DNA of 64,000 nt. Source: Pseudobdellovibrionaceae bacterium (GTDB lineage Bacteria > Bdellovibrionota > Bdellovibrionia > Bdellovibrionales > UBA1609). The notes beneath the pieces were generated by a model that worked only from the letters and a program-made list of their open reading frames with translations, had not been told where the DNA came from and did no database searches. Location of the stretch: positions 1-64,000 of the forward strand of contig CANEZP010000015.1 in the NCBI GenBank assembly GCA_947444305.1, read 5' to 3'. Positions 1 to 64,000 of this stretch are shown here, piece after piece (the stretch's first letter is position 1; each line of letters opens with the position of its first letter). The translations under genes and the position numbers were made by a program.

Positions 1-812
1 TCGTGCCCACCATGACTCGCAGCGAACTTTTGTGCGTGATGGTCGGCGGCATGGCTAACACCGCGGGTGGAGTCATGGCCGCTTACGTCGGCTTGTTGCG
101 CGACCGTATGCCCGACATTGCGGGGCACTTACTCGCCGCGAGTATTTTAAGCGCACCGGCGGCTTTGCTCATCGCAAAAATCATCATGCCCGAAACTTCG
201 GTCCCGGATACCTACGGGCGCATTCCGAAAGAGTCGACGATCTCTCCGCACGCGAACGTCATCGACGCCGCGGCTTCCGGAGCTTCCGAAGGTTTGACCT
301 TAGCGCTGAACGTGGCCGCGATGCTGATCGCGTTCATCGCGCTGATCGCATTGCTAAACGGAGCACTCGGGGCGTTCGGTGATCTGATCGGTTTCGGTAA
401 TTGGGGCCATGCGTTCACGCCGGATATTTTGCGCACCGAAGCCGCGCCCCGCCTGACCTTGCAGGCCGCGATCGGTTGGATTTTTGCGCCATTGGCTTGG
501 ATCATCGGCGTGCCGTACCACGAGATCGCGGTTAGCGGTGCTTTGTTGGGAGAGAAAACTATCCTAAACGAATTCGTGGCTTTCGTTCACTTAGCGGAGT
601 TATCAGGTAAGCTTTCTGACCGCACGTTCTTGTTGATGTCGTACGCGCTTTCGGGTTTTGCGAATTTTTCGTCGATCGCGATTCAGATCGGCGGCATCGC
701 CCCGCTCGCGCCCGCGCGCCGCGGTGAACTTGCGCAGCTCGGGATCCGCGCCGTCGTTGGTGGGACTTTGTCGACGCTAATGATCGCGGCCGTTGTGGGG
801 ATTTTTATTTAG
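1..812 (+). CDS. Concentrative nucleoside transporter (NupC/CNT family), 5'-truncated by window edge
   Basis: Inner-membrane permease for cation-coupled nucleoside uptake, by family. The 269 visible residues correspond to the C-terminal part of a protein normally about 400 residues long. The reading frame is open from the window edge, so the first in-frame GTG at position 3 is probably not the real start. Seen: a Gly/Ala-rich stretch (GGMANTAGGVMAAYVG) typical of the CNT core, several hydrophobic segments, and a conserved-looking C-terminal block (GFANFSSIAIQIGG) followed by a last membrane helix. Its stop overlaps the stop of the convergent next gene by 8 bp. Nucleoside scavenging would suit a predatory or saprophytic lifestyle, but that is inference. 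Confidence 0.85.
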   Translation, partial: VPTMTRSELLCVMVGGMANTAGGVMAAYVGLLRDRMPDIAGHLLAASILSAPAALLIAKIIMPETSVPDTYGRIPKESTISPHANVIDAAASGASEGLTLALNVAAMLIAFIALIALLNGALGAFGDLIGFGNWGHAFTPDILRTEAAPRLTLQAAIGWIFAPLAWIIGVPYHEIAVSGALLGEKTILNEFVAFVHLAELSGKLSDRTFLLMSYALSGFANFSSIAIQIGGIAPLAPARRGELAQLGIRAVVGGTLSTLMIAAVVGIFI

Positions 813-1341
813 TCTTAAGTTCTAAAGAGTCTTTGCATTTGATCTCTTTAAGTTTTGCTTGATCCGCGAGAAGCGAAGTCTTCACCTGGCGAACGGTATC
901 CATTCTGATAAAAGGACTCGCGTCGTCCACGATAATAGCGTAGTCCCCGACGATGTCTAACACGTGTATATATTGAAACACGGTTTTCCCGAGCAAATTT
1001 TTCGTGAGCAGCAGATCATTGTAGCCGTTGATCAACTCGCCACGCTGGATGGTTTGCGGTTTGACCTTACGGACGGTCTGCATATCGTAATTTTGGTCCT
1101 TCCGGTCGGCGATGTGGACCAACCCGGCTTCGTTCGCGAGAATCATGACCGGCGAAAGTTTCGAGCCGAATAAACCACGCTTCCAGACGTAATAGGTATG
1201 TTCGGGCTGTCTGGTTTGCCGGCTTCCTTTGTCGGAACCGGGCACCTCGGCGAACGACTGCGCCGACAGCCAAGCGGCTAGAATTAAGGTCGACACGGCG
1301 ACGAAGCGTTTTAGGCTAAAAAGCCCTGCTTGTTGTTCCAA
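805..1341 (-). CDS. Exported protein of unknown function
   Basis: 178 residues, family not recognised. The frame has no usable ATG near the N-terminus. A TTG at 1341 preceded by GGGAG about 8 nt upstream is the best start. Residues 8-31 form a hydrophobic signal peptide (LKRFVAVSTLILAAWLSAQ, cleavage probably after SFA). The mature part is small and mixed, with no cysteine pair or catalytic motif that I recognise. Its 3' end overlaps the convergent nucleoside transporter by 8 bp. Probably periplasmic. Confidence 0.6.
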   Translation of the reverse strand: MEQQAGLFSLKRFVAVSTLILAAWLSAQSFAEVPGSDKGSRQTRQPEHTYYVWKRGLFGSKLSPVMILANEAGLVHIADRKDQNYDMQTVRKVKPQTIQRGELINGYNDLLLTKNLLGKTVFQYIHVLDIVGDYAIIVDDASPFIRMDTVRQVKTSLLADQAKLKEIKCKDSLELKTK

Positions 1342-1471
1342 GAAACATCTCCCGAAAAAAATCCGATCTACCTATTCAACCGGCGGACCAGGCCGGATGC
1401 TCTATAGCCGGATAGCGGGCGACGAACCGTCGATTTTATAAACAGGTTGGCCGTTCTTCGGCCTATGCGCT

Positions 1472-2335
1472 CTACGGACCGGGGGCAAGTTCCGCGGGAA
1501 GAAGATCTTGAATTGTCTCACGCTTGGGCCAAACGTCTTCGATATCTTTAAGGTGATAATCAAACATGGCGACCGGTGCGCTATGCACCTTTGCATTTTG
1601 TTTATGAATAAGCCAACCCTTCATCGTACGGACGGGATGATCAATTTCGGGTATGTTCACGTCCGTATAAAACTTCAGGTAAAGCATTCGCCGGTCCGGC
1701 AGTACGACGACCATCGAGTACGGATCGCCATTGAACTGTTTGAGCTTATTCGCTCCGTAGTTGTAGCTCCAGCTCGTGAGTCGACCTTCGGAAATTTCAA
1801 GCGAGATCGTTAACATATCGCTACTACGATCCACCTGGATGCGTTTGAATTCTCCCGACGATGTGCGAAAGTAGCCGCGATATCCGGTAAGGACATCGCC
1901 GTCGAAGTTCGCCCCGCGCGCAACCGGATCCGGTAACTCAGGCGAAGCAAACTCAGTCAGTTTAGACCGCAAATCTGCAACCGACTTGGGCAATGGCTGA
2001 TCAAGTTTGCGTAATTTAAATGGATCAAGATGGTAGGGATTCGGTTCGCTTTGCGCTTGCTGCGGAGGAGGCGCGTTCGTTTGCGTTGGTCGTGATGGCC
2101 CGGGCGATGCCGACTTTGCTTCGGCCGCAATCATTTCGGTTTGAGGGGTGACGCCGGCATGCTCTTCGCTTTGTGCATCGCTGTCCGTCACGGGCCCCGG
2201 GGACGATTGTAAGTGGCCGGCGGCTTGTTGGGGGGCGGCTTGTCGGCCGGAAGAGTTTTGCTGTGCCGGCCGGCGGTTCCACAACCAAATTGCAAGGACC
2301 ACGCTCGCGACGACGATGAGCCAAATCTTTTTCAT
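1472..2335 (-). CDS. Membrane-anchored or exported protein of unknown function with Pro/Gln-rich linker
   Basis: 287 residues. An N-terminal hydrophobic helix (residues 3-18, IWLIVVASVVLAIWLW) is followed by RR, so it looks like a single-pass anchor more than a cleaved signal. Residues about 22-95 are low complexity (Gln, Ala, Ser, Pro), as expected of a spacer crossing the periplasm. The C-terminal 190 residues look like a folded domain rich in beta-strand patterns, which I do not recognise. It lies 10 bp downstream of the transposase-like gene on the same strand, but is probably unrelated to it. The Shine-Dalgarno is weak. Confidence 0.6.
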   Translation of the reverse strand: MKKIWLIVVASVVLAIWLWNRRPAQQNSSGRQAAPQQAAGHLQSSPGPVTDSDAQSEEHAGVTPQTEMIAAEAKSASPGPSRPTQTNAPPPQQAQSEPNPYHLDPFKLRKLDQPLPKSVADLRSKLTEFASPELPDPVARGANFDGDVLTGYRGYFRTSSGEFKRIQVDRSSDMLTISLEISEGRLTSWSYNYGANKLKQFNGDPYSMVVVLPDRRMLYLKFYTDVNIPEIDHPVRTMKGWLIHKQNAKVHSAPVAMFDYHLKDIEDVWPKRETIQDLLPAELAPGP

Positions 2336-2345
2336 CTTGATGATC

Positions 2346-2879
2346 CTAGCTCACATCGAAGATCAAACGCAGATCTTTAAGCGTCTTTATATCTTTGCGC
2401 GAGATAAATCCTTTAGCTTCCCACTGATTCAGTTCGATGTATTCCTTCACCGTCCGAAAAGCCTTACGCCACCCGTGAATAATACGCGTGTGCGGCCGAA
2501 ACTTCCACAGGCTTACGCCCTTCATCAACGCCTTCAAAGCTAGTCCGATACGGCCGGTCAACTCACGGATGAACGCCGGCCACCGCCCAACCTTCGGGAT
2601 TTTTATAGCGAGGTGGAGATGATTACCGACGTTCGCGAGCTTATAAATCTTCACGCCATGCTTACGCGCCACCGCGTAGATCAATTTATTCACGAGCGAA
2701 TACGTCTTGGGTAAACGAAGCACGCTCTTCGTAGCCCGCAGCGTGAGGTGTATGGGCAACTTAGACTCTAAGGGACGCGCGCACTTCGGATTTCCTCTTT
2801 TAAGAAGGGCACCGCCGAAGCAATCACCGGGCTTTTGGAAGCCTTCTCCACTAAACTCTTGTTGCGCTTTTCTCGCCAT
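2346..2879 (-). CDS. IS200-like/REP-associated tyrosine transposase (RAYT) family protein
   Basis: 177 residues from the ATG at 2879. The frame stays open further upstream to 2984, but that extension (rich in His, Thr and Lys) looks non-coding. Seen: a first beta-strand block (LPIHLTLRA), the HUH metal-binding motif HLH in GNHLHLAIKI, and a downstream helix with a candidate catalytic tyrosine (EYIELN). These match the Y1 transposase fold of single-copy RAYT proteins, which nick single-stranded hairpin (REP) DNA. No terminal repeats of an insertion sequence are visible, so it looks domesticated or REP-linked. A perfect hairpin lies 143 bp upstream. Confidence 0.75.
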   Translation of the reverse strand: MARKAQQEFSGEGFQKPGDCFGGALLKRGNPKCARPLESKLPIHLTLRATKSVLRLPKTYSLVNKLIYAVARKHGVKIYKLANVGNHLHLAIKIPKVGRWPAFIRELTGRIGLALKALMKGVSLWKFRPHTRIIHGWRKAFRTVKEYIELNQWEAKGFISRKDIKTLKDLRLIFDVS

Positions 2880-3317
2880 AGGAGCTTCTAACAAACCATC
2901 GCTTCCTAGTATACACTTTTGATTTGTTTTTCTTGATGCATGCGTTTCCTCTTGGTGCATATGGCGCGTCGTTGATGGCCTCATCTTCTTCGCGCAATGT
3001 CTGAGCGTCCTGACAGTGGCCTTCCTACGCCGTCCGCGGCGTAGGAAACTAAAAAATTAAATCGAATTTATTTTTTTAGGTCGGACCGGCTGGATGCCGG
3101 TTCGAAGAGCGCTCGCATGGACGGATAATTTGTGCGCCGTTCGGATCAGCTGAGTTGAAGAGGGGCGCTGTGTTCGAAGACGGGCCTCGCGATCGAAGAT
3201 CGGCCTCGTGCTCCAACATACGTGGTCTAGTATGAGGCGGTTCACGTGGTTGGTTCTTTCATACATAAGTCATTTTGATGAGCTTGACTCTCTCTTGTGA
3301 CGCTTCATCTTGAAGAT
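2880..3317. other. Intergenic region between RAYT and lon
   Basis: About 440 bp without a convincing gene. It holds the divergent promoter regions of the transposase-like gene and lon, and a perfect 11-bp hairpin (listed separately). The open frames crossing it (for example 3057-3266 on the minus strand) have odd composition and no ribosome-binding site. No promoter could be assigned with confidence. Confidence 0.6.
3022..3047. repeat. Perfect inverted repeat, candidate REP element or terminator
   Basis: Arms TTCCTACGCCG (3022-3032) and CGGCGTAGGAA (3037-3047) are exact reverse complements around a 4-nt loop TCCG. An A/T-rich run follows on the plus strand. It sits between the RAYT gene and lon and follows no plus-strand gene, so a REP-like role as the transposase's substrate is at least as likely as a terminator. 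I did not see a second copy in this window. Confidence 0.6.
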
Positions 3318-5741
3318 ATGAAAAAGCAAAATGGTATTCCAATAGGTCCCTTTCCAGTCATCCCGATGCGCAATATGGTGCTCTTCCCCGGACAGTCTTT
3401 GCCCGTGGTGGTGGGCCGGCCGAAAAGCCGACGCGCGCTTGAAGAAGTGCTTGAGAATGAATCAGATTGGATTCTTCTCGTCGCGCAAAAACACGATCTA
3501 GGTGAAAACGAGCCCGGTACCGAAGACTTATATAAGGTCGGGGTCCTCGCGCGTATCGACCGGCACGAAGGGAACGCCGAGCGCGGCTACCAACTCGTGT
3601 TGACCGGGTTAAGCCGCTACAAAATTGACGCCTACGAAGAAATCGGCGGGTACCTGCAAGGCCACGGCGAAAGCATCGACGACGTCATGGACGTTGACGG
3701 TGAAACGCTCAAAGCTTTGAAGAACAACATGAAGGGTTTAGCCGGCGAGATTTTCGATCTGCTGCCCGGCAACTTGGACCGAATCGCGTCGCTCATCAAA
3801 GCGATCGACGATCCGGTTTTGTTGACCCACGTCGTAGCGCAAAATTTAGATTTGAAACTCGCACGCAAGCAAGAAGTGCTCGAGATGATCTCTTTGCGTG
3901 GGCGCTTGCTCGCCTTGCTTGAACAAATGGTGCAGTTCCGTGAAGAGCTGAAACTTCAGCGCGAAGTGAATCAGAAGCTTTCGAACCGCCTGGGTAAACA
4001 GCATCGCGATGCTATGCTGCGCGAACAGATTCGAACTCTACAAGAAGAGCTCGGCGATAAAAAAGGCGGCGGCAGTGGCGAGAAAGATTTCGCGACGAAG
4101 ATCAAAGACGCCGAGATGCCCGAGGACGTCGAGAAGATCGCGCTCGAGCAATTGAGCCGCATGGAAGCTTTAGGGCAACAGAATCCCGAAGCGCACGTGA
4201 TTCGCAATTACCTTGATTTGCTGGTGTCGTTGCCGTGGAACAAATCGGCCGACGCGCCCATCGATCTGCAGAAGGCCCGCGAGGTGCTTGAGGCGGATCA
4301 CTACGGGCTTGAACCCATCAAGAAGAGAATTTTGCAGCACCTGGCCGTTTTGAAATTGAAAGAGAAAAAAGGCAGCATCCTACTTTTTGTAGGCCCTCCT
4401 GGCGTGGGTAAAACCTCATTAGGAAAAAGCATCGCCAAAGCCATGGGACGCCAGTTTGTGCGCGTGTCGTTGGGCGGGGTGCGGGACGACGCCGAGATTC
4501 GTGGACACCGCCGTACGTATGTTGGAGCCCTCCCCGGCCGCATCGTCGACGGAATTAAACGGGCCGGCGAAAATAATCCCGTCTTCATGCTCGATGAGAT
4601 CGACAAGATGACCCGCGGCTGGGGCGGTGATCCCGCGGCGAGCATGCTCGAGGTTCTCGATCCTGAGCAAAACGCTAAATTTTTGGATCACTACTTGGAT
4701 GTTCACTTCGATTTGTCGAACGTGTTTTTTATCGCAACGGCGAACTCGACGGAAACGATTCCGGCGCCTTTGCTCGACCGTATGGAAGTGATTCACTTGA
4801 GCGGCTACACCACCGCCGAGAAGTTGCACATTTCGCGCACGCACTTGGTGCCGAAGCAATTGCTCGAGCACGGTATGAAGATCGAGCAACTCGAAATCAC
4901 GGAAGCCGCGCAGCTTCGCATGATCAGCGCGTACACCCGTGAGGCCGGCGTGCGCGAATTGCAAAGGTTGATCGGTACGGCCGTTCGGGCGAGCGGCGAA
5001 AAAGTCTTAGCGAACACCGGGATACCGGATGCTAAGCCGGTCATCGTCGACTTGCATGACCTAGATGATATCCTCGGCGCCGAGAAATTCGTTTTCGACA
5101 CCGTGGGTGAGCAAAATCCTCCGGGCGTCGTCACCGGTCTCGCGTGGACCCCGATGGGCGGGGATATTTTGTACATCGAATCGAGTCACATGCCCGGCAC
5201 GGGCAAACTCATCATCACCGGCCAACTCGGCGAAGTGATGAAGGAGAGCGCGCAGATCGCGATGTCTTTGGTGCGCTCACGCCTAAGTCATTCGTCACTT
5301 CCGAACGTAAGTGGTCCGTTTTCTTACGATCGCGAAGATGTGCACCTTCACGTTCCCGCGGGCGCAATCCCGAAAGACGGCCCTTCTGCGGGTGTCGCGA
5401 TGGTTTCGGCCATTGCTTCTCTGATGACGGGTCGCCCGGTGAGTTCGCGGATGGCCATGACCGGTGAGATCACGTTACGTGGTGCCGTGACTCCGGTCGG
5501 CGGCATCAAAGAGAAAGTGATCGCCGCGCACCGTGCGGGCATCGAGACGGTCTTGTTGCCTAAGCGCAATGAGCGAGATCTTAAAGAGGTGCCCGACGAG
5601 GTGAAGAACGCGCTTAAATTCATCTTCGTCGAAACGGTTGAAGAAGCGCTTCACCACGTCGTGGGATTAGAGTCGCAACACTGGTCGGGTCCGCAACTGC
5701 CCGTTCCCCCGGCAAATCCTACGGGAGCCGTTGGGCACTAG
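3318..5741 (+). CDS. lon: ATP-dependent Lon protease
   Basis: Cytoplasmic AAA+ serine protease that degrades misfolded and regulatory proteins. 807 residues from the ATG at 3318, the usual length for LonA; an in-frame GTG at 3297 would add seven residues. Order: N-terminal substrate-binding LON domain (about 10-205, opening with [15 protein letters not shown]), coiled coil, AAA+ module with Walker A GPPGVGKT (about 359-366) and Walker B FMLDEIDK, then the protease domain. The Ser-Lys dyad is present: Ser about 690 in PKDGPSAG and Lys about 731 in GGIKEKV. It appears monocistronic: plus-strand genes flank it at distance, and a long hairpin follows immediately downstream. Confidence 0.97.
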
Positions 5742-5757
5742 TGGTATATACCTTGCT

Positions 5758-5804
5758 CCACCGAAGCGAATAAAAGTTAAGAAAACTTCTGTTCGCTTTG
5801 GTGG
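5758..5804 (+). promoter_or_regulatory. Long intergenic hairpin overlapping the Shine-Dalgarno of the next gene
   Basis: Arms CCACCGAAGCGAA (5758-5770) and TTCGCTTTGGTGG (5792-5804) pair over 13 bp with one G-U wobble. The 21-nt loop holds a second small stem (AAGTT/AACTT). No U-run follows, so it is not a classical terminator of lon. The 3' arm contains most of the G-rich stretch (GGTGGGG, 5800-5806) that would serve as ribosome-binding site for the GTG start at 5813. Translation control is therefore possible; the role is inferred. Confidence 0.5.
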
Positions 5805-5812
5805 GGTTGTTC

Positions 5813-7663
5813 GTGAAATTTTTGCTGCTGGCTTTTTGCCTTTTTTTAATCTGCTTTAATCTCCACGCCGGCGAAAAAAGACTGACCGGCTTTCACCGTC
5901 GCGGTGAAACGGTCGAATGGCTCGACAACACCAGCGAATTCTTTGGCGGTAAGAGCGGCCTAAGCCGTCACGGCACGCTAACGGTCAGCCGCGTAACTCC
6001 CCTAGACAGCGTTCACCCCTATGATTTCGAAGCCGGCCGCCACGTTAACCGTGCCGGCATCCTCGATGATTTGTTCTACGAATCTTTATTACTCGCCGAT
6101 CCAATTGCCTCGAACGAAAAAATGTATCCGCTACTGGCCCGGGCACTGCGGGTGGATGATGAACTCAGTTACGTCATTTTTGAAATTGATCCCCGCGCAC
6201 GTTTTCAGGACGGCACCGAAGTAAAAGCATCGGATGTTCTTTTCTCGCTCGAAGTTTTAAAAAATTCTTCACCGGCTTTAAAGGACAAGCTTGAAGCCGT
6301 CATTCAATCCACCCACGCGACGGACCTCGAAGTGCGGATCGATCTAAAAACCCGCGGTCAAAGTTCGCGCGATGCGATCATGCTCCTGGCTTCGGTAAAA
6401 ATCGTGAAGGACAACAGCACCGGCGCGAAAGAAATGAGCGGCATTCGCACCCGGTTTACGCCCACCGGTTCTTACCGCCTAACGCAATTAGGCCGCACGC
6501 GGATGGCGTTAATTATCGACCCCGCGTACTGGGCTAAAGATCTCTCGGTGCGCCGGGGATTTTTTAATTTCCGCGTGATCGAAGTCATCTCGTTCGGCGA
6601 CGAAACTTCGGCGCGAATGGCGTTAGCGACCGAGCACGCAAACTTTTACGCGGAAAAGAGCACGGCCGGCGCGCAGGGCTTCGCGCAAACCTTACGGCGG
6701 GAAAACGAAAATATCCGTTTAGTTGAAGAGCGCGTCTCGCCCGCGGGAGAATCGATTCCTACGCTGAGCTTTAACACCCAAAGCCCCGTCGTCGGCGACC
6801 CGCGCGTACGCCAAGCTATCTTACTAGCTTACGACTTTCATAGCATTAATGTAGCCTACTTCGCTGGCGCTTTGAGAAGGCCGCTGGGCATTCTCGATGA
6901 CAGCCCGGTCGGGCCCGAAGGCTTACCGGCTAAAGAAGTGCAAAGCCTGATCGATACTTGCGGCATCCCCGCGCCCGGTCTTTTCGAATCGCACGGACAC
7001 GCGCAACATAAATCGGTAGCCGACAAACGGCTCCGACTTTTCACGGCGACCCGCTTACTTCAGGAGAGCGGCTTCAAACTCGAAAACGGCGTTTTGCATC
7101 GATCGCTGGGCGAAAACCGGTACGCGCCGGTTCAACTAAAATTGTTGGTCCGAAACGGCGAGCAACGTGGCGCGCACATTTTGCGTTCCGACCTTCTGCG
7201 CTTAGGTATTGAAACTACCGTCACGGCGGCGGACGGCCCGGCTTTCCGAATGCTGGCGGGCCAGGGCGCGTACGACTTGATTACTTCGCAAGAAAGTTTT
7301 GCCGACAAAGAAGGCTGGCCGAACGGCAATAAACTCGAGAGCGAAGGCTTAAAGCAAATCCCGTGCGTGAGGCAGATGCTTTCGACTATGGATAAAGAAG
7401 ATCCGGCGGGAGATACGTACCTCGACAATGCCGAAGCCATCGCTCGTATTCACGCGGCTCTTCACTTGAGCATCTACACCGGCTCGCCGTCGCGACGAAG
7501 TTTTTATCTAGATCAACGCTTGCACGTACCGGCTGGACTGAGCGCGCAGAACATTCATATGTACGGCTATTGGCGAGAACAGGAAGCGGCGGCCGTGGAC
7601 TGGTCCCCCGCCTTCCCGTTTGATCACCATACGTTTGATTTCGGTGACATGATCGGCAAGTAG
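5813..7663 (+). CDS. Extracellular solute-binding protein family 5 (oligopeptide/YejA-like), orphan
   Basis: 616 residues with the GTG start at 5813; GTG 5801 and TTG 5798 are in-frame alternatives. N-terminal signal peptide (KFLLLAFCLFLICF, cleavage near HAG). The mature part shows the family-5 pattern: an early block on the initial strand (GTLTVSRVTPLDSVHPYDFE), then FYESLLLADP, the RFQDGTEVKASDVLFSLE motif typical of peptide-binding proteins, and late repeats of domain I. Length fits the larger YejA-type members. These periplasmic proteins deliver peptides or similar solutes to an ABC importer, but no permease or ATPase gene lies beside it. Its start region is covered by a hairpin. Confidence 0.85.
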   Translation: MKFLLLAFCLFLICFNLHAGEKRLTGFHRRGETVEWLDNTSEFFGGKSGLSRHGTLTVSRVTPLDSVHPYDFEAGRHVNRAGILDDLFYESLLLADPIASNEKMYPLLARALRVDDELSYVIFEIDPRARFQDGTEVKASDVLFSLEVLKNSSPALKDKLEAVIQSTHATDLEVRIDLKTRGQSSRDAIMLLASVKIVKDNSTGAKEMSGIRTRFTPTGSYRLTQLGRTRMALIIDPAYWAKDLSVRRGFFNFRVIEVISFGDETSARMALATEHANFYAEKSTAGAQGFAQTLRRENENIRLVEERVSPAGESIPTLSFNTQSPVVGDPRVRQAILLAYDFHSINVAYFAGALRRPLGILDDSPVGPEGLPAKEVQSLIDTCGIPAPGLFESHGHAQHKSVADKRLRLFTATRLLQESGFKLENGVLHRSLGENRYAPVQLKLLVRNGEQRGAHILRSDLLRLGIETTVTAADGPAFRMLAGQGAYDLITSQESFADKEGWPNGNKLESEGLKQIPCVRQMLSTMDKEDPAGDTYLDNAEAIARIHAALHLSIYTGSPSRRSFYLDQRLHVPAGLSAQNIHMYGYWREQEAAAVDWSPAFPFDHHTFDFGDMIGK

Positions 7664-7668
7664 CTTAG

Positions 7669-8418
7669 CTAGTGCTTCTTACCTTGGGCCGCGACCGCGG
7701 CCTGAGCCTGCGCGATCGCGTCGGCATCACCTAAGTATTCTTTTTTGATCACCTTCAAATTGTTATCGAGTTCATAAAGCAGCGGAATCCCGGTGGGGAT
7801 ATTCAGCTCCATGATTTCTTCTTTTGAAATGTTCTCGAGATGCTGGACCAACGCGCGCAGCGAATTGCCGTGGGCGGCGATCAAAACTTTATCGCCCTTC
7901 AAAACTTGCGGCGCGATGGTTTGCTTCCAGTACGGTAGCATCCGGTCGAGCGTCGTTTTAAGGGTTTCTCCGCGGGGCAACTCTTTTTCACCGACGGATT
8001 TGAAGCGAGGTTCGGAGAGCTGCGCTTTGAACTGCGTATCGTCAAAGAGCGGCGGGGGCGTATCGTAGCTGCGGCGCCAAATCTTTACCTGGTCTTCACC
8101 GTATTTTTCCGCGGTTTCGGTTTTGTTGAGACCTTGCAAAGCGCCGTAATGCCGCTCGTTCAAACGCCAGGTTTTGTGAACCGGCAACCAGAGATTATCC
8201 ATTTCGTTTTGCACGATCCACAACGTGCGGATCGCGCGCTTAAGGATCGATGTGTGCGCGAGGTCGAAGGTGAAACCTTGCTCGCGCAGAAGGCGGCCGG
8301 CGTGGTGGGCCTCTTTCACACCTTTGTCGCTAAGGTCGACGTCGACCCAGCCGGTGAAGCGGTTTTCGTTATTCCATTGGCTTTCGCCGTGGCGAATGAG
8401 GACGAGACGATGATTCAT
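7669..8418 (-). CDS. gpmA: 2,3-bisphosphoglycerate-dependent phosphoglycerate mutase
   Basis: Interconverts 3- and 2-phosphoglycerate in glycolysis; cytoplasmic. 249 residues, the normal size. The catalytic histidine motif [10 protein letters not shown] is at residues 7-16, followed by the substrate-binding block [24 protein letters not shown], the proton-donor Glu region and the second histidine ([11 protein letters not shown]) are all present. The ATG at 8418 has AAGGA upstream. It is the last gene of a minus-strand group (YceI-like, lipoprotein, pterin-synthase-like) with 10 bp to its upstream neighbour. Its stop is 5 bp from the convergent solute-binding gene. Confidence 0.96.
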
Positions 8419-8428
8419 GTGAAATCCT

Positions 8429-9055
8429 TTATTGCTTAGAGTCTTTCATACCGAGCCGGATAGAATCGGCCCCGAGTATGCGGTTACTAACCAGATTAAA
8501 TAGAAGTTGAAACTCAGGTTTTGATTTTGCGACCAAGCCCCCGCCTACCCTAGGGGGTTTCATGGCGAAGTCGGTGAATTTTACCGTGGCTTCACCGCGA
8601 ACTTCGGCCAGGGCGTCGCGGTCGTTATATTCAACGTTGAGGGTGACCGGATAGGCTTCGTTGCCGATGTAAAGCCGGCCTTCGAGTTGAAAATCTTTTT
8701 TTGCGAAAAGTTGCCGCCACTGTTCGCGGCTAAAGGCGCCGGATCTAAACGTCAAATCGGCGCGGTCCTGCGCATGAAGAAGTTTAAGAACATCTTTATC
8801 GCGATCCGGGTCGCCGCTATTAAAGCTGCGCACCGGAACGTTCACTTCGATGCGGTACAGACCGCCGATCTCGGGCAGGACTTGCGCCGAGACCTCACAA
8901 TTGCGGCCGACCACCGTATCGCTCTTGATTAAAAACATGGTCTTCTGAACTTTGTACGCCACGCAGTGGCTACCCGCTTCGATCAAGCGGGGCTCGGTGG
9001 CGGCAAAAGCGGAAACTAAAAATAAAGCCGGGACAAGCGCGAGGCTACTGAGCAC
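8429..9055 (-). CDS. YceI-like periplasmic lipocalin-fold protein
   Basis: 208 residues with a signal peptide ([17 protein letters not shown]). The mature part has the YceI layout: an early strand block, a central motif like [20 protein letters not shown] (the DRD..L...D segment before the conserved FRS strand), and late strands ending in [12 protein letters not shown]. YceI proteins bind polyisoprenoids or other amphiphiles in a beta-barrel, but the ligand here is unknown. Its start lies 11 bp inside the 3' end of the upstream lipoprotein gene, which suggests coupled translation in the gpmA group. Confidence 0.75.
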
Positions 9056-9608
9056 CGGCCTGACCTTCTTTCTTCGCTTTCAAATTCGCGTCGCAGATCT
9101 CTAGCTTTTCTTCGTACTCGTCTTGGCGCTTCATCAAAACTTGTTTGTATTTTTTGAAACGGGTGATGCGGTCCTTTAAGAATTCTTCGCTGACGCCGAC
9201 GATCTTTTCTTTTTCATCGATGCCGATGTTGAATTCATCTTCTTTGTCGGTCACGCGATCTATCGGTTCGGTCCAGGTGAGTTTGCCGTCGCCTCCGAGT
9301 TTCTTGCTCACGCTTTCTTCGCGGCATCCTTTGAGTGCGCCGTACAAACCTTTCGATCCATATTTGCGGTGCCCGTAAACGCGGTCTTCCATTTCGTAGA
9401 CTTCGTACTGAAGGCGGCGCAGCTCCTCGTTCATCATGACTTTTTTCTGCACGACCAGGTTACCGTCTTTGACGCCTAGAGATTCATCGCCGGATACCGC
9501 TTGGGATTTATCCATTTCGGTTTTGATTTTTTCGGCTTTGTTCGGGTTACTTTTGCAACCGACCATGACCACCATGAGGCCGGCCAGGATCATCATTAAA
9601 GTCGACAT
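9045..9608 (-). CDS. Lipoprotein of unknown function, Lys/Glu-rich
   Basis: 187 residues from the ATG at 9608, chosen because AAGGAG stands about 7 nt upstream; the frame is open upstream to 9665 but lacks a site there. Residues 1-17 form a lipoprotein signal with lipobox VMVGC. The mature protein is highly charged and helical, with coiled-coil-like stretches (near EELRRLQYEVYEMEDRVYG and a C-terminal Lys/Glu segment). No enzyme motif recognised. Encoded between the pterin-synthase-like gene and the YceI gene, and overlapping the latter by 11 bp. Confidence 0.7.
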   Translation of the reverse strand: MSTLMMILAGLMVVMVGCKSNPNKAEKIKTEMDKSQAVSGDESLGVKDGNLVVQKKVMMNEELRRLQYEVYEMEDRVYGHRKYGSKGLYGALKGCREESVSKKLGGDGKLTWTEPIDRVTDKEDEFNIGIDEKEKIVGVSEEFLKDRITRFKKYKQVLMKRQDEYEEKLEICDANLKAKKEGQAGAQ

Positions 9609-9627
9609 TCGTTCTCTCCTTGGAAAG

Positions 9628-10242
9628 TTATTCGACCACAATATACTTACCGCGACCGAGGTCAACGCGAAGTGAATGAAGGCCCGGCACCCGGCGCCGC
9701 AAGTTTTCCAAGAGTGATCGGGACCATTCTATTTCGCTTAAAACCAAATCCGCGGTGAATTCGGCGTGCGTGTCCTTAACCGATTGCGTTACTAGTTCAC
9801 GCGAAAAGATTAAGCCGCTTTCATCGGGCACGCCTTTTATCGTAAGCCGAAGATTCATAACGTCGAATTCGATTCGCATTCCGGCCCCGTCAACTGTGCA
9901 GGCGAGCCGGTCGGTTTCGTGAACGGTAAGAAACCGAAAGCGTTCATCAAGGAACTTTTGGCCAAGATACTGGGTGACCGCTTCAAGGGTCGATGCCTTG
10001 TCGGCAAATTCGGGCAGATCAACGAATAAACAGCGATGATCGAGTAGCGCTTTGATGGCCTTAAGCGGAGCTTCGAGTTCGGATTCACTTACCGGCCCGC
10101 CGATTTCGATACGCCAGTTACCGCCGACCCCTTCGCTCGAGGCGAGCTCGCCGTAGCGCTTAGCATTTTCGTTTTGACTCCACCGGCTATTCCAATAGCG
10201 GGCGGCCAAGCTGGTGTAAACGGACTTTGAGAGCAGGACCAT
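9628..10242 (-). CDS. 6-pyruvoyltetrahydropterin synthase-like (QueD/PTPS fold) protein lacking zinc histidines
   Basis: 204 residues. Residues about 5-115 follow the PTPS/QueD pattern: an N-terminal strand (SVYTSLAARYWN), YGELASSEGVGGNWRIEI where active enzymes have a GHNY segment, LLDHRCL matching the conserved LDH..LN, STLEAVTQYL matching the PT.EN.A helix, and VHETDRLACTVDG matching the ET...A.Y segment. The zinc-binding histidines of the family are missing (ARYWN and GGNW stand in their places). Residues about 118-204 may be a second, more degenerate copy (GVPDESGLIF, then SEIEWSRSLL). Probably not a normal synthase. First gene of the group leading to gpmA. Confidence 0.5.
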   Translation of the reverse strand: MVLLSKSVYTSLAARYWNSRWSQNENAKRYGELASSEGVGGNWRIEIGGPVSESELEAPLKAIKALLDHRCLFVDLPEFADKASTLEAVTQYLGQKFLDERFRFLTVHETDRLACTVDGAGMRIEFDVMNLRLTIKGVPDESGLIFSRELVTQSVKDTHAEFTADLVLSEIEWSRSLLENLRRRVPGLHSLRVDLGRGKYIVVE

Positions 10243-10332
10243 CCGCTGTTTATGCAGAATTTAATCCGGTTCCGCAACCGGAATAGGCCAATTTCACTTG
10301 AAAGTTGCTTCATTTTTGAGAACACTTCTCTT

Positions 10333-12006
10333 ATGCAAAAAACTTGGCTGAAGTCCTACCCTAAAGATGTCGCTCACGAAGTTAACATCAACCAGTTTCA
10401 GAGCGTGCCTGAACTCTTCGACGAAAGTGTAAACAAGTATCGCGACCGCGACGCTTTCGTGAATATGGGCACGGCTATTAGCTTCGAAGATTTGAATTAT
10501 CTCTCGGCGGATTTTGCTTCGTTCTTCCAAAACGTCGCCGGCCTAAAGAAAGGCGACCGAGTCGCGATTCAAATGCCCAATTTGCTGCAATACCCGATCG
10601 TGTTGTACGGAGCCCTACGTGCCGGCCTGATCGTGGTGAACACCAACCCTTTGTACACCGCCCGCGAGATGAAGCACCAATTCAACGACGCCGGCGTAAA
10701 AGCGATCGTTATCTTAGCCAACTCGGCGCACCTGCTTGAACAGATCTTAGCCGAGACCAAAATCGAAACCGTGGTCGTCACCGGCGTGGGCGACATGCTC
10801 GGGTTTCCCAAAAGCTTACTCGTGAACGGTGTCGTTAAGTACGTCAAAAAGATGGTGCCCGATTACAACCTTCCTAACGCTTACACTTTTCACCACGCCT
10901 TAGATCTCGGCGGTGAAAAAAGCTTTCGCCCCGAGCGCTGCAAACCGACGGACGTGGCCTTCCTGCAGTACACGGGCGGTACGACCGGAGTTTCAAAAGG
11001 GGCCATGCTCACTCACCGCAATATTATCGCGAACATGCTTCAAGTTCGTGAGTGGATGAAGCCATTGCTAAAAGCCGGTGAAGAAACCGCGATATTGGCG
11101 CTCCCCCTTTACCACATCTTTTCGCTGACGGTGAACGGCCTGTTTATGCTTTATTACGGCGGCACGAATCTGATGATTACCAATCCGCGCGACATTCCCG
11201 GGTTCATCAAGACTCTGCGAAAGAATCACTTCACCGTGTTCCCCGGCTTAAATACTTTATTCAACGGCCTCATGAACAACGCCGACTTCGATAAGGTGAA
11301 TTGGAAGACGTTAAAACTGAGCGTCGCCGGCGGGATGGCGTTACAAAAAGTCGTGGCCGAAAAATGGAAGACCCGTACGCAAACACTTATCATCGAAGGT
11401 TACGGCTTAACCGAAACGGCGCCGGTCGCCGCGGCCAATCCGGTCGACGGCAGTGATCGTGTGGGCTCCATCGGCCTACCGCTGCCGAGCACCGAGATGA
11501 TGCTTGCCACCGACGACGGCAAACCGTCGGCCCCCGGTGAGTCGGGTGAAATTTGGATTCGTGGCCCGCAGGTGATGAAAGGTTATTGGGAGCGTCCCGA
11601 TGAAACCGCAGCGGCCGTCAACGAAGAAGGCTGGTTCAAAAGCGGCGATATCGGCATCACCGAAGAAGGCGGCTTCTTTCGCATCGTCGATCGTAAGAAA
11701 GATATGATTTTAGTTTCAGGCTTCAACGTCTACCCGAACGAGATTGAAGACGTCGTAGCCGGTCATCCGAAAGTCTTGGAAGTTGCGGCAATAGGCGTTG
11801 CCGATAAGAATTCGACCGAAGTCGTAAAGATCTTTGTCGTGCCGCGCGATCCGTCACTCACCGTCGAAGAAATTCTCACCTTCTGCAAAGCGAATCTGAC
11901 CGGATACAAATTGCCGAAGCACGTCGAATTCCGTAAAGAATTGCCTAAGACTCCGGTCGGAAAAATTCTTCGCCGCGAATTACGTGACGCCGAAAAAGCA
12001 AAGTGA
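10333..12006 (+). CDS. fadD: Long-chain fatty-acid-CoA ligase (FadD-like)
   Basis: Activates fatty acids to acyl-CoA with ATP, through an acyl-adenylate; cytoplasmic, peripheral to the membrane. 557 residues from the ATG at 10333, close to E. coli FadD; a longer frame to 10252 lacks a ribosome-binding site. Adenylate-forming motifs: YTGGTTGVSKGAMLTHRN (about 213-230), GYGLTETAP, and the ATP-binding GWFKSGDIG followed by FRIVDRKKDMI; the C-terminal catalytic lysine sits in PKTPVGKILRRELR. Divergent from the PTPS-like gene with about 90 bp between them. Confidence 0.92.
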   Translation: MQKTWLKSYPKDVAHEVNINQFQSVPELFDESVNKYRDRDAFVNMGTAISFEDLNYLSADFASFFQNVAGLKKGDRVAIQMPNLLQYPIVLYGALRAGLIVVNTNPLYTAREMKHQFNDAGVKAIVILANSAHLLEQILAETKIETVVVTGVGDMLGFPKSLLVNGVVKYVKKMVPDYNLPNAYTFHHALDLGGEKSFRPERCKPTDVAFLQYTGGTTGVSKGAMLTHRNIIANMLQVREWMKPLLKAGEETAILALPLYHIFSLTVNGLFMLYYGGTNLMITNPRDIPGFIKTLRKNHFTVFPGLNTLFNGLMNNADFDKVNWKTLKLSVAGGMALQKVVAEKWKTRTQTLIIEGYGLTETAPVAAANPVDGSDRVGSIGLPLPSTEMMLATDDGKPSAPGESGEIWIRGPQVMKGYWERPDETAAAVNEEGWFKSGDIGITEEGGFFRIVDRKKDMILVSGFNVYPNEIEDVVAGHPKVLEVAAIGVADKNSTEVVKIFVVPRDPSLTVEEILTFCKANLTGYKLPKHVEFRKELPKTPVGKILRRELRDAEKAK

Positions 12007-12031
12007 GCGGCGACCAAAGTTGAATCTTAGC

Positions 12032-12068
12032 AAGATCCCCGGTAACACTCGTTGCACAGGGGGATCTT
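12032..12068 (+). promoter_or_regulatory. Intergenic hairpin covering the ribosome-binding site of the MlaC-like gene
   Basis: Perfect arms AAGATCCCC (12032-12040) and GGGGATCTT (12060-12068) enclose a 19-nt loop. The 3' arm includes most of AGGGGG, the only Shine-Dalgarno-like sequence before the ATG at 12073. No U-run follows the stem, so a simple terminator for the upstream acyl-CoA ligase is not supported. It may attenuate or gate translation; the role is inferred. Confidence 0.5.
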
Positions 12069-12072
12069 CATT

Positions 12073-12636
12073 ATGCAAAAAACTTTTCTTGCGCTCGCGT
12101 TCGCCTACCAATCCGTGGCGTACGCAGGTCCGGTCGAATCCGTAACGGCCCTGACCGGTAAATTGATGAGCATTCTTAGCGGCGTTAACGAACAACAGAA
12201 AATCACGGATTTGTGCACGCTGGTCCAATCCGATCTCGATAACGAAACGATTGCTTCCACGCTGTTGGGGCCCTACGAGGACTTAGCCACCGACGCGGCC
12301 GGTGTCGCTGATTTCAAGAAGTCTGTTGCGTCGGTCATCATGGATCAATTTTACGGCTTGCTGCAGGACAAGGGCGGCGCGCCGTTTATGATCGGCGGTA
12401 CGGTACCTAAGGGCAGCGGGAAGACCGGGGTCAAAATCACGATCGGCAGCGCCAATTTCGTCGTCACCGTCTTGCGCGCCAACGATAAAGTCGTGGACGT
12501 CGAGTGGAATAATTTTTCGATCGTGAACTTGAAGCGAGATGAGTTTCAGCGGGAACTTCGCGATTTGCGTAGCGACAAGCCGGTCTCGGCTTTGGAGGCC
12601 CGCTTAAACAACCAGGGCGTCAATAAGTGTAGATAG
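12073..12636 (+). CDS. MlaC/Ttg2D-like periplasmic protein
   Basis: 187 residues from the ATG at 12073 with a clear signal peptide (KTFLALAFAYQSVAYA, cleavage AYA-G). The mature part resembles the MlaC phospholipid-shuttle family: an early helix, then a region like ADFKKSVASVIMDQFYGLL (MlaC proteins have F...F..LL...Y here), and a C-terminal strand-helix block (VVDVEWNNFSIVNLKRDEF) matching the DV.I.G.SL..NYR.QF pattern. No other mla gene is adjacent. It follows the acyl-CoA ligase and is preceded by a hairpin. The similarity is moderate; another secreted lipid-binding protein is possible. Confidence 0.5.
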   Translation: MQKTFLALAFAYQSVAYAGPVESVTALTGKLMSILSGVNEQQKITDLCTLVQSDLDNETIASTLLGPYEDLATDAAGVADFKKSVASVIMDQFYGLLQDKGGAPFMIGGTVPKGSGKTGVKITIGSANFVVTVLRANDKVVDVEWNNFSIVNLKRDEFQRELRDLRSDKPVSALEARLNNQGVNKCR

Positions 12637-12668
12637 ACTTTCACGCGGGGTTTGCTACTCTTTTCCGA

Positions 12669-14066
12669 ATGGAACCTCGCGATTATAGCCCGACCAAAAA
12701 AGCGTTACAGATCAATCTCGATGAATCGGTTTACGGCACCTTTGCCGAAATCGGTGCCGGCCAGGAAGTCGCCCGCCATTTCTTCCAGGCCGGACGCGCC
12801 TCACACACGATAGCAAAAACTATCTCCGCGTACGATATGACCTTTAGCGATCACATCTACGGTAAAGAAAGCCGCTACGTGTGTGAGCCGCGCTTGAACA
12901 AGATGCTTGATCACGAATTCTCGTTGCTGCAAGAACGCCTCGGCGGGCGCGCTTCGAAAACGAGATTCTTTGCCTTTGCCGACACCGTCGCCACATCGGC
13001 CGCCGAAGACTCCGGCTCGCGCTCGCACGGCTGGCTAGGCATTCGCTACCAGTCGCGTCCGGGTGGTCCCGCGAATACAATCGTGTTGCACGTTAAACTC
13101 TGGGATCGTTTTCGCCTTCAACAACAAGATGCCCTAGGAATTTTGGGCGTTAATCTCATTCACATGGCCTTCAACCCGCCCGCCCGCGCGGAGGAACGCA
13201 TAACCTACTTACTCGATTCGTTGAATAACAAACGGATCGAAGTGAACATGATTAAAGTTTCTGGGCCGGACCTGCAGCATCTCGACAATCGATTGCTCTC
13301 GCTCGAGTTGGTAAAGCAGGGCCTGACCGAGGCCGTGCTGTTCGGGCCCAATTCCGAAGTCTTGCACGCGGCCGACGAACTTTTCAGGCAGCCGGTTTTG
13401 ATCCAGCGGGGAACCTTCCGTCCCATTACGACCGCTAATCTAGAGATCACGCAAAAAGTCCTCGCGCAATTTAAGCAGCATCCGTTAGTCGAAGGCAAGA
13501 TCCCGCGGGTGCTTTTTGAAATCACCATGAACAGCTTATCCGCCGCGGGTGGCTCGGTGAACGACGAAGATTTTCTACACCGGGTGGACACATTGGCGGC
13601 GCTCGGACAGGAAGTTTTGATTTCGAACTTTGCGCTGTTTTACCAAATGAAGGCTTTTCTACGTTTCATAACCGATCAAGCGATCGGAATCGTCGTCGGC
13701 GCAGCGCTGTTGCCTAAAATGCTCGACGAAAAGTTTTACGCGACTTTGCCCGGCGGAATCATGGAAGGCATGAGCCGGCTCTTCGACGACAAAACCCGCG
13801 TCTTCGTTTTTCCGTCCAAGGACGATAAAATTTGCGCAACCGCCTCGACCTTCAATCCCGGACCACGCTTAAATTATTTGTATAAACATCTGATGCATAA
13901 CGAATGGATCAGCGACATTTTGAATTGCGACGAGATCGACACGACCGTTTATTCAAGTCAGGTGCGCGAATGGATGGTTGCGCGCGATCCCCGTTGGAAG
14001 AAATATGTGCCCGAGAAAGCGCGTGCTTTAATCGAAGAGCGGCAGCTGTTCGGCTACCGGCCTTAA
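12669..14066 (+). CDS. Conserved cytoplasmic protein of unknown function
   Basis: 465 residues. It opens with a strongly patterned N-terminus (ALQINLDESVYGTFAEIGAG, then QEVARHFFQAG, TIAKTISAYDMTFSDHIYG), which I recall from a widespread protein family found in Bacteroidetes and others. That family is often labelled nicotinate-nucleotide adenylyltransferase or left hypothetical; I see no HXGH nucleotidyltransferase motif to support the label. A middle block (HGWLGIRYQ) and a lysine-rich end follow. No signal peptide or membrane segment. It lies 32 bp after the MlaC-like gene; the Shine-Dalgarno is weak. Function unknown. Confidence 0.7.
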   Translation: MEPRDYSPTKKALQINLDESVYGTFAEIGAGQEVARHFFQAGRASHTIAKTISAYDMTFSDHIYGKESRYVCEPRLNKMLDHEFSLLQERLGGRASKTRFFAFADTVATSAAEDSGSRSHGWLGIRYQSRPGGPANTIVLHVKLWDRFRLQQQDALGILGVNLIHMAFNPPARAEERITYLLDSLNNKRIEVNMIKVSGPDLQHLDNRLLSLELVKQGLTEAVLFGPNSEVLHAADELFRQPVLIQRGTFRPITTANLEITQKVLAQFKQHPLVEGKIPRVLFEITMNSLSAAGGSVNDEDFLHRVDTLAALGQEVLISNFALFYQMKAFLRFITDQAIGIVVGAALLPKMLDEKFYATLPGGIMEGMSRLFDDKTRVFVFPSKDDKICATASTFNPGPRLNYLYKHLMHNEWISDILNCDEIDTTVYSSQVREWMVARDPRWKKYVPEKARALIEERQLFGYRP

Positions 14067-14213
14067 GCGCAGTCAAGCGCCGTCACGCTATTAGCCGCTC
14101 GCCAAAACGGCTAGTAAATATAACTTATGTACAACGCTACGTTTAAATTCCAGAAAAGAAATATCGCGTTGGCTCGGTGGTAAACCATCGGTCACCAGCT
14201 CGCAATCGAAAAA

Positions 14214-15701
14214 TTATTTCAGCGTGCCTAACCAGTGCGACAAACACGCGACCGTTTGGCCGCTGCCGCCGCCTTCGAGCCACGCGCCCTCGGGCGAATC
14301 ACGCCATTGGTAGATATCCAAGTGCGCCCACGGAACATCGCGCACGAAGCGCTCTAAAAACAATGCCGCCGTGATCGCGCTACCGAAACCGTCGGTCGCG
14401 TTCACGCAATCGGCGAAACCGGATGAGCTGCTGCTGTTATAGCGCTGGAACAATGGCATCACCCAATTCAAATCACCGACGGCTTGCCCGGAAGCGTGAA
14501 TCGCCGCCGCTAATTTTGGATCATTGGCAAAGAGCCCCGCGAGTTGCGTGCCCAACGCCACTTTGATCGCGCCGGTTAAAGTGGCCACGTCGACGACGTA
14601 GCGGGGTTTTTCTTTCGCGGTGACGGCAACGTCGATGACGTCGGCCATGACCAAACGTCCCTCGGCATCGGTATTATGAATCTCAACGCTTAGACCGTTA
14701 CGCGCGGTTAGCACATCGGAAGGGCGCATCGCTTCGGCGCTCACCGCGTTTTCGGCCAGCGCGAGGTAGGCATCAAGCGATTGCTTAATTCCGGTGCGCG
14801 CGGCCCAGTAAAGAAGCCCGAATACCGAGGCCGAACCACCCATGTCCTTTTTCATCAAGCGCATGCCCGAGGATGGCTTGATATCTAAACCACCGGTGTC
14901 AAAGGTCACGCCCTTGCCGACGAAAGCCACCGTCTTGCGGCCACCGGGCGGACGGTATTTCATGTGCACCATGCGCGGCGGGGTGGCCGAACCTTGGCCC
15001 ACGCCGGAGATCAGCCCCATGCCCTCGCTCGCCAATTTTTTATCGTCCCAAACTTCAACCTTTACCAATTTCAGACCCTTCAAGAACTCTTGCGCGAAAT
15101 TGGCGTAAGTAACCGGATTGAGTTCGTTCGGCGGGAGATTCACGAGATGACGGCTGATGTTCATGCCGGTGCCGAGCAGCGCAAGTTCGGTAATTTGCTT
15201 GGCCGGCAGCGGGCGGCCATTGTGCTTGAGGTTCAAACGCACTTTCGAGAGATCACCTTTTACGATCCGCTTGTAACGATAGAGCGCAAGCTCGAGCCCG
15301 ACCAACGCCCAAGGTAGTTCAACATTGCTAAGCTGAAGATCGATTTCCGCGAACTCGACGTCGGCGCGCTCGAGCGTGGCGATCACCGCGCCCATCGCGT
15401 CGCGCACGCGTGCGGGCGCGCGGCTCTTAAGCGCGGGATCTCTTTCATTTTCGGGGCCGGCGAGCGGCGAAACCAACATCTTCACGCGATTCGCGGTATC
15501 GCTGACGCGCACGACGTTCGAAGCGTTTGCGTCGGTGTCGATGAAGTCGGCTTTCCAAATCTTAGGCGCGATGGCCCGCTTGCCTAGGTGAACGATGACG
15601 CTTGCTGATTTCTGACCCGCACCCGCCTCGGTACTTACATGTTGCAAGACCAGCGGATCGTGGGACAGTCCCCAAAACTTTTTAGCGGATTTAACGGCCA
15701 T
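14214..15701 (-). CDS. pepA: Leucyl aminopeptidase, peptidase family M17
   Basis: Di-metal cytoplasmic exopeptidase that removes N-terminal residues from peptides. 495 residues, the family's usual size. Metal-site and catalytic blocks are intact: GKGVTFDTGGLDIKPS (about 265-280), MKKDMGGSASV, and the M17 signature NTDAEGRLVMADV (about 340). The last part carries the usual C-terminal active-site wall (VATLTGAIKVALG and later blocks). The ATG at 15701 has AAGGAAA upstream. Divergent from the EEP-family gene with about 40 bp between the starts. Confidence 0.94.
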   Translation of the reverse strand: MAVKSAKKFWGLSHDPLVLQHVSTEAGAGQKSASVIVHLGKRAIAPKIWKADFIDTDANASNVVRVSDTANRVKMLVSPLAGPENERDPALKSRAPARVRDAMGAVIATLERADVEFAEIDLQLSNVELPWALVGLELALYRYKRIVKGDLSKVRLNLKHNGRPLPAKQITELALLGTGMNISRHLVNLPPNELNPVTYANFAQEFLKGLKLVKVEVWDDKKLASEGMGLISGVGQGSATPPRMVHMKYRPPGGRKTVAFVGKGVTFDTGGLDIKPSSGMRLMKKDMGGSASVFGLLYWAARTGIKQSLDAYLALAENAVSAEAMRPSDVLTARNGLSVEIHNTDAEGRLVMADVIDVAVTAKEKPRYVVDVATLTGAIKVALGTQLAGLFANDPKLAAAIHASGQAVGDLNWVMPLFQRYNSSSSSGFADCVNATDGFGSAITAALFLERFVRDVPWAHLDIYQWRDSPEGAWLEGGGSGQTVACLSHWLGTLK

Positions 15702-15741
15702 CTCGTTTCCTTTCCGAATGTTCGTTCGCTATCATATTCCC

Positions 15742-16764
15742 ATGTCCCAATCCCGCTCAAACAATTTCAAAGTCGTTCAACTCAACGCCGAGAATCTTTT
15801 CCTCTTCTTAAGCGACAACACCGATCGCGATTGGAAGAACATGGGCGAAAAAGACTGGCAAAGGCTCTCGACCTCCAACGTGCCGAACAAGTCGCTGGTG
15901 AAGACCTTATGGCTGGCGGAGACCGTGCTCGACATGGACGCCGATATCGTCTGCATGAACGAAGTCGGTGGCATCGAAAGTCTGCACAACTTCGCCAAGT
16001 TATTTTTAAAAGGCAAATACGTGGCCCACCTGCTCGAAGGAAATTCGGATCGCGGCATCGACGTCGGCTTTCTGGTCCATCGTGATTTCTTGCATAAGGT
16101 CGAGTTGCGCACGCACAAAAACCGCCCCCTGGACTTCCTTTACCCTCACGAACGGGAGACGAATCTTTACTTCGAAGGCATGGCGCCCGAACGCCAGTTA
16201 AAGACCCACTATTTCTCGCGAGATTGTGCGGAACTCAGGGTTTACAAAGAAAACCAAGAAAGACCGGAGCTGATCGTCTTGAGCGTGCACTTAAAAAGTA
16301 AGCTCGACCCTGAGAACATCGATCCGCAAGGCAAACAGCGCCGCGAGGCCGAAGTGAAAACCTTGATGAAAATTTACGGCGAACTTCGCGCCGAATTTAC
16401 GCCGGCGACCAAGATCATCTTAGCCGGTGATTTTAACGGCAGCGCCCGGCGGGGGGCGATCGCCGAAGAGTTCGCCGCCATGGCCGACTCGGATTTAGAA
16501 AGCGTAATTGATCTAGCGGGCATCAGCGGCGAAGAAGCGGCGACGCAACTTCAATTCAACCGCGGCGGAGGCATGAACGCGCTCCAGATTGATTTTATTT
16601 TTATAAGCCCGGATTTAAAAAATGAATTGAGCCGCGCCGAAGTATTTCGCTACCGCAGTGATTTGAAAGTTGCTTTGCCCTTGCCTAAAACTTTAGAGCA
16701 ACGGACGTACCTTCCCTCGGATCACTTTCCGGTGCTCGCGACGTTTAACGATTTTCTCGGCTGA
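15742..16764 (+). CDS. Endonuclease/exonuclease/phosphatase (EEP) superfamily protein
   Basis: 340 residues from the ATG at 15742; an in-frame ATG at 15718 would add eight residues, and neither has a clear ribosome-binding site. EEP-fold motifs in order: VVQLNAENLF (metal-site Asn/Glu), CMNEVGG (catalytic Glu), VLSVHLKSKL, ILAGDFNG (Asp/Asn pair) and SDHFPVLA (catalytic Asp-His). No signal peptide, so probably cytoplasmic. The family spans DNases, phosphatases and sphingomyelinases, and the substrate cannot be told from sequence. Its stop abuts the convergent FKBP gene with no spacer. Confidence 0.88.
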   Translation: MSQSRSNNFKVVQLNAENLFLFLSDNTDRDWKNMGEKDWQRLSTSNVPNKSLVKTLWLAETVLDMDADIVCMNEVGGIESLHNFAKLFLKGKYVAHLLEGNSDRGIDVGFLVHRDFLHKVELRTHKNRPLDFLYPHERETNLYFEGMAPERQLKTHYFSRDCAELRVYKENQERPELIVLSVHLKSKLDPENIDPQGKQRREAEVKTLMKIYGELRAEFTPATKIILAGDFNGSARRGAIAEEFAAMADSDLESVIDLAGISGEEAATQLQFNRGGGMNALQIDFIFISPDLKNELSRAEVFRYRSDLKVALPLPKTLEQRTYLPSDHFPVLATFNDFLG

Positions 16765-17454
16765 TTATTTCTTCGCTTTCGCGGCGGGCGCTTTCACGTC
16801 GAGCAACTCGACGTCGAAGATCAAAACCGCATTGCCGGGGATCTGCTGGCGGGGCCGGTCGCCGTAACCGAGTTCGGGTGGAACGTAGAACACGGCCTTG
16901 CCGCCCTTTTTCAACATTTGCAATCCTTCGGTCCAACCGGGGATCACGCCCTTAAGCGGGAATTCGGCCGGCATATTGCGCTTGTACGAAGAATCGAATT
17001 CGGTGCCGTCGATCAAAGTGCCGCGGTAGTTCACGACGACGATATCATCGCCCTTAGGCGCGGCGCCGGTCCCAGGCTCGGTAATCTTATACTGCAAGCC
17101 GCTCGCGGTGACCTTGATGCCCTCGGCGTTTTTATTTTCCATTAAGAATTCGTCGGCTTTGGTTTTGTTCGTTTCCGATTGTGACTTTTGTTCTTTCTGG
17201 CGGTCTTCGCTTAGCTTCACCATCGCGGTTTGCATTTCGTCTTCGTTCAAGGCCGTCTCTTTGCCCTTGTATCCGTCGACGATGCCGCGGCTCAAGGCGC
17301 TTGAATCTAGATCGAGATTTTGTGACTTCAAGCTTTTGCCGAACTGCGCCCCGATCGTATAGCTCACTTGATCTTTAGGGGTTGAGGGCTTGCGATTGCA
17401 AGAGACCACCGAGAAGAGCGAAAGGGCGAGCAAAATCATGAAGCGTAATGGCAT
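16765..17454 (-). CDS. FKBP-type peptidyl-prolyl isomerase lipoprotein (Mip/FkpA-like)
   Basis: 229 residues. Lipoprotein signal with lipobox VVSC near residue 19. Residues about 25-105 form the helical dimerisation domain of FkpA/Mip proteins, starting VSYTIGAQFGKSLKSQ. Residues about 115-220 form the FKBP domain: ASGLQYKI, VVVNYRGTLIDGTEFDSSY, GVIPGWTEGLQ, and FYVPPELGYGDR before IPGNAVLIFDVELL. Periplasmic or outer-membrane folding helper. The ATG at 17454 has GGAG at suitable spacing. Convergent and contiguous with the EEP-family gene. Confidence 0.93.
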   Translation of the reverse strand: MPLRFMILLALSLFSVVSCNRKPSTPKDQVSYTIGAQFGKSLKSQNLDLDSSALSRGIVDGYKGKETALNEDEMQTAMVKLSEDRQKEQKSQSETNKTKADEFLMENKNAEGIKVTASGLQYKITEPGTGAAPKGDDIVVVNYRGTLIDGTEFDSSYKRNMPAEFPLKGVIPGWTEGLQMLKKGGKAVFYVPPELGYGDRPRQQIPGNAVLIFDVELLDVKAPAAKAKK

Positions 17455-17539
17455 GTGAGCACTCCGAAGATGTAATGCCTCATGCTAGCCAGGACCGTTC
17501 CTTGACACAAGCTCTTTGCTCCAGCATTTTTGACCCACC

Positions 17540-17923
17540 ATGTTTGAATCGACGACCAAAAAAATCAAGGTGGAAGTCCACCCGACGTACCTTCGCGACC
17601 AAAGCGATCCCGCACAAAACTATTATTACTTTTCATACAAAGTAAGGATCATTAACGAAGGCGAAAAACCGGTCCAATTGGTACGCCGCCACTGGGTGAT
17701 CAAAGATGCCTTCGGCGTGATGGAAGAAGTGAGCGGTGACGGGGTCGTCGGCATGCAGCCCATGCTCAAGCCGGGGGAGACCTTCGAGTATTCGTCCTTC
17801 TGTCCCCTCTCGACACCGACCGGCTCTATGCAAGGCACCTACTACATGAAGGGTTCCAACGGTGAGGAAATTGAAGTTGAGATCCCGTTATTTATTCTAA
17901 CCGAGCCGAATCACTATCACTGA
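17540..17923 (+). CDS. apaG: ApaG family protein
   Basis: 127 residues, normal for ApaG, a small immunoglobulin-fold (Fn3-like) cytoplasmic protein of unclear function, linked in enterobacteria to Ap4A metabolism and the ksgA operon. Seen: IKVEVHPTYL near the start, FSYKVRIINEG, LVRRHWVIKDAFG, the glycine motif GDGVVGMQP, and FEYSSFCPLSTPTGSMQGTY, all typical. Here it stands alone with no apaH or ksgA neighbour. Its 3' end overlaps the convergent thpR-like gene by 32 bp. Confidence 0.95.
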   Translation: MFESTTKKIKVEVHPTYLRDQSDPAQNYYYFSYKVRIINEGEKPVQLVRRHWVIKDAFGVMEEVSGDGVVGMQPMLKPGETFEYSSFCPLSTPTGSMQGTYYMKGSNGEEIEVEIPLFILTEPNHYH

Positions 17924-18482
17924 CGGCGACTACTTTACGAAATTGCGGCATGTACTTCTGAATATTTCCTTGCAGCACGGATTCGAACAACACAACTTCT
18001 GAAATTCCGTAGTCACCGAAGTGCTTGCGCCCGCCAAGCTGTACGAGGTCGGAAAGATTCATCGTGTTCCGAAATCGCGCGAGGGTCAGGTGCGGCTTAA
18101 ATTCGCGGCCCGAGAGCGCAAAGCCGGCCGCGGTCAGACGTCGCGCGAGATCGGCCTGCAAATCCAAAAAATCTTGGCTCTCCTGCACGCCGATCCACAA
18201 CACGCGTCCCTCGTCGCTCGAGGGAAACGCGCCGAGACCATGCATGCGCAGGTGCACGGGCAAGGCCGGTGTCCATTCTTCAAGCAGCGCTTTAAGATCG
18301 TTCGCTTGCCCCGGCACAAGCTCACCCAAGAACTGTACGGTGACGTGCCATAGCGCGGGCGGAGTCCAACGAACGTCTTGCTTGCGCCCTTCGGTCGTTC
18401 GCTTCAATTTTCCCATGAGTTGTTTCAACTCCGGGTTAAGATTCAAATCTTTAGGCACAACGGCGATAAATTGGCGTCCCAC
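17892..18482 (-). CDS. thpR: RNA 2',3'-cyclic phosphodiesterase (2H phosphoesterase, ThpR/LigT family)
   Basis: 196 residues from a GTG at 18482, supported by GGAGG 10 nt upstream. The paired HXT motifs of the 2H family are both present: HVTVQFLGEL (about 50) and HLTLARFRN (about 140), after the typical opening FIAVVPKDL. Family members open 2',3'-cyclic phosphates and can ligate tRNA halves in vitro. The last 32 bp are shared with apaG on the other strand, so the C-terminus is encoded antisense to ApaG's. Confidence 0.92.
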   Translation of the reverse strand: MGRQFIAVVPKDLNLNPELKQLMGKLKRTTEGRKQDVRWTPPALWHVTVQFLGELVPGQANDLKALLEEWTPALPVHLRMHGLGAFPSSDEGRVLWIGVQESQDFLDLQADLARRLTAAGFALSGREFKPHLTLARFRNTMNLSDLVQLGGRKHFGDYGISEVVLFESVLQGNIQKYMPQFRKVVAVSDSDSARLE

Positions 18483-18575
18483 AAAAAATTCCTCCGCCTT
18501 CTAGTCTGAACATAATTCCAGAGGGAGGGGAAGCCTTGACCGTCTTCATGGGCGCGTGCGACTGGTGAGACCCCT

Positions 18576-18923
18576 ATGAAATATATCCTGGCCGTTTTTT
18601 CATTAATAGCCCTACCCTGCTGGGCGACGGTATGCGGACTATACCAAGTCGAAGACTTCGGTGACCGGGTGCTCTACACGGTAACGCGCTTCAATCCGCC
18701 GCCGCAAAGCAAGCAAACCGTTTTTACGATCACGAATCCGGGCTCTCACTTGGTGCGGAACATGGTTCGTGGTTTGTGCTACTGCGTGGACGGCGTCGTT
18801 CAGCCGGATCCAGAATTCAACGGTGACGAGAATTATCAGTTGCTGACCCTCGAACGGGTTCAGGACAATGCCTATTCAGGCTGCTGGCCCGGTGTTGAAA
18901 CCCGAGCCGCCGCGATTCGCTAG
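18576..18923 (+). CDS. Small exported Cys-containing protein of unknown function
   Basis: 115 residues. Signal peptide at 1-18 (KYILAVFSLIALPCWA, cleavage AWA-T-like). The mature part is about 97 residues and has four cysteines (CGLY, CYC, CWPG) that could form two disulfides in the periplasm. No family recognised. The ATG at 18576 has GGTGAG about 8 nt before it. It ends about 115 bp before the Glt-like operon, with only a weak 6-bp hairpin (CGATGT/ACATCG, 18984-19000) between; co-transcription with that operon is possible but not shown. Confidence 0.6.
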   Translation: MKYILAVFSLIALPCWATVCGLYQVEDFGDRVLYTVTRFNPPPQSKQTVFTITNPGSHLVRNMVRGLCYCVDGVVQPDPEFNGDENYQLLTLERVQDNAYSGCWPGVETRAAAIR

Positions 18924-19038
18924 TAACCATTTTCGTTTAAAAGTGCCGTAGTACGTCACTCTGCTCAAGCTCTACTCGCGTATCGATGTTTTAGACATCG
19001 GCATACACCTTGCCTAAGCGTCTTAGTTCGTGGGGTGT

Positions 19039-22000
19039 ATGATGACCGCTTTCGGTAATACATTTTTAGTTTTGGCTATTGCGATGAACGCATCGATGGC
19101 TTTTGCCGTGAAGATGGATGAAACCACTCACGACCAAGTCATTTCCCGTCTTGAAATGGGGATCGAGTCTTTAGAGAAAGGCGAGCCGGCACGCACGGGC
19201 GTGTTGCTTCGCCTCGCGGATCTGTACGCAGATCGCGCCCGTCTCAAAGCGATGAACGAGATGGAAGCCGGCTGCACGGAAAAGTGCCCGGGCTCCCGCG
19301 CCGACCGCGACCGTTCTATTAAGTTGTACAACGAGGCGTTGCCCCAAGTTGAAAAAGCTCAGCAAGGCCGCACCATTTTGCAAATCGCGCACGCGCACGC
19401 CTTGAACGACGAAGGCAAAAAATCAACCGACTTATATAATAAGATTCTGAAGGCGCCGAAAGGCGTTTACACTTCCGAAGTCAAAGCGATCGCCAATTCT
19501 TCATTGGGAGAAATCGCGTTTCGTAAAGCCGACTTCAAAACCGCTTTGAAACATTACGAAGCCGCACGCCGCGAAAACCTGAAGAACCGCGCTCTGGCCG
19601 AATACCGTATTTCGTGGTGTCTATTGAACTTAGGCCAAACGCAAAAGGCCACCGCTTCCCTCATCAAATTGCTCCGTGATCCCGAAATGCTGAGCACGCA
19701 CACCGCCGACGGTAAAAGCGTGGATCACTCGTTCGTTCAAGATGTATCGAAAGACCTGGCGAAGTTCTTAGCCCGCGGCAAAGTGGGCTCGCGTGAAATC
19801 GCTTTGCTTCGTGATCTGAGCCCCGATGACATGCGCAAATCAAACTTGCACACGCTCGGTACCGAAACAGACCGCGTCGGTAATAAGAACGCTTCGCTCG
19901 TCGTCTGGGCCGCCTACGTTGACGAAGGCGATGTCAAGCCGATTGAAAAGCTTGAAGTCCAAGCTCGCGTTTCAAAGATCTTCTACGACATGAACAAACT
20001 CGACCTTGCCGCCAACGCATACGAAAAGACGATGTCTTTGTGGGCGAAGCACGGCTGCACCGGCGATGCCGATCTTTGCGGCGAACTTAAAACCCGCGTA
20101 AAGGCCATGGTTACGGCTTGGAATAAAGCGCAAGCGAAGAAACCGACGAACAATTTGTTCCGCGTTTACGTTGCTTACACGAATACGTTCACCGAAGACG
20201 TTGAAATGACTCACTGGGCGGCCGTGGTCGGTCGTGAGCTCGACAAACACCGTGATACCGCCACGTTATTCCACCGCGCGGCGGCCGGCGCGCACGCCGA
20301 CCTGCAACAACCTGCCGACAAGCGCACCTCAGGCCTCTCGGAAAAACAGCTGCAAAACATCTTAGAAGGTTCGTTGCTCGGTGAGATTGAAATGGCCGAA
20401 GCTTCCAAAGACGTCAAAGTTCGCGAAGCCGCCTACAATTACTATTTGTCGATCAATTCGAGCGGCGACAAGGCTTTCGAAGTTCGCTACCAACGTGCAC
20501 AGTTGCTCTACTCGACCAACCGTTTTCAACATGCATTTTCTGAATTCCATTACTTGGCTTCGCAGCCTGGTAAAGACAACCGCGACTTAAAGATCAAATC
20601 GGCGGATTTGGCACTCGACAGCTTGGTCGCCTTGAAAGACGATCAAAATCTACAAGTGCGCTCCCTCGAATACGCACGCTTTTTCCCCGAGCGTAAAGCG
20701 GAATACTTGAAGATCTCGCGTAAGGCGACCATGAATATCGTCGCCGGCAACCTCAAGAATGAAAAGTCGGTTGATAAAAGCGATTACAAAGCCAGCCTCG
20801 CTGCCTTGGCCTCCGTCAACATGGACGGCGCCGAAGATGCCGAGAAGATTAAGTTCTACAAAAATAAAATTGTGATCGCGCAAAAAGCCTTGGCTTTGGA
20901 AACCGTCACTTCGACCGCAAACATTCTTTTAGGCGTAAAGAAATTGAACGCCGAAGATAAAGAATGGGCTCTCCAACAAAAGGTTTGGGTCGCCGAACTT
21001 CAATTGAACTTCCACGAAGCCTACAAAATCACTTTGAAAATGGAATTGCCCGCGTTGAACAAAGCCGACCGTGAGCTGCGCCTGGCCCTGTTGGCCGATC
21101 TCGCCGGCGAAAACGCACGCAAACACCACGAAGCGTACTTAAGCCATAACCCGCCCATCCGCGCGGGCAACCTGGTTCGCATTACCTTGATCAAAAACTC
21201 AGGTAAACCTTGGAATGAACTCGACAAGCATATGGCTAAGTTAAAGCTGACGCCCGATTTGCTCGCCGGAATCTCGCTTGAAGTTTTCGCCCGGAACAAA
21301 GACTTAGCTAAGGCCGATCGCTTACTTAAAAACACTTCCATCGGCAAGTACCCCGCCGGCCAGACGATCGCCCGCCACTTGGAACTTCGCGACTTCTACG
21401 CTTTTGACCGCAAAATCCGCTCGCACCGTATTCACGGTTTTTCAGAGAGCGCGATGCAGAAAACTTTGAAAGAGCGTCTTCAGTTGATCGCGACCAGCGA
21501 CAAGAACGCACAGATCGCATTCCGCAAACATGATTGGACCTTGCAGATCTTGAATCTCTCGCAGCTCGCCCGCGAGAACCGCCGCATGTACCAAGACATT
21601 CAATCGCTGCCCGTACCCCGCCGCCTCAGCAAAGAAGAGAAAGCGAAGTATACGGCGTTGATCAAGCAACAAAGCGAGCCTTACCTAGCGCGCGCCGAGA
21701 AGATCGAATCTGAATTGGGTGACATCTGGAGCAACTCGAACAGCGTCCAGAACGTTCAGACCGCTTTCATGACCGCTACGCCCGAGCTACAAAAACTCTA
21801 CCGCGATGAGATCACGCCGTTAGCCGCAAACGCGCCTAACGGTGCCAAAAATCGTCTCATGAACTTGCTCAACACGCCTTACCGCCGGCCCTCGCAAAAA
21901 GACATTTTGCTGGCCCGCCGGGACCTCCAGGCGAACCCCTTCAACGTATCAAAAGCCGAGAGCTTACGCGCACTTGAAGCGCAAAACGGACGCCCCGCGA

Positions 22001-22056
22001 TGGTCGCTTATTTGGATGAGCGCATCACGCAACTTAAGAAAGGTAAGAGCTTATGA
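19039..22056 (+). CDS. Large exported TPR-like repeat protein, first gene of Glt-like operon
   Basis: About 1005 residues. ATG 19039 (or 19042) starts a signal peptide (FLVLAIAMNASMAFA). Almost the whole mature protein is helical repeats of TPR/Sel1 type: for example LEKGEPARTGVLLRLADLYA (about 35-55), LGEIAFRKADFKTALKHYEA and LLNLGQTQKATASLIKLL. Helix length and Ala/Tyr placement match TPRs, but later repeats degenerate. Myxococcus Glt clusters carry similar giant periplasmic TPR proteins (GltD/E/AglT type); assignment to one of these is inference. It ends in an ATGA overlap with the next gene. It probably scaffolds an envelope-spanning complex. Confidence 0.75.
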   Translation: MMTAFGNTFLVLAIAMNASMAFAVKMDETTHDQVISRLEMGIESLEKGEPARTGVLLRLADLYADRARLKAMNEMEAGCTEKCPGSRADRDRSIKLYNEALPQVEKAQQGRTILQIAHAHALNDEGKKSTDLYNKILKAPKGVYTSEVKAIANSSLGEIAFRKADFKTALKHYEAARRENLKNRALAEYRISWCLLNLGQTQKATASLIKLLRDPEMLSTHTADGKSVDHSFVQDVSKDLAKFLARGKVGSREIALLRDLSPDDMRKSNLHTLGTETDRVGNKNASLVVWAAYVDEGDVKPIEKLEVQARVSKIFYDMNKLDLAANAYEKTMSLWAKHGCTGDADLCGELKTRVKAMVTAWNKAQAKKPTNNLFRVYVAYTNTFTEDVEMTHWAAVVGRELDKHRDTATLFHRAAAGAHADLQQPADKRTSGLSEKQLQNILEGSLLGEIEMAEASKDVKVREAAYNYYLSINSSGDKAFEVRYQRAQLLYSTNRFQHAFSEFHYLASQPGKDNRDLKIKSADLALDSLVALKDDQNLQVRSLEYARFFPERKAEYLKISRKATMNIVAGNLKNEKSVDKSDYKASLAALASVNMDGAEDAEKIKFYKNKIVIAQKALALETVTSTANILLGVKKLNAEDKEWALQQKVWVAELQLNFHEAYKITLKMELPALNKADRELRLALLADLAGENARKHHEAYLSHNPPIRAGNLVRITLIKNSGKPWNELDKHMAKLKLTPDLLAGISLEVFARNKDLAKADRLLKNTSIGKYPAGQTIARHLELRDFYAFDRKIRSHRIHGFSESAMQKTLKERLQLIATSDKNAQIAFRKHDWTLQILNLSQLARENRRMYQDIQSLPVPRRLSKEEKAKYTALIKQQSEPYLARAEKIESELGDIWSNSNSVQNVQTAFMTATPELQKLYRDEITPLAANAPNGAKNRLMNLLNTPYRRPSQKDILLARRDLQANPFNVSKAESLRALEAQNGRPAMVAYLDERITQLKKGKSL

Positions 22057-22364
22057 GAGCCCTTATAGCGATGCTTTCGATTGGATTGGTAGTTGCAATC
22101 TCTAATCAAGCTGAGGCCGCAAAACCGAAACGTGCGAAAAGCGCGACTTCGGCGAAGAAGGCCTCAACGGGTAAGAAGAAAAAAGCGGCTCCGCAATCGA
22201 ACGTGACCACAAGTCATAACTTCGATGATCACGGCGTGACCGGTGAGTATCAGATGCCCGACGAAGCTTTAGCAAAAGTTGAAAACGAAAAGTCGCTGGC
22301 GGATCTATTAGGGGTTCGCACGCACTTCAAAGACCGCCTCCTTGAGGCGAGTGAACAAGAGTGA
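22053..22364 (+). CDS. Small exported Lys/Ala-rich protein of Glt-like operon
   Basis: 103 residues. It starts within an ATGA overlap at the end of the TPR gene. Signal peptide (RALIAMLSIGLVVAISNQ, cleavage near AEA-A), then a lysine-rich disordered stretch (residues 24-48) and a C-terminal segment (SLADLLGVRTHFKDRLLEA) that looks conserved and amphipathic. Such a short basic periplasmic protein could be an adaptor binding peptidoglycan or a partner TPR protein; that is a guess. Its stop overlaps the next frame (GTGA at 22361), or is followed by ATG 22376 with GAGGG upstream. Confidence 0.65.
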   Translation: MRALIAMLSIGLVVAISNQAEAAKPKRAKSATSAKKASTGKKKKAAPQSNVTTSHNFDDHGVTGEYQMPDEALAKVENEKSLADLLGVRTHFKDRLLEASEQE

Positions 22365-22375
22365 GGGACGTGGGT

Positions 22376-23608
22376 ATGTTAGCCGGACGCTTTGTACTCG
22401 AAAATCAGAATGGTGAAACGGTAAGAACTTTTACCGTGGATAGCGAGACGCTCTTTCTCGTTTACCGTCACGACTACCGTCGTATCGAACTTCACGCCGA
22501 CTTGGCCGAGCTCGATAAAGAAGGTGTTTCGTACGACCTCCTCAAGAAGATGGCTTCGAGCGGCGTCGCCCGCCGTCCCGTTTCCTTAGCTAACGGCGGA
22601 ACCTTCCGGTTCGTCAAAGAGATCGATAAAACCGCTAAGCTCGTTAATTTGCCCGAAGAAAACAAAGAACAAGAACGTAACATCTATAAATACGTCGCCG
22701 GCGGCCAACTCGCCATCATGGCTTTGATCTTCATCATCGGATTCTTGATCGAGCCCTTCTTTATTTCGAAGCCCGAAGAAGTCGTCGTCGAAATCCCGCA
22801 ACAGTTCATCCAAAAACAAAAACAGATCACGGTTAACGCCGCAGAGAACAAAGTGAATCCGACCAAAAAGGTCGCGAACAAAAAAGTCGAGAGCAAAGTA
22901 AAACAAGTTTCTAAGACTTTGACCGCCAAAGTAAAATCGGCGCGTAAAGAAAATGCTCCGCTTCGCACAAAAATTAAAGTTGAAAACGTGGGCGCTTTGG
23001 GAGCGCTCGGTGGAATGCAAAACGGTTCGAAATCTTCGGCCGGTTTTAACACCAAAGCCATGAACGACTCCAAAGGGACGTCGTGGAATGGCGCAGGCTC
23101 GGGTGGAGTCGGCGGTATGGAACGTGCGATCCATGGTAAAGGCTTGATGGCCTCGGCCATGGGATCGGGCGGTCAGGTCGAAGGCGGCGGCGGGTACGGT
23201 ACCCGCGGCAAAGCCGGCGGCGGACGTCCCGGTTACGGTTCGATGAACATGGGCGGCACGGCCGCTGCCTACTTCGAACCCGTTCAAGAAGAGGCCTTGG
23301 TTGAAGGCGGCTTGGATAAAGATCAAATCGCCGCGGTTATCAACCGTCACATCGGCGAAGTCATTTATTGCTACGAAAAAGGATTGCAAGTGCAGTCGGG
23401 ATTATCGGGCCGCGTGGGCGTGAAGTTCACGATCAACGGTAGCGGGATCGTTTCGAGCGCCGCCCTTGCTTCAAGCTCCATCAACAGTGCCCAAGTCGAA
23501 GGCTGCGTGTTGAACCGCCTCCGCACTTGGAAATTCCCCAAACCCGTCGGTGGCGTGAACGTAAAAGTTCAATACCCCTTCGTCTTAAAGAGAGTCAGTC
23601 ATGGGTAA
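22376..23608 (+). CDS. AgmX/PglI C-terminal-domain protein (GltG/GltJ-like, TonB-like), one transmembrane helix
   Basis: 410 residues from ATG 22376; GTG 22361 overlapping the previous stop would add five. Order: cytoplasmic N-terminal domain (1-100), one membrane helix (about 105-128, QLAIMALIFIIGFLIEPFF), a Lys-rich periplasmic stretch, a Gly-rich linker (about 205-298), and the C-terminal AgmX/PglI domain (about 315-410). That domain has the family marks: VINRHIGEVIYCYEKGLQ, LSGRVGVKFTINGSG and GCVLNRLRTWKFPKP. In Myxococcus, proteins with this layout (GltG, GltJ) connect the inner-membrane gliding motor to the envelope. No AglRQS motor genes are seen in this window. Confidence 0.85.
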   Translation: MLAGRFVLENQNGETVRTFTVDSETLFLVYRHDYRRIELHADLAELDKEGVSYDLLKKMASSGVARRPVSLANGGTFRFVKEIDKTAKLVNLPEENKEQERNIYKYVAGGQLAIMALIFIIGFLIEPFFISKPEEVVVEIPQQFIQKQKQITVNAAENKVNPTKKVANKKVESKVKQVSKTLTAKVKSARKENAPLRTKIKVENVGALGALGGMQNGSKSSAGFNTKAMNDSKGTSWNGAGSGGVGGMERAIHGKGLMASAMGSGGQVEGGGGYGTRGKAGGGRPGYGSMNMGGTAAAYFEPVQEEALVEGGLDKDQIAAVINRHIGEVIYCYEKGLQVQSGLSGRVGVKFTINGSGIVSSAALASSSINSAQVEGCVLNRLRTWKFPKPVGGVNVKVQYPFVLKRVSHG

Positions 23609-24608
23609 CCAATTACGTTCGGTTAATCTGAAGTTTGTGACCGCGCTCGTTATCTCTTCCGCATTGCTGAGCGCATGTCAGGGACAAAATCCCTTCAAGC
23701 GCGAGAGCAACCCTGTGAAGAATTATCCCCACTCGATGGAGAGCGGAAATCAACCGTACGTTCCCGGCCAAAAACCTGCCGTGGCACCGAAAGGTCCAAG
23801 CGTTGACGCCGGTAAAGTCGCTCCCGCGGCACCGCCCTGCTTCGAACCCGTAAAGATCGAAGTCGATCCTAATCACGGCAATTTGTTGCTGAAGTTTTCC
23901 GAGGAAACCGAAACTTCGTACAATTTGAAAATCACCTTAAACGGACCGCAAGCGGCCAAGGGTGAAGTGAAAGCCGATCGTCCCGAGAATTCAGAATTCC
24001 GTTTGATCGCACGCCAAGACAATACTTTAACTTACAAATTCACTTGGAAGCCCGCGAAGGGCGAAGCGGCGCAAACACCCGCCGAGACATTAATAGTTGG
24101 CCTCGACGGTCAACCCGCTCCCGGCGCGTGCGCCGGCGCGAAGAACCGCCTGACGTTGAACGTGGTCGTCTCGAAGGCCGGCAACGTTCCGTCCGTTTCT
24201 TTTCAAGAAGTAAAAGAGAAGATCAGCTACGGTGATAAGTTCGACTTCAAAGTCATCGTCGATGATTCGACCGCTTCGAAGGCCAAGACACCCACGATCA
24301 GCTTCGAAGGTTCGGCCGCTTTATATAAGTGCGAAGAAAGCAAAGCGCTTTCGGAAACCAAATACGAATTCCTTTGCCACTTCGATTCGACCGCACTTAA
24401 AGGCGTCGAGAAGATGTTGAACTCAGGCAAAGAAGCGTCGACGTCCTTCTCGGTCACGGCCACCAGCCGCGCCGGTGTTTCGAGCGCCGCGACCCCGCAA
24501 AAAATTAAAGTCATGTTCGAAGTTCAAACTAAGCCTACGCAAACTAAGTCCACGCCGTTACCCCCGCCCCGTCCGGTGGAGTTCGCGGCCCAAGGAGCTA
24601 AAAAATGA
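23601..24608 (+). CDS. Lipoprotein of Glt-like operon
   Basis: 335 residues. It overlaps the preceding gene by 8 bp. Lipoprotein signal with lipobox LLSAC (Cys near residue 26). A Pro/Lys-rich linker (about 35-75) precedes two beta-rich segments that could be immunoglobulin-like (EPVKIEVDPNHGNLLLKFSE onward; VPSVSFQEVKEKISYGDKFD onward). The C-terminal tail is proline-rich (TPLPPPRP). No catalytic motif. It ends in an ATGA overlap with the outer-membrane barrel gene, so the two products are probably made in step and may contact each other at the outer membrane. Confidence 0.7.
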   Translation: MGNQLRSVNLKFVTALVISSALLSACQGQNPFKRESNPVKNYPHSMESGNQPYVPGQKPAVAPKGPSVDAGKVAPAAPPCFEPVKIEVDPNHGNLLLKFSEETETSYNLKITLNGPQAAKGEVKADRPENSEFRLIARQDNTLTYKFTWKPAKGEAAQTPAETLIVGLDGQPAPGACAGAKNRLTLNVVVSKAGNVPSVSFQEVKEKISYGDKFDFKVIVDDSTASKAKTPTISFEGSAALYKCEESKALSETKYEFLCHFDSTALKGVEKMLNSGKEASTSFSVTATSRAGVSSAATPQKIKVMFEVQTKPTQTKSTPLPPPRPVEFAAQGAKK

Positions 24609-25321
24609 AGCGCTTATCTTTAGTCCTCTTAAGCCTTATGGCTTTCAACGCTTGGTCGGATGACCTCAGCGGTAAGATGAACGCCCTTGGCGCGAACAAG
24701 GAGCTGATGAACAAAGCTCGCGCCATCGACCCGCAAAACCGCGTGCGCGTCGTGCAAAACCGCGAAGTCGATCGCTACTACCGTTTCGAGTTGGGCATCA
24801 ACTACGGAATGGCGGCCGGCGGTGATCCTTACGTCGACACCAACGTACTCGGCGGCCAAGTGGACTTCCACATCACGCCCCGCTACTCGATCGGTGCCCG
24901 CTATTTAAACAACAGCAATAACTTGAATGCCGAAGGCAAAAAAGTTTTCGACGCTAGCGAGCGCGAAGCCGCCGCCGGCAACACGAACTTCCGTCGTCCG
25001 GGCGTTGATTACGCTAAAGACACTTGGCTCGGCGTTGCGAACTGGTACCCGATCTACGGAAAAATGAATTTGTTCGACGCCACCGTTTCGCAGTTCGACA
25101 TCTACTTCTTGGGCGGCGCCGGTCAGGTCAATTTGTCTTCGGGCACCTCGCCCGTTTACACCGCGGGCGCGGGCGTAGGCGTGTGGTTCACGCAACACTT
25201 CGCGAGCCGCTTGGAAGCGCGTTGGCAAGGTTACACCGACAAAGTCTACGACGGCGCCGGTTACCAACAACGCAATATCGATCAAACAATGTTAACGGCC
25301 ACCGTTTCGTTCTTGCTCTAG
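24605..25321 (+). CDS. Outer-membrane beta-barrel protein of the myxobacterial gliding type (OMP_myx_plus-like)
   Basis: 238 residues. Signal peptide (KRLSLVLLSLMAFNAWS). After a short helical start comes VRVVQNREVDRYYRFELGI, then GMAAGGDPYVDTNVLGG and VDFHITPRYSIGARYLN. This pattern (QNR...RFEL, then DPYV, then alternating strands) matches the outer-membrane barrel family found with Glt/CglE proteins in myxobacteria. The final strand ends in VSFLL, a typical barrel C-terminus although it lacks terminal Phe. It overlaps the lipoprotein gene by ATGA. GltA/GltB-like role inferred. Confidence 0.75.
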   Translation: MKRLSLVLLSLMAFNAWSDDLSGKMNALGANKELMNKARAIDPQNRVRVVQNREVDRYYRFELGINYGMAAGGDPYVDTNVLGGQVDFHITPRYSIGARYLNNSNNLNAEGKKVFDASEREAAAGNTNFRRPGVDYAKDTWLGVANWYPIYGKMNLFDATVSQFDIYFLGGAGQVNLSSGTSPVYTAGAGVGVWFTQHFASRLEARWQGYTDKVYDGAGYQQRNIDQTMLTATVSFLL

Positions 25322-25345
25322 TCCGAATAACACGAGGGAAGCGTT

Positions 25346-26824
25346 ATGTTACGACGAGTTTTTATCATTCTGACTTTAGGATTCGCGCTGCAAGCGCAAG
25401 CGGGTCAGTTTGACTATTTACCTTCTTCAAGCCCCGCCGAGAAAGAGTTTCTCGCGCTGATGAACGCCGGCAATTTCCGCCAGGCTTTGACCGCTTGGAA
25501 CTCGTCGCACGGCCTTACCTCCTTCGGTCAAAGCGCCGACGGTAAAGCCACTTACGCTTTCCTTATGTTGCAAAACGGTTTGAACCTTTCGGGCCTCGAT
25601 CTCATTTTATCGACCAACGCAAAAAGTCTCGACGAACGTGTTTTAAAAATTTGGAAGACCGAACTTAAAAATAATGTTTTCATACAAAAAGGCTGGATGC
25701 AGACCGCGGGCTCATGGAAGAGCATTTATCAAAACGACCCCGTTAACTTGAAGATTAAGAACGCTAAAGATATCCAAAAAGCTTTCTCAATCGCCGAACT
25801 GCTTCCTAAAGACAACGCCAACGAAAAAGCCCGCGTGTGGTTTCACATCGCGACGCTCGCCCCGCAAATCAACCAAGTCGATTCCGCTTTGAGAGCTTTG
25901 AAACTTATCCGTGAATCGGGACAGACCGCGATCGGTCAAGACATCGTCTCCCAAGCCTACGGCCGTGCACTCTTCCAAAAAGGCGATCTCGACGCCGCGA
26001 TGCAAGCTTTCCTCGAAGTTCCGAAGAGCTCAAGCCTTTGGGTCGAAACGGTTGAGGAACGCGCGTGGACCTCGTTACGTAAGTCGGACTTCGATAAAGC
26101 CGTCGGCGACACGATCACGCTGTTGTCCCCCGCCCTCGCTCCGTTAGTCGGTCCCGAAAGCTATTACTTGGCTAACTTGATGGCGTTGAAGTCTTGTGAT
26201 TATCCCCGCATCTTCAAAAACAGCGAGATCTTCAAAACCCGCCACTCGGCCCGCTTAGCCGCGATCCAAGAATTGGCGAAGACCGGTACCAATAAAAACA
26301 TCAATGCTTTGTTCCAGCGTTTTGACGACAAAGGCATGAGCGTCGAAGGCGCCGGCCCCTTGGTCGAAACGATTCCCCGCGCCGCCTTCCGTGACGCGAA
26401 GTTTATCCGCTTCATGGAAACCCGCCGCGCTTGGTTGAGCGAAGGTAAAAAGGCCGCCGAGCTTTTGGCCAAAGGCGAAGCCTTAGGTTCAAATTCGGTT
26501 CTTCAACGCATCCCGAACGACGCGCGTACGATCTCTGATCGCTTAAAACAATTGGCCTTCCAACGCGTACGTGTTTTAGCCGGCGCCGAAGTTCAAGAGT
26601 ACCGCCAGAACTTAAATAAGATGCACATCATCGAAGGCGAAGTGATCCAGCGTTTAGCCGTCGACGAGACTTTGAAAGGTCAACGTTCGAAGCTCGCGAA
26701 GACAGAAGACACGGGCGACGTTTTAGTCTTCCCGTACAGCTCTGACGAAGTTTGGTTTGACGAATTAGACAATTACAAAGCCCGGGTCAAAGACTGCCCC
26801 GTGCTCAAAGGGGCTTCTTTATGA
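25346..26824 (+). CDS. Exported TPR-like protein of Glt-like operon
   Basis: 492 residues. GAGGGAAG stands before the ATG at 25346. Signal peptide (RRVFIILTLGFALQAQA, cleavage QAG). The mature part is helical with TPR-like units (for example EFLALMNAGNFRQALTAWNS, ARVWFHIATLAPQINQVDSA and AYGRALFQKGDLDAAMQAFL), followed by a longer helical region. It could be the counterpart of GltE/AglT-type TPR proteins, but carries no lipobox. It ends with an ATGA overlap into the VWA gene. Separated by 24 bp from the barrel gene, the only real gap inside the operon apart from the 11 bp before ATG 22376. Confidence 0.7.
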   Translation: MLRRVFIILTLGFALQAQAGQFDYLPSSSPAEKEFLALMNAGNFRQALTAWNSSHGLTSFGQSADGKATYAFLMLQNGLNLSGLDLILSTNAKSLDERVLKIWKTELKNNVFIQKGWMQTAGSWKSIYQNDPVNLKIKNAKDIQKAFSIAELLPKDNANEKARVWFHIATLAPQINQVDSALRALKLIRESGQTAIGQDIVSQAYGRALFQKGDLDAAMQAFLEVPKSSSLWVETVEERAWTSLRKSDFDKAVGDTITLLSPALAPLVGPESYYLANLMALKSCDYPRIFKNSEIFKTRHSARLAAIQELAKTGTNKNINALFQRFDDKGMSVEGAGPLVETIPRAAFRDAKFIRFMETRRAWLSEGKKAAELLAKGEALGSNSVLQRIPNDARTISDRLKQLAFQRVRVLAGAEVQEYRQNLNKMHIIEGEVIQRLAVDETLKGQRSKLAKTEDTGDVLVFPYSSDEVWFDELDNYKARVKDCPVLKGASL

Positions 26825-28362
26825 ATAACCTTACACGTTCATTGTTAGTGATCGCCGGTTCGCTGGTGCTCGTCAACTGCGCGGCCAAAGCCCCGGACTT
26901 GACCGGTTCACCCCGCCCGGCCCCGGCGCCGCCCGCGATCGCGCCCAAGAAGCCGGACGCACGTAACTTCGAACGCAATTTCTTTTTCTCGCGTTCCGAG
27001 TCGACAGTGAAGCAAGACAAGCACGACAACAACGAAGTTTCAGTTTTGTTCCGCGTGCAATCAAACGACGGTAAATCGGTCAACCAACTTAAGAACTTCG
27101 ACTTCAAAGTTTTAGAAAACAACGTTCCCGTTGAGAAGTTCGCGGTTAAGGCCAGCGAAAAGAAATCTTACCAAGTCGTCGACATCGTGTTCGTCGTGGA
27201 TATTACCGGTTCGATGGGCCCCTTCATCGAGTACGCTAAAGTCCGTTTGGATGAATTCATCCGCAAGACGTACCCCGAATACCATGTTCGCATGTGTCTT
27301 TCGACTTTCGGCGATTACGTCGTGACCAAGTGCGATCGCTTCTACGACAACTCGAGTCCCTCGCAGGTTCGTGAATTCCGCAATGCTTTGGCTAATCTTT
27401 CAATCAAACGTGGCCAAGGTGAATACGCCGGCGAGCTCGATTGGGAAGAAAATCCGATGCGCGCGCTCACCGAAGCCACCAAAGCTCCGTTCGCGGCCGA
27501 CTCGCAACGTTTCGTAATTTTGGTTAGCGATGCCGACTTCTACAGCCCCGAAAAACCCTCAAAGTTTTTCGATAAGCACCAAGCCCGTCCCGAGACGGTC
27601 GCGCCCGGTATTGCCGAAGTGAACCAAGCTCTGCAAACTTCGAACGTTAAAGTGTTCGGCGTGACTCCCCCCGCGGAAGGTTACAACTCGCCCATCGCCG
27701 GCCAGAACGAAATCACCAAAGAAGGCGAATGGTTTGAGTTCAAGAAAGTCATTGCCAAGCAAATCACCTTAGACGTGATCTTCGGTAAGATTTTGGAACG
27801 TATCAATACGACTTACAAAATCACTTACGTAGTCGAACAGAACCAGGGCTTAAGCCCCTCGTTATCGGTCGACAAACGTGACGTTAAAGTTTCGACGCCC
27901 CTCGGTGTCGTCACACGCGAATCGGTCACCAGCAGCTTACCCACGGGTCGCCCCGAGTATAAGCAAAAATGGAAAGTTTCCGAGCAACCGATCCGCGCCG
28001 ACTCCGTTCGTGCCTGGGTCGACGGCAAGCCTTTGGATAAAAACCAATTCCAAGCTCAGGGCGGCGAAATCACGCTCACCCAAGTTCCCAAAGCGGGCGC
28101 TTCGCTGAAGTTCGATTACTTTTACGAGAACATCGAAAAGAACTTCCGTATGGAAACTCTTTCGTTCGACGGTAACCTGACCTCGGCCAACACCAAAGTG
28201 TGGTTGAACGAGAAGCCGGCTCGCGCGCAAGACATCGTCTTCTCGCCCGACATCGAAGGCGACACCAGCGTGAAGTTGGGCCCCGAGGTCTTGGGCGCGG
28301 GCGATCCTTACGATATCCGCAAGAACGAATCGCTCAAGATCCGTATCCAACACCAGCCCTAA
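26821..28362 (+). CDS. Lipoprotein with von Willebrand factor A domain (CglB-like layout)
   Basis: 513 residues. Lipoprotein signal with lipobox LVNC (Cys about 20), then a Pro-rich stretch. A VWA domain runs from about 118 to 320, with the metal-ion-dependent adhesion site DITGSMG in VDIVFVVDITGSMGP, and downstream Thr and Asp positions (LVSDADFYSPE). The C-terminal 180 residues look like beta-rich Ig-like repeats. VWA lipoproteins act as adhesins at the outer membrane; in Myxococcus CglB is the substrate-bound adhesin of gliding. That equivalence is inferred from domain content and position beside a barrel and AgmX-type genes. The stop overlaps the convergent HNH gene by 4 bp. Confidence 0.8.
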   Translation: MNNLTRSLLVIAGSLVLVNCAAKAPDLTGSPRPAPAPPAIAPKKPDARNFERNFFFSRSESTVKQDKHDNNEVSVLFRVQSNDGKSVNQLKNFDFKVLENNVPVEKFAVKASEKKSYQVVDIVFVVDITGSMGPFIEYAKVRLDEFIRKTYPEYHVRMCLSTFGDYVVTKCDRFYDNSSPSQVREFRNALANLSIKRGQGEYAGELDWEENPMRALTEATKAPFAADSQRFVILVSDADFYSPEKPSKFFDKHQARPETVAPGIAEVNQALQTSNVKVFGVTPPAEGYNSPIAGQNEITKEGEWFEFKKVIAKQITLDVIFGKILERINTTYKITYVVEQNQGLSPSLSVDKRDVKVSTPLGVVTRESVTSSLPTGRPEYKQKWKVSEQPIRADSVRAWVDGKPLDKNQFQAQGGEITLTQVPKAGASLKFDYFYENIEKNFRMETLSFDGNLTSANTKVWLNEKPARAQDIVFSPDIEGDTSVKLGPEVLGAGDPYDIRKNESLKIRIQHQP

Positions 28363-29300
28363 TGTAAAAGACCGTGGTGAAACGAGCAGAGAGTCGCAAG
28401 ATTCTTTGGCTCGTTCGATCCACCGCGACTCACTTCATGGATGTGGTGAATATCAACCCACCGGTCATTTTCGCAGCGCCGTCCGTTCTGTTCGAACGTG
28501 CACTTGCCTTTATCTCTCATAAATACCGTATGTTTCTGCTCGGCCGTGAGTGGCTTTCGAACTCTGTTTAAACAGAGTTCCTGACCCCGTGGTGAGGTTC
28601 CGGTCCGAATTCCGGACTGAGCCCTGCTTACCGTAATCGCCTCTGCCGTAGCGGTATCTTTCGAAGCTTGATTGTGCCGTTCATTTTGAGAATCGAATTG
28701 GCGTTTAGCTTTACGTTTCATGGCGCGCTCCGCTCTATAGACCGGATCATGCCGGAACAGATAAGCATCCAGTGCCGCTTCAATCGCCGCGCCCGGTCCG
28801 GATTTTAACCCACGCTGGGCCTGAAGCGATTCAACGCGCTCTAGTTTTTTTAAGAATTCAGATGAAGCCGAAAGCTTCACTTCAAAAAATTCATCCGACA
28901 AAGCCTTCACCCTTTCGCGCCCGGCCTTCGGATTGATCCGAGCCACTTCGCGATCGATCTTTTTCATGGTGTTCTTCAGCGCGAAAGCGATTAGTTCGGA
29001 AGCATTCTCTTTATTAATCGTCGATACTATTCGGCTCGCCTTTGAGATAGTTAGGCCGGACGTCACCAGCTCAGGGAACTCCAATGCCTTCCGAGCGACG
29101 GAGATATAGGTGTAAGCCACGGATTCGCTAAAGGTAATGATATCGACCGCGTATTTAAAAACACTGGAGCAGTTGAAAGCACGATGCAGCCTTGTGCGCT
29201 CCACTTCCTGGAGCAAACTAATAAATTCGATTTCCATCTTCCCGTAACGTTCACGAAAATGGACAACCTTCTTATGGAGGCATTTGTGTTTCGGTGTCAT
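28359..29300 (-). CDS. HNH endonuclease family protein (DUF222-like helical domain plus HNH)
   Basis: 313 residues from ATG 29300, chosen because AAGGAGAAGG stands 3-12 nt upstream; an in-frame extension to 29483 lacks a site. Residues about 1-175 are helical and charged. The C-terminal 60 residues hold the HNH motif: a zinc-ribbon-like CTFEQNGRRC, then VDIHHIHEVSRGGS and NLATLCSFHHGLLH. Just before the HNH domain the sequence ELCLNRV is encoded by a perfect 22-bp palindrome (28559-28580) that recurs outside the gene. Such genes occur in many copies in Bdellovibrio-type genomes. Substrate unknown. Confidence 0.85.
   Translation of the reverse strand: MTPKHKCLHKKVVHFRERYGKMEIEFISLLQEVERTRLHRAFNCSSVFKYAVDIITFSESVAYTYISVARKALEFPELVTSGLTISKASRIVSTINKENASELIAFALKNTMKKIDREVARINPKAGRERVKALSDEFFEVKLSASSEFLKKLERVESLQAQRGLKSGPGAAIEAALDAYLFRHDPVYRAERAMKRKAKRQFDSQNERHNQASKDTATAEAITVSRAQSGIRTGTSPRGQELCLNRVRKPLTAEQKHTVFMRDKGKCTFEQNGRRCENDRWVDIHHIHEVSRGGSNEPKNLATLCSFHHGLLH
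28559..28580. repeat. Perfect 22-bp palindrome inside the HNH gene
   Basis: GAACTCTGTTT and its exact complement AAACAGAGTTC meet with no loop. The palindrome lies in frame within the HNH gene and encodes ELCLNRV. Its 18-bp core ACTCTGTTTAAACAGAGT recurs at 29527-29544 and 29853-29870. Confidence 0.9.
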
Positions 29301-29526
29301 CGCCTTCTCCTTTTTCAGAACTTGTATCATGGGTTTTAAGATAGATTTTCTGAGCGATTCTTGATCCGAATCACGAGAGTTATTTGAATGCTGCTCACCA
29401 GCCTTAAGAAGGCCGTATTTATCAAAATCGTTTTCAAACTTAAAATGCGGATATTCGCTTCTTAACAAGGCAATGGAGAGCACGAAAAATGCGTCAAATA
29501 TTTATTGTTGCGTCAGAACATTTACG

Positions 29527-29544
29527 ACTCTGTTTAAACAGAGT
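29527..29544. repeat. 18-bp palindrome ACTCTGTTTAAACAGAGT, copy 2
   Basis: Exact copy of the core found inside the HNH gene, flanked by G and T instead of a matching pair. It is also the first unit of a set of three direct repeats with 23-bp spacing. Confidence 0.9.
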
Positions 29545-29591
29545 TGCAGCTTTTGTTTGAACAGAGTTTTAGATTTTGTTTGAACAGAGTT
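29531..29591. repeat. Three direct repeats TGTTTRAACAGAGTT with 23-bp period
   Basis: Copies start at 29531, 29554 and 29577. The first is TGTTTAAACAGAGTT and the other two read TGTTTGAACAGAGTT. Spacing is about two helical turns, as in iterons or phased binding sites. They lie about 230-290 bp upstream of the HNH start. Confidence 0.85.
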
Positions 29592-29767
29592 CGGGGATTC
29601 AAGGCCTCATCCTAGCGGTGCCGGAATCTTCCATCCTTGAGAGTGGCTTCTCGTCGCCTTCCGGGCGCCGAGACTTAAATAATCTGGGAGATTTTATTTT
29701 TTCTTGATGAAGGCCGGTCGGATTTCATTACAATTCCGTCCGAAAAAATCCATCCGAAATTTTATTC

Positions 29768-29792
29768 TCTGCCCGCCCGGACGGCGGGCAGA
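29768..29792. repeat. GC-rich hairpin
   Basis: TCTGCCCGCC (29768-29777) pairs exactly with GGCGGGCAGA (29783-29792) across the 5-nt loop CGGAC. There is no U-run on either side, so a terminator function is uncertain. It lies in the repeat-rich gap between the HNH and FliG-like genes. Confidence 0.7.
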
Positions 29793-29852
29793 AAGGCCGT
29801 CGCAAGGACGGAAAAATCTCCGCACCGCAAAGATCCGCCAGCCGAGCAAGCA

Positions 29853-29870
29853 ACTCTGTTTAAACAGAGT
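29853..29870. repeat. 18-bp palindrome ACTCTGTTTAAACAGAGT, copy 3
   Basis: Exact core copy lying 5 bp beyond the stop codon of the FliG-like gene (minus strand). It might act as a transcript-end structure there, but its recurrence in other settings argues for a dispersed element. Confidence 0.9.
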
Positions 29871-29874
29871 CGCC

Positions 29875-30603
29875 CTAAGCCGCCATCTTTTTTATATTAT
29901 CTAGCCGGATCTGTAGCGTCCGGACTTCGTCTTTCAATGTTTTGTTCTCACGCAACACCGCCGCGAGCGTTCGCTGAAGTTGGTAGACTTCCGCCGGCAC
30001 CGTGGCGTCCGGCGGAGCCGAGATCAAGCCGGGTGAAGGTACCGCGGGGCCCGTTGGTGCGCTGACCACTTTCATCGTGTCCGGTGCGCCCTTCGACCCA
30101 CCGAACTTGGCGGCCACTCCGCCGTATTGGACTTGGAGCTTGGATTCAAAATCTTCGGAAATAGTGAGACCGGCGTCGAATTTCTCCGGGAGCAATTCAC
30201 GATCCTGAATCATCTTACGGGCTGACTCCACGACTTTAAATAAAGACGACTGGATCTCTTCCGGCTTGGGCTGATTCTCGGTCAACACGTCACTGACCCG
30301 GCGCAAGTCTGACGTTGAATAGAACTGCAGAATCTTCGGCTTTTGTTCGGGCGTAAGGCCTTCGAGCGCGTAAGATTGGCTCTTGATCGGTAAAGCTTTG
30401 AAGATTTCTACGACAACCTGATCCGGCCACGAAAACACGCGGTCCAAAGTAATCATCTTATCGCGGAGGGCGGCGGCCCAGGGCGCACTTTCGCCTTCGA
30501 TCATCTCAAGGAACTTTTCCTTCTTCGCCGGACCGAAAGTTTCGATCAAGGACAGAAGCTGGATGAAGCCCCCACTTTTTTTGTAGCGCTGAAGTGAACT
30601 CAT
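29875..30603 (-). CDS. FliG-like domain protein with C-terminal coiled coil (non-flagellar context)
   Basis: 242 residues. Residues about 8-60 (GGFIQLLSLIETFGPAKKEK, then FLEMIEGE and MITLDRVFSW) resemble the FliG middle domain. Residues about 60-130 (FKALPIKSQSYALEGLTPEQ, then ILQFYSTSDLRRVSDVL) resemble the armadillo-like FliG repeat carrying ALKG.....KIL.NMS. A Pro/Ala-rich linker (150-195) follows, and a heptad-like helix at 205-240 (QLQRTLAAVLRENKTLKDEV) ends the protein. There is no signal peptide and no flagellar gene nearby. It lies close to the Glt-like operon but on the other strand. Cytoplasmic; function unknown. Confidence 0.55.
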   Translation of the reverse strand: MSSLQRYKKSGGFIQLLSLIETFGPAKKEKFLEMIEGESAPWAAALRDKMITLDRVFSWPDQVVVEIFKALPIKSQSYALEGLTPEQKPKILQFYSTSDLRRVSDVLTENQPKPEEIQSSLFKVVESARKMIQDRELLPEKFDAGLTISEDFESKLQVQYGGVAAKFGGSKGAPDTMKVVSAPTGPAVPSPGLISAPPDATVPAEVYQLQRTLAAVLRENKTLKDEVRTLQIRLDNIKKMAA

Positions 30604-30836
30604 CTTATGGTTTCGGCTTGTTTGAACCCTGGCTAAACGTCTAAGCGCGGCAGGTTTTGAGAATGATCAAGAAAACCGGATGAAGCCGTATCGCTGTGAG
30701 ACACAATCTGTTTACTAATTTGATACTGTATTCAACATCGTCAGTCGTCTACTCCACGTTCACTCCCCACTGGTTTTTATGTTGCACAGACTAACGTCGG
30801 GGTCCGAGTTTCCGATAAGCTTGAGTGGGGATAAAA

Positions 30837-31373
30837 GTGAGCCAGTGCTGGTTAAGAACGTTGCCGATTATTGCCTTCCTTTCGGGAGGCTTATGTTTCT
30901 TTCAAAATTTCTCACTCGATAACGACTATAAGGACATTCGTACGATGGCGCCGGAAGGCATTCCGGCCGAGCCTGCTTCGCCTTATTTTCCGGAACATAC
31001 GAAGGCCACTTCGATGACCGCCTTAGGCAACGAAATATTGAAGCACAACTTCAACGACGACGTGAAACACCTCGAAAATAAAATTGAGGATTGGTCAGGG
31101 ATTGAAATGCACCGTGGACCGGCGAGCGCCGGGCCCGCGACCGTCGCGGCGGCACCGGCACAAACGAGTTATCGTTTGCGCACGGGGCACTTGGGACAAG
31201 ATAAGATCGGCTTCCGCTTACAAAGTGAAGTTAACGTAAAGTGCGAATATTCGGCTCTTAAAAACGAGCTGCAAGTGGTCGTCGACAAATCCTTGGGCCT
31301 TCACTCAAGCGTGTCGTTCCGTCACAACACCGATGACCACAAATCATCGCTCAATTTTTCTTACGCTTGGTAG
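30837..31373 (+). CDS. Exported protein of unknown function
   Basis: About 178 residues from GTG 30837 (GGGG six nt upstream); GTG 30825 would add four. An N-terminal hydrophobic segment (LPIIAFLSGGLCFFQ) is a probable signal. The middle is helical and charged, then an Ala/Pro linker, and the last 50 residues alternate as beta-strands ending NFSYAW, which resembles an outer-membrane strand with a terminal aromatic. The last 23 bp overlap the convergent lytic transglycosylase gene. No family recognised. Confidence 0.55.
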   Translation: MSQCWLRTLPIIAFLSGGLCFFQNFSLDNDYKDIRTMAPEGIPAEPASPYFPEHTKATSMTALGNEILKHNFNDDVKHLENKIEDWSGIEMHRGPASAGPATVAAAPAQTSYRLRTGHLGQDKIGFRLQSEVNVKCEYSALKNELQVVVDKSLGLHSSVSFRHNTDDHKSSLNFSYAW

Positions 31374-32349
31374 CCGGCGTCTTCTTTGACGCGGGTTCGC
31401 GTGCTTTGAACGGACCGCCGTCGACTTTCTCGGCTAGTTTCAATATCGCCTGCGCATAGTCAGTGCTGTTGTTGTACTTCAGCAGCGCTTTCACGAATGT
31501 CTTATCGAGCCCGGTTTTCCAGCCGTTGTCTTTCAAGTAAAACGCTACGCTCTGAATGGCATCCTGCGCGCGATTAAGATCCGGGCTGACCGACTTATTC
31601 GGTGATCTTGCCCATCGCAAGTAGCTCGACGGGATAAATTGCGGAATACCGAAAGCGCCCGCGAACGAGCCGCGTAGGCCGCGCATTAACTTAGCATCTT
31701 TAGCGTGCATCTTTTGTAGAGCGGCCAGTTCTTCGAGCGCCCACGTTTGCTTCTTCAACGTGCGTTTCTCGATGTCGGCTAAGTTTTTCTTAGAGATGAC
31801 CGGGGCGAAGAGATGAGCCGCCCGCTTTAAGTGCGCGACCACTTCGGGGCGAGGCGCTTGCAGAAGGTGCAAGTAGACGCTCGCGACGTGAAACCGGCCC
31901 TGATTCACGCCGTGGCGTGATTCCAGCCACAAGAGGCTCGCGATCACCGATTTGGAAACGCCGTGCTCTTTTTCGGCGGCGGCCAGACTTTTCGAATTGG
32001 CCGACATGAAGGTTTTTACCGTCTCGGCCGCGTCCTTCGACACTTGCACTCCGTGGTCGTCGTGTTTGCGCAAGAAGAGTAGAACGTTGAGTTCAAGCGT
32101 TTGCTGAAAGTGTTTGGCTTCGTAGGTTTCTTTGAGAACTTTGATAAAGCTCTTTTTAAACTTAGCCTTTTTCAGGCGCGCTTCGACGTAGGACCAATCG
32201 GGCGCCGGCACTTTGACCGCCGCCGGGGCGCGCGACTTCGCCGAGCCTTGGGGCTTCGCCGGAACTTGCGGCTTCGCCGGACTCTGCGGCTTCGCCGATA
32301 CGGCGAAGGTGCAAAGAATCAAAATGAGATAAACGAAACGCGGGTTCAC
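31351..32349 (-). CDS. MltB-like lytic murein transglycosylase
   Basis: 332 residues from GTG 32349. Signal peptide (RFVYLILILCTFAVSA) followed by an AKPQ-type repeat linker (residues about 20-40). The catalytic domain shows the family-3 SLT marks: Glu about 142 in LLWLESRHG, the GAFGIPQFIPSSYLRWA block, then QSVAFYLKDNGWKTGL and the YNNSTDYA segment. It cleaves glycan strands in the periplasm with 1,6-anhydro product formation. A Lys-rich tail ends the protein. The overlap with the convergent unknown gene (23 bp) is at the 3' end. Confidence 0.9.
   Translation of the reverse strand: MNPRFVYLILILCTFAVSAKPQSPAKPQVPAKPQGSAKSRAPAAVKVPAPDWSYVEARLKKAKFKKSFIKVLKETYEAKHFQQTLELNVLLFLRKHDDHGVQVSKDAAETVKTFMSANSKSLAAAEKEHGVSKSVIASLLWLESRHGVNQGRFHVASVYLHLLQAPRPEVVAHLKRAAHLFAPVISKKNLADIEKRTLKKQTWALEELAALQKMHAKDAKLMRGLRGSFAGAFGIPQFIPSSYLRWARSPNKSVSPDLNRAQDAIQSVAFYLKDNGWKTGLDKTFVKALLKYNNSTDYAQAILKLAEKVDGGPFKAREPASKKTPATKRKKN
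32247..32300. repeat. Three 18-bp tandem repeats in the transglycosylase linker
   Basis: Units at 32247-32264, 32265-32282 and 32283-32300 share CTTG/TCTG-GCTTCGCC. They encode the AKPQ-type spacer of the MltB-like protein on the minus strand. Such units can change copy number by slippage without breaking the frame. Confidence 0.7.
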
Positions 32350-32385
32350 CCCGCACTATCGGAATATTAGAGGTCCCCGCTAAGG

Positions 32386-32739
32386 CTAGTTCGGTGAGCT
32401 AAGGCGCTTCAGGCCCGGCACGCACCGAAGCTCTACGGGCATATCAGAACCGGCTGGGGCGTAGGGTTTTACGACGGCTAACCTCACCGTCTCGGATTCA
32501 AGAACGATCGAAACAGATTTGAGGCCTGAGGGAAATTCTTTCGAACTCATCGTTGCCGTGTAAGCACCGTTGGCCGAATCTAAAAACTTTTGCACCCGTC
32601 CCGGCGGGCAAGCCGACACGGCCAGTTCAACGGCGATGTTGGAAAGCGCGTCGTCTTGATTGACCGTGACACTGGTGGCCGCGTAGGCCGAGGTAGAAAT
32701 TACCGTAGCGAGGGCTAAAACTGTCGTAAGCTTATACAC
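32386..32739 (-). CDS. Small exported protein of unknown function
   Basis: 117 residues from GTG 32739 with GGAG about 8 nt upstream. Signal peptide (KLTTVLALATVISTSAYA, cleavage AYA-A). The mature part is about 97 residues with two cysteines (ACPPG, LRCVPG) likely to form one disulfide. No family recognised. It lies 36 bp upstream of the MltB-like gene on the same strand and may share its transcript. Confidence 0.6.
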   Translation of the reverse strand: MYKLTTVLALATVISTSAYAATSVTVNQDDALSNIAVELAVSACPPGRVQKFLDSANGAYTATMSSKEFPSGLKSVSIVLESETVRLAVVKPYAPAGSDMPVELRCVPGLKRLSSPN

Positions 32740-32826
32740 TGGGAACGCTCCGTAGGGATGAGATTGAATTCAACGTTTACGGAGGTTTTTGATTACAAGA
32801 CTTATGCCGCCCGCCGATAAGTCGGT

Positions 32827-32946
32827 ATGCCGGATACAAAGACCATATTGTTTTTATTAGTCGTGGCCGCCCTCTGCTTCTGGGCGCTGGAGAAAAAGTT
32901 CAGCGCCATGGACGGTCCGTTAGATAAATTCGATACGCACCGCTAA
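32827..32946 (+). CDS. 39-residue single-pass membrane microprotein, candidate
   Basis: The short frame ATG 32827 to TAA 32944-32946 encodes a protein with one hydrophobic helix (ILFLLVVAALCFWALE, residues 7-22) and a charged tail (KKFSAMDGPLDKFD). It fits exactly between the divergent small exported protein gene and the convergent helicase gene, ending 1 bp before the latter's stop. The helix with flanking charges is unlike random sequence, but the ribosome-binding site is poor. No family recognised. Confidence 0.4.
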   Translation: MPDTKTILFLLVVAALCFWALEKKFSAMDGPLDKFDTHR

Positions 32947-32947
32947 A

Positions 32948-34447
32948 TTAAGCGGCCTTCTCGAGGAAGTAATCCACAACGAGATTACTGCGGCGAAGAG
33001 CGAACTCTTCGTAGCTCCCCAATTGCAAAACCTTCGGCGCCCCAATTACCGCGTCGCGGAACGGAAGTCCCTCGAGCAGCTTGGGGGCCTTTGGTTTTAG
33101 TAGGATGACCGGCATAATTCGCTCCTTCGAATTCTCCACCGGTTTACTCTCCGTCTCAGAGTAGAAAATATCCTTGTGCTCGAAGATCCTAGCCACTTCC
33201 GGCTTGTAGATCGTGTCGTGCACGTCGATCAGAATAAAATTCTCCTTTTCTGCATTCGGCCGCGCGCCCCGCCCCACCATTTGGGTGAAGAGCGTATCGC
33301 TCTCTACGGGACGCGCGACGATAATGGTTTCGACATTCGGCACATCAAAGCCCATGGCCAGCATCTGAACGTTAACGAGCACTTGCACTTCTCCTTTGCG
33401 AAATCGCTCGATCGCCAGGGCATTGATCTTGTCGGTCTTCGATTCCCACTTGGAATGAACGACCGTCGCCGAAATCTTATGCTTTTCAAACTCGCGCAAG
33501 ACGCCCATCGCCTCACGCACGGATCCCGCGAAATAAATGGTCTGTCCTTTCATATGCGGGACGGAATCTTTAACAATTTTTATGTAACGTTCTTCGCGGC
33601 TCGAAAGTTCGACGCGCGATTTTTGGACGAGCATCCCGTTTTTAAAAACGGGGTTGAACTTCTCGCCCGTCTCGAGCCTGACGACTTCGCATTTTACGAG
33701 AAACTCGGGCACGAGATCCAAGTATTTGAGCTGCGCCGCGAACGGTAAATGAGCCATATTGATGGGCGGGGTCGCCGTCAATAATACGGTGGGAACATTT
33801 AAACTTTGCGCGAACTTCTGCACCGAGTTTAAACGCAATTTCTTCCAGCCATGATGACCTTCGTCGATAACGACCAGGCCAACTTTCAAAAACTCGGCGA
33901 GCTTCGCTTGGCGTGCGAAGAAGAGTGCCGAAGTGGTGATGATCACTTGCCCCTCACCGCCCGCTTTGAACTCCTCGAACAAAGAGATCAATTGACCGTC
34001 GCCGCCCAACCGGCGGACGCGGGCCGCACCGTCTTCGAAGCATTGGCACATCGTCATCGCGTGTTGATTTGCGATCTCCCAGCTCGGGGCGACGACTAAT
34101 ACGTTCTTGTTCTCTTTTAAAAGTTGTTCGTGGAGGAACGCGTGAACGACGTAGGTCTTACCCGCGCCCGTCGGTAGTTGTACGGCAATGGTCGGCAAGT
34201 TCTGTTTGAAAAATCCGGTCAACTTTTCGATCGTCTGTTCTTGATAAGGCCGCAAACCTTGCGCGGCTTTTAGGGGCATGAACCGGAATTGGCTTTTGGC
34301 CGCTTCGTCCTTCATCCGCCGGAACTCTTTGTCGATGTTTTTAATCCCGAGCAATTGTTGCGCGGTTTCCAAACTGACGTCACGGCTCTCGTCTTTTTCG
34401 ATTTCGGATTCGATTCTGTTTTTGAGAAGGTCGGTGACGCTTTCCAT
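32948..34447 (-). CDS. Superfamily-2 DEAD/DEAH-box helicase (SSL2/XPB-like)
   Basis: 499 residues. Helicase motifs in order: Q-like RPYQEQTIEKL, motif I QLPTGAGKT (about 90), motif Ia VVAPSWEIANQ, motif II VIDEGHHG (about 195), motif III LLTATPP, then the second RecA domain with VHSKWESKTD, VNVQMLAMGFDVPNVETIIV (V) and QMVGRGARP (VI). No nuclease or zinc domain is fused. The N-terminal 60 residues are charged and helical. The arrangement matches the helicase of restriction-like or repair proteins, but no partner gene is adjacent. Cytoplasmic. Confidence 0.92.
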   Translation of the reverse strand: MESVTDLLKNRIESEIEKDESRDVSLETAQQLLGIKNIDKEFRRMKDEAAKSQFRFMPLKAAQGLRPYQEQTIEKLTGFFKQNLPTIAVQLPTGAGKTYVVHAFLHEQLLKENKNVLVVAPSWEIANQHAMTMCQCFEDGAARVRRLGGDGQLISLFEEFKAGGEGQVIITTSALFFARQAKLAEFLKVGLVVIDEGHHGWKKLRLNSVQKFAQSLNVPTVLLTATPPINMAHLPFAAQLKYLDLVPEFLVKCEVVRLETGEKFNPVFKNGMLVQKSRVELSSREERYIKIVKDSVPHMKGQTIYFAGSVREAMGVLREFEKHKISATVVHSKWESKTDKINALAIERFRKGEVQVLVNVQMLAMGFDVPNVETIIVARPVESDTLFTQMVGRGARPNAEKENFILIDVHDTIYKPEVARIFEHKDIFYSETESKPVENSKERIMPVILLKPKAPKLLEGLPFRDAVIGAPKVLQLGSYEEFALRRSNLVVDYFLEKAA

Positions 34448-34554
34448 GCGGATCGGTAAAGCAAGCGCGGGGCCTTCCCGCTCTCCGCTTAAAACGCTTC
34501 CCGATTGGAAAAAAGGAAGGGTGAGCCGCGAAACGGCTTACGCATAACCGCCGG

Positions 34555-35082
34555 TTATAGAAGTCCTAAAAGCATGATGATCAGGCCTACCGCAAATCCG
34601 CCGCCCAAAATCTTGCGGTACGCGGGCACGGTCACCGCCAGGTAGATGCCGGAGACGGTGACCAAAATCAGCGCGAGCGCGAAAGCTGTTTCGAGCCAGC
34701 GGATAATCTTGGGACCGTGACCCTTATGGATTTCCATGAACCGGCGGAGGATATCGGGCTCTAACTTGTAGACGGTCGCGCCGGCCTCCGACTTCGTCGC
34801 CATGTAGTGCACCCGTGAGGATGGGCGGAAGGTGAAATCGTTGTTGTTCACGCGGATATACTCGAAATCAAAATCGATGTTGTTCGCTTTGAACTGCTCG
34901 CGAAAAAACGCGTCGGTATTTTCGCCGGGTACCGGGCCGGCAATCTTGAAGGCTTCGACCTTGGCCTGCTCCCCTTTGATATCCAGTAAGTAGAGCCCGC
35001 CGCTCAACGGCAGTATTAATAAAAACGGCATAAAGAGCGCCGACAAACCTAAGTGCAGAGTTACGAGCGTGGAACGTTTCAA
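34555..35082 (-). CDS. PepSY-associated-type membrane protein
   Basis: 175 residues from TTG 35082, supported by GGGGG about 8 nt upstream. Three hydrophobic segments: residues about 8-33 (LHLGLSALFMPFLLILPLSG), 128-150 (LETAFALALILVTVSGIYLA) and 156-174. Between the first two lies a periplasmic domain of about 85 residues. The first helix, the HKGHG motif before helix two and GIYLAV match PepSY_TM-like proteins, found with iron-reductase or sensory systems. It could be an inner-membrane redox or regulator component; no partner gene is seen here. Confidence 0.65.
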   Translation of the reverse strand: MKRSTLVTLHLGLSALFMPFLLILPLSGGLYLLDIKGEQAKVEAFKIAGPVPGENTDAFFREQFKANNIDFDFEYIRVNNNDFTFRPSSRVHYMATKSEAGATVYKLEPDILRRFMEIHKGHGPKIIRWLETAFALALILVTVSGIYLAVTVPAYRKILGGGFAVGLIIMLLGLL

Positions 35083-35231
35083 GAAAATCCCCCTGGTTCG
35101 TTAGGCTTGCCGCAGCCCGGGCTTCGGGTCAACGGCCCGGGACGTACCGGTACAGTTGAAAGTGTGTTGAATACGTACCGCGTTTAAAAACTTCCCTAAT
35201 ATTTATGCCTAATCGGACGTAAGGTGGATAC

Positions 35232-36485
35232 ATGAGCATCTTTATATATCTACTGATTGCCTCAACCGGCCACGCCGCCGAGATCCTGACTTGGGAGCAA
35301 TGTGTGCAAGAAGCGCTGGCGAATAACCCGGCCCTTCGTGCGAGTAACGAAAAGCGCGCGGCCGCGGAGGCCAACGTGAAAGCCGCACGCTCGGGCTTCT
35401 TTCCGCAACTGAGTGGCTCGCTAGGTTACACAAAAACCGAAAATAAAACCGGGACCGCGCTGCCCGGTGCCGTGGGTTCCGAATCCAACGGCGATAGCTA
35501 CAGCGCGCAGTTAACGCTAAGCCAAAATCTATTCGCGGGGCTCGTCGATCAAGCGAAAGTCGATCAGGCTAAGGCTAACCGTGATTCGGCCGACGCGGCC
35601 TTGCTCGCGGTCCAGGCGCGAGTGATGGCCGATCTCAAAACGGCATACGCTTCGTTAAATTTTGCGCAGAGCTCAAGCTCACTGCAAGAAAAGATCATCA
35701 AGCGCCGCCGTGATAATTTAAACCTGATCCAACTTCGATTCAGGAGCGGTCGTGAAAATCGCGGTTCGGTTTTACTTTCGCAAGCGAACACCGAGCAGGC
35801 CGTACTGGATCACCTCACCGCCATGAATTCGGTCGAAGCGGCGCGCACGGATCTGGCGCGGGTCCTTGGCCGAGAACCCGGCGAGTTTACTCTGCAGGGT
35901 GATATCCCACTTTCGGCTTTACCCGCCGAGGTGCCGAACTTTCGCGCGCTGGCAAGCGTCGCCCCGGATATTCAACAATCCCAAGCGGAATTCGCCGTGG
36001 CTTCGGCCGGAGTCGTTACCGCCCGCGCCGGTTTCATGCCCTCGCTAGCGTTAAACGCCAGCACCGGCGAAACGGGACGGGAGTGGTTCCCCGACCGTGA
36101 TAAGTGGTCGGTAGGCGCGACGCTTACGCTACCGATCTTTAACGGCGGCCGGGATTATTACGGAACCCAGAGTGCTTCGGCGTCGTTGATGGCGGCGCGC
36201 GCGACGCTCGACAACGTCACCCGCGACAAGACCACGAAGATGCGCCAAGCGTACAACGCTTACGCCGAAGGTATTCAGAAAGTGAAAGTCGACACCGGCT
36301 TTCGCGAAGCCGCTGCTCTGCGCGCTGAAATTGCACGGGCACGGTACAACAACGGCTTGATGACCTTCGACGATTGGGACATCGTCGAGAGTGATCTGAT
36401 CACGCGCGAAAAAGCGATGCTCCAAAGCCGCCGTGAATTGAACCGGCTCGAAGCCGAGTGGTTAGCCATTCAAGGAAAGATTTAA
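35232..36485 (+). CDS. TolC-family outer-membrane efflux protein
   Basis: 417 residues; AAGGTGG stands before the ATG at 35232. Short signal peptide (SIFIYLLIASTGHA, cleavage HAA). The body has the two-fold OEP pattern: TWEQCVQEALANNPALRASN (about 20-40), FFPQLSGSLGYT, SLTLSQNLFAGL, then the repeat half with LRALASVAPDIQ-like, FMPSLALNASTG and LTLPIFNGG. It forms a trimeric outer-membrane channel. First of three genes of a tripartite exporter with the adaptor and MacB genes following at 29 bp and then with an ATGA overlap. Confidence 0.94.
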   Translation: MSIFIYLLIASTGHAAEILTWEQCVQEALANNPALRASNEKRAAAEANVKAARSGFFPQLSGSLGYTKTENKTGTALPGAVGSESNGDSYSAQLTLSQNLFAGLVDQAKVDQAKANRDSADAALLAVQARVMADLKTAYASLNFAQSSSSLQEKIIKRRRDNLNLIQLRFRSGRENRGSVLLSQANTEQAVLDHLTAMNSVEAARTDLARVLGREPGEFTLQGDIPLSALPAEVPNFRALASVAPDIQQSQAEFAVASAGVVTARAGFMPSLALNASTGETGREWFPDRDKWSVGATLTLPIFNGGRDYYGTQSASASLMAARATLDNVTRDKTTKMRQAYNAYAEGIQKVKVDTGFREAAALRAEIARARYNNGLMTFDDWDIVESDLITREKAMLQSRRELNRLEAEWLAIQGKI

Positions 36486-36514
36486 AGACCGAACATGAGG
36501 AAAAGGATTTCGCC

Positions 36515-37480
36515 ATGAAAAGACAATTCAAGATCATCCTCGTTTTTATTTTGATCCTCGCGGTGGCCCTCGGGATTTATTACTACCGCAAAAGTTCGGG
36601 CGAAGGAGCCGTAACGTTCCGAGAAGTGCCGGTTAAAAAAGAAAGCATTGAAATTACCGTCTTAAGTACCGGCACGGTCGAACCGCAAAATCGTTTGGCC
36701 ATCAAACCACCGGTCGCGGGCCGGGTCGAACAGGTTTTGGTTAAAGAAGGCGAAGACGTAAAGCGGGGCCAAATCTTAGCGTGGATGAGTTCGAGCGAAC
36801 GCGCCGCCATGCTCGATGCCGCCCGCAGCGACGGCATGCAAGCGGTCAAACGCTGGGAGAAGAACTACAAACCCACGCCCATCATGGCGCCGATCGACGG
36901 TACGATCATCCTCCGCAACGTCGAGACCGGGCAAACGTTCACCAACACCGACGCGGTCTTCACCATGTCGGACCGCTTGACGGTCAAAGCGCAGGTGGAT
37001 GAAACCGACATCGGTAAAATCCAGGTCGGCCAAAGCGTACGATTGACGTTGGATGCGTACCCCGAACAAACGATCGAAGCGAAGGTGGATCAAATCGCCT
37101 TCGATGCACAAACCGTGAACAACGTGACGACGTACGTGGTTGAAGTGTTGCCGCTAGAGACCCCACCGGTCATGCGCAGCGGGATGACGGTCAACGTGAA
37201 TTTCGAAATTCTTAAGCAAGACGAAATCGTCACGATACCGAACGAAGCGATAAAAACCGAAGACAAGAAGAAAACCGTTTTACTCAAAGCGCCCGAAGGC
37301 CAAGAACCGCGCACCGTAGAAATTCAAACGGGAATTTCCGACGGTAAAAAAACGGAAGTCAAAGAGGGCGTCATCGAAGGCGACGTCGTGTTGATCGCCG
37401 AAAAGGCCGTATCCAAAGCGGCTAAGGGCGGCGCCAATCCCTTCATGCCTTCGCGCCCGACGGGCCGCCGAGGCAGATGA
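36515..37480 (+). CDS. macA: Periplasmic adaptor protein of MacA/HlyD type
   Basis: 321 residues from ATG 36515 (AGGAAAAGG upstream); the frame extends back to 36458 without a site. One N-terminal membrane helix (FKIILVFILILAVALGIYYY) anchors it in the inner membrane. The barrel-sandwich (lipoyl-like) halves (RVEQVLVKEGEDVKRGQILA and PIMAPIDGTIILRNVETGQT) are separated by only about 40 residues, so the alpha-hairpin is much shorter than in E. coli MacA. A beta-barrel and membrane-proximal domain follow. It ends with an ATGA overlap with macB. It links the inner-membrane pump to the TolC-like channel. Confidence 0.9.
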   Translation: MKRQFKIILVFILILAVALGIYYYRKSSGEGAVTFREVPVKKESIEITVLSTGTVEPQNRLAIKPPVAGRVEQVLVKEGEDVKRGQILAWMSSSERAAMLDAARSDGMQAVKRWEKNYKPTPIMAPIDGTIILRNVETGQTFTNTDAVFTMSDRLTVKAQVDETDIGKIQVGQSVRLTLDAYPEQTIEAKVDQIAFDAQTVNNVTTYVVEVLPLETPPVMRSGMTVNVNFEILKQDEIVTIPNEAIKTEDKKKTVLLKAPEGQEPRTVEIQTGISDGKKTEVKEGVIEGDVVLIAEKAVSKAAKGGANPFMPSRPTGRRGR

Positions 37481-39429
37481 TTCAGCTGAAGCGCATTACG
37501 AAAACCTACGCGATGGGCGACACCGCCGTGCACGCGCTCAAAGATGTGTCGCTCACGATCGAGGCCGGGGATTTTATCGCGATCATGGGCCCTTCGGGCT
37601 CGGGCAAATCAACGTTGATGCAAATCCTCGGATTGCTCGACCGGCCCGGCAGCGGCACCTACGAATTGCTCGGCAAAGAAGTCGGCGATCTCGATGAGGA
37701 TTCACTCGCCGCCCTCAGACGCAAAGTGATCGGTTTTATCTTTCAACAATTTAACTTGCTCCCGCGAACGAGTGCTCTCCGCAACGTCGGTTTGCCGCTG
37801 CTCTATTCCGAACGTAAAATTGATTTAGAACGCTCTAAGCATTTGCTCGAAAAAGTTGGGCTAGGAAACCGTCTGGATCATCAGCCGAATGAAATGTCGG
37901 GCGGCCAGCAACAACGGGTCGCGATCGCGCGCGCGTTGATCAACAATCCCCTGCTCATCTTAGCGGATGAACCGACCGGAAATTTAGATTCGGCGTCGGA
38001 ATCGGAAATTTTAAATCTCCTTGAGGAGTTGAATAGAGACGGCATCACCGTCGTCGTCGTTACCCACGAAGAGGAAGTCGGGCAACGTGCAAACCGCATC
38101 ATCCGCATGCGCGACGGCGTTATTCATTCGGACGAACGCAGCCGCGCGCTAACGCCACCGAAGACCGCGCCCCGCCTACACGAGGCCACGCACGAGGCTT
38201 TCCGGTTCGCGTTTATCTTTCAATATCTGAAGCAAGGCTTCGATAATCTCTACGCAAATAAGATTCGCACGGGCTTGTCGATGCTCGGGATTTTGATCGG
38301 CGTCGCGGCCGTCGTCGCGATGTTGGCTTTGGGTAAGGGTGCAAGGGCGGCGGTTGAACAACAACTCTCATCCCTTGGTTCGAACTTACTTACGGTACGC
38401 GCCGGCGCCTCACGCGGTCCGGGCGGGGCCCGCTCGGAATCGGGCAGCACCACCCGCCTCACCCCGAACGACGCCCGCGCGATCGAAACCGGCATCACCA
38501 ACGTGAAGGGCACATCGAGTTTGGTCAACGGCCGGGTGCAAGTCACCTTCGGCGGCGAGAATTGGAATACGAGCGTGATCGGCGCCGAACCTTCTTACGC
38601 GCGCATGCACGCAGCCGAACCCGAGCGTGGCCGCTTCTTCACCGAGGATGAGAATCAGCGCCGCACGCGCGTCGCCGTGATCGGCGCGACCGTGGCCAAG
38701 AATTTATTCGCGGGCCGTGATCCACTGGGTGAAGTTATCAAAGTAAATAAGGTCAGTTTTCAAGTCATCGGTTTGCTGCCCGAAAAAGGTTCGGGCGGCT
38801 TTATGGATCAAGACGATCGCATCATCGTGCCGCTCGGTACGGCCATGCGCCGCCTCCTCGGTAAAAACTACGTCGACGCCATCGAAGTTGAAGTCACGAA
38901 CACCGAAGTCAGCGGCACGGTTCAGGACGAAACGATGGACCTCATGCTCAGCCGCCACAACGTCAGAGAATCCGCGCGTGAGGATGCTTTCAACGTAATG
39001 AACATGGCCGAGATCCAGGCGGCGCTATCCTCTTCGACGAAAATCATCACGTTGTTGTTATCTATCATCGCGGCGATCTCGCTAGTGGTGGGCGGCGTCG
39101 GGATCATGAACATCATGTTAGTCTCGGTAACCGAACGCACGCGTGAAATCGGTTTGCGCAAAGCCATCGGCGGTAGCCGTCGCGATATCCTCGCGCAGTT
39201 CTTGGCCGAAGCGGTTATCATTTCGATGATCGGCGGCACGCTCGGCATCGGGCTCGCGTTCATCGCGACGCTCGCGATGTCGGCCTTCGCGGGCTGGGCC
39301 ACTTCGATTAGCTTGGCTTCCGTGTTTTACGCATTCACGTTTTCGGCTTCGGTCGGAATCATCTTTGGTTTCTATCCCGCTCGCAAAGCCTCTCTGTTGC
39401 AACCTATCGAAGCGCTCCGCCACGACTAG
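37477..39429 (+). CDS. macB: MacB-type ABC exporter (ATPase fused to FtsX-like permease)
   Basis: 650 residues, the normal MacB length. N-terminal ATPase: Walker A GPSGSGKST (about 38-46), Q-loop, signature MSGGQQQRVAIARAL (about 142), Walker B LLILADEPTGNLD. A basic linker follows at about 220-245. Permease half: membrane helix at about 270-295, a large periplasmic domain (300-520), then three C-terminal helices (about 528-550, 575-605, 612-635) of the FtsX/MacB type. Macrolides or peptides are classical substrates; which one applies here is unknown. Last gene of the TolC-like/adaptor/MacB operon. Confidence 0.95.
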   Translation: MIQLKRITKTYAMGDTAVHALKDVSLTIEAGDFIAIMGPSGSGKSTLMQILGLLDRPGSGTYELLGKEVGDLDEDSLAALRRKVIGFIFQQFNLLPRTSALRNVGLPLLYSERKIDLERSKHLLEKVGLGNRLDHQPNEMSGGQQQRVAIARALINNPLLILADEPTGNLDSASESEILNLLEELNRDGITVVVVTHEEEVGQRANRIIRMRDGVIHSDERSRALTPPKTAPRLHEATHEAFRFAFIFQYLKQGFDNLYANKIRTGLSMLGILIGVAAVVAMLALGKGARAAVEQQLSSLGSNLLTVRAGASRGPGGARSESGSTTRLTPNDARAIETGITNVKGTSSLVNGRVQVTFGGENWNTSVIGAEPSYARMHAAEPERGRFFTEDENQRRTRVAVIGATVAKNLFAGRDPLGEVIKVNKVSFQVIGLLPEKGSGGFMDQDDRIIVPLGTAMRRLLGKNYVDAIEVEVTNTEVSGTVQDETMDLMLSRHNVRESAREDAFNVMNMAEIQAALSSSTKIITLLLSIIAAISLVVGGVGIMNIMLVSVTERTREIGLRKAIGGSRRDILAQFLAEAVIISMIGGTLGIGLAFIATLAMSAFAGWATSISLASVFYAFTFSASVGIIFGFYPARKASLLQPIEALRHD

Positions 39430-39539
39430 AAGTTCGACACCAGAAATCTGACAGTGTTCGTCTCAGGATGAGATGTGTACACTTTCCCTCCTTTCGCAAT
39501 GCTCAACGGTCATGCTCAAATAGAGATACGGAGATACCC

Positions 39540-40211
39540 ATGACCACCTACTTCACGATTTTGCTGACTTTCCTCTTCCTTACCGCTTGCGGATCGAAAA
39601 GCACGGGCAACAGCGCGGCTTCGAGCGTTCCGCTCGCCACCGATGTCTTAGCGCCCTCTTCTTTGATCGCGACGGTTTCGGCCTCGTCGGTTGCACCCGG
39701 CGCAATCGTTACGGCAAGCGTGATCGGCGGTACCGCTCCTTATACTTGGGTCATTACGAGCGGCGGCGGAACTTTAAGTTCGAGTGCAGGCACCAGCGTG
39801 GTCTACACGGCGGGCCCCACGGCAGCGCTCGCCTACCTTACGGTGACCGACGCGGTAAGCGCGACGACCACGGTTTCGGTGAATATTAGCACGGGCGGCA
39901 CGAGCGTAGGCACAACCGCCGGCAACGTTTGCCAAGGCAATTACGCAATCACGTTGGGTGCATTATCGGCGACGGCGCAATTCACGACGACCGGCACCAC
40001 ACTCTCGGGAACTTTACTCTACGCCGGTTACCCGTTCACGGTTCAAGGCACTTGCGCTCCTACGGGCGTAAGTTTTGTCTTAGCCGAATCCGGTGACACG
40101 TTCACCGGCACTTTCACCAATCCGAACAACGCCGCACGCGCTTCGATCGCCGGCACTTACCAAAACGTGTATTACAACAGCACGCAAAATTGGACGGCTA
40201 CGCCCCAGTAA
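39540..40211 (+). CDS. Lipoprotein with Ig-like (BIG-type) domain
   Basis: 223 residues from ATG 39540; the longer frame from 39468 has no site. Lipobox LTAC (Cys about 17). Residues about 35-120 form a Thr/Ser/Val-rich Ig-like domain: VSASSVAPGAIVTASVIGG, then APYTWVI, and YTAGPTAALAYLTVTDA, typical of bacterial surface Ig-like folds. A second strand-rich domain carries two cysteines (VCQGNYA, GTCAPTG). No enzyme motif. It ends 19 bp before the VWA lipoprotein gene on the same strand, so an operon is likely. Probably at the outer membrane. Confidence 0.7.
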   Translation: MTTYFTILLTFLFLTACGSKSTGNSAASSVPLATDVLAPSSLIATVSASSVAPGAIVTASVIGGTAPYTWVITSGGGTLSSSAGTSVVYTAGPTAALAYLTVTDAVSATTTVSVNISTGGTSVGTTAGNVCQGNYAITLGALSATAQFTTTGTTLSGTLLYAGYPFTVQGTCAPTGVSFVLAESGDTFTGTFTNPNNAARASIAGTYQNVYYNSTQNWTATPQ

Positions 40212-40230
40212 TTTAGCGATCGGAAGATTG

Positions 40231-40998
40231 ATGACCCGCGGATTCGCTTTCGTTTTATTTGTTTCGACATTTCTTAGTTTTCAAAATTGCGCGAAGGCGA
40301 GCTTCACCACCTCGGCGGCGAGCCTCGCGTACCAAACGTGCACCCAACAACTCGGCACCACCGACTTCCCGATCAAAGTTTTGTTCGTCGCGGACACCTC
40401 CGGCTCGAACGCGGGAACGGGCGGGTCTGATCCGGCCAAGCAAGTGCGCGGTGGATCGATCAACGAGTTTTTCAATACTTACCGCGCGAAAACGAATTTT
40501 TCGTGGGGCTTTTTAAAGTTCAGCGGCTCGACGGCCTCAAGCTTTATCGGCAGCACCGCCAATCCGACCTTTACGGCGAACACCACGGCGATGCAGTCGG
40601 CGCTAAGTTCGTTCTACACAACCTACGACGACGGCTTAACGCCCTACGCAGCGGCGCTCAATCTTACGCGCCAGACGCTGCTCAACGACGCCGTCTCCGC
40701 ACCCGCCGCGACGAAGTACGTCGTCGTATTTTTATCCGACGGCCTGCCCGATCCCGCCGTTTCGGATCCCGTCTTGAGTGCTTTGGTGCAATCGATTTCG
40801 ACCGTTCGTCCCGGGCAAGTTTCCTTTAACACGATTTATTACGGCGACGTTGATGCCGAAGCAAACGCACGCTTAAAGAAGATGGCGGCCGTCGGCGGCG
40901 GGCAATTTCTCGACACAAACGCTAGCGCTACCGGCAAAGATTTCGTAATCAGTGACGTCATTAACGTCGCGGGTTTAAACTGCGGAAGTGCAAACTAA
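40231..40998 (+). CDS. Lipoprotein with von Willebrand factor A-like domain
   Basis: 255 residues from ATG 40231; upstream extension is shadow coding. Lipobox SFQNC (Cys about 16). A VWA fold begins at about 45: FPIKVLFVADTSGSNAG, with MIDAS DTSGS, followed by a strand-helix pattern (WGFLKFSGSTA, then ATKYVVVFLSDGLPDPAVSD with a third MIDAS Asp). Ends with a short Ser/Asn tail. It overlaps the PAP2 gene by 11 bp. This is the second VWA lipoprotein in the window besides the one in the Glt-like operon. Adhesion or surface interactions are possible. Confidence 0.75.
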   Translation: MTRGFAFVLFVSTFLSFQNCAKASFTTSAASLAYQTCTQQLGTTDFPIKVLFVADTSGSNAGTGGSDPAKQVRGGSINEFFNTYRAKTNFSWGFLKFSGSTASSFIGSTANPTFTANTTAMQSALSSFYTTYDDGLTPYAAALNLTRQTLLNDAVSAPAATKYVVVFLSDGLPDPAVSDPVLSALVQSISTVRPGQVSFNTIYYGDVDAEANARLKKMAAVGGGQFLDTNASATGKDFVISDVINVAGLNCGSAN

Positions 40999-41860
40999 AT
41001 CCGCCTCTCTCATTTTCATTTCGCTAATCACTTTTCTTAACTTCAACGCGGTTGCCGCCCCCGCCGAACGTACGTGGAAACCTCTGCGCAAAAGCGATTA
41101 CTGGATCGACGCCGGACTTCTCGCGGGTGCGGTTCTCGCGAATACGCAAATCAAACAGCAGAGTGGCGATCTTGGCCACGCCAACTTCATCGACGACCGT
41201 GGTCGCGATGCGCTCCGCTTCTCTTCCTCAGGTCAGAGGCACGACGCCGCGATGTGGAGCAACGCAGGTTTGGTCGCCGCGGTTGCGCTCCCCGTTTTCG
41301 GTGCGCCCGCGCTGACCGGGTTGCGGGATAACAACTGGAATTCCGCCGCGCGCATTTCCAACATCAACGCGCAGGCATTCGGTTTGACCGCGATCTTAAC
41401 CGGCGCCACCAAAGCGCTCGTCGGGCGCGAACGACCTTACGTCGGCGAGTGTCGCCGCAATCCTGGTGCCGATCCCGGCTGTGCGGACTTGAACGAGGAC
41501 GAGGGTTTCAAAAGTTTCTACAGTGGTCATTCCGTCTACGCATTTACCGGCGCGGGTCTGACCTGCCTTCATCATACGGAACTCAGATTGTACGGCGACC
41601 GTCGCGATGCTCTCGCGTGCGGCGGAGCCATCGGCTTGGCCACGGCCGTCGCGGTCATGCGGGTCGCGGCCGACAAACATTACGTTACCGATGTGACGAC
41701 CGGCGCGATGATTGGATTGATTTCGGGCTACTTGTTCCCGCGTTGGCTTCATACCAGTGAACCGGTCGAATCCCCCGCCGACGCAAGGCTCAAGCTACGC
41801 TGGCTGCCCCTCGTGGCAGAACAAAACACGCTGGGCCTAATAGGCGTCGGCGAATTTTAA
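40988..41860 (+). CDS. PAP2-family phosphatase
   Basis: 290 residues from GTG 40988, 11 bp inside the VWA gene. Signal peptide or first helix (LIFISLITFLNFNAVAA). Phosphatase motifs in order: KALVGRERP (about 142), SGHS (about 179-182) and RVAADKHYVTD (about 223-234), the three signature blocks of lipid-phosphate phosphatases. The preceding and following segments are hydrophobic but few, so it resembles periplasmic or membrane-edge PAP2 proteins. Likely substrates are phosphatidate-like or undecaprenyl pyrophosphate lipids, by family. Last gene of the plus-strand trio; a terminator follows. Confidence 0.9.
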   Translation: MQTKSASLIFISLITFLNFNAVAAPAERTWKPLRKSDYWIDAGLLAGAVLANTQIKQQSGDLGHANFIDDRGRDALRFSSSGQRHDAAMWSNAGLVAAVALPVFGAPALTGLRDNNWNSAARISNINAQAFGLTAILTGATKALVGRERPYVGECRRNPGADPGCADLNEDEGFKSFYSGHSVYAFTGAGLTCLHHTELRLYGDRRDALACGGAIGLATAVAVMRVAADKHYVTDVTTGAMIGLISGYLFPRWLHTSEPVESPADARLKLRWLPLVAEQNTLGLIGVGEF

Positions 41861-41942
41861 TCCAGCCTCGAGTACAAATGAAATCTATTTATACGCAGCA
41901 TTTCTTTTCCGGAATTTAAACAGAGCGTCGCGATTCTCCGAA

Positions 41943-41995
41943 AGGCGCTCCGTACCCGGTGGGGTACGGAGCACCTCGTAGGGTACGGAGCGCCT
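41943..41995. repeat. Inverted repeat with two alternative 3' arms
   Basis: The arm AGGCGCTCCGTACCC (41943-41957) can pair with GGGTACGGAGCACCT (41962-41976, one mismatch) or with GGGTACGGAGCGCCT (41981-41995, perfect). The two right arms are direct repeats 19 bp apart. This gives two mutually exclusive hairpins between the PAP2 gene and the convergent Aat-like gene. Confidence 0.8.
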
Positions 41996-42013
41996 AATTT
42001 TCTGGGAGTGGGG

Positions 42014-42043
42014 GGCGCCTCCAGCAGTGGGGAGCGCCTTTTT
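42014..42043 (+). terminator. Rho-independent terminator after PAP2 gene
   Basis: GGCGCCTCC (42014-42022) pairs with GGAGCGCC (42031-42038) with one bulged C, and TTTTT follows at 42039-42043. It lies about 150 bp after the PAP2 stop. The T-run overlaps the stop codon of the convergent gene. Confidence 0.6.
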
Positions 42044-43850
42044 ATCGGAAGCCCCAGCCGTTGACTGAAATGGTTGGTACCGGGGCGGCGTCGTCCCAGG
42101 TTGGGGAGTCGGCAGTGACTTTGAGTTCGAGGACGTCAAGAAGCTGTTTTAGCGGAATCGATTTACGCGCGTCCGGGTGACGAGCGCTGCCGATGAAATA
42201 CGCTTTAACGTTCGCGGCGTCCGGACCGGTTAGGGCCATCCGCAAAAGATCGAGGGTGCCGACCATGGGGCCGTAAGCCTCGGAATTATTCTTAACCGGG
42301 GCCATGCGCGCGGCGTGCAGCAGATTTGCGGGAACGCCTTCGATATAGACCGGCAACTCGGCCCACGATTTATCGGCGACGTGCGCGGCGGCCTGCGCGG
42401 CGCTTTCGACGAAAACCAAATTCAATTGGCCACGGATCAAACCCGCGCGTTCGGCGGCGGCTTCGGCCGCGGGGCCGGACACGATGGGCGATCGGCGCGT
42501 GATCTTCATGCTGCCGAGACCTTGATTTTTACGTTTCGCAACTTCGTTCAAAGCCGCATCGAGATCTTCGCTCGTACGCGGGTCCCACTGGTCGGGCAGC
42601 TCGATCAACCCTGCCGGACCGCCTTTAATCTTCGTTAGATATTCACGAAACGGAATCAACTCGGCACCCATCGACGCCGTGTAAGGCGTGATCATACCGG
42701 GATCGGAGTAGGACATACCGGCCGCGTCCAGCGCGTCGAACAAAGCTAGGGCCGCAACTTTCGCATGTTCAACCTTGTCGTAAAAAACCGAATCGCCATA
42801 CAGATGGTTACCGTCGCGAAAACCGATTTCGCCGGCGATCAATTCGCCACGCCCGTTATAAAGACCGACCGAGTATCCTTTTCCGGCGTTCAACATGTCC
42901 AAGGCCGTCTGGTAAACCGGTTTTTCTTTGTAACGGCTTCTTTCCGGACCTTGGCTTTTACGTTCACCTTTGATGAGGCTGCCGTCGTCGGCAACTTCTT
43001 GCTCACGGTAAGAGCGGGTTTGATTTACGATCTTATCGAGCATCCACTCGTAATCGATATTGAAGCGAACGGTGTGTCCGCTGTCGGCTAACGTGCGCGC
43101 AAGTTTGCGCAGCTTAACGGCCTCGGCCGAGTGCTTCCAGGTCGAATAGTCATGGATCCCGTGCATCTTGAATCCAACCCAACCCGCAAGGGTGACTGAG
43201 TTCTTACCGAAGGCGCCCGGCAGGTGACCGGACTTGTGGTAGGTCATGCCGGTCAAGGTGATGTGACGTGCGAGATGTTCGGGCGTGATGGTTTTGACAT
43301 TACCCAGGTGATCAATTTCGTAAGCGCCACGCGAGAACATGTGGCGAACTTTTTCTTCCGGAAGTTTGTACTCGATCTCGTCACCTTCGAACTTGTGTTC
43401 GAGCTCTTCTTCCGAGCCGATGATGTATTGGCCCGACGCAATCACGTCGGTGAAGGTGGTGCCCTTCGCTTCGTGGAGCCGGCGTGCCTTCATGCGATGC
43501 TCGATCGCTTCCTCAAGACTCGATGCGAAGTTCCACTTCATGCCCCACCAGATGAGGCCGTGCTTCATTGCGATTTCAATATTTTCGGGCGTATGCGCCA
43601 CGCTGGGACCGAAAAACCCGCGCACACCAAGCGCATCATCGTGATTATCCATGTAGGACTTAAAGACCGCATCGACGTTCTCCTTGATGGAGCCCTCGAG
43701 CAAATAATTACACAGCGATTTTTGTAGCTGAGAGAGATCAGCTGTTCCGGCGGCCGAAGAATCGGTTGTAGAAGCAGAGTTCGCAGAATCCGTTGCCGCA
43801 AAAGCAGCGCACGAAAGCATCATGACGAGAACGAAAATTGTGTTACGCAT
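42042..43850 (-). CDS. Exported protein with leucyl/phenylalanyl-tRNA-protein transferase (Aat)-like domain
   Basis: 602 residues from ATG 43850 (GTG 43865 is an alternative). Clear signal peptide (RNTIFVLVMMLSCAAFA, cleavage AFA-A). Residues about 85-110 (TPENIEIAMKHGLIWWG) recall the Aat N-terminal segment. Residues about 260-275 have HTVRFNIDYEWMLDKIV. Residues about 325-415 match the Aat GNAT core closely: YSVGLYNGRGELIAGEIGF, LYGDSVFYDKVEHAKVAALA, and ITPYTASMGAELIPFREYL. A further 180-residue C-terminal domain is not recognised. Normal Aat is a 230-residue cytoplasmic enzyme of the N-degron pathway, so export implies a different substrate. A wider GNAT (Fem-like) enzyme is the alternative. 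Confidence 0.7.
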   Translation of the reverse strand: MRNTIFVLVMMLSCAAFAATDSANSASTTDSSAAGTADLSQLQKSLCNYLLEGSIKENVDAVFKSYMDNHDDALGVRGFFGPSVAHTPENIEIAMKHGLIWWGMKWNFASSLEEAIEHRMKARRLHEAKGTTFTDVIASGQYIIGSEEELEHKFEGDEIEYKLPEEKVRHMFSRGAYEIDHLGNVKTITPEHLARHITLTGMTYHKSGHLPGAFGKNSVTLAGWVGFKMHGIHDYSTWKHSAEAVKLRKLARTLADSGHTVRFNIDYEWMLDKIVNQTRSYREQEVADDGSLIKGERKSQGPERSRYKEKPVYQTALDMLNAGKGYSVGLYNGRGELIAGEIGFRDGNHLYGDSVFYDKVEHAKVAALALFDALDAAGMSYSDPGMITPYTASMGAELIPFREYLTKIKGGPAGLIELPDQWDPRTSEDLDAALNEVAKRKNQGLGSMKITRRSPIVSGPAAEAAAERAGLIRGQLNLVFVESAAQAAAHVADKSWAELPVYIEGVPANLLHAARMAPVKNNSEAYGPMVGTLDLLRMALTGPDAANVKAYFIGSARHPDARKSIPLKQLLDVLELKVTADSPTWDDAAPVPTISVNGWGFR

Positions 43851-43962
43851 GTGGGTTGCTAACACACCGCCCGCAAAAATCGCAAGGTTAGCTGAAAAAA
43901 TACCAGCCCCGTCGGCACAATAGGCATGCGTGACCCGCTCTACCTATGTTAAATAGCCCGCC

Positions 43963-44394
43963 ATGATCGAATCAAAGCCCCGCCCTTCGTTCCAACACAT
44001 ATATATGCACCTGGCCCACGCGCTGAGTGCGCGCTCCACCTGCTCAAGATTGAACGTTGGAACCGTGATTACATCCACGGATTACCGCAAGGTACTGGCC
44101 ATCGGTTACAACGGGAACGCGGCAGGTTTGCCGAATAAATGCGATCGGCGCGAAGCGGGAAATTGCGGATGCCTGCACAGTGAAGAGAACGCGGTGATCA
44201 ATTGCGATTCACCGCGCGCGATGGAGAAACATGTTTTCGTCACTCACCTGCCGTGCGCGCAATGCGCGAAACGTCTCATAAATCTGGGCGGCGTCAAACG
44301 CGTGTATTACGAAAATGAATACCGCTTGCCCGAATCGAAAGAGCTACTGACCTCGGTCGGAATCGAAGTCGTTCAGCTCCCCCGCGCCACCTAA
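43963..44394 (+). CDS. dCMP deaminase-type zinc deaminase (ComEB-like)
   Basis: 143 residues. The zinc deaminase signature is complete: HSEEN (catalytic Glu after the zinc His) in GCLHSEENAVI and the PCAQC cysteine pair, with YNGNAAGLPNKCDRREAGNC upstream matching dCMP deaminases (the C..C...C extra zinc region). It converts dCMP to dUMP by family, but related deaminases act on other pyrimidines. Divergent from the Aat-like gene with about 110 bp between the starts, and convergent with the Tyr-rich gene 6 bp downstream. Cytoplasmic. Confidence 0.85.
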   Translation: MIESKPRPSFQHIYMHLAHALSARSTCSRLNVGTVITSTDYRKVLAIGYNGNAAGLPNKCDRREAGNCGCLHSEENAVINCDSPRAMEKHVFVTHLPCAQCAKRLINLGGVKRVYYENEYRLPESKELLTSVGIEVVQLPRAT

Positions 44395-44400
44395 AGCAAA

Positions 44401-44796
44401 TTAGAAATAGTAGGAATAGTACGAGTAGTTATTGCGACGATAATTTTGCGTCGGAGCGTAAGAATAACCGCCGTACCACAGGCTGTAGCTGGGTGAATAG
44501 TAGTAGTAGTTGTTCGGGTACGTGTAACCATAGTCGTAAGAATTTCCGTAAAAGAAATTAGACAGCCATGAGCTATCGGGCGACACGGCCTCGACCGAAT
44601 TTGTGCGCATGTTTTCGTTGTAGTAGCGGGCACGCTTCCACTGGCCACCGGTGTGAACTTCGACGGTGCCGTCGGTATTATTGTAGCGAAGTGAAATGGC
44701 CGGACGGCCGGAATCGGGACTTATCTGCGGTGAGAATTTCTCGGCCGCGAACGCTTGCGTCCCCATGAAAACCATTAATGCTAATAAACCCCTCAT
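44401..44796 (-). CDS. Exported Tyr/Asn-rich protein of unknown function
   Basis: 131 residues; GGGGAGGT stands before the ATG at 44796. Signal peptide (RGLLALMVFMGTQAFA, cleavage AFA-A). Residues about 25-60 look like a small strand domain, and the C-terminal 60 residues are extremely rich in Tyr, Asn and Ser (for example SYDYGYTYPNNYYYYSPSYS). Such tails are low-complexity and can bind sugars, assemble or cross-link. No family recognised. It lies 24 bp after the SDR-type gene on the same strand. Confidence 0.6.
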   Translation of the reverse strand: MRGLLALMVFMGTQAFAAEKFSPQISPDSGRPAISLRYNNTDGTVEVHTGGQWKRARYYNENMRTNSVEAVSPDSSWLSNFFYGNSYDYGYTYPNNYYYYSPSYSLWYGGYSYAPTQNYRRNNYSYYSYYF

Positions 44797-44820
44797 ATAT
44801 ACCTCCCCGGTATTATTTGC

Positions 44821-45942
44821 TTATGATTCGACTCCTAAATTGAAGTCGCCATTCTTCTTTTCCTTTTGATTCAAATCGATGTGCGCTTGGTTATCCATCG
44901 CGCGTAACGGTTTGGTCCACGCCATGGCGTTGAATAAATCCTGGCTTTCGGCGCCGGTCTTGCGTTCACGAGAATGACCCTCGGGCAAAAAGCCCGCGGC
45001 CACTTTCGCCATCGAACCGGTAATCTCCGGAAAGTTTTCGAACATGAAGGCTCCGAATTTTGCCGACCAACCGAGCACGGCTTCGACATCTCCCTGGCGG
45101 CAAGCTTCGACGATTTGATTTGCCGCACGCCGCGCCGACATAGAGACGCCCGGAATAAGATCCATGGCCGAGAACAGCGCGAACTCTTTTTCTTGATTGC
45201 CCTTAAAAACCGCCTGAATCGTGGAACCGGTTCGCATCAGGCCGGGATAAACGGTCGTGACAAAAATTTTATGTTTCGCCAGTTCGGAAGCTACGGCCCG
45301 CGAAAATCCGGCCAGGGCAAATTTACTGGCCGTGTAAGCAGCCATGTGCGGGAGCGCGATTTTGCCGCCGATGGAAGCGATGTTCACGATGCGACCGCCA
45401 CCGCGCACGCGAAAATATTTGGCCATGTGGTGGGTCATCTCGACGACCGCATTGAGGTGTAAATCAATTTGCGCACGGAAGTCTTCGGCGTCCATGACTT
45501 CGAACGGACTTGCCATGATTGCGCCGGCGTTGTTCACGACCACGTCAATCCAACCGCTTTGAAAATGAGCCTGCCGGATCGCCTCGGATAATTCCTCACC
45601 TTTGGTGATGTCACAGGCTAAGATACAGACGGCCGCTTTCGGATAAGCGCTCTTCAAACGTAATTGCGCGCGCCTGAGTTCTTCGTAATCGCGCGCAATT
45701 AACGTGACCCGCGCGCCTTCGGTTATAAATTTGCGCGCGAGCGCAAGCCCGAGTCCGCGTGAGCCCCCGGTTATTACCACGTGTTTACCGTTGAAATCGT
45801 ATCGTTCGCCGAAAGGCAAAAGCCGCAACGCAACCGAAGCGCCGAATAAACCTGCGGCCACCTTGCGCCGGTCGCGCCGCAGAAAAAGGGGCACGGCTAA
45901 CAAAGCAAGGAAGGAAAGTTCGTTTCTGAGACGTTGATTCAT
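44821..45942 (-). CDS. Short-chain dehydrogenase/reductase with N-terminal membrane segment
   Basis: 373 residues; GGGGAG precedes the ATG at 45942. An N-terminal hydrophobic patch (SFLALLAVPLFL, residues 10-21) is followed by a second weak one; the Rossmann cofactor motif TGGSRGLG lies at about 57-64, VVNNAGAIMASP at about 135, the catalytic Ser and YTASKFALAG (Tyr, Lys) at about 190-205. After residue 270 there is an extra C-terminal segment of about 100 residues. NAD(P)-dependent oxidoreductase; substrate unknown. Membrane association is suggested by the N-terminus. Confidence 0.88.
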   Translation of the reverse strand: MNQRLRNELSFLALLAVPLFLRRDRRKVAAGLFGASVALRLLPFGERYDFNGKHVVITGGSRGLGLALARKFITEGARVTLIARDYEELRRAQLRLKSAYPKAAVCILACDITKGEELSEAIRQAHFQSGWIDVVVNNAGAIMASPFEVMDAEDFRAQIDLHLNAVVEMTHHMAKYFRVRGGGRIVNIASIGGKIALPHMAAYTASKFALAGFSRAVASELAKHKIFVTTVYPGLMRTGSTIQAVFKGNQEKEFALFSAMDLIPGVSMSARRAANQIVEACRQGDVEAVLGWSAKFGAFMFENFPEITGSMAKVAAGFLPEGHSRERKTGAESQDLFNAMAWTKPLRAMDNQAHIDLNQKEKKNGDFNLGVES

Positions 45943-46007
45943 TTGAAACTCCCCTCATTTCACTCTTGTGAAACGTAAAGGAAGCGCTGCGAACCCTGTG
46001 CCACAAC

Positions 46008-46763
46008 TCAGGCGTCTAGGAAATTTCCTGCAATATTATCGGCAACGCTCGAAGCGAGTGCGGCCTTCGTGCGCTCATAAATGTTTTGGTAAGCGTCGGG
46101 CCCGCGCGCCAACGAATTGAAACTCACCCGCGGGAAATTCGTGAACCTTAACACTTTATGGTCCTCGTCCAGCTTCGGGAACGTCGTGCGCCGTTCGTAA
46201 GCACCGGCGGCGCCCGCAGATTCTAAATAAACGCAGAGAACACGCGGATCGCCGGGATGAATGCCCGACTTGTTGAATATGCCGCCGTCGAGGAAGATCC
46301 GGCCACCCATCCGCACCGGGTGAAACATCAGCGGCACCGAACACGAGGCGACCACCGCCTTCGCGACCGAACCTTCGTTTAAATAGCGCGTCTTCCACGA
46401 CCAGAGATCAAAGACCGAAACCGCGAGCGGTATTTTGGTCTGCGAAAATTCGCGGGCAAAGCGTGCTTCCAGGTGACGTTCAAACTTTTTACCGCGCAGA
46501 AAACCAAAACCGATAAATGGATCCCAAAAATCTTCGCGCTTTACTTCGAATAGAATCTCGCGCACCTGCGCCGGCTCTAACCCTGAAGCAAGTGCCGCCG
46601 CGACGAGCGCCCCCGCGCTTGAACCAGTGATCTTCGCCGGCCGGTGACCCGCCTCGTACAAAGCCGCGGCGAAACCGCAGTGGGCGAAAAAACCGAAGAA
46701 GGATGAAGACAGGGCGAGGGTAAAAGGCTTTTCGTTAAGCCACCGGGATAGCGACGCGCTCAT
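46008..46763 (-). CDS. Patatin-like phospholipase
   Basis: 251 residues from ATG 46763, which overlaps the upstream stop as ATGA; the longer frame to 46799 is a less likely start. Patatin motifs: the oxyanion-hole glycine region FGFFAHCGFAAAL, nucleophile GSSAG (about 45), and the Asp of the dyad in FLDGGIFN (about 155). No signal peptide. Family members hydrolyse phospholipid acyl groups. It is the last gene of a minus-strand operon (outer-membrane protein, lipoprotein, SGNH hydrolase, patatin). Confidence 0.9.
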   Translation of the reverse strand: MSASLSRWLNEKPFTLALSSSFFGFFAHCGFAAALYEAGHRPAKITGSSAGALVAAALASGLEPAQVREILFEVKREDFWDPFIGFGFLRGKKFERHLEARFAREFSQTKIPLAVSVFDLWSWKTRYLNEGSVAKAVVASCSVPLMFHPVRMGGRIFLDGGIFNKSGIHPGDPRVLCVYLESAGAAGAYERRTTFPKLDEDHKVLRFTNFPRVSFNSLARGPDAYQNIYERTKAALASSVADNIAGNFLDA

Positions 46764-47386
46764 GGCTTCTTTAGTTGCTGCAGCAAAACGCCGGCCCATA
46801 GCTTATACCCGGCGGGACTTAAGTGAATCCGTGAAGGGTCTGCGGAATCGAAGTTTTGCGCAGGAATAACGTCGTCGGCCCCGATCATTTGCGAGAACAC
46901 ATCGACGAACGTGATCCCGGTCATACGCGCGATGCTCGCGCGCAAGAGTGCATTGGTGGCCCGCACTTGGCCAAGGATTTCGCGGCGGCCCGGCGCGGGT
47001 TTGATCGAGAGTACATAGATGGGTGCAAAACTTATTTTATATTTTTGTTGGGCCGTGCGAATGACACCGATCAGCTTTTCGAAATTCCGGGTTACGGTCT
47101 CGGGCGTGTCGCGGTTTGCGAGATCATTATCGCCCGAATAGATGACGATCCGGTCGGGCCGCTGTTTTTCGACCGCAGCCTCCGCGTGCCCGATCAGCCA
47201 GGGAAAGTCGCTACCGCCTTTCGCGATGGCAGACGTTCGGTAACCGGGAAAGTGGCTTGCCATCATCGGTTCCCACTTTTCGATGCTCGAACTGCCCAAA
47301 AACAAAATTGTTTCGGCGGGAGCGGCGACCGCGAGTACGGGCGCCGCTAAATAAAACGACAGCATCCAAACGAGACGGCTTAACAT
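46760..47386 (-). CDS. SGNH/GDSL-family hydrolase, exported
   Basis: 208 residues from ATG 47386, just after the stop of the upstream gene (1 bp); a longer frame to 47461 would overlap that gene. Signal peptide (LVWMLSFYLAAPVLAVAA). SGNH blocks: I ILFLGSSSIEKW (nucleophile Ser), II around the Gly in AIAKGGSDF, III YSGDNDL with the Asn, V SRIHLSPAGY with the catalytic His two to three residues before. Periplasmic esterase or acyl hydrolase. Operon with patatin (ATGA overlap) suggests joint work on lipids. Confidence 0.88.
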   Translation of the reverse strand: MLSRLVWMLSFYLAAPVLAVAAPAETILFLGSSSIEKWEPMMASHFPGYRTSAIAKGGSDFPWLIGHAEAAVEKQRPDRIVIYSGDNDLANRDTPETVTRNFEKLIGVIRTAQQKYKISFAPIYVLSIKPAPGRREILGQVRATNALLRASIARMTGITFVDVFSQMIGADDVIPAQNFDSADPSRIHLSPAGYKLWAGVLLQQLKKP

Positions 47387-47387
47387 G

Positions 47388-48308
47388 CTATGGCTTGTAC
47401 CAATCCGACTTCGCGCCGTTGACGTAAAATTCTGCGCTCGTACAGAGGAAGCGGATTTCAAGCAAATTGCCGTTCATGTCATCCATGAAGATGGAGCCGC
47501 TGCGGTAATACTTCGAACAGCCCGGTTGATCGTAAGTCAGATTTTTCGAGTAGTAAGAAATTTTCCACGTCCCGGTTACCGATTTGGCCGAAGCCACGGC
47601 TTCACCGGTCATGATTTTGCCGTCTACGGTATAGACACCCTTGAGCGACTGCGTTCCCGTACTCCAAGTGTCGGCCGGATTTGTCGGCGTAACGACCCAG
47701 TTCCACGTGTAAGTGTAGCGGTAATCATTTTCGTAATCGACGCTCAAAGCTTTTTGGTACGTACGGCCCGCAAACTCGGACGCAGACGTTACTCCGCCGC
47801 TGCCGTCGCCTTGGTAATCCCAATAGCCGACGTAAGATCCGTCGATCGAGCCGTCGGCCGCCGAAGCCGCGAATTTCGTAATATTAAAATCCACGTGCAG
47901 ACCGCCGAGCACGCCGGCTTTATTGTCATCCAAGTCGCGAACGGTGTAGGAACCGCTGCGCGAGTAAGATGAAGAGCCGCTTGCTTGATTTGTGCAGTTG
48001 AAGGTCCCGGTTTTTAACAAAGCGATACCGTCGGTGTCGGCGTCGGCCGGCGTGACCGGATTCACCGTTTCACAATCGGTCGCTAAAGCCGAAACGCCCG
48101 GCTTAGTCGCGGCGAGAGTTAAGTTTGTGCCCGAAGGCATGGCCGGCGCCGAATTGCTCTGCGGAAGTTGGCCAAGGATAATGTTGAGCTGATCGACGAC
48201 GGTCGAAGCGCTCGTCGCGGTGAGAGGCTGGCCCGCTTGTCCACCGCAACGGCACAATCCGCCCGCGATGAAAATAAGCAGACCGACCTTGAGAATATTC
48301 GCTCTCAT
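47388..48308 (-). CDS. Lipoprotein of unknown function
   Basis: 306 residues; GGGAG precedes the ATG at 48308. Lipobox LCRC (Cys about 21) with a preceding hydrophobic stretch (VGLLIFIAGG). The body is rich in Ser, Thr, Tyr and Asp and beta-strand-like. Several conserved-looking Trp/Gly segments occur (YVGYWDYQGDGSGG, YTWNWVVTPTNPADTWS). It has two more pairs of Cys (DCETVN, FNCTN; GCSKYY, LCTSAE). Family not recognised. It sits 12 bp downstream of the outer-membrane protein gene and 1 bp upstream of the SGNH gene start. Confidence 0.6.
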   Translation of the reverse strand: MRANILKVGLLIFIAGGLCRCGGQAGQPLTATSASTVVDQLNIILGQLPQSNSAPAMPSGTNLTLAATKPGVSALATDCETVNPVTPADADTDGIALLKTGTFNCTNQASGSSSYSRSGSYTVRDLDDNKAGVLGGLHVDFNITKFAASAADGSIDGSYVGYWDYQGDGSGGVTSASEFAGRTYQKALSVDYENDYRYTYTWNWVVTPTNPADTWSTGTQSLKGVYTVDGKIMTGEAVASAKSVTGTWKISYYSKNLTYDQPGCSKYYRSGSIFMDDMNGNLLEIRFLCTSAEFYVNGAKSDWYKP

Positions 48309-48320
48309 GTCGGCTCCCTA

Positions 48321-49355
48321 TTAGAAGTTGTAGGTGATCGAAGCTTGCGACAAGAATGAGCTGCCGTTGATATTACCCGTGCCCGCGGCGGTAAGCGATC
48401 CATCAAGGATGAATTGACCGTACTTCAGACCAAGGCCCGCGGCCACCAGCGTGTTGGAAGGAATTCCCGAGTCCACGTCGGGAGTCGGCGTTTCGTCTTT
48501 AGTGTTACCGACTAAAATATTTTGTACGACCGACGCGCGGACGATCGCCCACGAAGTAACGGGAGCTTCGATACCTAAGAACGCGGGCAACACGAAAGCC
48601 GAACGTTCGTCTTTTTCGTACTCGCGCTTGGCGTAACCTAAACGAATTCCGTAGTATATGTCCGCGGCTTCCGTTTTTAACGAACGGTCTTCTACCCCGA
48701 CGGTTGCCGCGATTGTTTTCACGTCTTGATCGGTGCCGCCCGCGAGATCTTGCTTGCCTTGGCCGAAATCCAAATTACCGAAAAAGCGGAAGGAGTTTAC
48801 GGCGAACGATGCACCACCGGTAATGTATGGTCCGGCTTCCATTTCATCTTTTTGCGTTCCGTTTGGTTTCTCGGCCGTCGAGACGAGGTGAACGTGCGCG
48901 TACATCCAGCTTTCGTTATTGAAGTTCATACCGAATTTACCGACGACGGTCGTTTCTTTCGTCTTAGCGGAATCGTTGTCGACGTTCGACAAAGAAAGGC
49001 CGACGCCCATGTTCCCGAACCCGTAGATCGCTTCGATCGGATTGTTTTGCGCAAGGTACGCATTGCCCGAACGGATATCATCGTCGGCGGCGATAGCCGT
49101 GGTATTTTGATGTCCTAGATACAACATCAAGCTGCCCGCGCCGACTTTGCGCATGATACCGCCCTCGGCACCGGAGCCTTGCGCACCGAATTCAAAAGTC
49201 ATGTAGGGGTTAAGCAATTGAACGTGTGAGGGAACGATGAAGGTCGTTTGCGTATCGACGAGATGATCCGCGCCCAGCAAAGAATTGATGCGTGCTTTCG
49301 AGGCAAATGCCGGAGCGCTGAGAAGCGCGGCAAACAGAAGAGCAAAGGCTTTCAT
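48321..49355 (-). CDS. Outer-membrane beta-barrel protein
   Basis: 344 residues from ATG 49355, supported by AAGGAGAATCC upstream; the frame is open to 49553 without a site. Signal peptide (KAFALLFAALLSAPAFA). The mature part alternates polar and hydrophobic residues in strand-length runs separated by Gly/Asp/Asn turns (for example MYAHVHLVSTAEKP, RFFGNLDFGQGKQ), and ends with a C-terminal Phe in ASITYNF, the usual barrel-assembly signal. First gene of the outer-membrane protein/lipoprotein/SGNH/patatin operon. Specific channel type not recognised. Confidence 0.8.
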   Translation of the reverse strand: MKAFALLFAALLSAPAFASKARINSLLGADHLVDTQTTFIVPSHVQLLNPYMTFEFGAQGSGAEGGIMRKVGAGSLMLYLGHQNTTAIAADDDIRSGNAYLAQNNPIEAIYGFGNMGVGLSLSNVDNDSAKTKETTVVGKFGMNFNNESWMYAHVHLVSTAEKPNGTQKDEMEAGPYITGGASFAVNSFRFFGNLDFGQGKQDLAGGTDQDVKTIAATVGVEDRSLKTEAADIYYGIRLGYAKREYEKDERSAFVLPAFLGIEAPVTSWAIVRASVVQNILVGNTKDETPTPDVDSGIPSNTLVAAGLGLKYGQFILDGSLTAAGTGNINGSSFLSQASITYNF

Positions 49356-49523
49356 GGATTCTCCTTGATGATCGAGCGATGATGATATTTTTGGATCTCT
49401 GCGGAAACGATTGAAGCTGGACCAAAGTCCTATGTCAATTGGACCGCGGCGCACGCGAACGCTGCGCGCCAAGATCGGTTCCTCTCGATTACCCACGCCC
49501 TTGAATCCTGGTATCAATGGCCG

Positions 49524-50579
49524 ATGATTAAACACGAAGAACCCGCCGGCCAAAAATCATCGTTAGAAATCCCGCTCACGACGCTTCTTAAAATCACGGC
49601 TTATGCATTACTTGTTTTGTCTGTCATCCGACTCGTACCTCTTTTGATGATTTGTTTTTTAGCGCTGCTGCTCGCGGTGGCTAGCGAACCGATCCTCGTG
49701 CGCGCCGAAAAATTTCTGCCGCGCTGGTCGGCGATTACTCTTTTGATGACTACGATAACGTCTATCCTCGTAGGGTTGGGCGTTTACATTAGTCCCCCGT
49801 TTTACGATCAAGCGGGTCGCATTCTGCAGAAGATCCCGACCGCCGGCCCGGCCCTACTCAGCCATCTGCCGCCGGAAGGAGCCATCCACCGGCTCGGCGA
49901 AAAGATCGCGTCCATGCCGATGCCAAAAGTTGAAAGCTGGGCACCGCAGATTCTCACTTTCGGAGAAATGGCTTTAGGTGCGTTTACTTCCTTAATTTTG
50001 TTACTGGTGTTGATGACGTACTTGCTCGTCGACGGCCGGAACACCTGGCGCTGGCTCGTCGCTTTTTTCAAACCGGCCAACCGCCGGAAACTTGAGCAAA
50101 CCGCGGCCGAGGTGACGCCCGTCGTTTCGGCCTACATCGTCGGCCAAATTATCACGTCTATACTTTGCGCGATTGCCGTTTACATTATTCTGATTTCTTT
50201 TTCGGTGCCCGCCGCCTTGGTGTTGGCCGTGCTCGCCGCAATTTTTGACGTGTTGCCGATTATTGGATTTATCATGACGATCGTGCCCGCCGTTTTGTTC
50301 GCGTTAACCGTTTCGCCCACGGCGGCCGTCGCGGTCTTCTTTTTGTTCGGTGCCTATCACGCGCTTGAAAATTACGTGATCGTGCCCGCGATCTACGGCA
50401 ACCGCTTGAAGGTTTCGGGTCTGGTGGTATTGCTGGCCATCTTAGCGGGCGTATCGCTCGGCGGAATCGTCGGCGCGATCCTTATTCTGCCCGTGATCGC
50501 GTCTTACCCGATCATCGAACGAATCTGGTTAGCTTCGTACGTCGGGGCCCGTGCCGTTACCGAGCACGGCGATCACTAA
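49524..50579 (+). CDS. AI-2E family (PerM/TqsA, UPF0118) membrane transporter
   Basis: 351 residues with seven or eight hydrophobic helices: paired helices at about 20-60, a long segment around 65-90, then two pairs near 150-190 and 210-265, and C-terminal helices at 270-335. The conserved late block (FDVLPIIGFIMTIVPAVLF and VIVPAIYGNRL) is the family hallmark. Members include AI-2 exporters, cation antiporters and drug pumps, so the substrate is unknown. Start ATG 49524. Its stop overlaps the convergent primase-like gene by 4 bp. Confidence 0.9.
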   Translation: MIKHEEPAGQKSSLEIPLTTLLKITAYALLVLSVIRLVPLLMICFLALLLAVASEPILVRAEKFLPRWSAITLLMTTITSILVGLGVYISPPFYDQAGRILQKIPTAGPALLSHLPPEGAIHRLGEKIASMPMPKVESWAPQILTFGEMALGAFTSLILLLVLMTYLLVDGRNTWRWLVAFFKPANRRKLEQTAAEVTPVVSAYIVGQIITSILCAIAVYIILISFSVPAALVLAVLAAIFDVLPIIGFIMTIVPAVLFALTVSPTAAVAVFFLFGAYHALENYVIVPAIYGNRLKVSGLVVLLAILAGVSLGGIVGAILILPVIASYPIIERIWLASYVGARAVTEHGDH

Positions 50580-51421
50580 ACCGAAGCGCCCGTTTGAACC
50601 CGGCGGTACGCCGATTTGATCGTCGCGGTGTCGCGTGCGTCCAAAGTGCCGGTGATCATACGAAATTTGCCGATGGCCTCTTCAAAGCTGACACCGACCG
50701 AAAATAAATTGCAGGCGGCACGGAATAAACCGGTGTTCCATTCGCCGGCCGGGGCACCCGACTTCAGGAATTGCTCGGTACTCTGAAAGATCCGGCTGGG
50801 TGAACGGAAATTTAAGATCTGCGCGGCCTCTACGCTCGGCGCAACTTCGCGCGGTTCAAAGCGTTTAAGCCAGAGTTCTAAAACCGCAAGGTCCACGCGG
50901 TCACGTACGGCCATCAACTTTTGCAAAGCATTTTTATCGGTGCGCCACGCGCCCGGGCAGCGGCTAAAACGCGACGGATTTTTATTTGCCACGTCTATTT
51001 TTACGCGGGGTGAAAGCGCGGAGTAAATTCGTTTCACCAGCCTCGCGTAGGCTAACCGGTCCGAGAGTGGATCACGCAAGGAGATAAGGTAGTGTAACGA
51101 TCTGCCGCCGCTCGCTACGCACGTGCTCCACGGTAGGCCGGAATCTTTGATTAATCGTTCTTGATCCGATAGAGCGCCGAAATCCATTTCGATCAGAAAA
51201 TTACGAAAGCAAATGACGTTGTGATCCGCGCGGCGGGCGCGGTCGGCGCGGTGATATTCTTCGGTCGGTTGCCGGTCTTTGGTGGCATCGAGCGCATTAA
51301 TCGCGAAGAACATATTGTCCGTGCGCGCGCGAACCCTCGAAACCGAGGTTCCCTTTACGGTCGAACTAAAACAAGTGGATTGGCCACGATCGAAGAGCAG
51401 GTCATAAAAATCTTTTAGCAT
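50576..51421 (-). CDS. Archaeo-eukaryotic-type primase (PrimPol/RepB-like) protein
   Basis: 281 residues from ATG 51421; the frame is open to 51652, but the extension overlaps the divergent kinase gene. Candidate AEP motifs in order: an acidic strand FLIEMDFGALSDQE (motif I), GLPWSTCVASGGRSLHYLIS (motif II, the S.H), and VKIDVANKNPSRFSRCPGA (motif III hD and the NPSR..R.PG segment). The pattern matches small replication primases of plasmids, phages and PrimPol proteins. The C-terminal helical region (about 200-281) resembles a PriCT-like helix bundle. Replication or repair role inferred; no helicase or other replication gene is adjacent. Confidence 0.6.
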   Translation of the reverse strand: MLKDFYDLLFDRGQSTCFSSTVKGTSVSRVRARTDNMFFAINALDATKDRQPTEEYHRADRARRADHNVICFRNFLIEMDFGALSDQERLIKDSGLPWSTCVASGGRSLHYLISLRDPLSDRLAYARLVKRIYSALSPRVKIDVANKNPSRFSRCPGAWRTDKNALQKLMAVRDRVDLAVLELWLKRFEPREVAPSVEAAQILNFRSPSRIFQSTEQFLKSGAPAGEWNTGLFRAACNLFSVGVSFEEAIGKFRMITGTLDARDTATIKSAYRRVQTGASV

Positions 51422-51617
51422 GTGCTCTAGTATGCGGGTGTCCTTCGCTTCGGAAAAGTCCGGGTGGACTTCGGTCGCGTGGACTAACGTAAAAAATAAA
51501 GAAAATTTGATATCTAAATGGAACGGGACCTTCGCCCAAATGCAACGACGCGGTCGCCATCCCACGCAGTACCGGATTGAGACTAAGGCGGCCGCCGAAG
51601 TCCCCCGATAAATAGGT

Positions 51618-53201
51618 ATGAAAAATCCGCCGATCCCCGCCGACGAAGCCAAACGTATCTTAGCGTTAGAGAATTACCAAATTTTGGATACGGTCAGCGA
51701 GCAGGACTTCGACGACATCACGGCCCTCGCGGCAAGTATTTGCGAAACGCCCGTCGCCCTGATCAGTTTCGTAGACAGGGAACGGCAGTGGTTTAAGTCC
51801 AAAGTGGGATTTGAGGCCACCGAGACTCCGCGAAGCATTTCGTTCTGCGCGCACGCCATCAACGGCTTCGAAGTTTTTGAAATCCCCGACGCAACTAAGG
51901 ACGAGCGTTTCGCGGATAACCCTGCCGTGACCGGTGGACCCCACGTCCGTTTCTATGCGGGCGCGCCCCTCACCGCGCCGGACGGCAGTAATCTCGGCAC
52001 CCTTTGCGTCGTGGACAGCAGCGCACGCAAATTGGAACCGGCTCAGATAAAATCGCTCAAGGCGCTTTCACGAATCGTCGTCGCCTTACTAGAACGTAAA
52101 AAGACCGAGGCCGAATATCTGCAACAAACCCGGTTTCTTTCTACCGTCATGGGTGAACTCCCCGGCTTGGTCAGCTATCTCGATGTGAAGTTCAATTATC
52201 AATTCAGCAACGCCGCCTACGAAAAATGGTTCGGTTTAAAGGGTGAGCAAATCCTCGGCAAACATATAGGCGAAGTCCTTGGGCAAAAAATATTTGAGGT
52301 AAGCCGCTCCTACATGGAAAAAGCGCTCGCCGGTCAACGTCTTAGCTTCGAAGTTGAAATGCCGTACGAAGTCGCGGGGCAGACCATTAAAAAATATGTG
52401 CGCGTAAACTACGTTCCCGATCGCAACGCCAAAGGAGAGGTTTGCGGGATCTTCGCGATCGTGACCGACCTGACTTCTCAAATTACGGCCGAGATGGCGC
52501 TTGCTTCAAAAGAAGCACGTCTCGACATGGCGGGCGGACTTGCCCACGAAATCAACACGCCGCTTGGGGTAATCCTAGGTACGACCGAGAACCTTAAAAT
52601 ACTTTGCGAGATGGGTCCGGTCGATTTAGCGAGCGCACTCCCTTACTTAGACAGCATAGAAAACACAACCGTTCGCATCGCGAAGACCATCGAAGCCCTC
52701 CAGCTCTTCTCGAGCGAAGCCGGCCGTGAAGCGGTGACCGAAACCGGATTAGCTTCGATCGTGGGCGATACGCTCGCCCTATGCCGCGAAAAGTTCGATA
52801 AGGCTGGAATCGAAGTGCGGGTCAGCGTGCCTTCCGCAATTCGAATCGACTGCCGACCTTCACAAATATCAAAAATTATATTAAATCTGCTAAGCAATTC
52901 ATTCGACGCGGTCGAATCGCAAAGTAAACGTTGGGTCTCGATAGACGCTTTCGCCGCCGACGATTCAATCACCGTCACGATCACCGACAGCGGTGCGCCC
53001 GTGCCCGCCCATATCGCGGGCAAAATGATGCAACCGTTTTTTTCGACCAAAGAAGTCGGCAAAGGCACCGGCTTGGGTTTGTCCGTTGCGTTCGGCATCG
53101 CGCAAGCCCACGGCGGCCAGCTGTCTTACGTCGCGGATTCACCCGAAACACAGTTTCGCCTAACCCTACCCGCCCGCCAGACCGTGATTCACGCGGCGTA
53201 G
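51618..53201 (+). CDS. Sensor histidine kinase with GAF and PAS domains
   Basis: 527 residues, no membrane segment, so cytoplasmic. GAF domain (about 20-165; ASICETPVALISFVDRERQW and later SNLGTLCVVD). PAS domain (about 185-300; KFNYQFSNAAYEKWFGLKGE). Kinase core: H box GLAHEINTPLG (His about 310), N box ILNLLSNSFDAV, G1 ITDSGAPV, F/G2 FFSTKEVGKGTGLGLS. No receiver domain. Next to a hybrid kinase but with 171 bp between; the partner response regulator is not in the window. Confidence 0.93.
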   Translation: MKNPPIPADEAKRILALENYQILDTVSEQDFDDITALAASICETPVALISFVDRERQWFKSKVGFEATETPRSISFCAHAINGFEVFEIPDATKDERFADNPAVTGGPHVRFYAGAPLTAPDGSNLGTLCVVDSSARKLEPAQIKSLKALSRIVVALLERKKTEAEYLQQTRFLSTVMGELPGLVSYLDVKFNYQFSNAAYEKWFGLKGEQILGKHIGEVLGQKIFEVSRSYMEKALAGQRLSFEVEMPYEVAGQTIKKYVRVNYVPDRNAKGEVCGIFAIVTDLTSQITAEMALASKEARLDMAGGLAHEINTPLGVILGTTENLKILCEMGPVDLASALPYLDSIENTTVRIAKTIEALQLFSSEAGREAVTETGLASIVGDTLALCREKFDKAGIEVRVSVPSAIRIDCRPSQISKIILNLLSNSFDAVESQSKRWVSIDAFAADDSITVTITDSGAPVPAHIAGKMMQPFFSTKEVGKGTGLGLSVAFGIAQAHGGQLSYVADSPETQFRLTLPARQTVIHAA

Positions 53202-53372
53202 ATGTTTCTCGAACTAACCTGAGTTTGTTTACGCTTCCTTGGCCTTACAAATCTGACCCGAAGACGTGGACAAACCGAACGTCCGCGCGTTGTGAACGCA
53301 CATCCCGCACACGGGCGGTGGTCCACTTCCTGCTAAGAATACCCTCCAGGTTTACGTGAACTTGGAAAGTTA

Positions 53373-56153
53373 GTGATGACGGTCAATACAAACAGCGCAA
53401 AAACTAAGTATGTGAAAACAATTTCATCTTTGAACGACGACGAGTTCTTGGATCTCGCGATCGCCGCGGGACGCTTAGGCACTTGGACTTTAAACTTAAG
53501 GCAAAAACAGCTCGCGGGTTCAACCACCTTCCGTGACCTTGCCGGTCTTTCGGGCACCTCCACCGTTGCGTTCACGCAATTCTTTGCCGGCGTGCACGTG
53601 GATGATACCGAACCGCTAAAAACGGCAATCCAAACCTGCGCGGAGTTCAACGAACCCTTCTGTATTCAATTTAGAATTTTTCCCGCCGCCGGGAAATTGC
53701 GTTGGTTAGAAATGCGTGGGCGCCGGCCCCGGCTTAGCAAGGGTGGTGTTTTGAACGGCGTTGTCCGCGACATTAGCGCCGAGCGATTTTCCCTGCACGA
53801 GAAAGAGAACGCGCGCCGTGAGATTACGGATGTCCTATCCGTGTCGGGTGTTCCCACCGCGATTTTTGATCCGCATGATTTGCTACTCTCCTACAGCAAC
53901 GGGGCTTTTGATCAAACTTTCGCGAGGGCTGCGGATTCATTGAGTCTTGACCAGATCTTCCCGCCCTACGATGCGGTAAGGCTTCGCGCACAGATGCGGG
54001 ACGTGATCGAAAATAAGAAAAGGGTGAGCGTTCCGGACCTTAAACTGAAAATTACCGTTGAAGGCGGTGCCTCTTACACCTCGGCCATCGAACTTACCCT
54101 TCTCCCGTGCGGGACTGAAGAAGATGATCTGCGCGGCGTGTACGCTATTTTCAAGCCGGTTGCCGCGAACGCTCACGCCGGAGCGCAAGCTTCGAAGACC
54201 GATGAGCTGGAATTTCAAAGCCAGAAATTAGATGCCGTTTTTCAGGAATCCCCCGCAACGATGGCGCTTTTCCGCGGCGAAGATCTCGTCTTTGAAAAAT
54301 TTAATTCAAAATACCAAGCGCTTTGCCCGGGCCGCGACTTGATCGGCCGATCCTTCACCGAAGTGTTCCCGAGCGACGTCGCGCAACCGTTTTTGCAACA
54401 GATGAAGAAGGTGCTTAAGACGGGCCAAGCCTTCGTGGGTCACGAGATTCAAACGATGGTGCCCGACCCTGATACCGGCGAAAAGGTCGAAAAGTTTTTT
54501 GATTATACTTTCGTACGTGTTCATTCACCGGAAGGCTCGCCCTACGGCGTCCATAGCCACGGGATCGACGTCACGGACCGGGTATTAGCAAACCGCTCAC
54601 TTAAAACCAGCCAAGAAAAATTATCCCTCGCGCTCGAGACCGGAAAAATCGGATTTTTTGACCGGGATTTGATCAACGACCGCGTGACGTTTAGTGAACG
54701 GATGAAAAAGGATTGGGACCTGCACGGCGCAAGCGCGTTGAAGGACGACGACATCGTTTGGCTCGTCCACCCCGACGATCAGCTTGAACGCCTGAATCAA
54801 ATCCAGCACGCGATCGACTCGCACGGTCCTTACCATAACGAATACCGCGTACGCATGACGAGCGGGGAATACCGGTGGATGGAATCACGGGGGCACGTTG
54901 AGTATGACGAAGCCGGTAAAGCGATTCGCTTGTTCGGTACCTCGGTGGACATCACCGAGCGGAAGCGCGACGCGCTTGCCTTACAAATTGCGAAAGACCG
55001 CGCGGAAAAGGCAAACCGCACGAAGAGCGACTTTCTCGCGAACATGAGTCATGAACTGCGCACACCGCTCGGCGCGATCATCGGCTTTACCGATCTCCTG
55101 CACGATCCTGTACTTCCTAAAGAAGAGCACGAACGATTTATCAATACAATTTCGCGAACGTCGAAGGCACTCGCCCGTATCATCGATGACATCCTCGATC
55201 TGTCGAAGGTGGAAGCGGGCCGCCTACGGACCGAAATTAAGCCGATCAACTTTCGTAGCGTGTTGAACGAGGCGCACGACCTATTCCGGGAAAGCGCAAA
55301 AGCCAAAAAGTTAGCCTTCAACCTCGAGATCGCGGAGGATATACCCGAATGCATAAAGTCCGATAGCTGCCGACTGCGGCAAATCATGGTGAACCTGATC
55401 GGCAACGCCATTAAGTTCACGGACCAAGGACATATCCGCGTGGTCGCGCGTCTCGAAGAACAGATGCAGGCGCCGCACCAACTGCGCATCGACGTGATCG
55501 ACACGGGCATCGGCATATCCGAGGATGAAATCGGCAAGTTGTTCATCCCGTTTTCACAGGCCGACAACAGTTCGCAACGGCGCCACGGCGGAACCGGCTT
55601 GGGCTTAGCCCTTTCCCGCCGGCTCGCGAATGCGTTGAGCGGTGACGTCACTTTTTCGTCCGCGGAACCCGCCGGTAGCATCTTCACTCTGCGATTGCCG
55701 TACGAAGAGGTTGTCACGCCGGTCCCGACTCTGCCCGCGGTGGCACCGCCGAATCTCACCCTTCTTTCGAATCACCTTTTATTGAAAGGCGTAAAAATTC
55801 TTTTAGCCGAAGATTCGGAAGACAATCAGTTCCTGGTCAATCGCTTGCTGACAAAGTACGGAGCCACCGTCACGGTCGTATCGAACGGACACCAAGCGGT
55901 CGACGAAGCGAACTCCGGTCACTACGACGTTATCCTAATGGACATCCAAATGCCGGGAATGGACGGCAACGAAGCCACCCGGATCTTGAGAAAATCGGGC
56001 TACCGAAAATCGATCGTTGCGCTAACCGCGCACGCGATGGCCGAGGAAAAAGACAAATCGTTAACGGCCGGCTGCGATCGCCATCTCACCAAGCCTCTAA
56101 ACGTAAATGATTTATTAGAAACGATCATCAACGCCGGAGCCAGACTGCACTAA
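53373..56153 (+). CDS. Hybrid sensor histidine kinase with multiple PAS domains and a C-terminal receiver domain
   Basis: 926 residues, no membrane segment. Several PAS/PAC folds cover residues about 20-540: clear ones at 290-405 (FQESPATMALFRGEDLVFEK) and 420-535 (KIGFFDRDLINDRVTF, ending with YRWMESRGHVEY and the PAC helix). Kinase core: H box LANMSHELRTPLGA (His about 559), N box VNLIGNAIKFTD, G1 VIDTGIGIS, then GGTGLGLALS. Receiver domain at about 805-920: acidic pair ILLAEDSEDN, phospho-Asp in VILMDIQMPGMDG (about 855) and Lys in HLTKPL. It starts 171 bp after the GAF-PAS kinase. Confidence 0.95.
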   Translation: MMTVNTNSAKTKYVKTISSLNDDEFLDLAIAAGRLGTWTLNLRQKQLAGSTTFRDLAGLSGTSTVAFTQFFAGVHVDDTEPLKTAIQTCAEFNEPFCIQFRIFPAAGKLRWLEMRGRRPRLSKGGVLNGVVRDISAERFSLHEKENARREITDVLSVSGVPTAIFDPHDLLLSYSNGAFDQTFARAADSLSLDQIFPPYDAVRLRAQMRDVIENKKRVSVPDLKLKITVEGGASYTSAIELTLLPCGTEEDDLRGVYAIFKPVAANAHAGAQASKTDELEFQSQKLDAVFQESPATMALFRGEDLVFEKFNSKYQALCPGRDLIGRSFTEVFPSDVAQPFLQQMKKVLKTGQAFVGHEIQTMVPDPDTGEKVEKFFDYTFVRVHSPEGSPYGVHSHGIDVTDRVLANRSLKTSQEKLSLALETGKIGFFDRDLINDRVTFSERMKKDWDLHGASALKDDDIVWLVHPDDQLERLNQIQHAIDSHGPYHNEYRVRMTSGEYRWMESRGHVEYDEAGKAIRLFGTSVDITERKRDALALQIAKDRAEKANRTKSDFLANMSHELRTPLGAIIGFTDLLHDPVLPKEEHERFINTISRTSKALARIIDDILDLSKVEAGRLRTEIKPINFRSVLNEAHDLFRESAKAKKLAFNLEIAEDIPECIKSDSCRLRQIMVNLIGNAIKFTDQGHIRVVARLEEQMQAPHQLRIDVIDTGIGISEDEIGKLFIPFSQADNSSQRRHGGTGLGLALSRRLANALSGDVTFSSAEPAGSIFTLRLPYEEVVTPVPTLPAVAPPNLTLLSNHLLLKGVKILLAEDSEDNQFLVNRLLTKYGATVTVVSNGHQAVDEANSGHYDVILMDIQMPGMDGNEATRILRKSGYRKSIVALTAHAMAEEKDKSLTAGCDRHLTKPLNVNDLLETIINAGARLH

Positions 56154-56241
56154 GACCCGGGCTAGGTCTTGCCTGGCACGGAGTTCGCAATTCATAAGCG
56201 TGAACCAAACGTTTTGAATTGAACATCTCTCCGGGGGAATT

Positions 56242-56793
56242 ATGAAATTGATCGCGCTCTTTACCTTAGCCTTGTTGACCATGCCTCTTACCGCGATGGC
56301 CTGCCCCGACTTTAGTGGCCAATACCAATTCGCGAAAGCCGCTTGGAACGGCACCATTCGAATTGAGCAAACCGGCTGTACGTCGGTCTCGGTCATCCAA
56401 ACCAAAAACGTTCCCGTTACCGTCGCGAACCCATCGGGCAAATTAATCACCACGCAAAAATTGAAGCTCAACGGACGGGCTTACGTCGGGATCGAAAATT
56501 CCACGCAACGTGCGGATGAGAACTCGACTTGGTTCCAAAAAGTCACCTTGGAAAATGAGCGCCTCGTCTTTCGTCAATACTCGGGCGCGCAAAAAAAATG
56601 TAAGAACTCATACTCATCTACTCACAGCGACTGCCACTTGGTCGTCTACTCGTTGAATCACGAAGAGCAAAGTGACGACTACACCTGGATTCAAACCGGT
56701 GTTTGGTGGACCGAAGGCGGCGCTCCCGAAACTCAAGTCTATGTCCTTCACAAGGCACCCGCCCAGTGGATGACGTCGGTCGCGCAAAACTAA
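56242..56793 (+). CDS. Exported protein of unknown function
   Basis: 183 residues; GGGGG stands before the ATG at 56242. Signal peptide (KLIALFTLALLTMPLTAMA, cleavage AMA-C). The mature protein begins with a cysteine but lacks a strict lipobox (AMAC), which could still be processed as a lipoprotein. Four cysteines remain (ACPDF, GCTSV, KKCKN, DCHL). Strand-rich, lysine- and tryptophan-containing; family not recognised. Follows the hybrid kinase by 88 bp on the same strand. Confidence 0.6.
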   Translation: MKLIALFTLALLTMPLTAMACPDFSGQYQFAKAAWNGTIRIEQTGCTSVSVIQTKNVPVTVANPSGKLITTQKLKLNGRAYVGIENSTQRADENSTWFQKVTLENERLVFRQYSGAQKKCKNSYSSTHSDCHLVVYSLNHEEQSDDYTWIQTGVWWTEGGAPETQVYVLHKAPAQWMTSVAQN

Positions 56794-56898
56794 TTTTTTC
56801 GCCGATCGTGTCTTCGTTACAGGGTAGATGATCCGTGCGTAGGGCCTTGCCGGCGTCAGCCGCCCCCCACCCGGCATGCGCCTTGCTTTTTACGAGGT

Positions 56899-57717
56899 AT
56901 GTTCAAAATTATTTCGTTGGGGTTTTGTCTCACCATTTTCGCTTCCGCGGCGCACGCGGCGACACTCGACAAGCCGTTGTCCAAGTTGCTCGCCGAATAT
57001 TTAGCCCTCCAAGCGCAAGAGACCGAACATGAGCGATTCTTAGATCCAACGAGCGGCAGCCGTTTCTTCCGGCTCGCGCGCGACAAATCCGCGGTTATCG
57101 CGACCCAAACCTACCAAAAACAGGTTTTGCTGGAACAGATCTACAAACAAGCCGTCCTTGAACTTAGGGGTAAGGACAGCTCACGAGAGATCGTTGAGCT
57201 CTTACTTTACGGAGTCATCCCGGGCATGAGCGATAAAGTTATACCTTCGGTGACCCGTCTAACGAGTCCGCGCGCGCTGTTCGAAGTGATTTATGTTTTG
57301 TTACAACGTGAAGATCCGGTGAGCCTAATCGCGCTCGAACTTCTTCAGTTTGCGGGCGTCAGCTATCCAAGCACCGAAAACTTTGCGCAAGGTTTGGCTT
57401 TCTATACGGCTTCGGTGGCCGGCGACGCCAAAAAATTCGACGCCGCGATCGAGGCGCACGAGAAGCTCTACAAACTTATCGAAAAATACCCCGGGTTCGT
57501 TATCGGCAACATAGGCGCCGAGATTTCCAAACGTGGCTACGATCCCGAAAGCGTCGCCAACTTGTCCGGCCAAATCGCTAAGCGCCGCGGCTACCTCCGC
57601 GATGATCTTATTAACGGCTTAGCAAAAATTATGGACGTTGAATCCAGGGCCGACTTCTGCGGCTACCATCTCAAGACAGCCGCGAGCGCAGATGCTCCAC
57701 AAAAGTCCGCGCCGTAA
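56899..57717 (+). CDS. Exported helical protein of unknown function
   Basis: 272 residues. GAGGT is directly adjacent to the ATG at 56899, closer than usual. Signal peptide (FKIISLGFCLTIFASAAHA, cleavage AHA-A). The mature part is helical with repeated hairpins: LSKLLAEYLALQAQE, LLEQIYKQAVLELRG, RALFEVIYVLLQRED, FDAAIEAHEKLYKLIE. A TPR-like or HEAT-like arrangement is possible but weak. Its last 47 bp overlap the convergent LysR-type gene. Function unknown. Confidence 0.6.
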   Translation: MFKIISLGFCLTIFASAAHAATLDKPLSKLLAEYLALQAQETEHERFLDPTSGSRFFRLARDKSAVIATQTYQKQVLLEQIYKQAVLELRGKDSSREIVELLLYGVIPGMSDKVIPSVTRLTSPRALFEVIYVLLQREDPVSLIALELLQFAGVSYPSTENFAQGLAFYTASVAGDAKKFDAAIEAHEKLYKLIEKYPGFVIGNIGAEISKRGYDPESVANLSGQIAKRRGYLRDDLINGLAKIMDVESRADFCGYHLKTAASADAPQKSAP

Positions 57718-58564
57718 GACTCAGCAGGCGGCCCTTGCGCGTCGCAAGCCATAAATTGAAAACATGCAAATTCTCGAGAGGAATATCGTAGAGTAGACCT
57801 TTTTTGATTTCGTTGTTCACCATGAAGCGCGAGAGATAAGCCACCCCACCCCCCAGTAAGCAGAAACGTTTTTGCGCTTCCTGACTATTCGACTCCAGGC
57901 TGATGCGCGGCACTTCGCCGAATAACTCATTGAGCACTCGCGAGGGCCGGCTCTGCGTTTGAACCCCGATCGAAGCGATGTAACCGACGTCATCGAGCGT
58001 CTTCTTTAAAGTTTTTAAAACGCCGGCCGACTTGTTTCGTTTCCAAACCTCAGGGGTACAGACGAGCGCCATTTTTTCCGAGCTAAGGATGGTGTATTCG
58101 ACGTTCGGCAGCGGAATCTTCACGAACAGGAGCGCCGCTTCGCAATCGGTATTGAGCAACGTCTGGATGATTTCGTCGGGTATACCCGACGAGATGCTCG
58201 GTATGACCAGCGGATACAATTCCCTAAATTCTTGGGTCGGCTTTAAAAGTAGATCGTTCATCACGTGATCGGTCGCGGCTAAGCGTAGGGGCCCGGCGCA
58301 CACTTCCCGTTCACCGCGGCAAATCCCCTCAATCTCGCGAAAGGTTTTGAACATTTGCTCGCACCTTAGGAACACTTCGGTCCCCACCGGCGTAAGCTTC
58401 ACGCCGCTTTTTGAGCGCTCGAAGAGTTGCACCCCTTCGCTCTCCTCGAGCAGCGAGACCGAGCGACTCAACGCCGATTGGCTAATGTTCAGCCGCTTGG
58501 CCGCTTCGGTAAATCGGCCGATCTTTGCCACTTCAAAAAACACGCGTAAGTGATTTAGTTCCAT
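57671..58564 (-). CDS. LysR-type transcriptional regulator
   Basis: 297 residues from ATG 58564 (TTG 58573 adds three). Winged helix-turn-helix at about 2-60 with the LysR marks LNHLRVFFEVAKIGRFTEAA, LNISQSALSRSV, LEESEGVQLFERSK, then a typical periplasmic-binding-protein-like effector domain (about 90-297). It is divergent from the LprI-like gene, with an operator-like inverted repeat between them, so it probably autoregulates or controls that gene. 3' overlap of 47 bp with the upstream exported protein gene. Effector unknown. Confidence 0.95.
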   Translation of the reverse strand: MELNHLRVFFEVAKIGRFTEAAKRLNISQSALSRSVSLLEESEGVQLFERSKSGVKLTPVGTEVFLRCEQMFKTFREIEGICRGEREVCAGPLRLAATDHVMNDLLLKPTQEFRELYPLVIPSISSGIPDEIIQTLLNTDCEAALLFVKIPLPNVEYTILSSEKMALVCTPEVWKRNKSAGVLKTLKKTLDDVGYIASIGVQTQSRPSRVLNELFGEVPRISLESNSQEAQKRFCLLGGGVAYLSRFMVNNEIKKGLLYDIPLENLHVFNLWLATRKGRLLSLTARTFVEHLRSRLS

Positions 58565-58597
58565 AGGTTTCAAGCTTTAGCACATCATCTAATTTAT

Positions 58598-58621
58598 AGA
58601 TAGAAATCATCGAATCTATCT
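58598..58621. promoter_or_regulatory. Candidate LysR operator between divergent genes
   Basis: AGATAGA (58598-58604) and TCTATCT (58615-58621) are exact inverted repeats around a 10-bp spacer, and T-N11-A spacing of LysR boxes fits within the element. It lies about 34 bp upstream of the regulator's ATG and about 68 bp upstream of the LprI-like ATG. Binding by this regulator is inferred. Confidence 0.5.
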
Positions 58622-58689
58622 GCTTTTCAGATGCACCCGACTTAGGGCAAGTTACATTCAACTTCAAACGGCTCTTAAAGGAGACTAAA

Positions 58690-59151
58690 ATGAAAATCAC
58701 CGCTCTTATCCTCGGCCTCGCCTTCGTAACTACTTCGATCCCCGCTTTCGCTTCCGTAAAATCGGACCTCCGTAAGGTCACCGCCGACACGCAGAAGTGC
58801 TTAGATAACCCCGAAAATTACAGCACGGCCGGCATGAACATGTGCTTGGGTGAAGGCTACGGCGCGGCCGATAAAGTTTTAAATCAGGTTTACTCGGGCA
58901 TCGTTGAAGGTTTGAAAAAGCCGACCGGCGACGCCGACGGTGATAAAAGCAACGCCGAAATTCTCGGCCGGTTGGTGCAGGCACAACGCGCGTGGATCAA
59001 ATTCCGCGATGAAGAAAGCAACTTGCAAGGCATCGAAATGTTGGGCGGCACGGGCGAGACCCAGATTGTCTTAGGCTCACTCTACTCAATGACTAAAACG
59101 CGCGCCCTCCAGCTCGATAAGCTTTTGGGCGGCGAACGTTCTGAACGCTAA
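58690..59151 (+). CDS. LprI-like (DUF1311) exported protein
   Basis: 153 residues; AAAGGAG stands 8 nt before the ATG at 58690. Signal peptide (KITALILGLAFVTTSIPAFA, cleavage AFA-S). The mature domain has the DUF1311 pattern: two Cys (QKCLDNP, MNMCLGE) and the sequence AADKVLNQVYSGIVEGL followed by LVQAQRAWIKFRDEESNL, the signature seen in lysozyme inhibitor LprI and relatives. It may protect or bind peptidoglycan hydrolases in the periplasm. Divergent from the LysR gene; the stop lies 3 bp from the S41 protease gene on the other strand. Confidence 0.8.
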   Translation: MKITALILGLAFVTTSIPAFASVKSDLRKVTADTQKCLDNPENYSTAGMNMCLGEGYGAADKVLNQVYSGIVEGLKKPTGDADGDKSNAEILGRLVQAQRAWIKFRDEESNLQGIEMLGGTGETQIVLGSLYSMTKTRALQLDKLLGGERSER

Positions 59152-59154
59152 GGT

Positions 59155-60855
59155 CTACAATGATGCACGAGTGTTCAAGGCGGCGGCTTCGACCTTCGCC
59201 TGACACTTCAAAACCTCTTGGCCTTTCAGCAATTGATAATCCAAATCGTGATCTTGCGCGTACAAATCTTCGGCCCGGTGATTCTGCGCAAGGCAATCTT
59301 TGATGGAGTCGATCAACTCCGGCCGGTTTTGCACGTACGGAGCGACATCATGCACGGGCACGGCGGCCGGTGAAACCTCGGCTTCGCGCAAGAAGAACAG
59401 ATCGTCTTCCGTAGGATTCGGTACGGTGGCCGCTTCGATGTCGGGTTCTACACCGACGAGCTGGTTGGAGCGGTCACTGAGCGGTGGGTAAAAGGTGGCG
59501 ATGGTCAGCTTTTCCGCTTGGTTCTTCGTAGGATTCGGCATGACTTGTTGTACGGAACCTTTGCCGTAGCTGCGGACGCCCACGATCAAGCCGATTTTGT
59601 GATCACGCAAACCGTTCGGCAGCAGTTCCGAAGCGCTAGCCGAGCGTGCATTGATCAATGTCACGAGCGGCAGCTGAGTGATCGCGTCGAGCGGACTTTT
59701 TTCCGTTTCGAACATCATCCCACCGAGCTTGAGGGTGCGCGTGATCGTTTTGCGGCCCGCGAACATCCCGCCGATGTTCACCGCCGCTTTCATTAAACCG
59801 CCGCCGTTGTCGCGCACATCCAAGATAATTCCGCGAACCCGGGTGACGGGGTTGCGGTCGGCCTCGAGTTTCAAAATTTCTTGGTAAATCAATTTGTCAC
59901 AGTCGGCGTTGAATTGAGTAAGACGGAACAGCGCGTACCGCTCCCCCATGTGGTTGATCACGCGGCTGGAGAAAACTTTGGCCTCAACGGGTCCCCGCGT
60001 AACCGTGATTTGGATAATCTCATTATTCCGGCGGACCTGCAGGACGGCGTCGGTTCCGCGCGGACCACGGATAAGTTTAGAAGCCTCGTTCGTGGGCATG
60101 CCCTGGAGGTCTTTTCCGTTCACGCCGATGATCTCGTCGGAATTACGTAATTCCGTACCCTCCGCCGGCCCGCCCTCAATGAGCGAATCAACGATCACTT
60201 TATTCAAGACGGGTTTAAGCCGTACACCGATGCCGTCGAATATTTCGCTCTTAGGGTTTAAAGCTTCTTCCATCAGATTGAGGGGAAGCACCAGATAATG
60301 CGCATCGAACACTTTCGTGGCCTCGTTAATCCCCGCGCCGACCGCCATTTGTACCGGCATCTCGGCCGGGCGCTTCGCTAGCAACTCTTTTGCTAAACCG
60401 ACGAATTGAACTCTCTCCTCTTGCGAGCGAAGCGTCTTCGCGCTTTCGAGTAGGCGCTCACCTTTCATTTTCTCGGCGGCAATTTTTTCCTGCGAACTCG
60501 CCTTCTTCTCGGTGACAGGTTCTTTCGATTTTTGTTCTTGAACGAGGACCAGCGCGCCGTATTCGCGAACCGGCTGGTATCTGTGTCGCAGCTCGCTCTC
60601 CGCCTTGTACTGCGTCTTAGGGACGAGCCTCATTTGCGGATCGGCCACCGACGCGAGGCCGTCGATGAGTTTTATGCAGTAGACCATATTCTGATCCGAA
60701 TCTTCGCACGGATGATCCATGGTCATCGCTTCGATAAGCGTGTCTTCGGAAAATGAGGTCTTCGCCCATTCCGCGGCGAGCTTTTCGTTATCGTTGCCAT
60801 CGGCAAAAGTTTGAAGAGAGAGCAGCGTGATCAGAACAGAAACGAGTGTCTTCAT
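59155..60855 (-). CDS. C-terminal processing peptidase (S41 family, PDZ domain)
   Basis: 566 residues from ATG 60855 (GGGGGAA upstream); the frame is open to 60909. Signal peptide (KTLVSVLITLLSLQTFA). A helical N-terminal region precedes a PDZ domain (about 205-290: VIVDSLIEGGPAEGTELRNS, DEIIGVNGKDLQGM). The S41 catalytic part has the Ser in SARSASASELLPNGLRD (about 405) and the base Lys in SYGKGSVQQVMP (about 432), the Prc/CtpA dyad. It trims periplasmic or membrane proteins at their C-termini. Convergent with the LprI-like gene. Confidence 0.95.
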   Translation of the reverse strand: MKTLVSVLITLLSLQTFADGNDNEKLAAEWAKTSFSEDTLIEAMTMDHPCEDSDQNMVYCIKLIDGLASVADPQMRLVPKTQYKAESELRHRYQPVREYGALVLVQEQKSKEPVTEKKASSQEKIAAEKMKGERLLESAKTLRSQEERVQFVGLAKELLAKRPAEMPVQMAVGAGINEATKVFDAHYLVLPLNLMEEALNPKSEIFDGIGVRLKPVLNKVIVDSLIEGGPAEGTELRNSDEIIGVNGKDLQGMPTNEASKLIRGPRGTDAVLQVRRNNEIIQITVTRGPVEAKVFSSRVINHMGERYALFRLTQFNADCDKLIYQEILKLEADRNPVTRVRGIILDVRDNGGGLMKAAVNIGGMFAGRKTITRTLKLGGMMFETEKSPLDAITQLPLVTLINARSASASELLPNGLRDHKIGLIVGVRSYGKGSVQQVMPNPTKNQAEKLTIATFYPPLSDRSNQLVGVEPDIEAATVPNPTEDDLFFLREAEVSPAAVPVHDVAPYVQNRPELIDSIKDCLAQNHRAEDLYAQDHDLDYQLLKGQEVLKCQAKVEAAALNTRASL

Positions 60856-61319
60856 TTTATTTCCCCCGGTATGAAGCTTACCGTGGGACAAGAGCAGTTC
60901 CGGTGCCAAAAAAACGAATTGAATTTTTTAGACCGTCCCCTACGCCATCTCGCCTGAGCAAAACATGAAACTCACAAACACAAAAACCCCACGCCTTTAA
61001 CAAATAGCAACCGTCGCGTAAAACTTATGTCGATTAAACTTTTCGCCAAACCACCTGCAAATTATTTAGAGTTTCTCGAACCTCAAGCCTCGCAAAACAA
61101 AAATCGAAACCAATACGACAACTTAAAACTGCTCACTTTTCTAGCATGACTTGATCAGGGATAAGGCACCCTCAGATACCCAAATGATATTGGCCGTTGA
61201 GGATCTGCTGGAGATATACTTCCAATTAAAGAGTCGGTGAATTTCGTGAAGGTTGTCTCATATAAGGAAAAGACCTATTGTTGCAGATTACCAGGACGCA
61301 TGTAATCATCTAAATAAAT
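60856..61319. other. AT-richer intergenic region before the membrane protein gene
   Basis: About 460 bp, visibly more A/T-rich than the rest. A 40-codon frame from ATG 61027 to TGA 61149 has no ribosome-binding site and is not annotated as a gene. No promoter could be placed with confidence. Possibly the edge of an acquired segment. Confidence 0.5.
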
Positions 61320-62108
61320 ATGGCCCTACCCAAGCACAGACGATTTTCAAGGCTGCTAGTTCCGTTTTCCCGATTCGCCATTAGGTTCCATTTATCATTG
61401 ATTCTGTTGGGTACCCTGGCTTCGGGCTGGATTTCCGCCAAGCTGCTACTACTCACGGGCATGAGCTACATGCCAATCCGCTATTTCCTTTCCACCCTTT
61501 GCGCCTACGGGATCTTCATACTTCTTTCCAGTCTCTGGCTAAAATACTTGGGCAGACACTCAACAGTGGCATCAAGGCGAGCTAATCGAAATAATTTGAA
61601 CTACATGGACGCGCCCATGGATTTGCCAGATATTTCGGCACCTCATTCAATGAATACACCCGGTGAATGGGGTGAGGGCGGAGGGGGATTTAGCGGGGCC
61701 GGGGCCAGCGGAACCTTCGCCGAAGGCATGAACGAGTGGCAGATCGATTCAAGTAGACCATCGCTACCCGACCTTCCCGATGCCTCTCTAGATGTAGACG
61801 ATATTTTCGGAGCCATCGTGGCCTTCATTTTTGTCGTTGTTGTTTTCTTTCTTTTGACGTGGAGCGCTTATCTATTGATTCAACTCCCTATTCTTTTGGC
61901 CGAGGGGCTGTTTCAAGCAATTTTGACGGCAGCGCTAATACGTACCACTAAAAAAATGGACAATCACAACTGGGCGGAATCGGTGTTCAAGCAGACACGA
62001 TGGATAGCTGCCTGTATTCTTGTTATTACTCTCACGTGTGGATTCGTAGCTGAAATTAAATGTCCGAGCGCTCAAAAACTGGCAGACGCCTTCACCTGTA
62101 GAGATTAG
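61320..62108 (+). CDS. Membrane protein of unknown function with Gly-rich central linker
   Basis: 262 residues. Two hydrophobic helices near the N-terminus (about 24-46 LSLILLGTLASGWISAKLLL and 54-72), a Pro/Gly/Ser-rich soluble linker (about 85-155, including GEWGEGGGGFSGAGASG), then one long double-length hydrophobic region (about 162-205, FVVVVFFLLTWSAYLLIQL) and a last helix at 228-245. No Shine-Dalgarno is visible before ATG 61320. I recall similar Gly-linker membrane proteins in beta-proteobacteria, not in Bdellovibrio relatives; with the AT-rich flank and the tRNA repeats nearby this suggests acquisition. Function unknown. Confidence 0.7.
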   Translation: MALPKHRRFSRLLVPFSRFAIRFHLSLILLGTLASGWISAKLLLLTGMSYMPIRYFLSTLCAYGIFILLSSLWLKYLGRHSTVASRRANRNNLNYMDAPMDLPDISAPHSMNTPGEWGEGGGGFSGAGASGTFAEGMNEWQIDSSRPSLPDLPDASLDVDDIFGAIVAFIFVVVVFFLLTWSAYLLIQLPILLAEGLFQAILTAALIRTTKKMDNHNWAESVFKQTRWIAACILVITLTCGFVAEIKCPSAQKLADAFTCRD

Positions 62109-62313
62109 AGCCCGGCAAGACCGCTATTTCTTTTTGTTAAAAAACTTAAACGGATATGTCACACGAGCGATTTGGTCTTAAGCCGGCTCGGGAAATTGCC
62201 ATGTCTACAATGGGCCTACGATACAGTGTGGAACGGTCCCGTTTCCGAGCGGATACAATGAGCGGCCGTTTTTAAAAACGCAGTCCAAATGTGATAATCT
62301 GAGTTTTTCAAAT

Positions 62314-62344
62314 TGGGGTGACCGACGGTTTCGGGCGCGGCAAA
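62314..62344. repeat. Direct repeat containing tRNA-His 3'-end fragment, copy 1
   Basis: 31 bp identical to copy 2. The first 15 bp, TGGGGTGACCGACGG, equal the 3' terminus (reverse complement) of the tRNA-His gene at 62634-62648, including the CCA; the remaining 16 bp do not match the tRNA. Confidence 0.85.
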
Positions 62345-62442
62345 GTGAGCGTTCGCGCGAACAGCCTGCGGAGCCGGCCAACACAACAGAATGAAAGCAA
62401 AGGGGGAGTCAGCAAGACGACCAAGCGTCGTCATTGCGAGAA

Positions 62443-62473
62443 TGGGGTGACCGACGGTTTCGGGCGCGGCAAA
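62443..62473. repeat. Direct repeat containing tRNA-His 3'-end fragment, copy 2
   Basis: Identical to copy 1 over 31 bp, 129 bp to its right, and 191 bp from the tRNA copy. The layout recalls att-site or tRNA-end duplications left by integrative elements. Confidence 0.85.
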
Positions 62474-62633
62474 ACAGCCCAGTGGGCTGTTTTGATGCGA
62501 CGTCGTGCGCGACGCCTCGGACACCTTTAGGTGGGCATGGCAAAGCGCTTCCGACGCAGCCGGAATGCCCCGTCAACGAGATCAAAGCAAGAAACGTAAA
62601 TCACATCGGGTGTGCAAGATAAAGAAATGAAGA

Positions 62634-62709
62634 TGGGGTGACCGACGGGGCTTGAACCCGCGACCCTGGGAATCACAATCCCATGCTCTACCAACTGAGC
62701 TACGGCCAC
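62634..62709 (-). tRNA. tRNA-His (GTG anticodon)
   Basis: Read on the minus strand, a cloverleaf can be drawn: acceptor GTGGCCG pairs with CGGTCAC (one G-U), D arm GCTCAGTTGGTAGAGC, anticodon arm GGGATTGTGATTCCC with anticodon GTG, T arm with GGGTTCAAGCCCC. The discriminator is C, as in tRNA-His, and a G precedes the acceptor at 62710 (the G-1 position). CCA is encoded. Only this copy is complete. Confidence 0.95.
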
Positions 62710-62903
62710 CACAAAAGCGAGATTGGATATATAGGAAAGCCCGGCGGATAGATCAATGATATTCCGCACCTAAACGGCAAATTAACGAGTCCACCGATGA
62801 AGCCGCCTTACGACGCGCCCGGACCGGGCCTACGGACGTGAAACTTGGGCCGCTTGAAAGTCCCTGTGATTCGGCATACCAATTTCGGCTGACGGAGGTC
62901 ACC

Positions 62904-64000
62904 TTGCAGTTCAGCTTCATCATTTGCTCCATGATTTTCAGCATTACCCTCGCCTTTTCGGCCGCGGCTCAGGAACCGCAGGAAACGTCGCAGAAGTTGG
63001 TCAGGCCCTCGCCCGACGCGCAGAAGGCTCCGGAAAAACGGGCCGCCATCCCCGGCCCGGGCGACGACGAACAAGCGCAGAAAATTTTGAATACGATGGC
63101 CGCGCGCGCGGGCTGGTTCCCCGACGTGAAGATTGAAGTCGAAAACGGCCTCGTCACCTTAAAAGGCCGGGCGAAAAATTCCGAGCAATTGCAATGGCTT
63201 TCGAAAACCGCCGACCGCATCCCCACCGTCGTTGCCGTTATTAATCAGGTTGAGTTGGAATCCCCGCCCGCGACCGACCTCACCCCGGCGTGGAAAGAAT
63301 TTAAGCGCCTGCTTGAAAAAGCGAAAACGGCGCTTCCCCTCATCGCCTTGGCGCTTTTGCTCTTTGCCATTTTCTGGTTCACCGGCGGTTTGATCTCGCG
63401 CGGCGTTCGGACTTTGTGGGGCCGGCACATCTCTAATCCATTTTTGTTGGCGACGGTGTCGCGGCTAACGATGCTGCCGGTGTGGTTGCTTTTCTTTTAC
63501 CTGATTTTGCAAACGGCGGGGCTATCGGCATTGGCCACCACGATCATCGGTGGTACCGGCGCGGTCGGCATCGTGATCGGCTTCGCATTTAAAGACATTG
63601 CCGAGAATTACCTCTCCGGCTTGTTGCTCGCGATGCGAAGTCCGTTCACCAAAGGCGACGAAATCTCGATCGATAAATTCGAAGGTTACGTGCAAGCGTT
63701 GAATATGCGCGGGACCACGATTATCGATTACGAGGGCAACATCATTTTGATTCCTAATCGGATCGTGATTCAGTCGGTGATTAAAAATAAAACCAGCAGT
63801 CCTAAGACACGGTCGTCGTTTTCGGTTGGCATCGGGTATAACGATTCGGTCTCGAAAGCGCAGGAAACTATTTACGGCGCACTCAAAAAAATTCCCGCCA
63901 TCCTCGACGATCCGGCACCGCTCGTGGTCGCCACGGAGCTCACGGCCTCGACCGTAAATTTGAAAGTGATGTTTTGGTACGACTGCGTGAAGTCGAGTCT
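62904..64000 (+). CDS. BON domain-MscS mechanosensitive channel family protein, 3'-truncated by window edge
   Basis: At least 365 residues, running off the window. Best start is TTG 62904, which has GGAGGT 4 nt upstream and opens a signal-like segment (QFSFIICSMIFSITLAFSAA); the next in-frame ATG is 62931. A BON domain covers about 55-118 (AQKILNTMAARAGWFPDVKI, then GLVTLKGRAKNSEQLQWL). Membrane helices at about 143-165, 185-210 and 212-235 include the MscS pore and start of the beta domain: GGTGAVGIVIGFAFKDIAEN, NYLSGLLLAMRSPF, TKGDEISIDKFEG. Small-conductance osmotic channel by family. tRNA-His lies 194 bp upstream on the other strand. Confidence 0.92.
   Translation, partial: MQFSFIICSMIFSITLAFSAAAQEPQETSQKLVRPSPDAQKAPEKRAAIPGPGDDEQAQKILNTMAARAGWFPDVKIEVENGLVTLKGRAKNSEQLQWLSKTADRIPTVVAVINQVELESPPATDLTPAWKEFKRLLEKAKTALPLIALALLLFAIFWFTGGLISRGVRTLWGRHISNPFLLATVSRLTMLPVWLLFFYLILQTAGLSALATTIIGGTGAVGIVIGFAFKDIAENYLSGLLLAMRSPFTKGDEISIDKFEGYVQALNMRGTTIIDYEGNIILIPNRIVIQSVIKNKTSSPKTRSSFSVGIGYNDSVSKAQETIYGALKKIPAILDDPAPLVVATELTASTVNLKVMFWYDCVKSS

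What the first reader, a model, noticed from the sequence alone, without database searches (positions are those of the whole stretch)
42042..43850. Signal-peptide-bearing, 602-residue homologue of leucyl/phenylalanyl-tRNA-protein transferase
Residues about 260-415 follow the Aat GNAT core segment by segment, yet the protein has a clear Sec signal, a 240-residue N-terminal region and a 180-residue C-terminal domain. Aminoacyl-tRNA is not expected in the periplasm, so an exported Aat-like enzyme would need another donor or acceptor (for example peptidoglycan, a protein N-terminus, or prey proteins after secretion). This is the most unexpected architecture in the window.
Basis: partly seen in the sequence, partly recalled or inferred. 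Interest (0 to 1): 0.75.

Follow-up and report, generated by a model that had tools for sequence, protein, structure and literature searches.

The report
Exported relative of a tRNA-dependent transferase
This bacterium makes, besides its normal internal Aat enzyme (which takes amino acids from charged tRNA and puts them on proteins), four Aat-like proteins that carry export signals; the window gene is the largest and most altered of them, which is strange because charged tRNA should not exist outside the cell.

Summary
Window 42042-43850 (minus strand) encodes 602 residues with a Sec-type signal. Its residues ~223-425 are homologous to leucyl/phenylalanyl-tRNA-protein transferase (Aat): Pfam PF03588, E 2.5e-10; family profile against E. 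coli Aat, E 1.5e-13; best structural match E. coli Aat, Z 17. It is not alone. The same genome has an ordinary cytosolic Aat plus four exported-looking Aat relatives, and such proteins occur sporadically in the same order and phylum. There are two kinds. Short forms (~290 aa) keep the whole Aat active site. Long forms (390-700 aa, the window gene among them) have a large insertion and an altered active site (Gln188 mostly Gly, Trp111 replaced by Arg-Tyr/Phe). A signal peptide is detected in 17 of 18 exported forms tested and 0 of 25 canonical Aats. All 18 also carry a Cys-x-x-x-Leu/Phe box after the signal, shared with a few unrelated exported proteins, including a GNAT and a methyltransferase. 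The C-terminal ~175 residues are unique to the window gene and unidentified. I propose an exported, diverged transferase acting outside its own cytosol, most plausibly where another cell's aminoacyl-tRNA is available. Substrate, delivery and activity are inferred, not shown.

The parts
42042..43850 (-). gene for the 602-residue exported Aat-like protein (a GTG start at 43865 would add 5 residues)
43797..43850 (-). Sec-type signal peptide, about residues 1-18 (MRNTIFVLVMMLSCAAFA)
   Evidence: n-region +1, hydrophobic core 2.88, no K/R in the 20 residues after it; same pattern in 17 of 18 exported relatives and 0 of 25 canonical Aats
43698..43712 (-). Cys-box C47-NYLL (CxxxL/F), the only cysteine after the signal
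   Evidence: box present in 18 of 18 exported Aat-like proteins
43539..43637 (-). segment ~72-104, ALGVRGFFG...HGLIWWG, aligned with the Aat N-terminal AYxxGIFPW segment (W102 aligned with E. coli W49)
   Evidence: W102 invariant; sequence alignment only, model pLDDT below 50 here
43185..43538 (-). ~120-residue insertion (~105-222) of the long exported form
   Evidence: absent from canonical and short forms; variable in sequence among long forms
42576..43184 (-). Aat-type GNAT core (~223-425); D353 (E156 site), D383 (D186 site), G385 (Q188 site), R306-Y307 (W111 site)
42045..42572 (-). C-terminal domain (~427-602), predicted alpha/beta, unidentified, found in no relative
   Evidence: model pLDDT 44, not usable for fold search
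40228..40998 (+). neighbouring lipoprotein-like vWA protein; its homologue lies next to the long Aat-like gene of another species of the genus (possible association only)
   Evidence: (35% identity, E 2.4e-40, L067:2651-3397)

Best explanation
The gene encodes an exported, strongly diverged paralogue of Aat. A Sec-type signal takes it out of the producing cytosol, where it is expected to fold as an Aat/FemX-type GNAT domain with a ~120-residue insertion and a private C-terminal domain. It belongs to a lineage-specific group of exported Aat relatives. Because the short members keep the complete Aat active site and tRNA-facing basic helix, I infer that the group's ancestral chemistry outside the cell is still transfer of an aminoacyl group from an aminoacyl-tRNA-like donor, which would be available only in another cell's cytoplasm or in material released from a lysed one. 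The long members, the window protein among them, have since changed the pocket and so probably transfer to, or from, something different. Shown: homology, fold, presence of the signal-type N-terminus, family distribution, residue changes. Inferred: actual export, delivery into another cell, catalysis, donor and acceptor.
For: Aat homology and fold. Export signal 17 of 18 against 0 of 25 canonical Aats, positive charge on the inside end; further members read start the same way. A canonical Aat is present in the same genome, so housekeeping is covered. Short forms keep W49, W111, E156, D186 and Q188 sites (one W49 to Tyr). Long forms keep W49 (11/11), an acid at E156 (11/11), D/N at D186, but Q188 is Gly in 8 of 11 and W111 is replaced by Arg plus mostly Tyr/Phe. 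The invariant glycines, RG-type motif and core pattern argue against random decay. Long forms form one clade (100/99) apart from canonical Aat. Multiplicity (3 per genome in several species, tandem in one) suggests a diversifying set. Exported neighbours or box-sharing proteins include other enzymes that need cytosolic cofactors: a RimJ/RimL-type GNAT beside a long form, a class I methyltransferase in the same genome; and a DUF4258 protein beside a short form.
Against: No activity, localisation or secretion data. The signal call is my own hydropathy rule. The long-form active site may be inactive. The supposed delivery tag is weak when Aat relatives are left out (8 of 208 against 11 of 1040, p 0.007). 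400 kb of a closed ~4 Mb genome from the same order (family f8; probably Bdellovibrio, name inferred) had no box in 44 exported proteins, and most of its family have only canonical Aat, so a link with classical Bdellovibrio predation is not supported. Lifestyle of the host is unknown.
Confidence: 0.45

Rival explanations
1. Periplasmic or surface enzyme of the producer that uses a different, non-tRNA donor (for example an aminoacyl ester of a lipid or a small activated amino acid) to modify its own envelope.
For: Sec export alone delivers to the periplasm; the pocket residues at W111 and Q188 have changed in long forms; FemX and MprF/L-PGS domains, both envelope-modifying aminoacyl transferases of the same fold, are among the next structural matches.
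Against: FemX and MprF work from the cytosolic side with aminoacyl-tRNA (own knowledge), so they are no precedent for an exported donor; short forms keep the full Aat donor site; no wall or lipid genes neighbour the gene.
Confidence: 0.2
2. Non-catalytic derivative: the Aat fold is reused as a binding domain (peptide N-termini, RNA or nucleosides) in an exported protein.
For: Long forms lose the Gln188 and Trp111 side chains, are very diverse (25-31% identity) and gain unrelated domains; one relative (L224) carries two degenerate copies.
Against: W49, an acidic residue at 156 and D/N at 186 are kept in all 11 long forms, plus other invariant columns; short forms look fully active.
Confidence: 0.25
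3. The hydrophobic N-terminus is an uncleaved anchor or is not translated, and the protein is a cytosolic accessory Aat.
For: No cleavage data; start codons downstream exist.
Against: Signal-type N-termini with positive inside end in 17 of 18 exported forms across two subfamilies, with a conserved Cys box between signal and domain in 18 of 18; 0 of 25 in canonical Aats. Exported forms have 1-2 cysteines after the signal, most canonical ones 3-5, as expected of proteins outside the cytosol.
Confidence: 0.08

Closest known systems
Aat, leucyl/phenylalanyl-tRNA-protein transferase (E. coli; PDB 2dps, 2z3k, 2cxa; PF03588, TIGR00667)
   Same: Homologous core 223-425, same fold (Z 17.3), W49, an acid at 156 and D186 sites kept
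   Different: Signal peptide, Cys box, ~120-residue insertion, extra C-terminal domain, Q188 to Gly, W111 to Arg-Tyr; far below the Aat equivalog cut-off (30 against 143.55 bits)
FemX/FemA and MprF/L-PGS aminoacyl-tRNA-dependent transferases
   Same: Same GNAT-type fold at lower scores (Z 10-11)
   Different: Cytosol-facing enzymes; less similar in sequence and fold than Aat
Aminoacyl-tRNA-dependent peptide synthases Sba18/Sbb17 (PDB 9wqy, 9wqw)
   Same: Next-best fold match after Aat (Z 12.1); show that the fold can use small-molecule acceptors
   Different: No sequence match found; not reported here as exported
Exported GNAT beside the long form of another species (L067:4233-4898) and exported methyltransferase of the same genome
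   Same: Signal plus CxxLL box on a cytosolic-type, cofactor-dependent enzyme
   Different: Unrelated enzyme families

Membership tests
PF03588 Leu_Phe_trans superfamily | Pfam gathering score | tested here: met
   40.5 bits against 22.7
Aat (L/F-transferase) equivalog TIGR00667 | NCBIfam equivalog cut-off | tested here: not met
   30 bits against 143.55
Aat (L/F-transferase) | Aat fold of the C-terminal GNAT-type domain | tested here: met
   2dps Z 17.3, 165 residues, 2.9 A; Foldseek E 2e-6
Aat (L/F-transferase) | Donor-site residues W49, W111, E156, D186, Q188 (roles from own knowledge) | tested here: not met
   W102 and D383 kept, D353 conservative, but W111 site is Tyr307 and Q188 site is Gly385
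Aat (L/F-transferase) | Cytosolic protein without export signal | tested here: not met
   Signal-type N-terminus; 25 canonical Aats have none
Aat (L/F-transferase) | Transfers Leu/Phe from tRNA to N-terminal Arg/Lys | not testable with these tools
   needs enzyme assay
FemABX / MprF | Closest match by sequence or fold | tested here: inconclusive
   FemX Z 11.0, L-PGS Z 9.8, below Aat; no Pfam match to these families at the thresholds used
Bacterial lipoprotein | Lipobox cysteine directly after the signal | tested here: not met
   Cys47 lies ~28 residues after the signal and is preceded by KSL

The most novel reading that the evidence does not exclude
A set of exported Aat-derived transferases, together with other exported cofactor-dependent enzymes bearing the same Cys-x-x-Leu/Phe box, is delivered into other cells, where the Aat forms use the target cell's own aminoacyl-tRNA to modify its proteins (for example marking them for degradation by adding N-terminal Leu/Phe).
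Probability: 0.2. Interest if true: 0.9.

Novelty: new variant of a known kind. Interest (0 to 1): 0.68.

Why it matters
Aat is known only as a cytosolic enzyme of the N-degron pathway. Exported relatives that keep its complete aminoacyl-tRNA site would mean either that tRNA-dependent protein modification is used against other cells, or that this fold has a donor outside the cytosol. Both are directly testable with short, compact members of the family. I found no paper in the searched library describing exported Aat relatives, but that library lacks most subscription journals.

Tried and rejected
Two scans of named genome contigs: P0001 alone found no relative; a four-sequence alignment found only the two long forms of Bdellovibrionales bacterium Ga0074137, which names genome G050. 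Viral contigs: none. The full A1 alignment was too diverse for pattern search. C-terminal domain: no relative in 59 genomes except a chance-level match (E 0.026), and its own model is too poor (pLDDT 44) for a fold search, so I ran none. Considered the Cys box as a lipobox: rejected by position. Considered the box as a general tag of all exported proteins: rejected, only 8 of 208 non-Aat exported proteins of 280 aa or more have it in two genomes and none of 44 in a third. Considered predation as in classical Bdellovibrio: not supported by distribution. I used only the window and related-loci loci for structure prediction, so the alignment had 3 rows and the model is modest (pLDDT 51; core 240-380 at about 70-88 in most blocks). 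The passages read in the lipocone paper (PMC12419801) do not describe exported Aat; its only mention of Aat is a reference title.

Full report
The protein. Window 42042-43850, minus strand, encodes 602 residues starting MRNTIFVLVMMLSCAAFAATDS. PF03588 (Leu_Phe_trans) matches residues 316-400 at 40.5 bits, above the curated cut-off; the Aat equivalog model reaches only 30 of 143.55 bits. A phmmer search of PDB sequences returns only E. coli Aat. With a profile of ten relatives, Aat is matched at E 1.5e-13, and profile against profile gives 99.9%, E 2.9e-33, starting at G223-W224 of the window protein. An AlphaFold2 model from three sequences is modest (pLDDT 51.2, core better), but its best matches among solved structures are all E. 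coli Aat: Foldseek E 2e-6, VIA-align Z 17.3 over 165 residues, then aminoacyl-tRNA-dependent peptide synthases (Z 12.1) and FemX (Z 11).

The family. The genome itself holds five PF03588 genes: an ordinary Aat of 224 residues without signal (L001), a 291-residue form (C6), and three long forms (C21, C2 next to the ordinary aat, and the window gene). In 59 relatives the same two extra kinds recur. In 141 genomes of the order and 369 of the phylum (overlapping sets) long forms appear only sporadically, often several per genome, while nearly all have one canonical Aat. Long forms were read in G000 (3), G002, G009 (3), G015 (2 loci plus a contig-end fragment), G023 (3 in tandem), G050 (2), G098 and G362 (2); short exported forms in G000, G001, G003, G019, G036, G044, G050 and G124.

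Export signal. With one in-house rule applied to all, 11 of 11 long and 6 of 7 short forms have a charged start, a hydrophobic core and an A-x-A-like site, against 0 of 25 canonical Aats; the one short form that fails still has a hydrophobic start. Positive charges lie before the core in all that pass. All 18 carry a box C-x-x-x-[LF] about 3-30 residues past the signal; in 8 of 11 long forms this is the only cysteine left after the signal, and most canonical Aats have more. The members read later begin in the same way.

Active site. E. coli numbering follows the alignments; the roles of the residues are from my own knowledge of the Aat literature, not looked up. Short forms keep all five sites, W49 (one Tyr), W111, E156, D186, Q188. 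Long forms keep W49 in 11 of 11, an acid at 156 in 11 of 11, D or N at 186, but Q188 is Gly in 8, Gln in 2, Glu in 1, and the W111 position is Arg followed by Tyr, Phe or another residue. The window protein has W102, Y307 preceded by R306, D353, D383 and G385. So its pocket is altered, not destroyed. The window core still has a Lys/Arg-rich helix where Aat has its tRNA-facing helix (KHSAEAVKLRKLARTL; read by eye).

Architecture. Residues ~72-104 align with the Aat N-terminal segment that ends in GIFPW; between it and the GW-x-x-x-x-x-G motif at 223 lies the insertion of the long forms. Residues ~427-602 are found in no other genome of 59, and their lone model is unusable.

Evolution. In a maximum-likelihood tree (39 rows, 270 columns) long forms are one side of a branch (100/99), canonical ones another (95/87), short forms lie between. 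One origin of export is therefore possible; long branches make the detail uncertain.

Context. The window gene stands alone: PAP2 phosphatase and a vWA lipoprotein on one side, a deaminase on the other. The vWA protein has a homologue near the long form of G002. Neighbours elsewhere are suggestive: a RimJ/RimL-type GNAT with signal and box beside the G002 long form, a DUF4258 protein (related to BrnT by a sub-threshold match) with signal and box beside the short form of G000, with a 27%-identical counterpart at the same place in G003, and, elsewhere in G000, an exported class I methyltransferase with the box. The box is enriched near the mature start of exported proteins of two genomes (13 of 214 against 11 of 1070 in later stretches, p 2e-5), but much of this comes from the Aat relatives: without them 8 of 208 against 11 of 1040, p 0.007. 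A third genome, closed, of family f8, shows none of 44. I treat the box as a lead, not a result; the motif was chosen after looking at the data.

Mechanism. Three exported enzymes in this lineage need cytosolic cofactors (aminoacyl-tRNA, acetyl-CoA, S-adenosylmethionine; cofactors assigned from family knowledge). The simplest common reading is that they work where such cofactors exist outside the producer, in another cell or its remains. For the window protein, the changed pocket means that its donor or acceptor may differ even if this is right. Rivals: an envelope enzyme with another donor, or a binding domain. None can be excluded here.

Noticed in passing
L067:4233-4898 (minus): RimJ/RimL-type GNAT (PF13302, E 1.4e-20) with a signal peptide and GECASLLL box, beside the long Aat-like gene of a congeneric genome.
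   Followed up: partly
L144 (G000:C6:51689-52453, minus): Class I methyltransferase (PF08241) with a signal peptide and KCAELL box in the window's own genome.
   Followed up: partly
L073:5585-6268 and L075:4156-4833: Exported DUF4258/BrnT-like protein convergent with the short exported Aat form in two genomes (27% identical); both loci carry the ACExLL box.
   Followed up: partly
G000 and G050 samples (L121-L160, L183-L222): Box C-x-x-[LIVMAF]-[LF] near the mature start of a minority of unrelated exported proteins, strongest in G050 (7 of 47, three of them Aat-like).
   Followed up: partly
L070:3871-7823: Three tandem long Aat-like genes, each with a signal and Cys box.
   Followed up: partly
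L224:1560-3644: 694-residue open frame with a signal and two Aat-like core copies, in family f8, where other genomes have only canonical Aat.
   Followed up: no
window 40228-40998: vWA lipoprotein-like protein whose homologue lies near the long Aat-like gene of G002.
   Followed up: partly
window 41940-42035: Repeated GGGTACGGAGC-type segments with inverted-repeat look just downstream of the gene, possibly a terminator; seen by eye.
   Followed up: no
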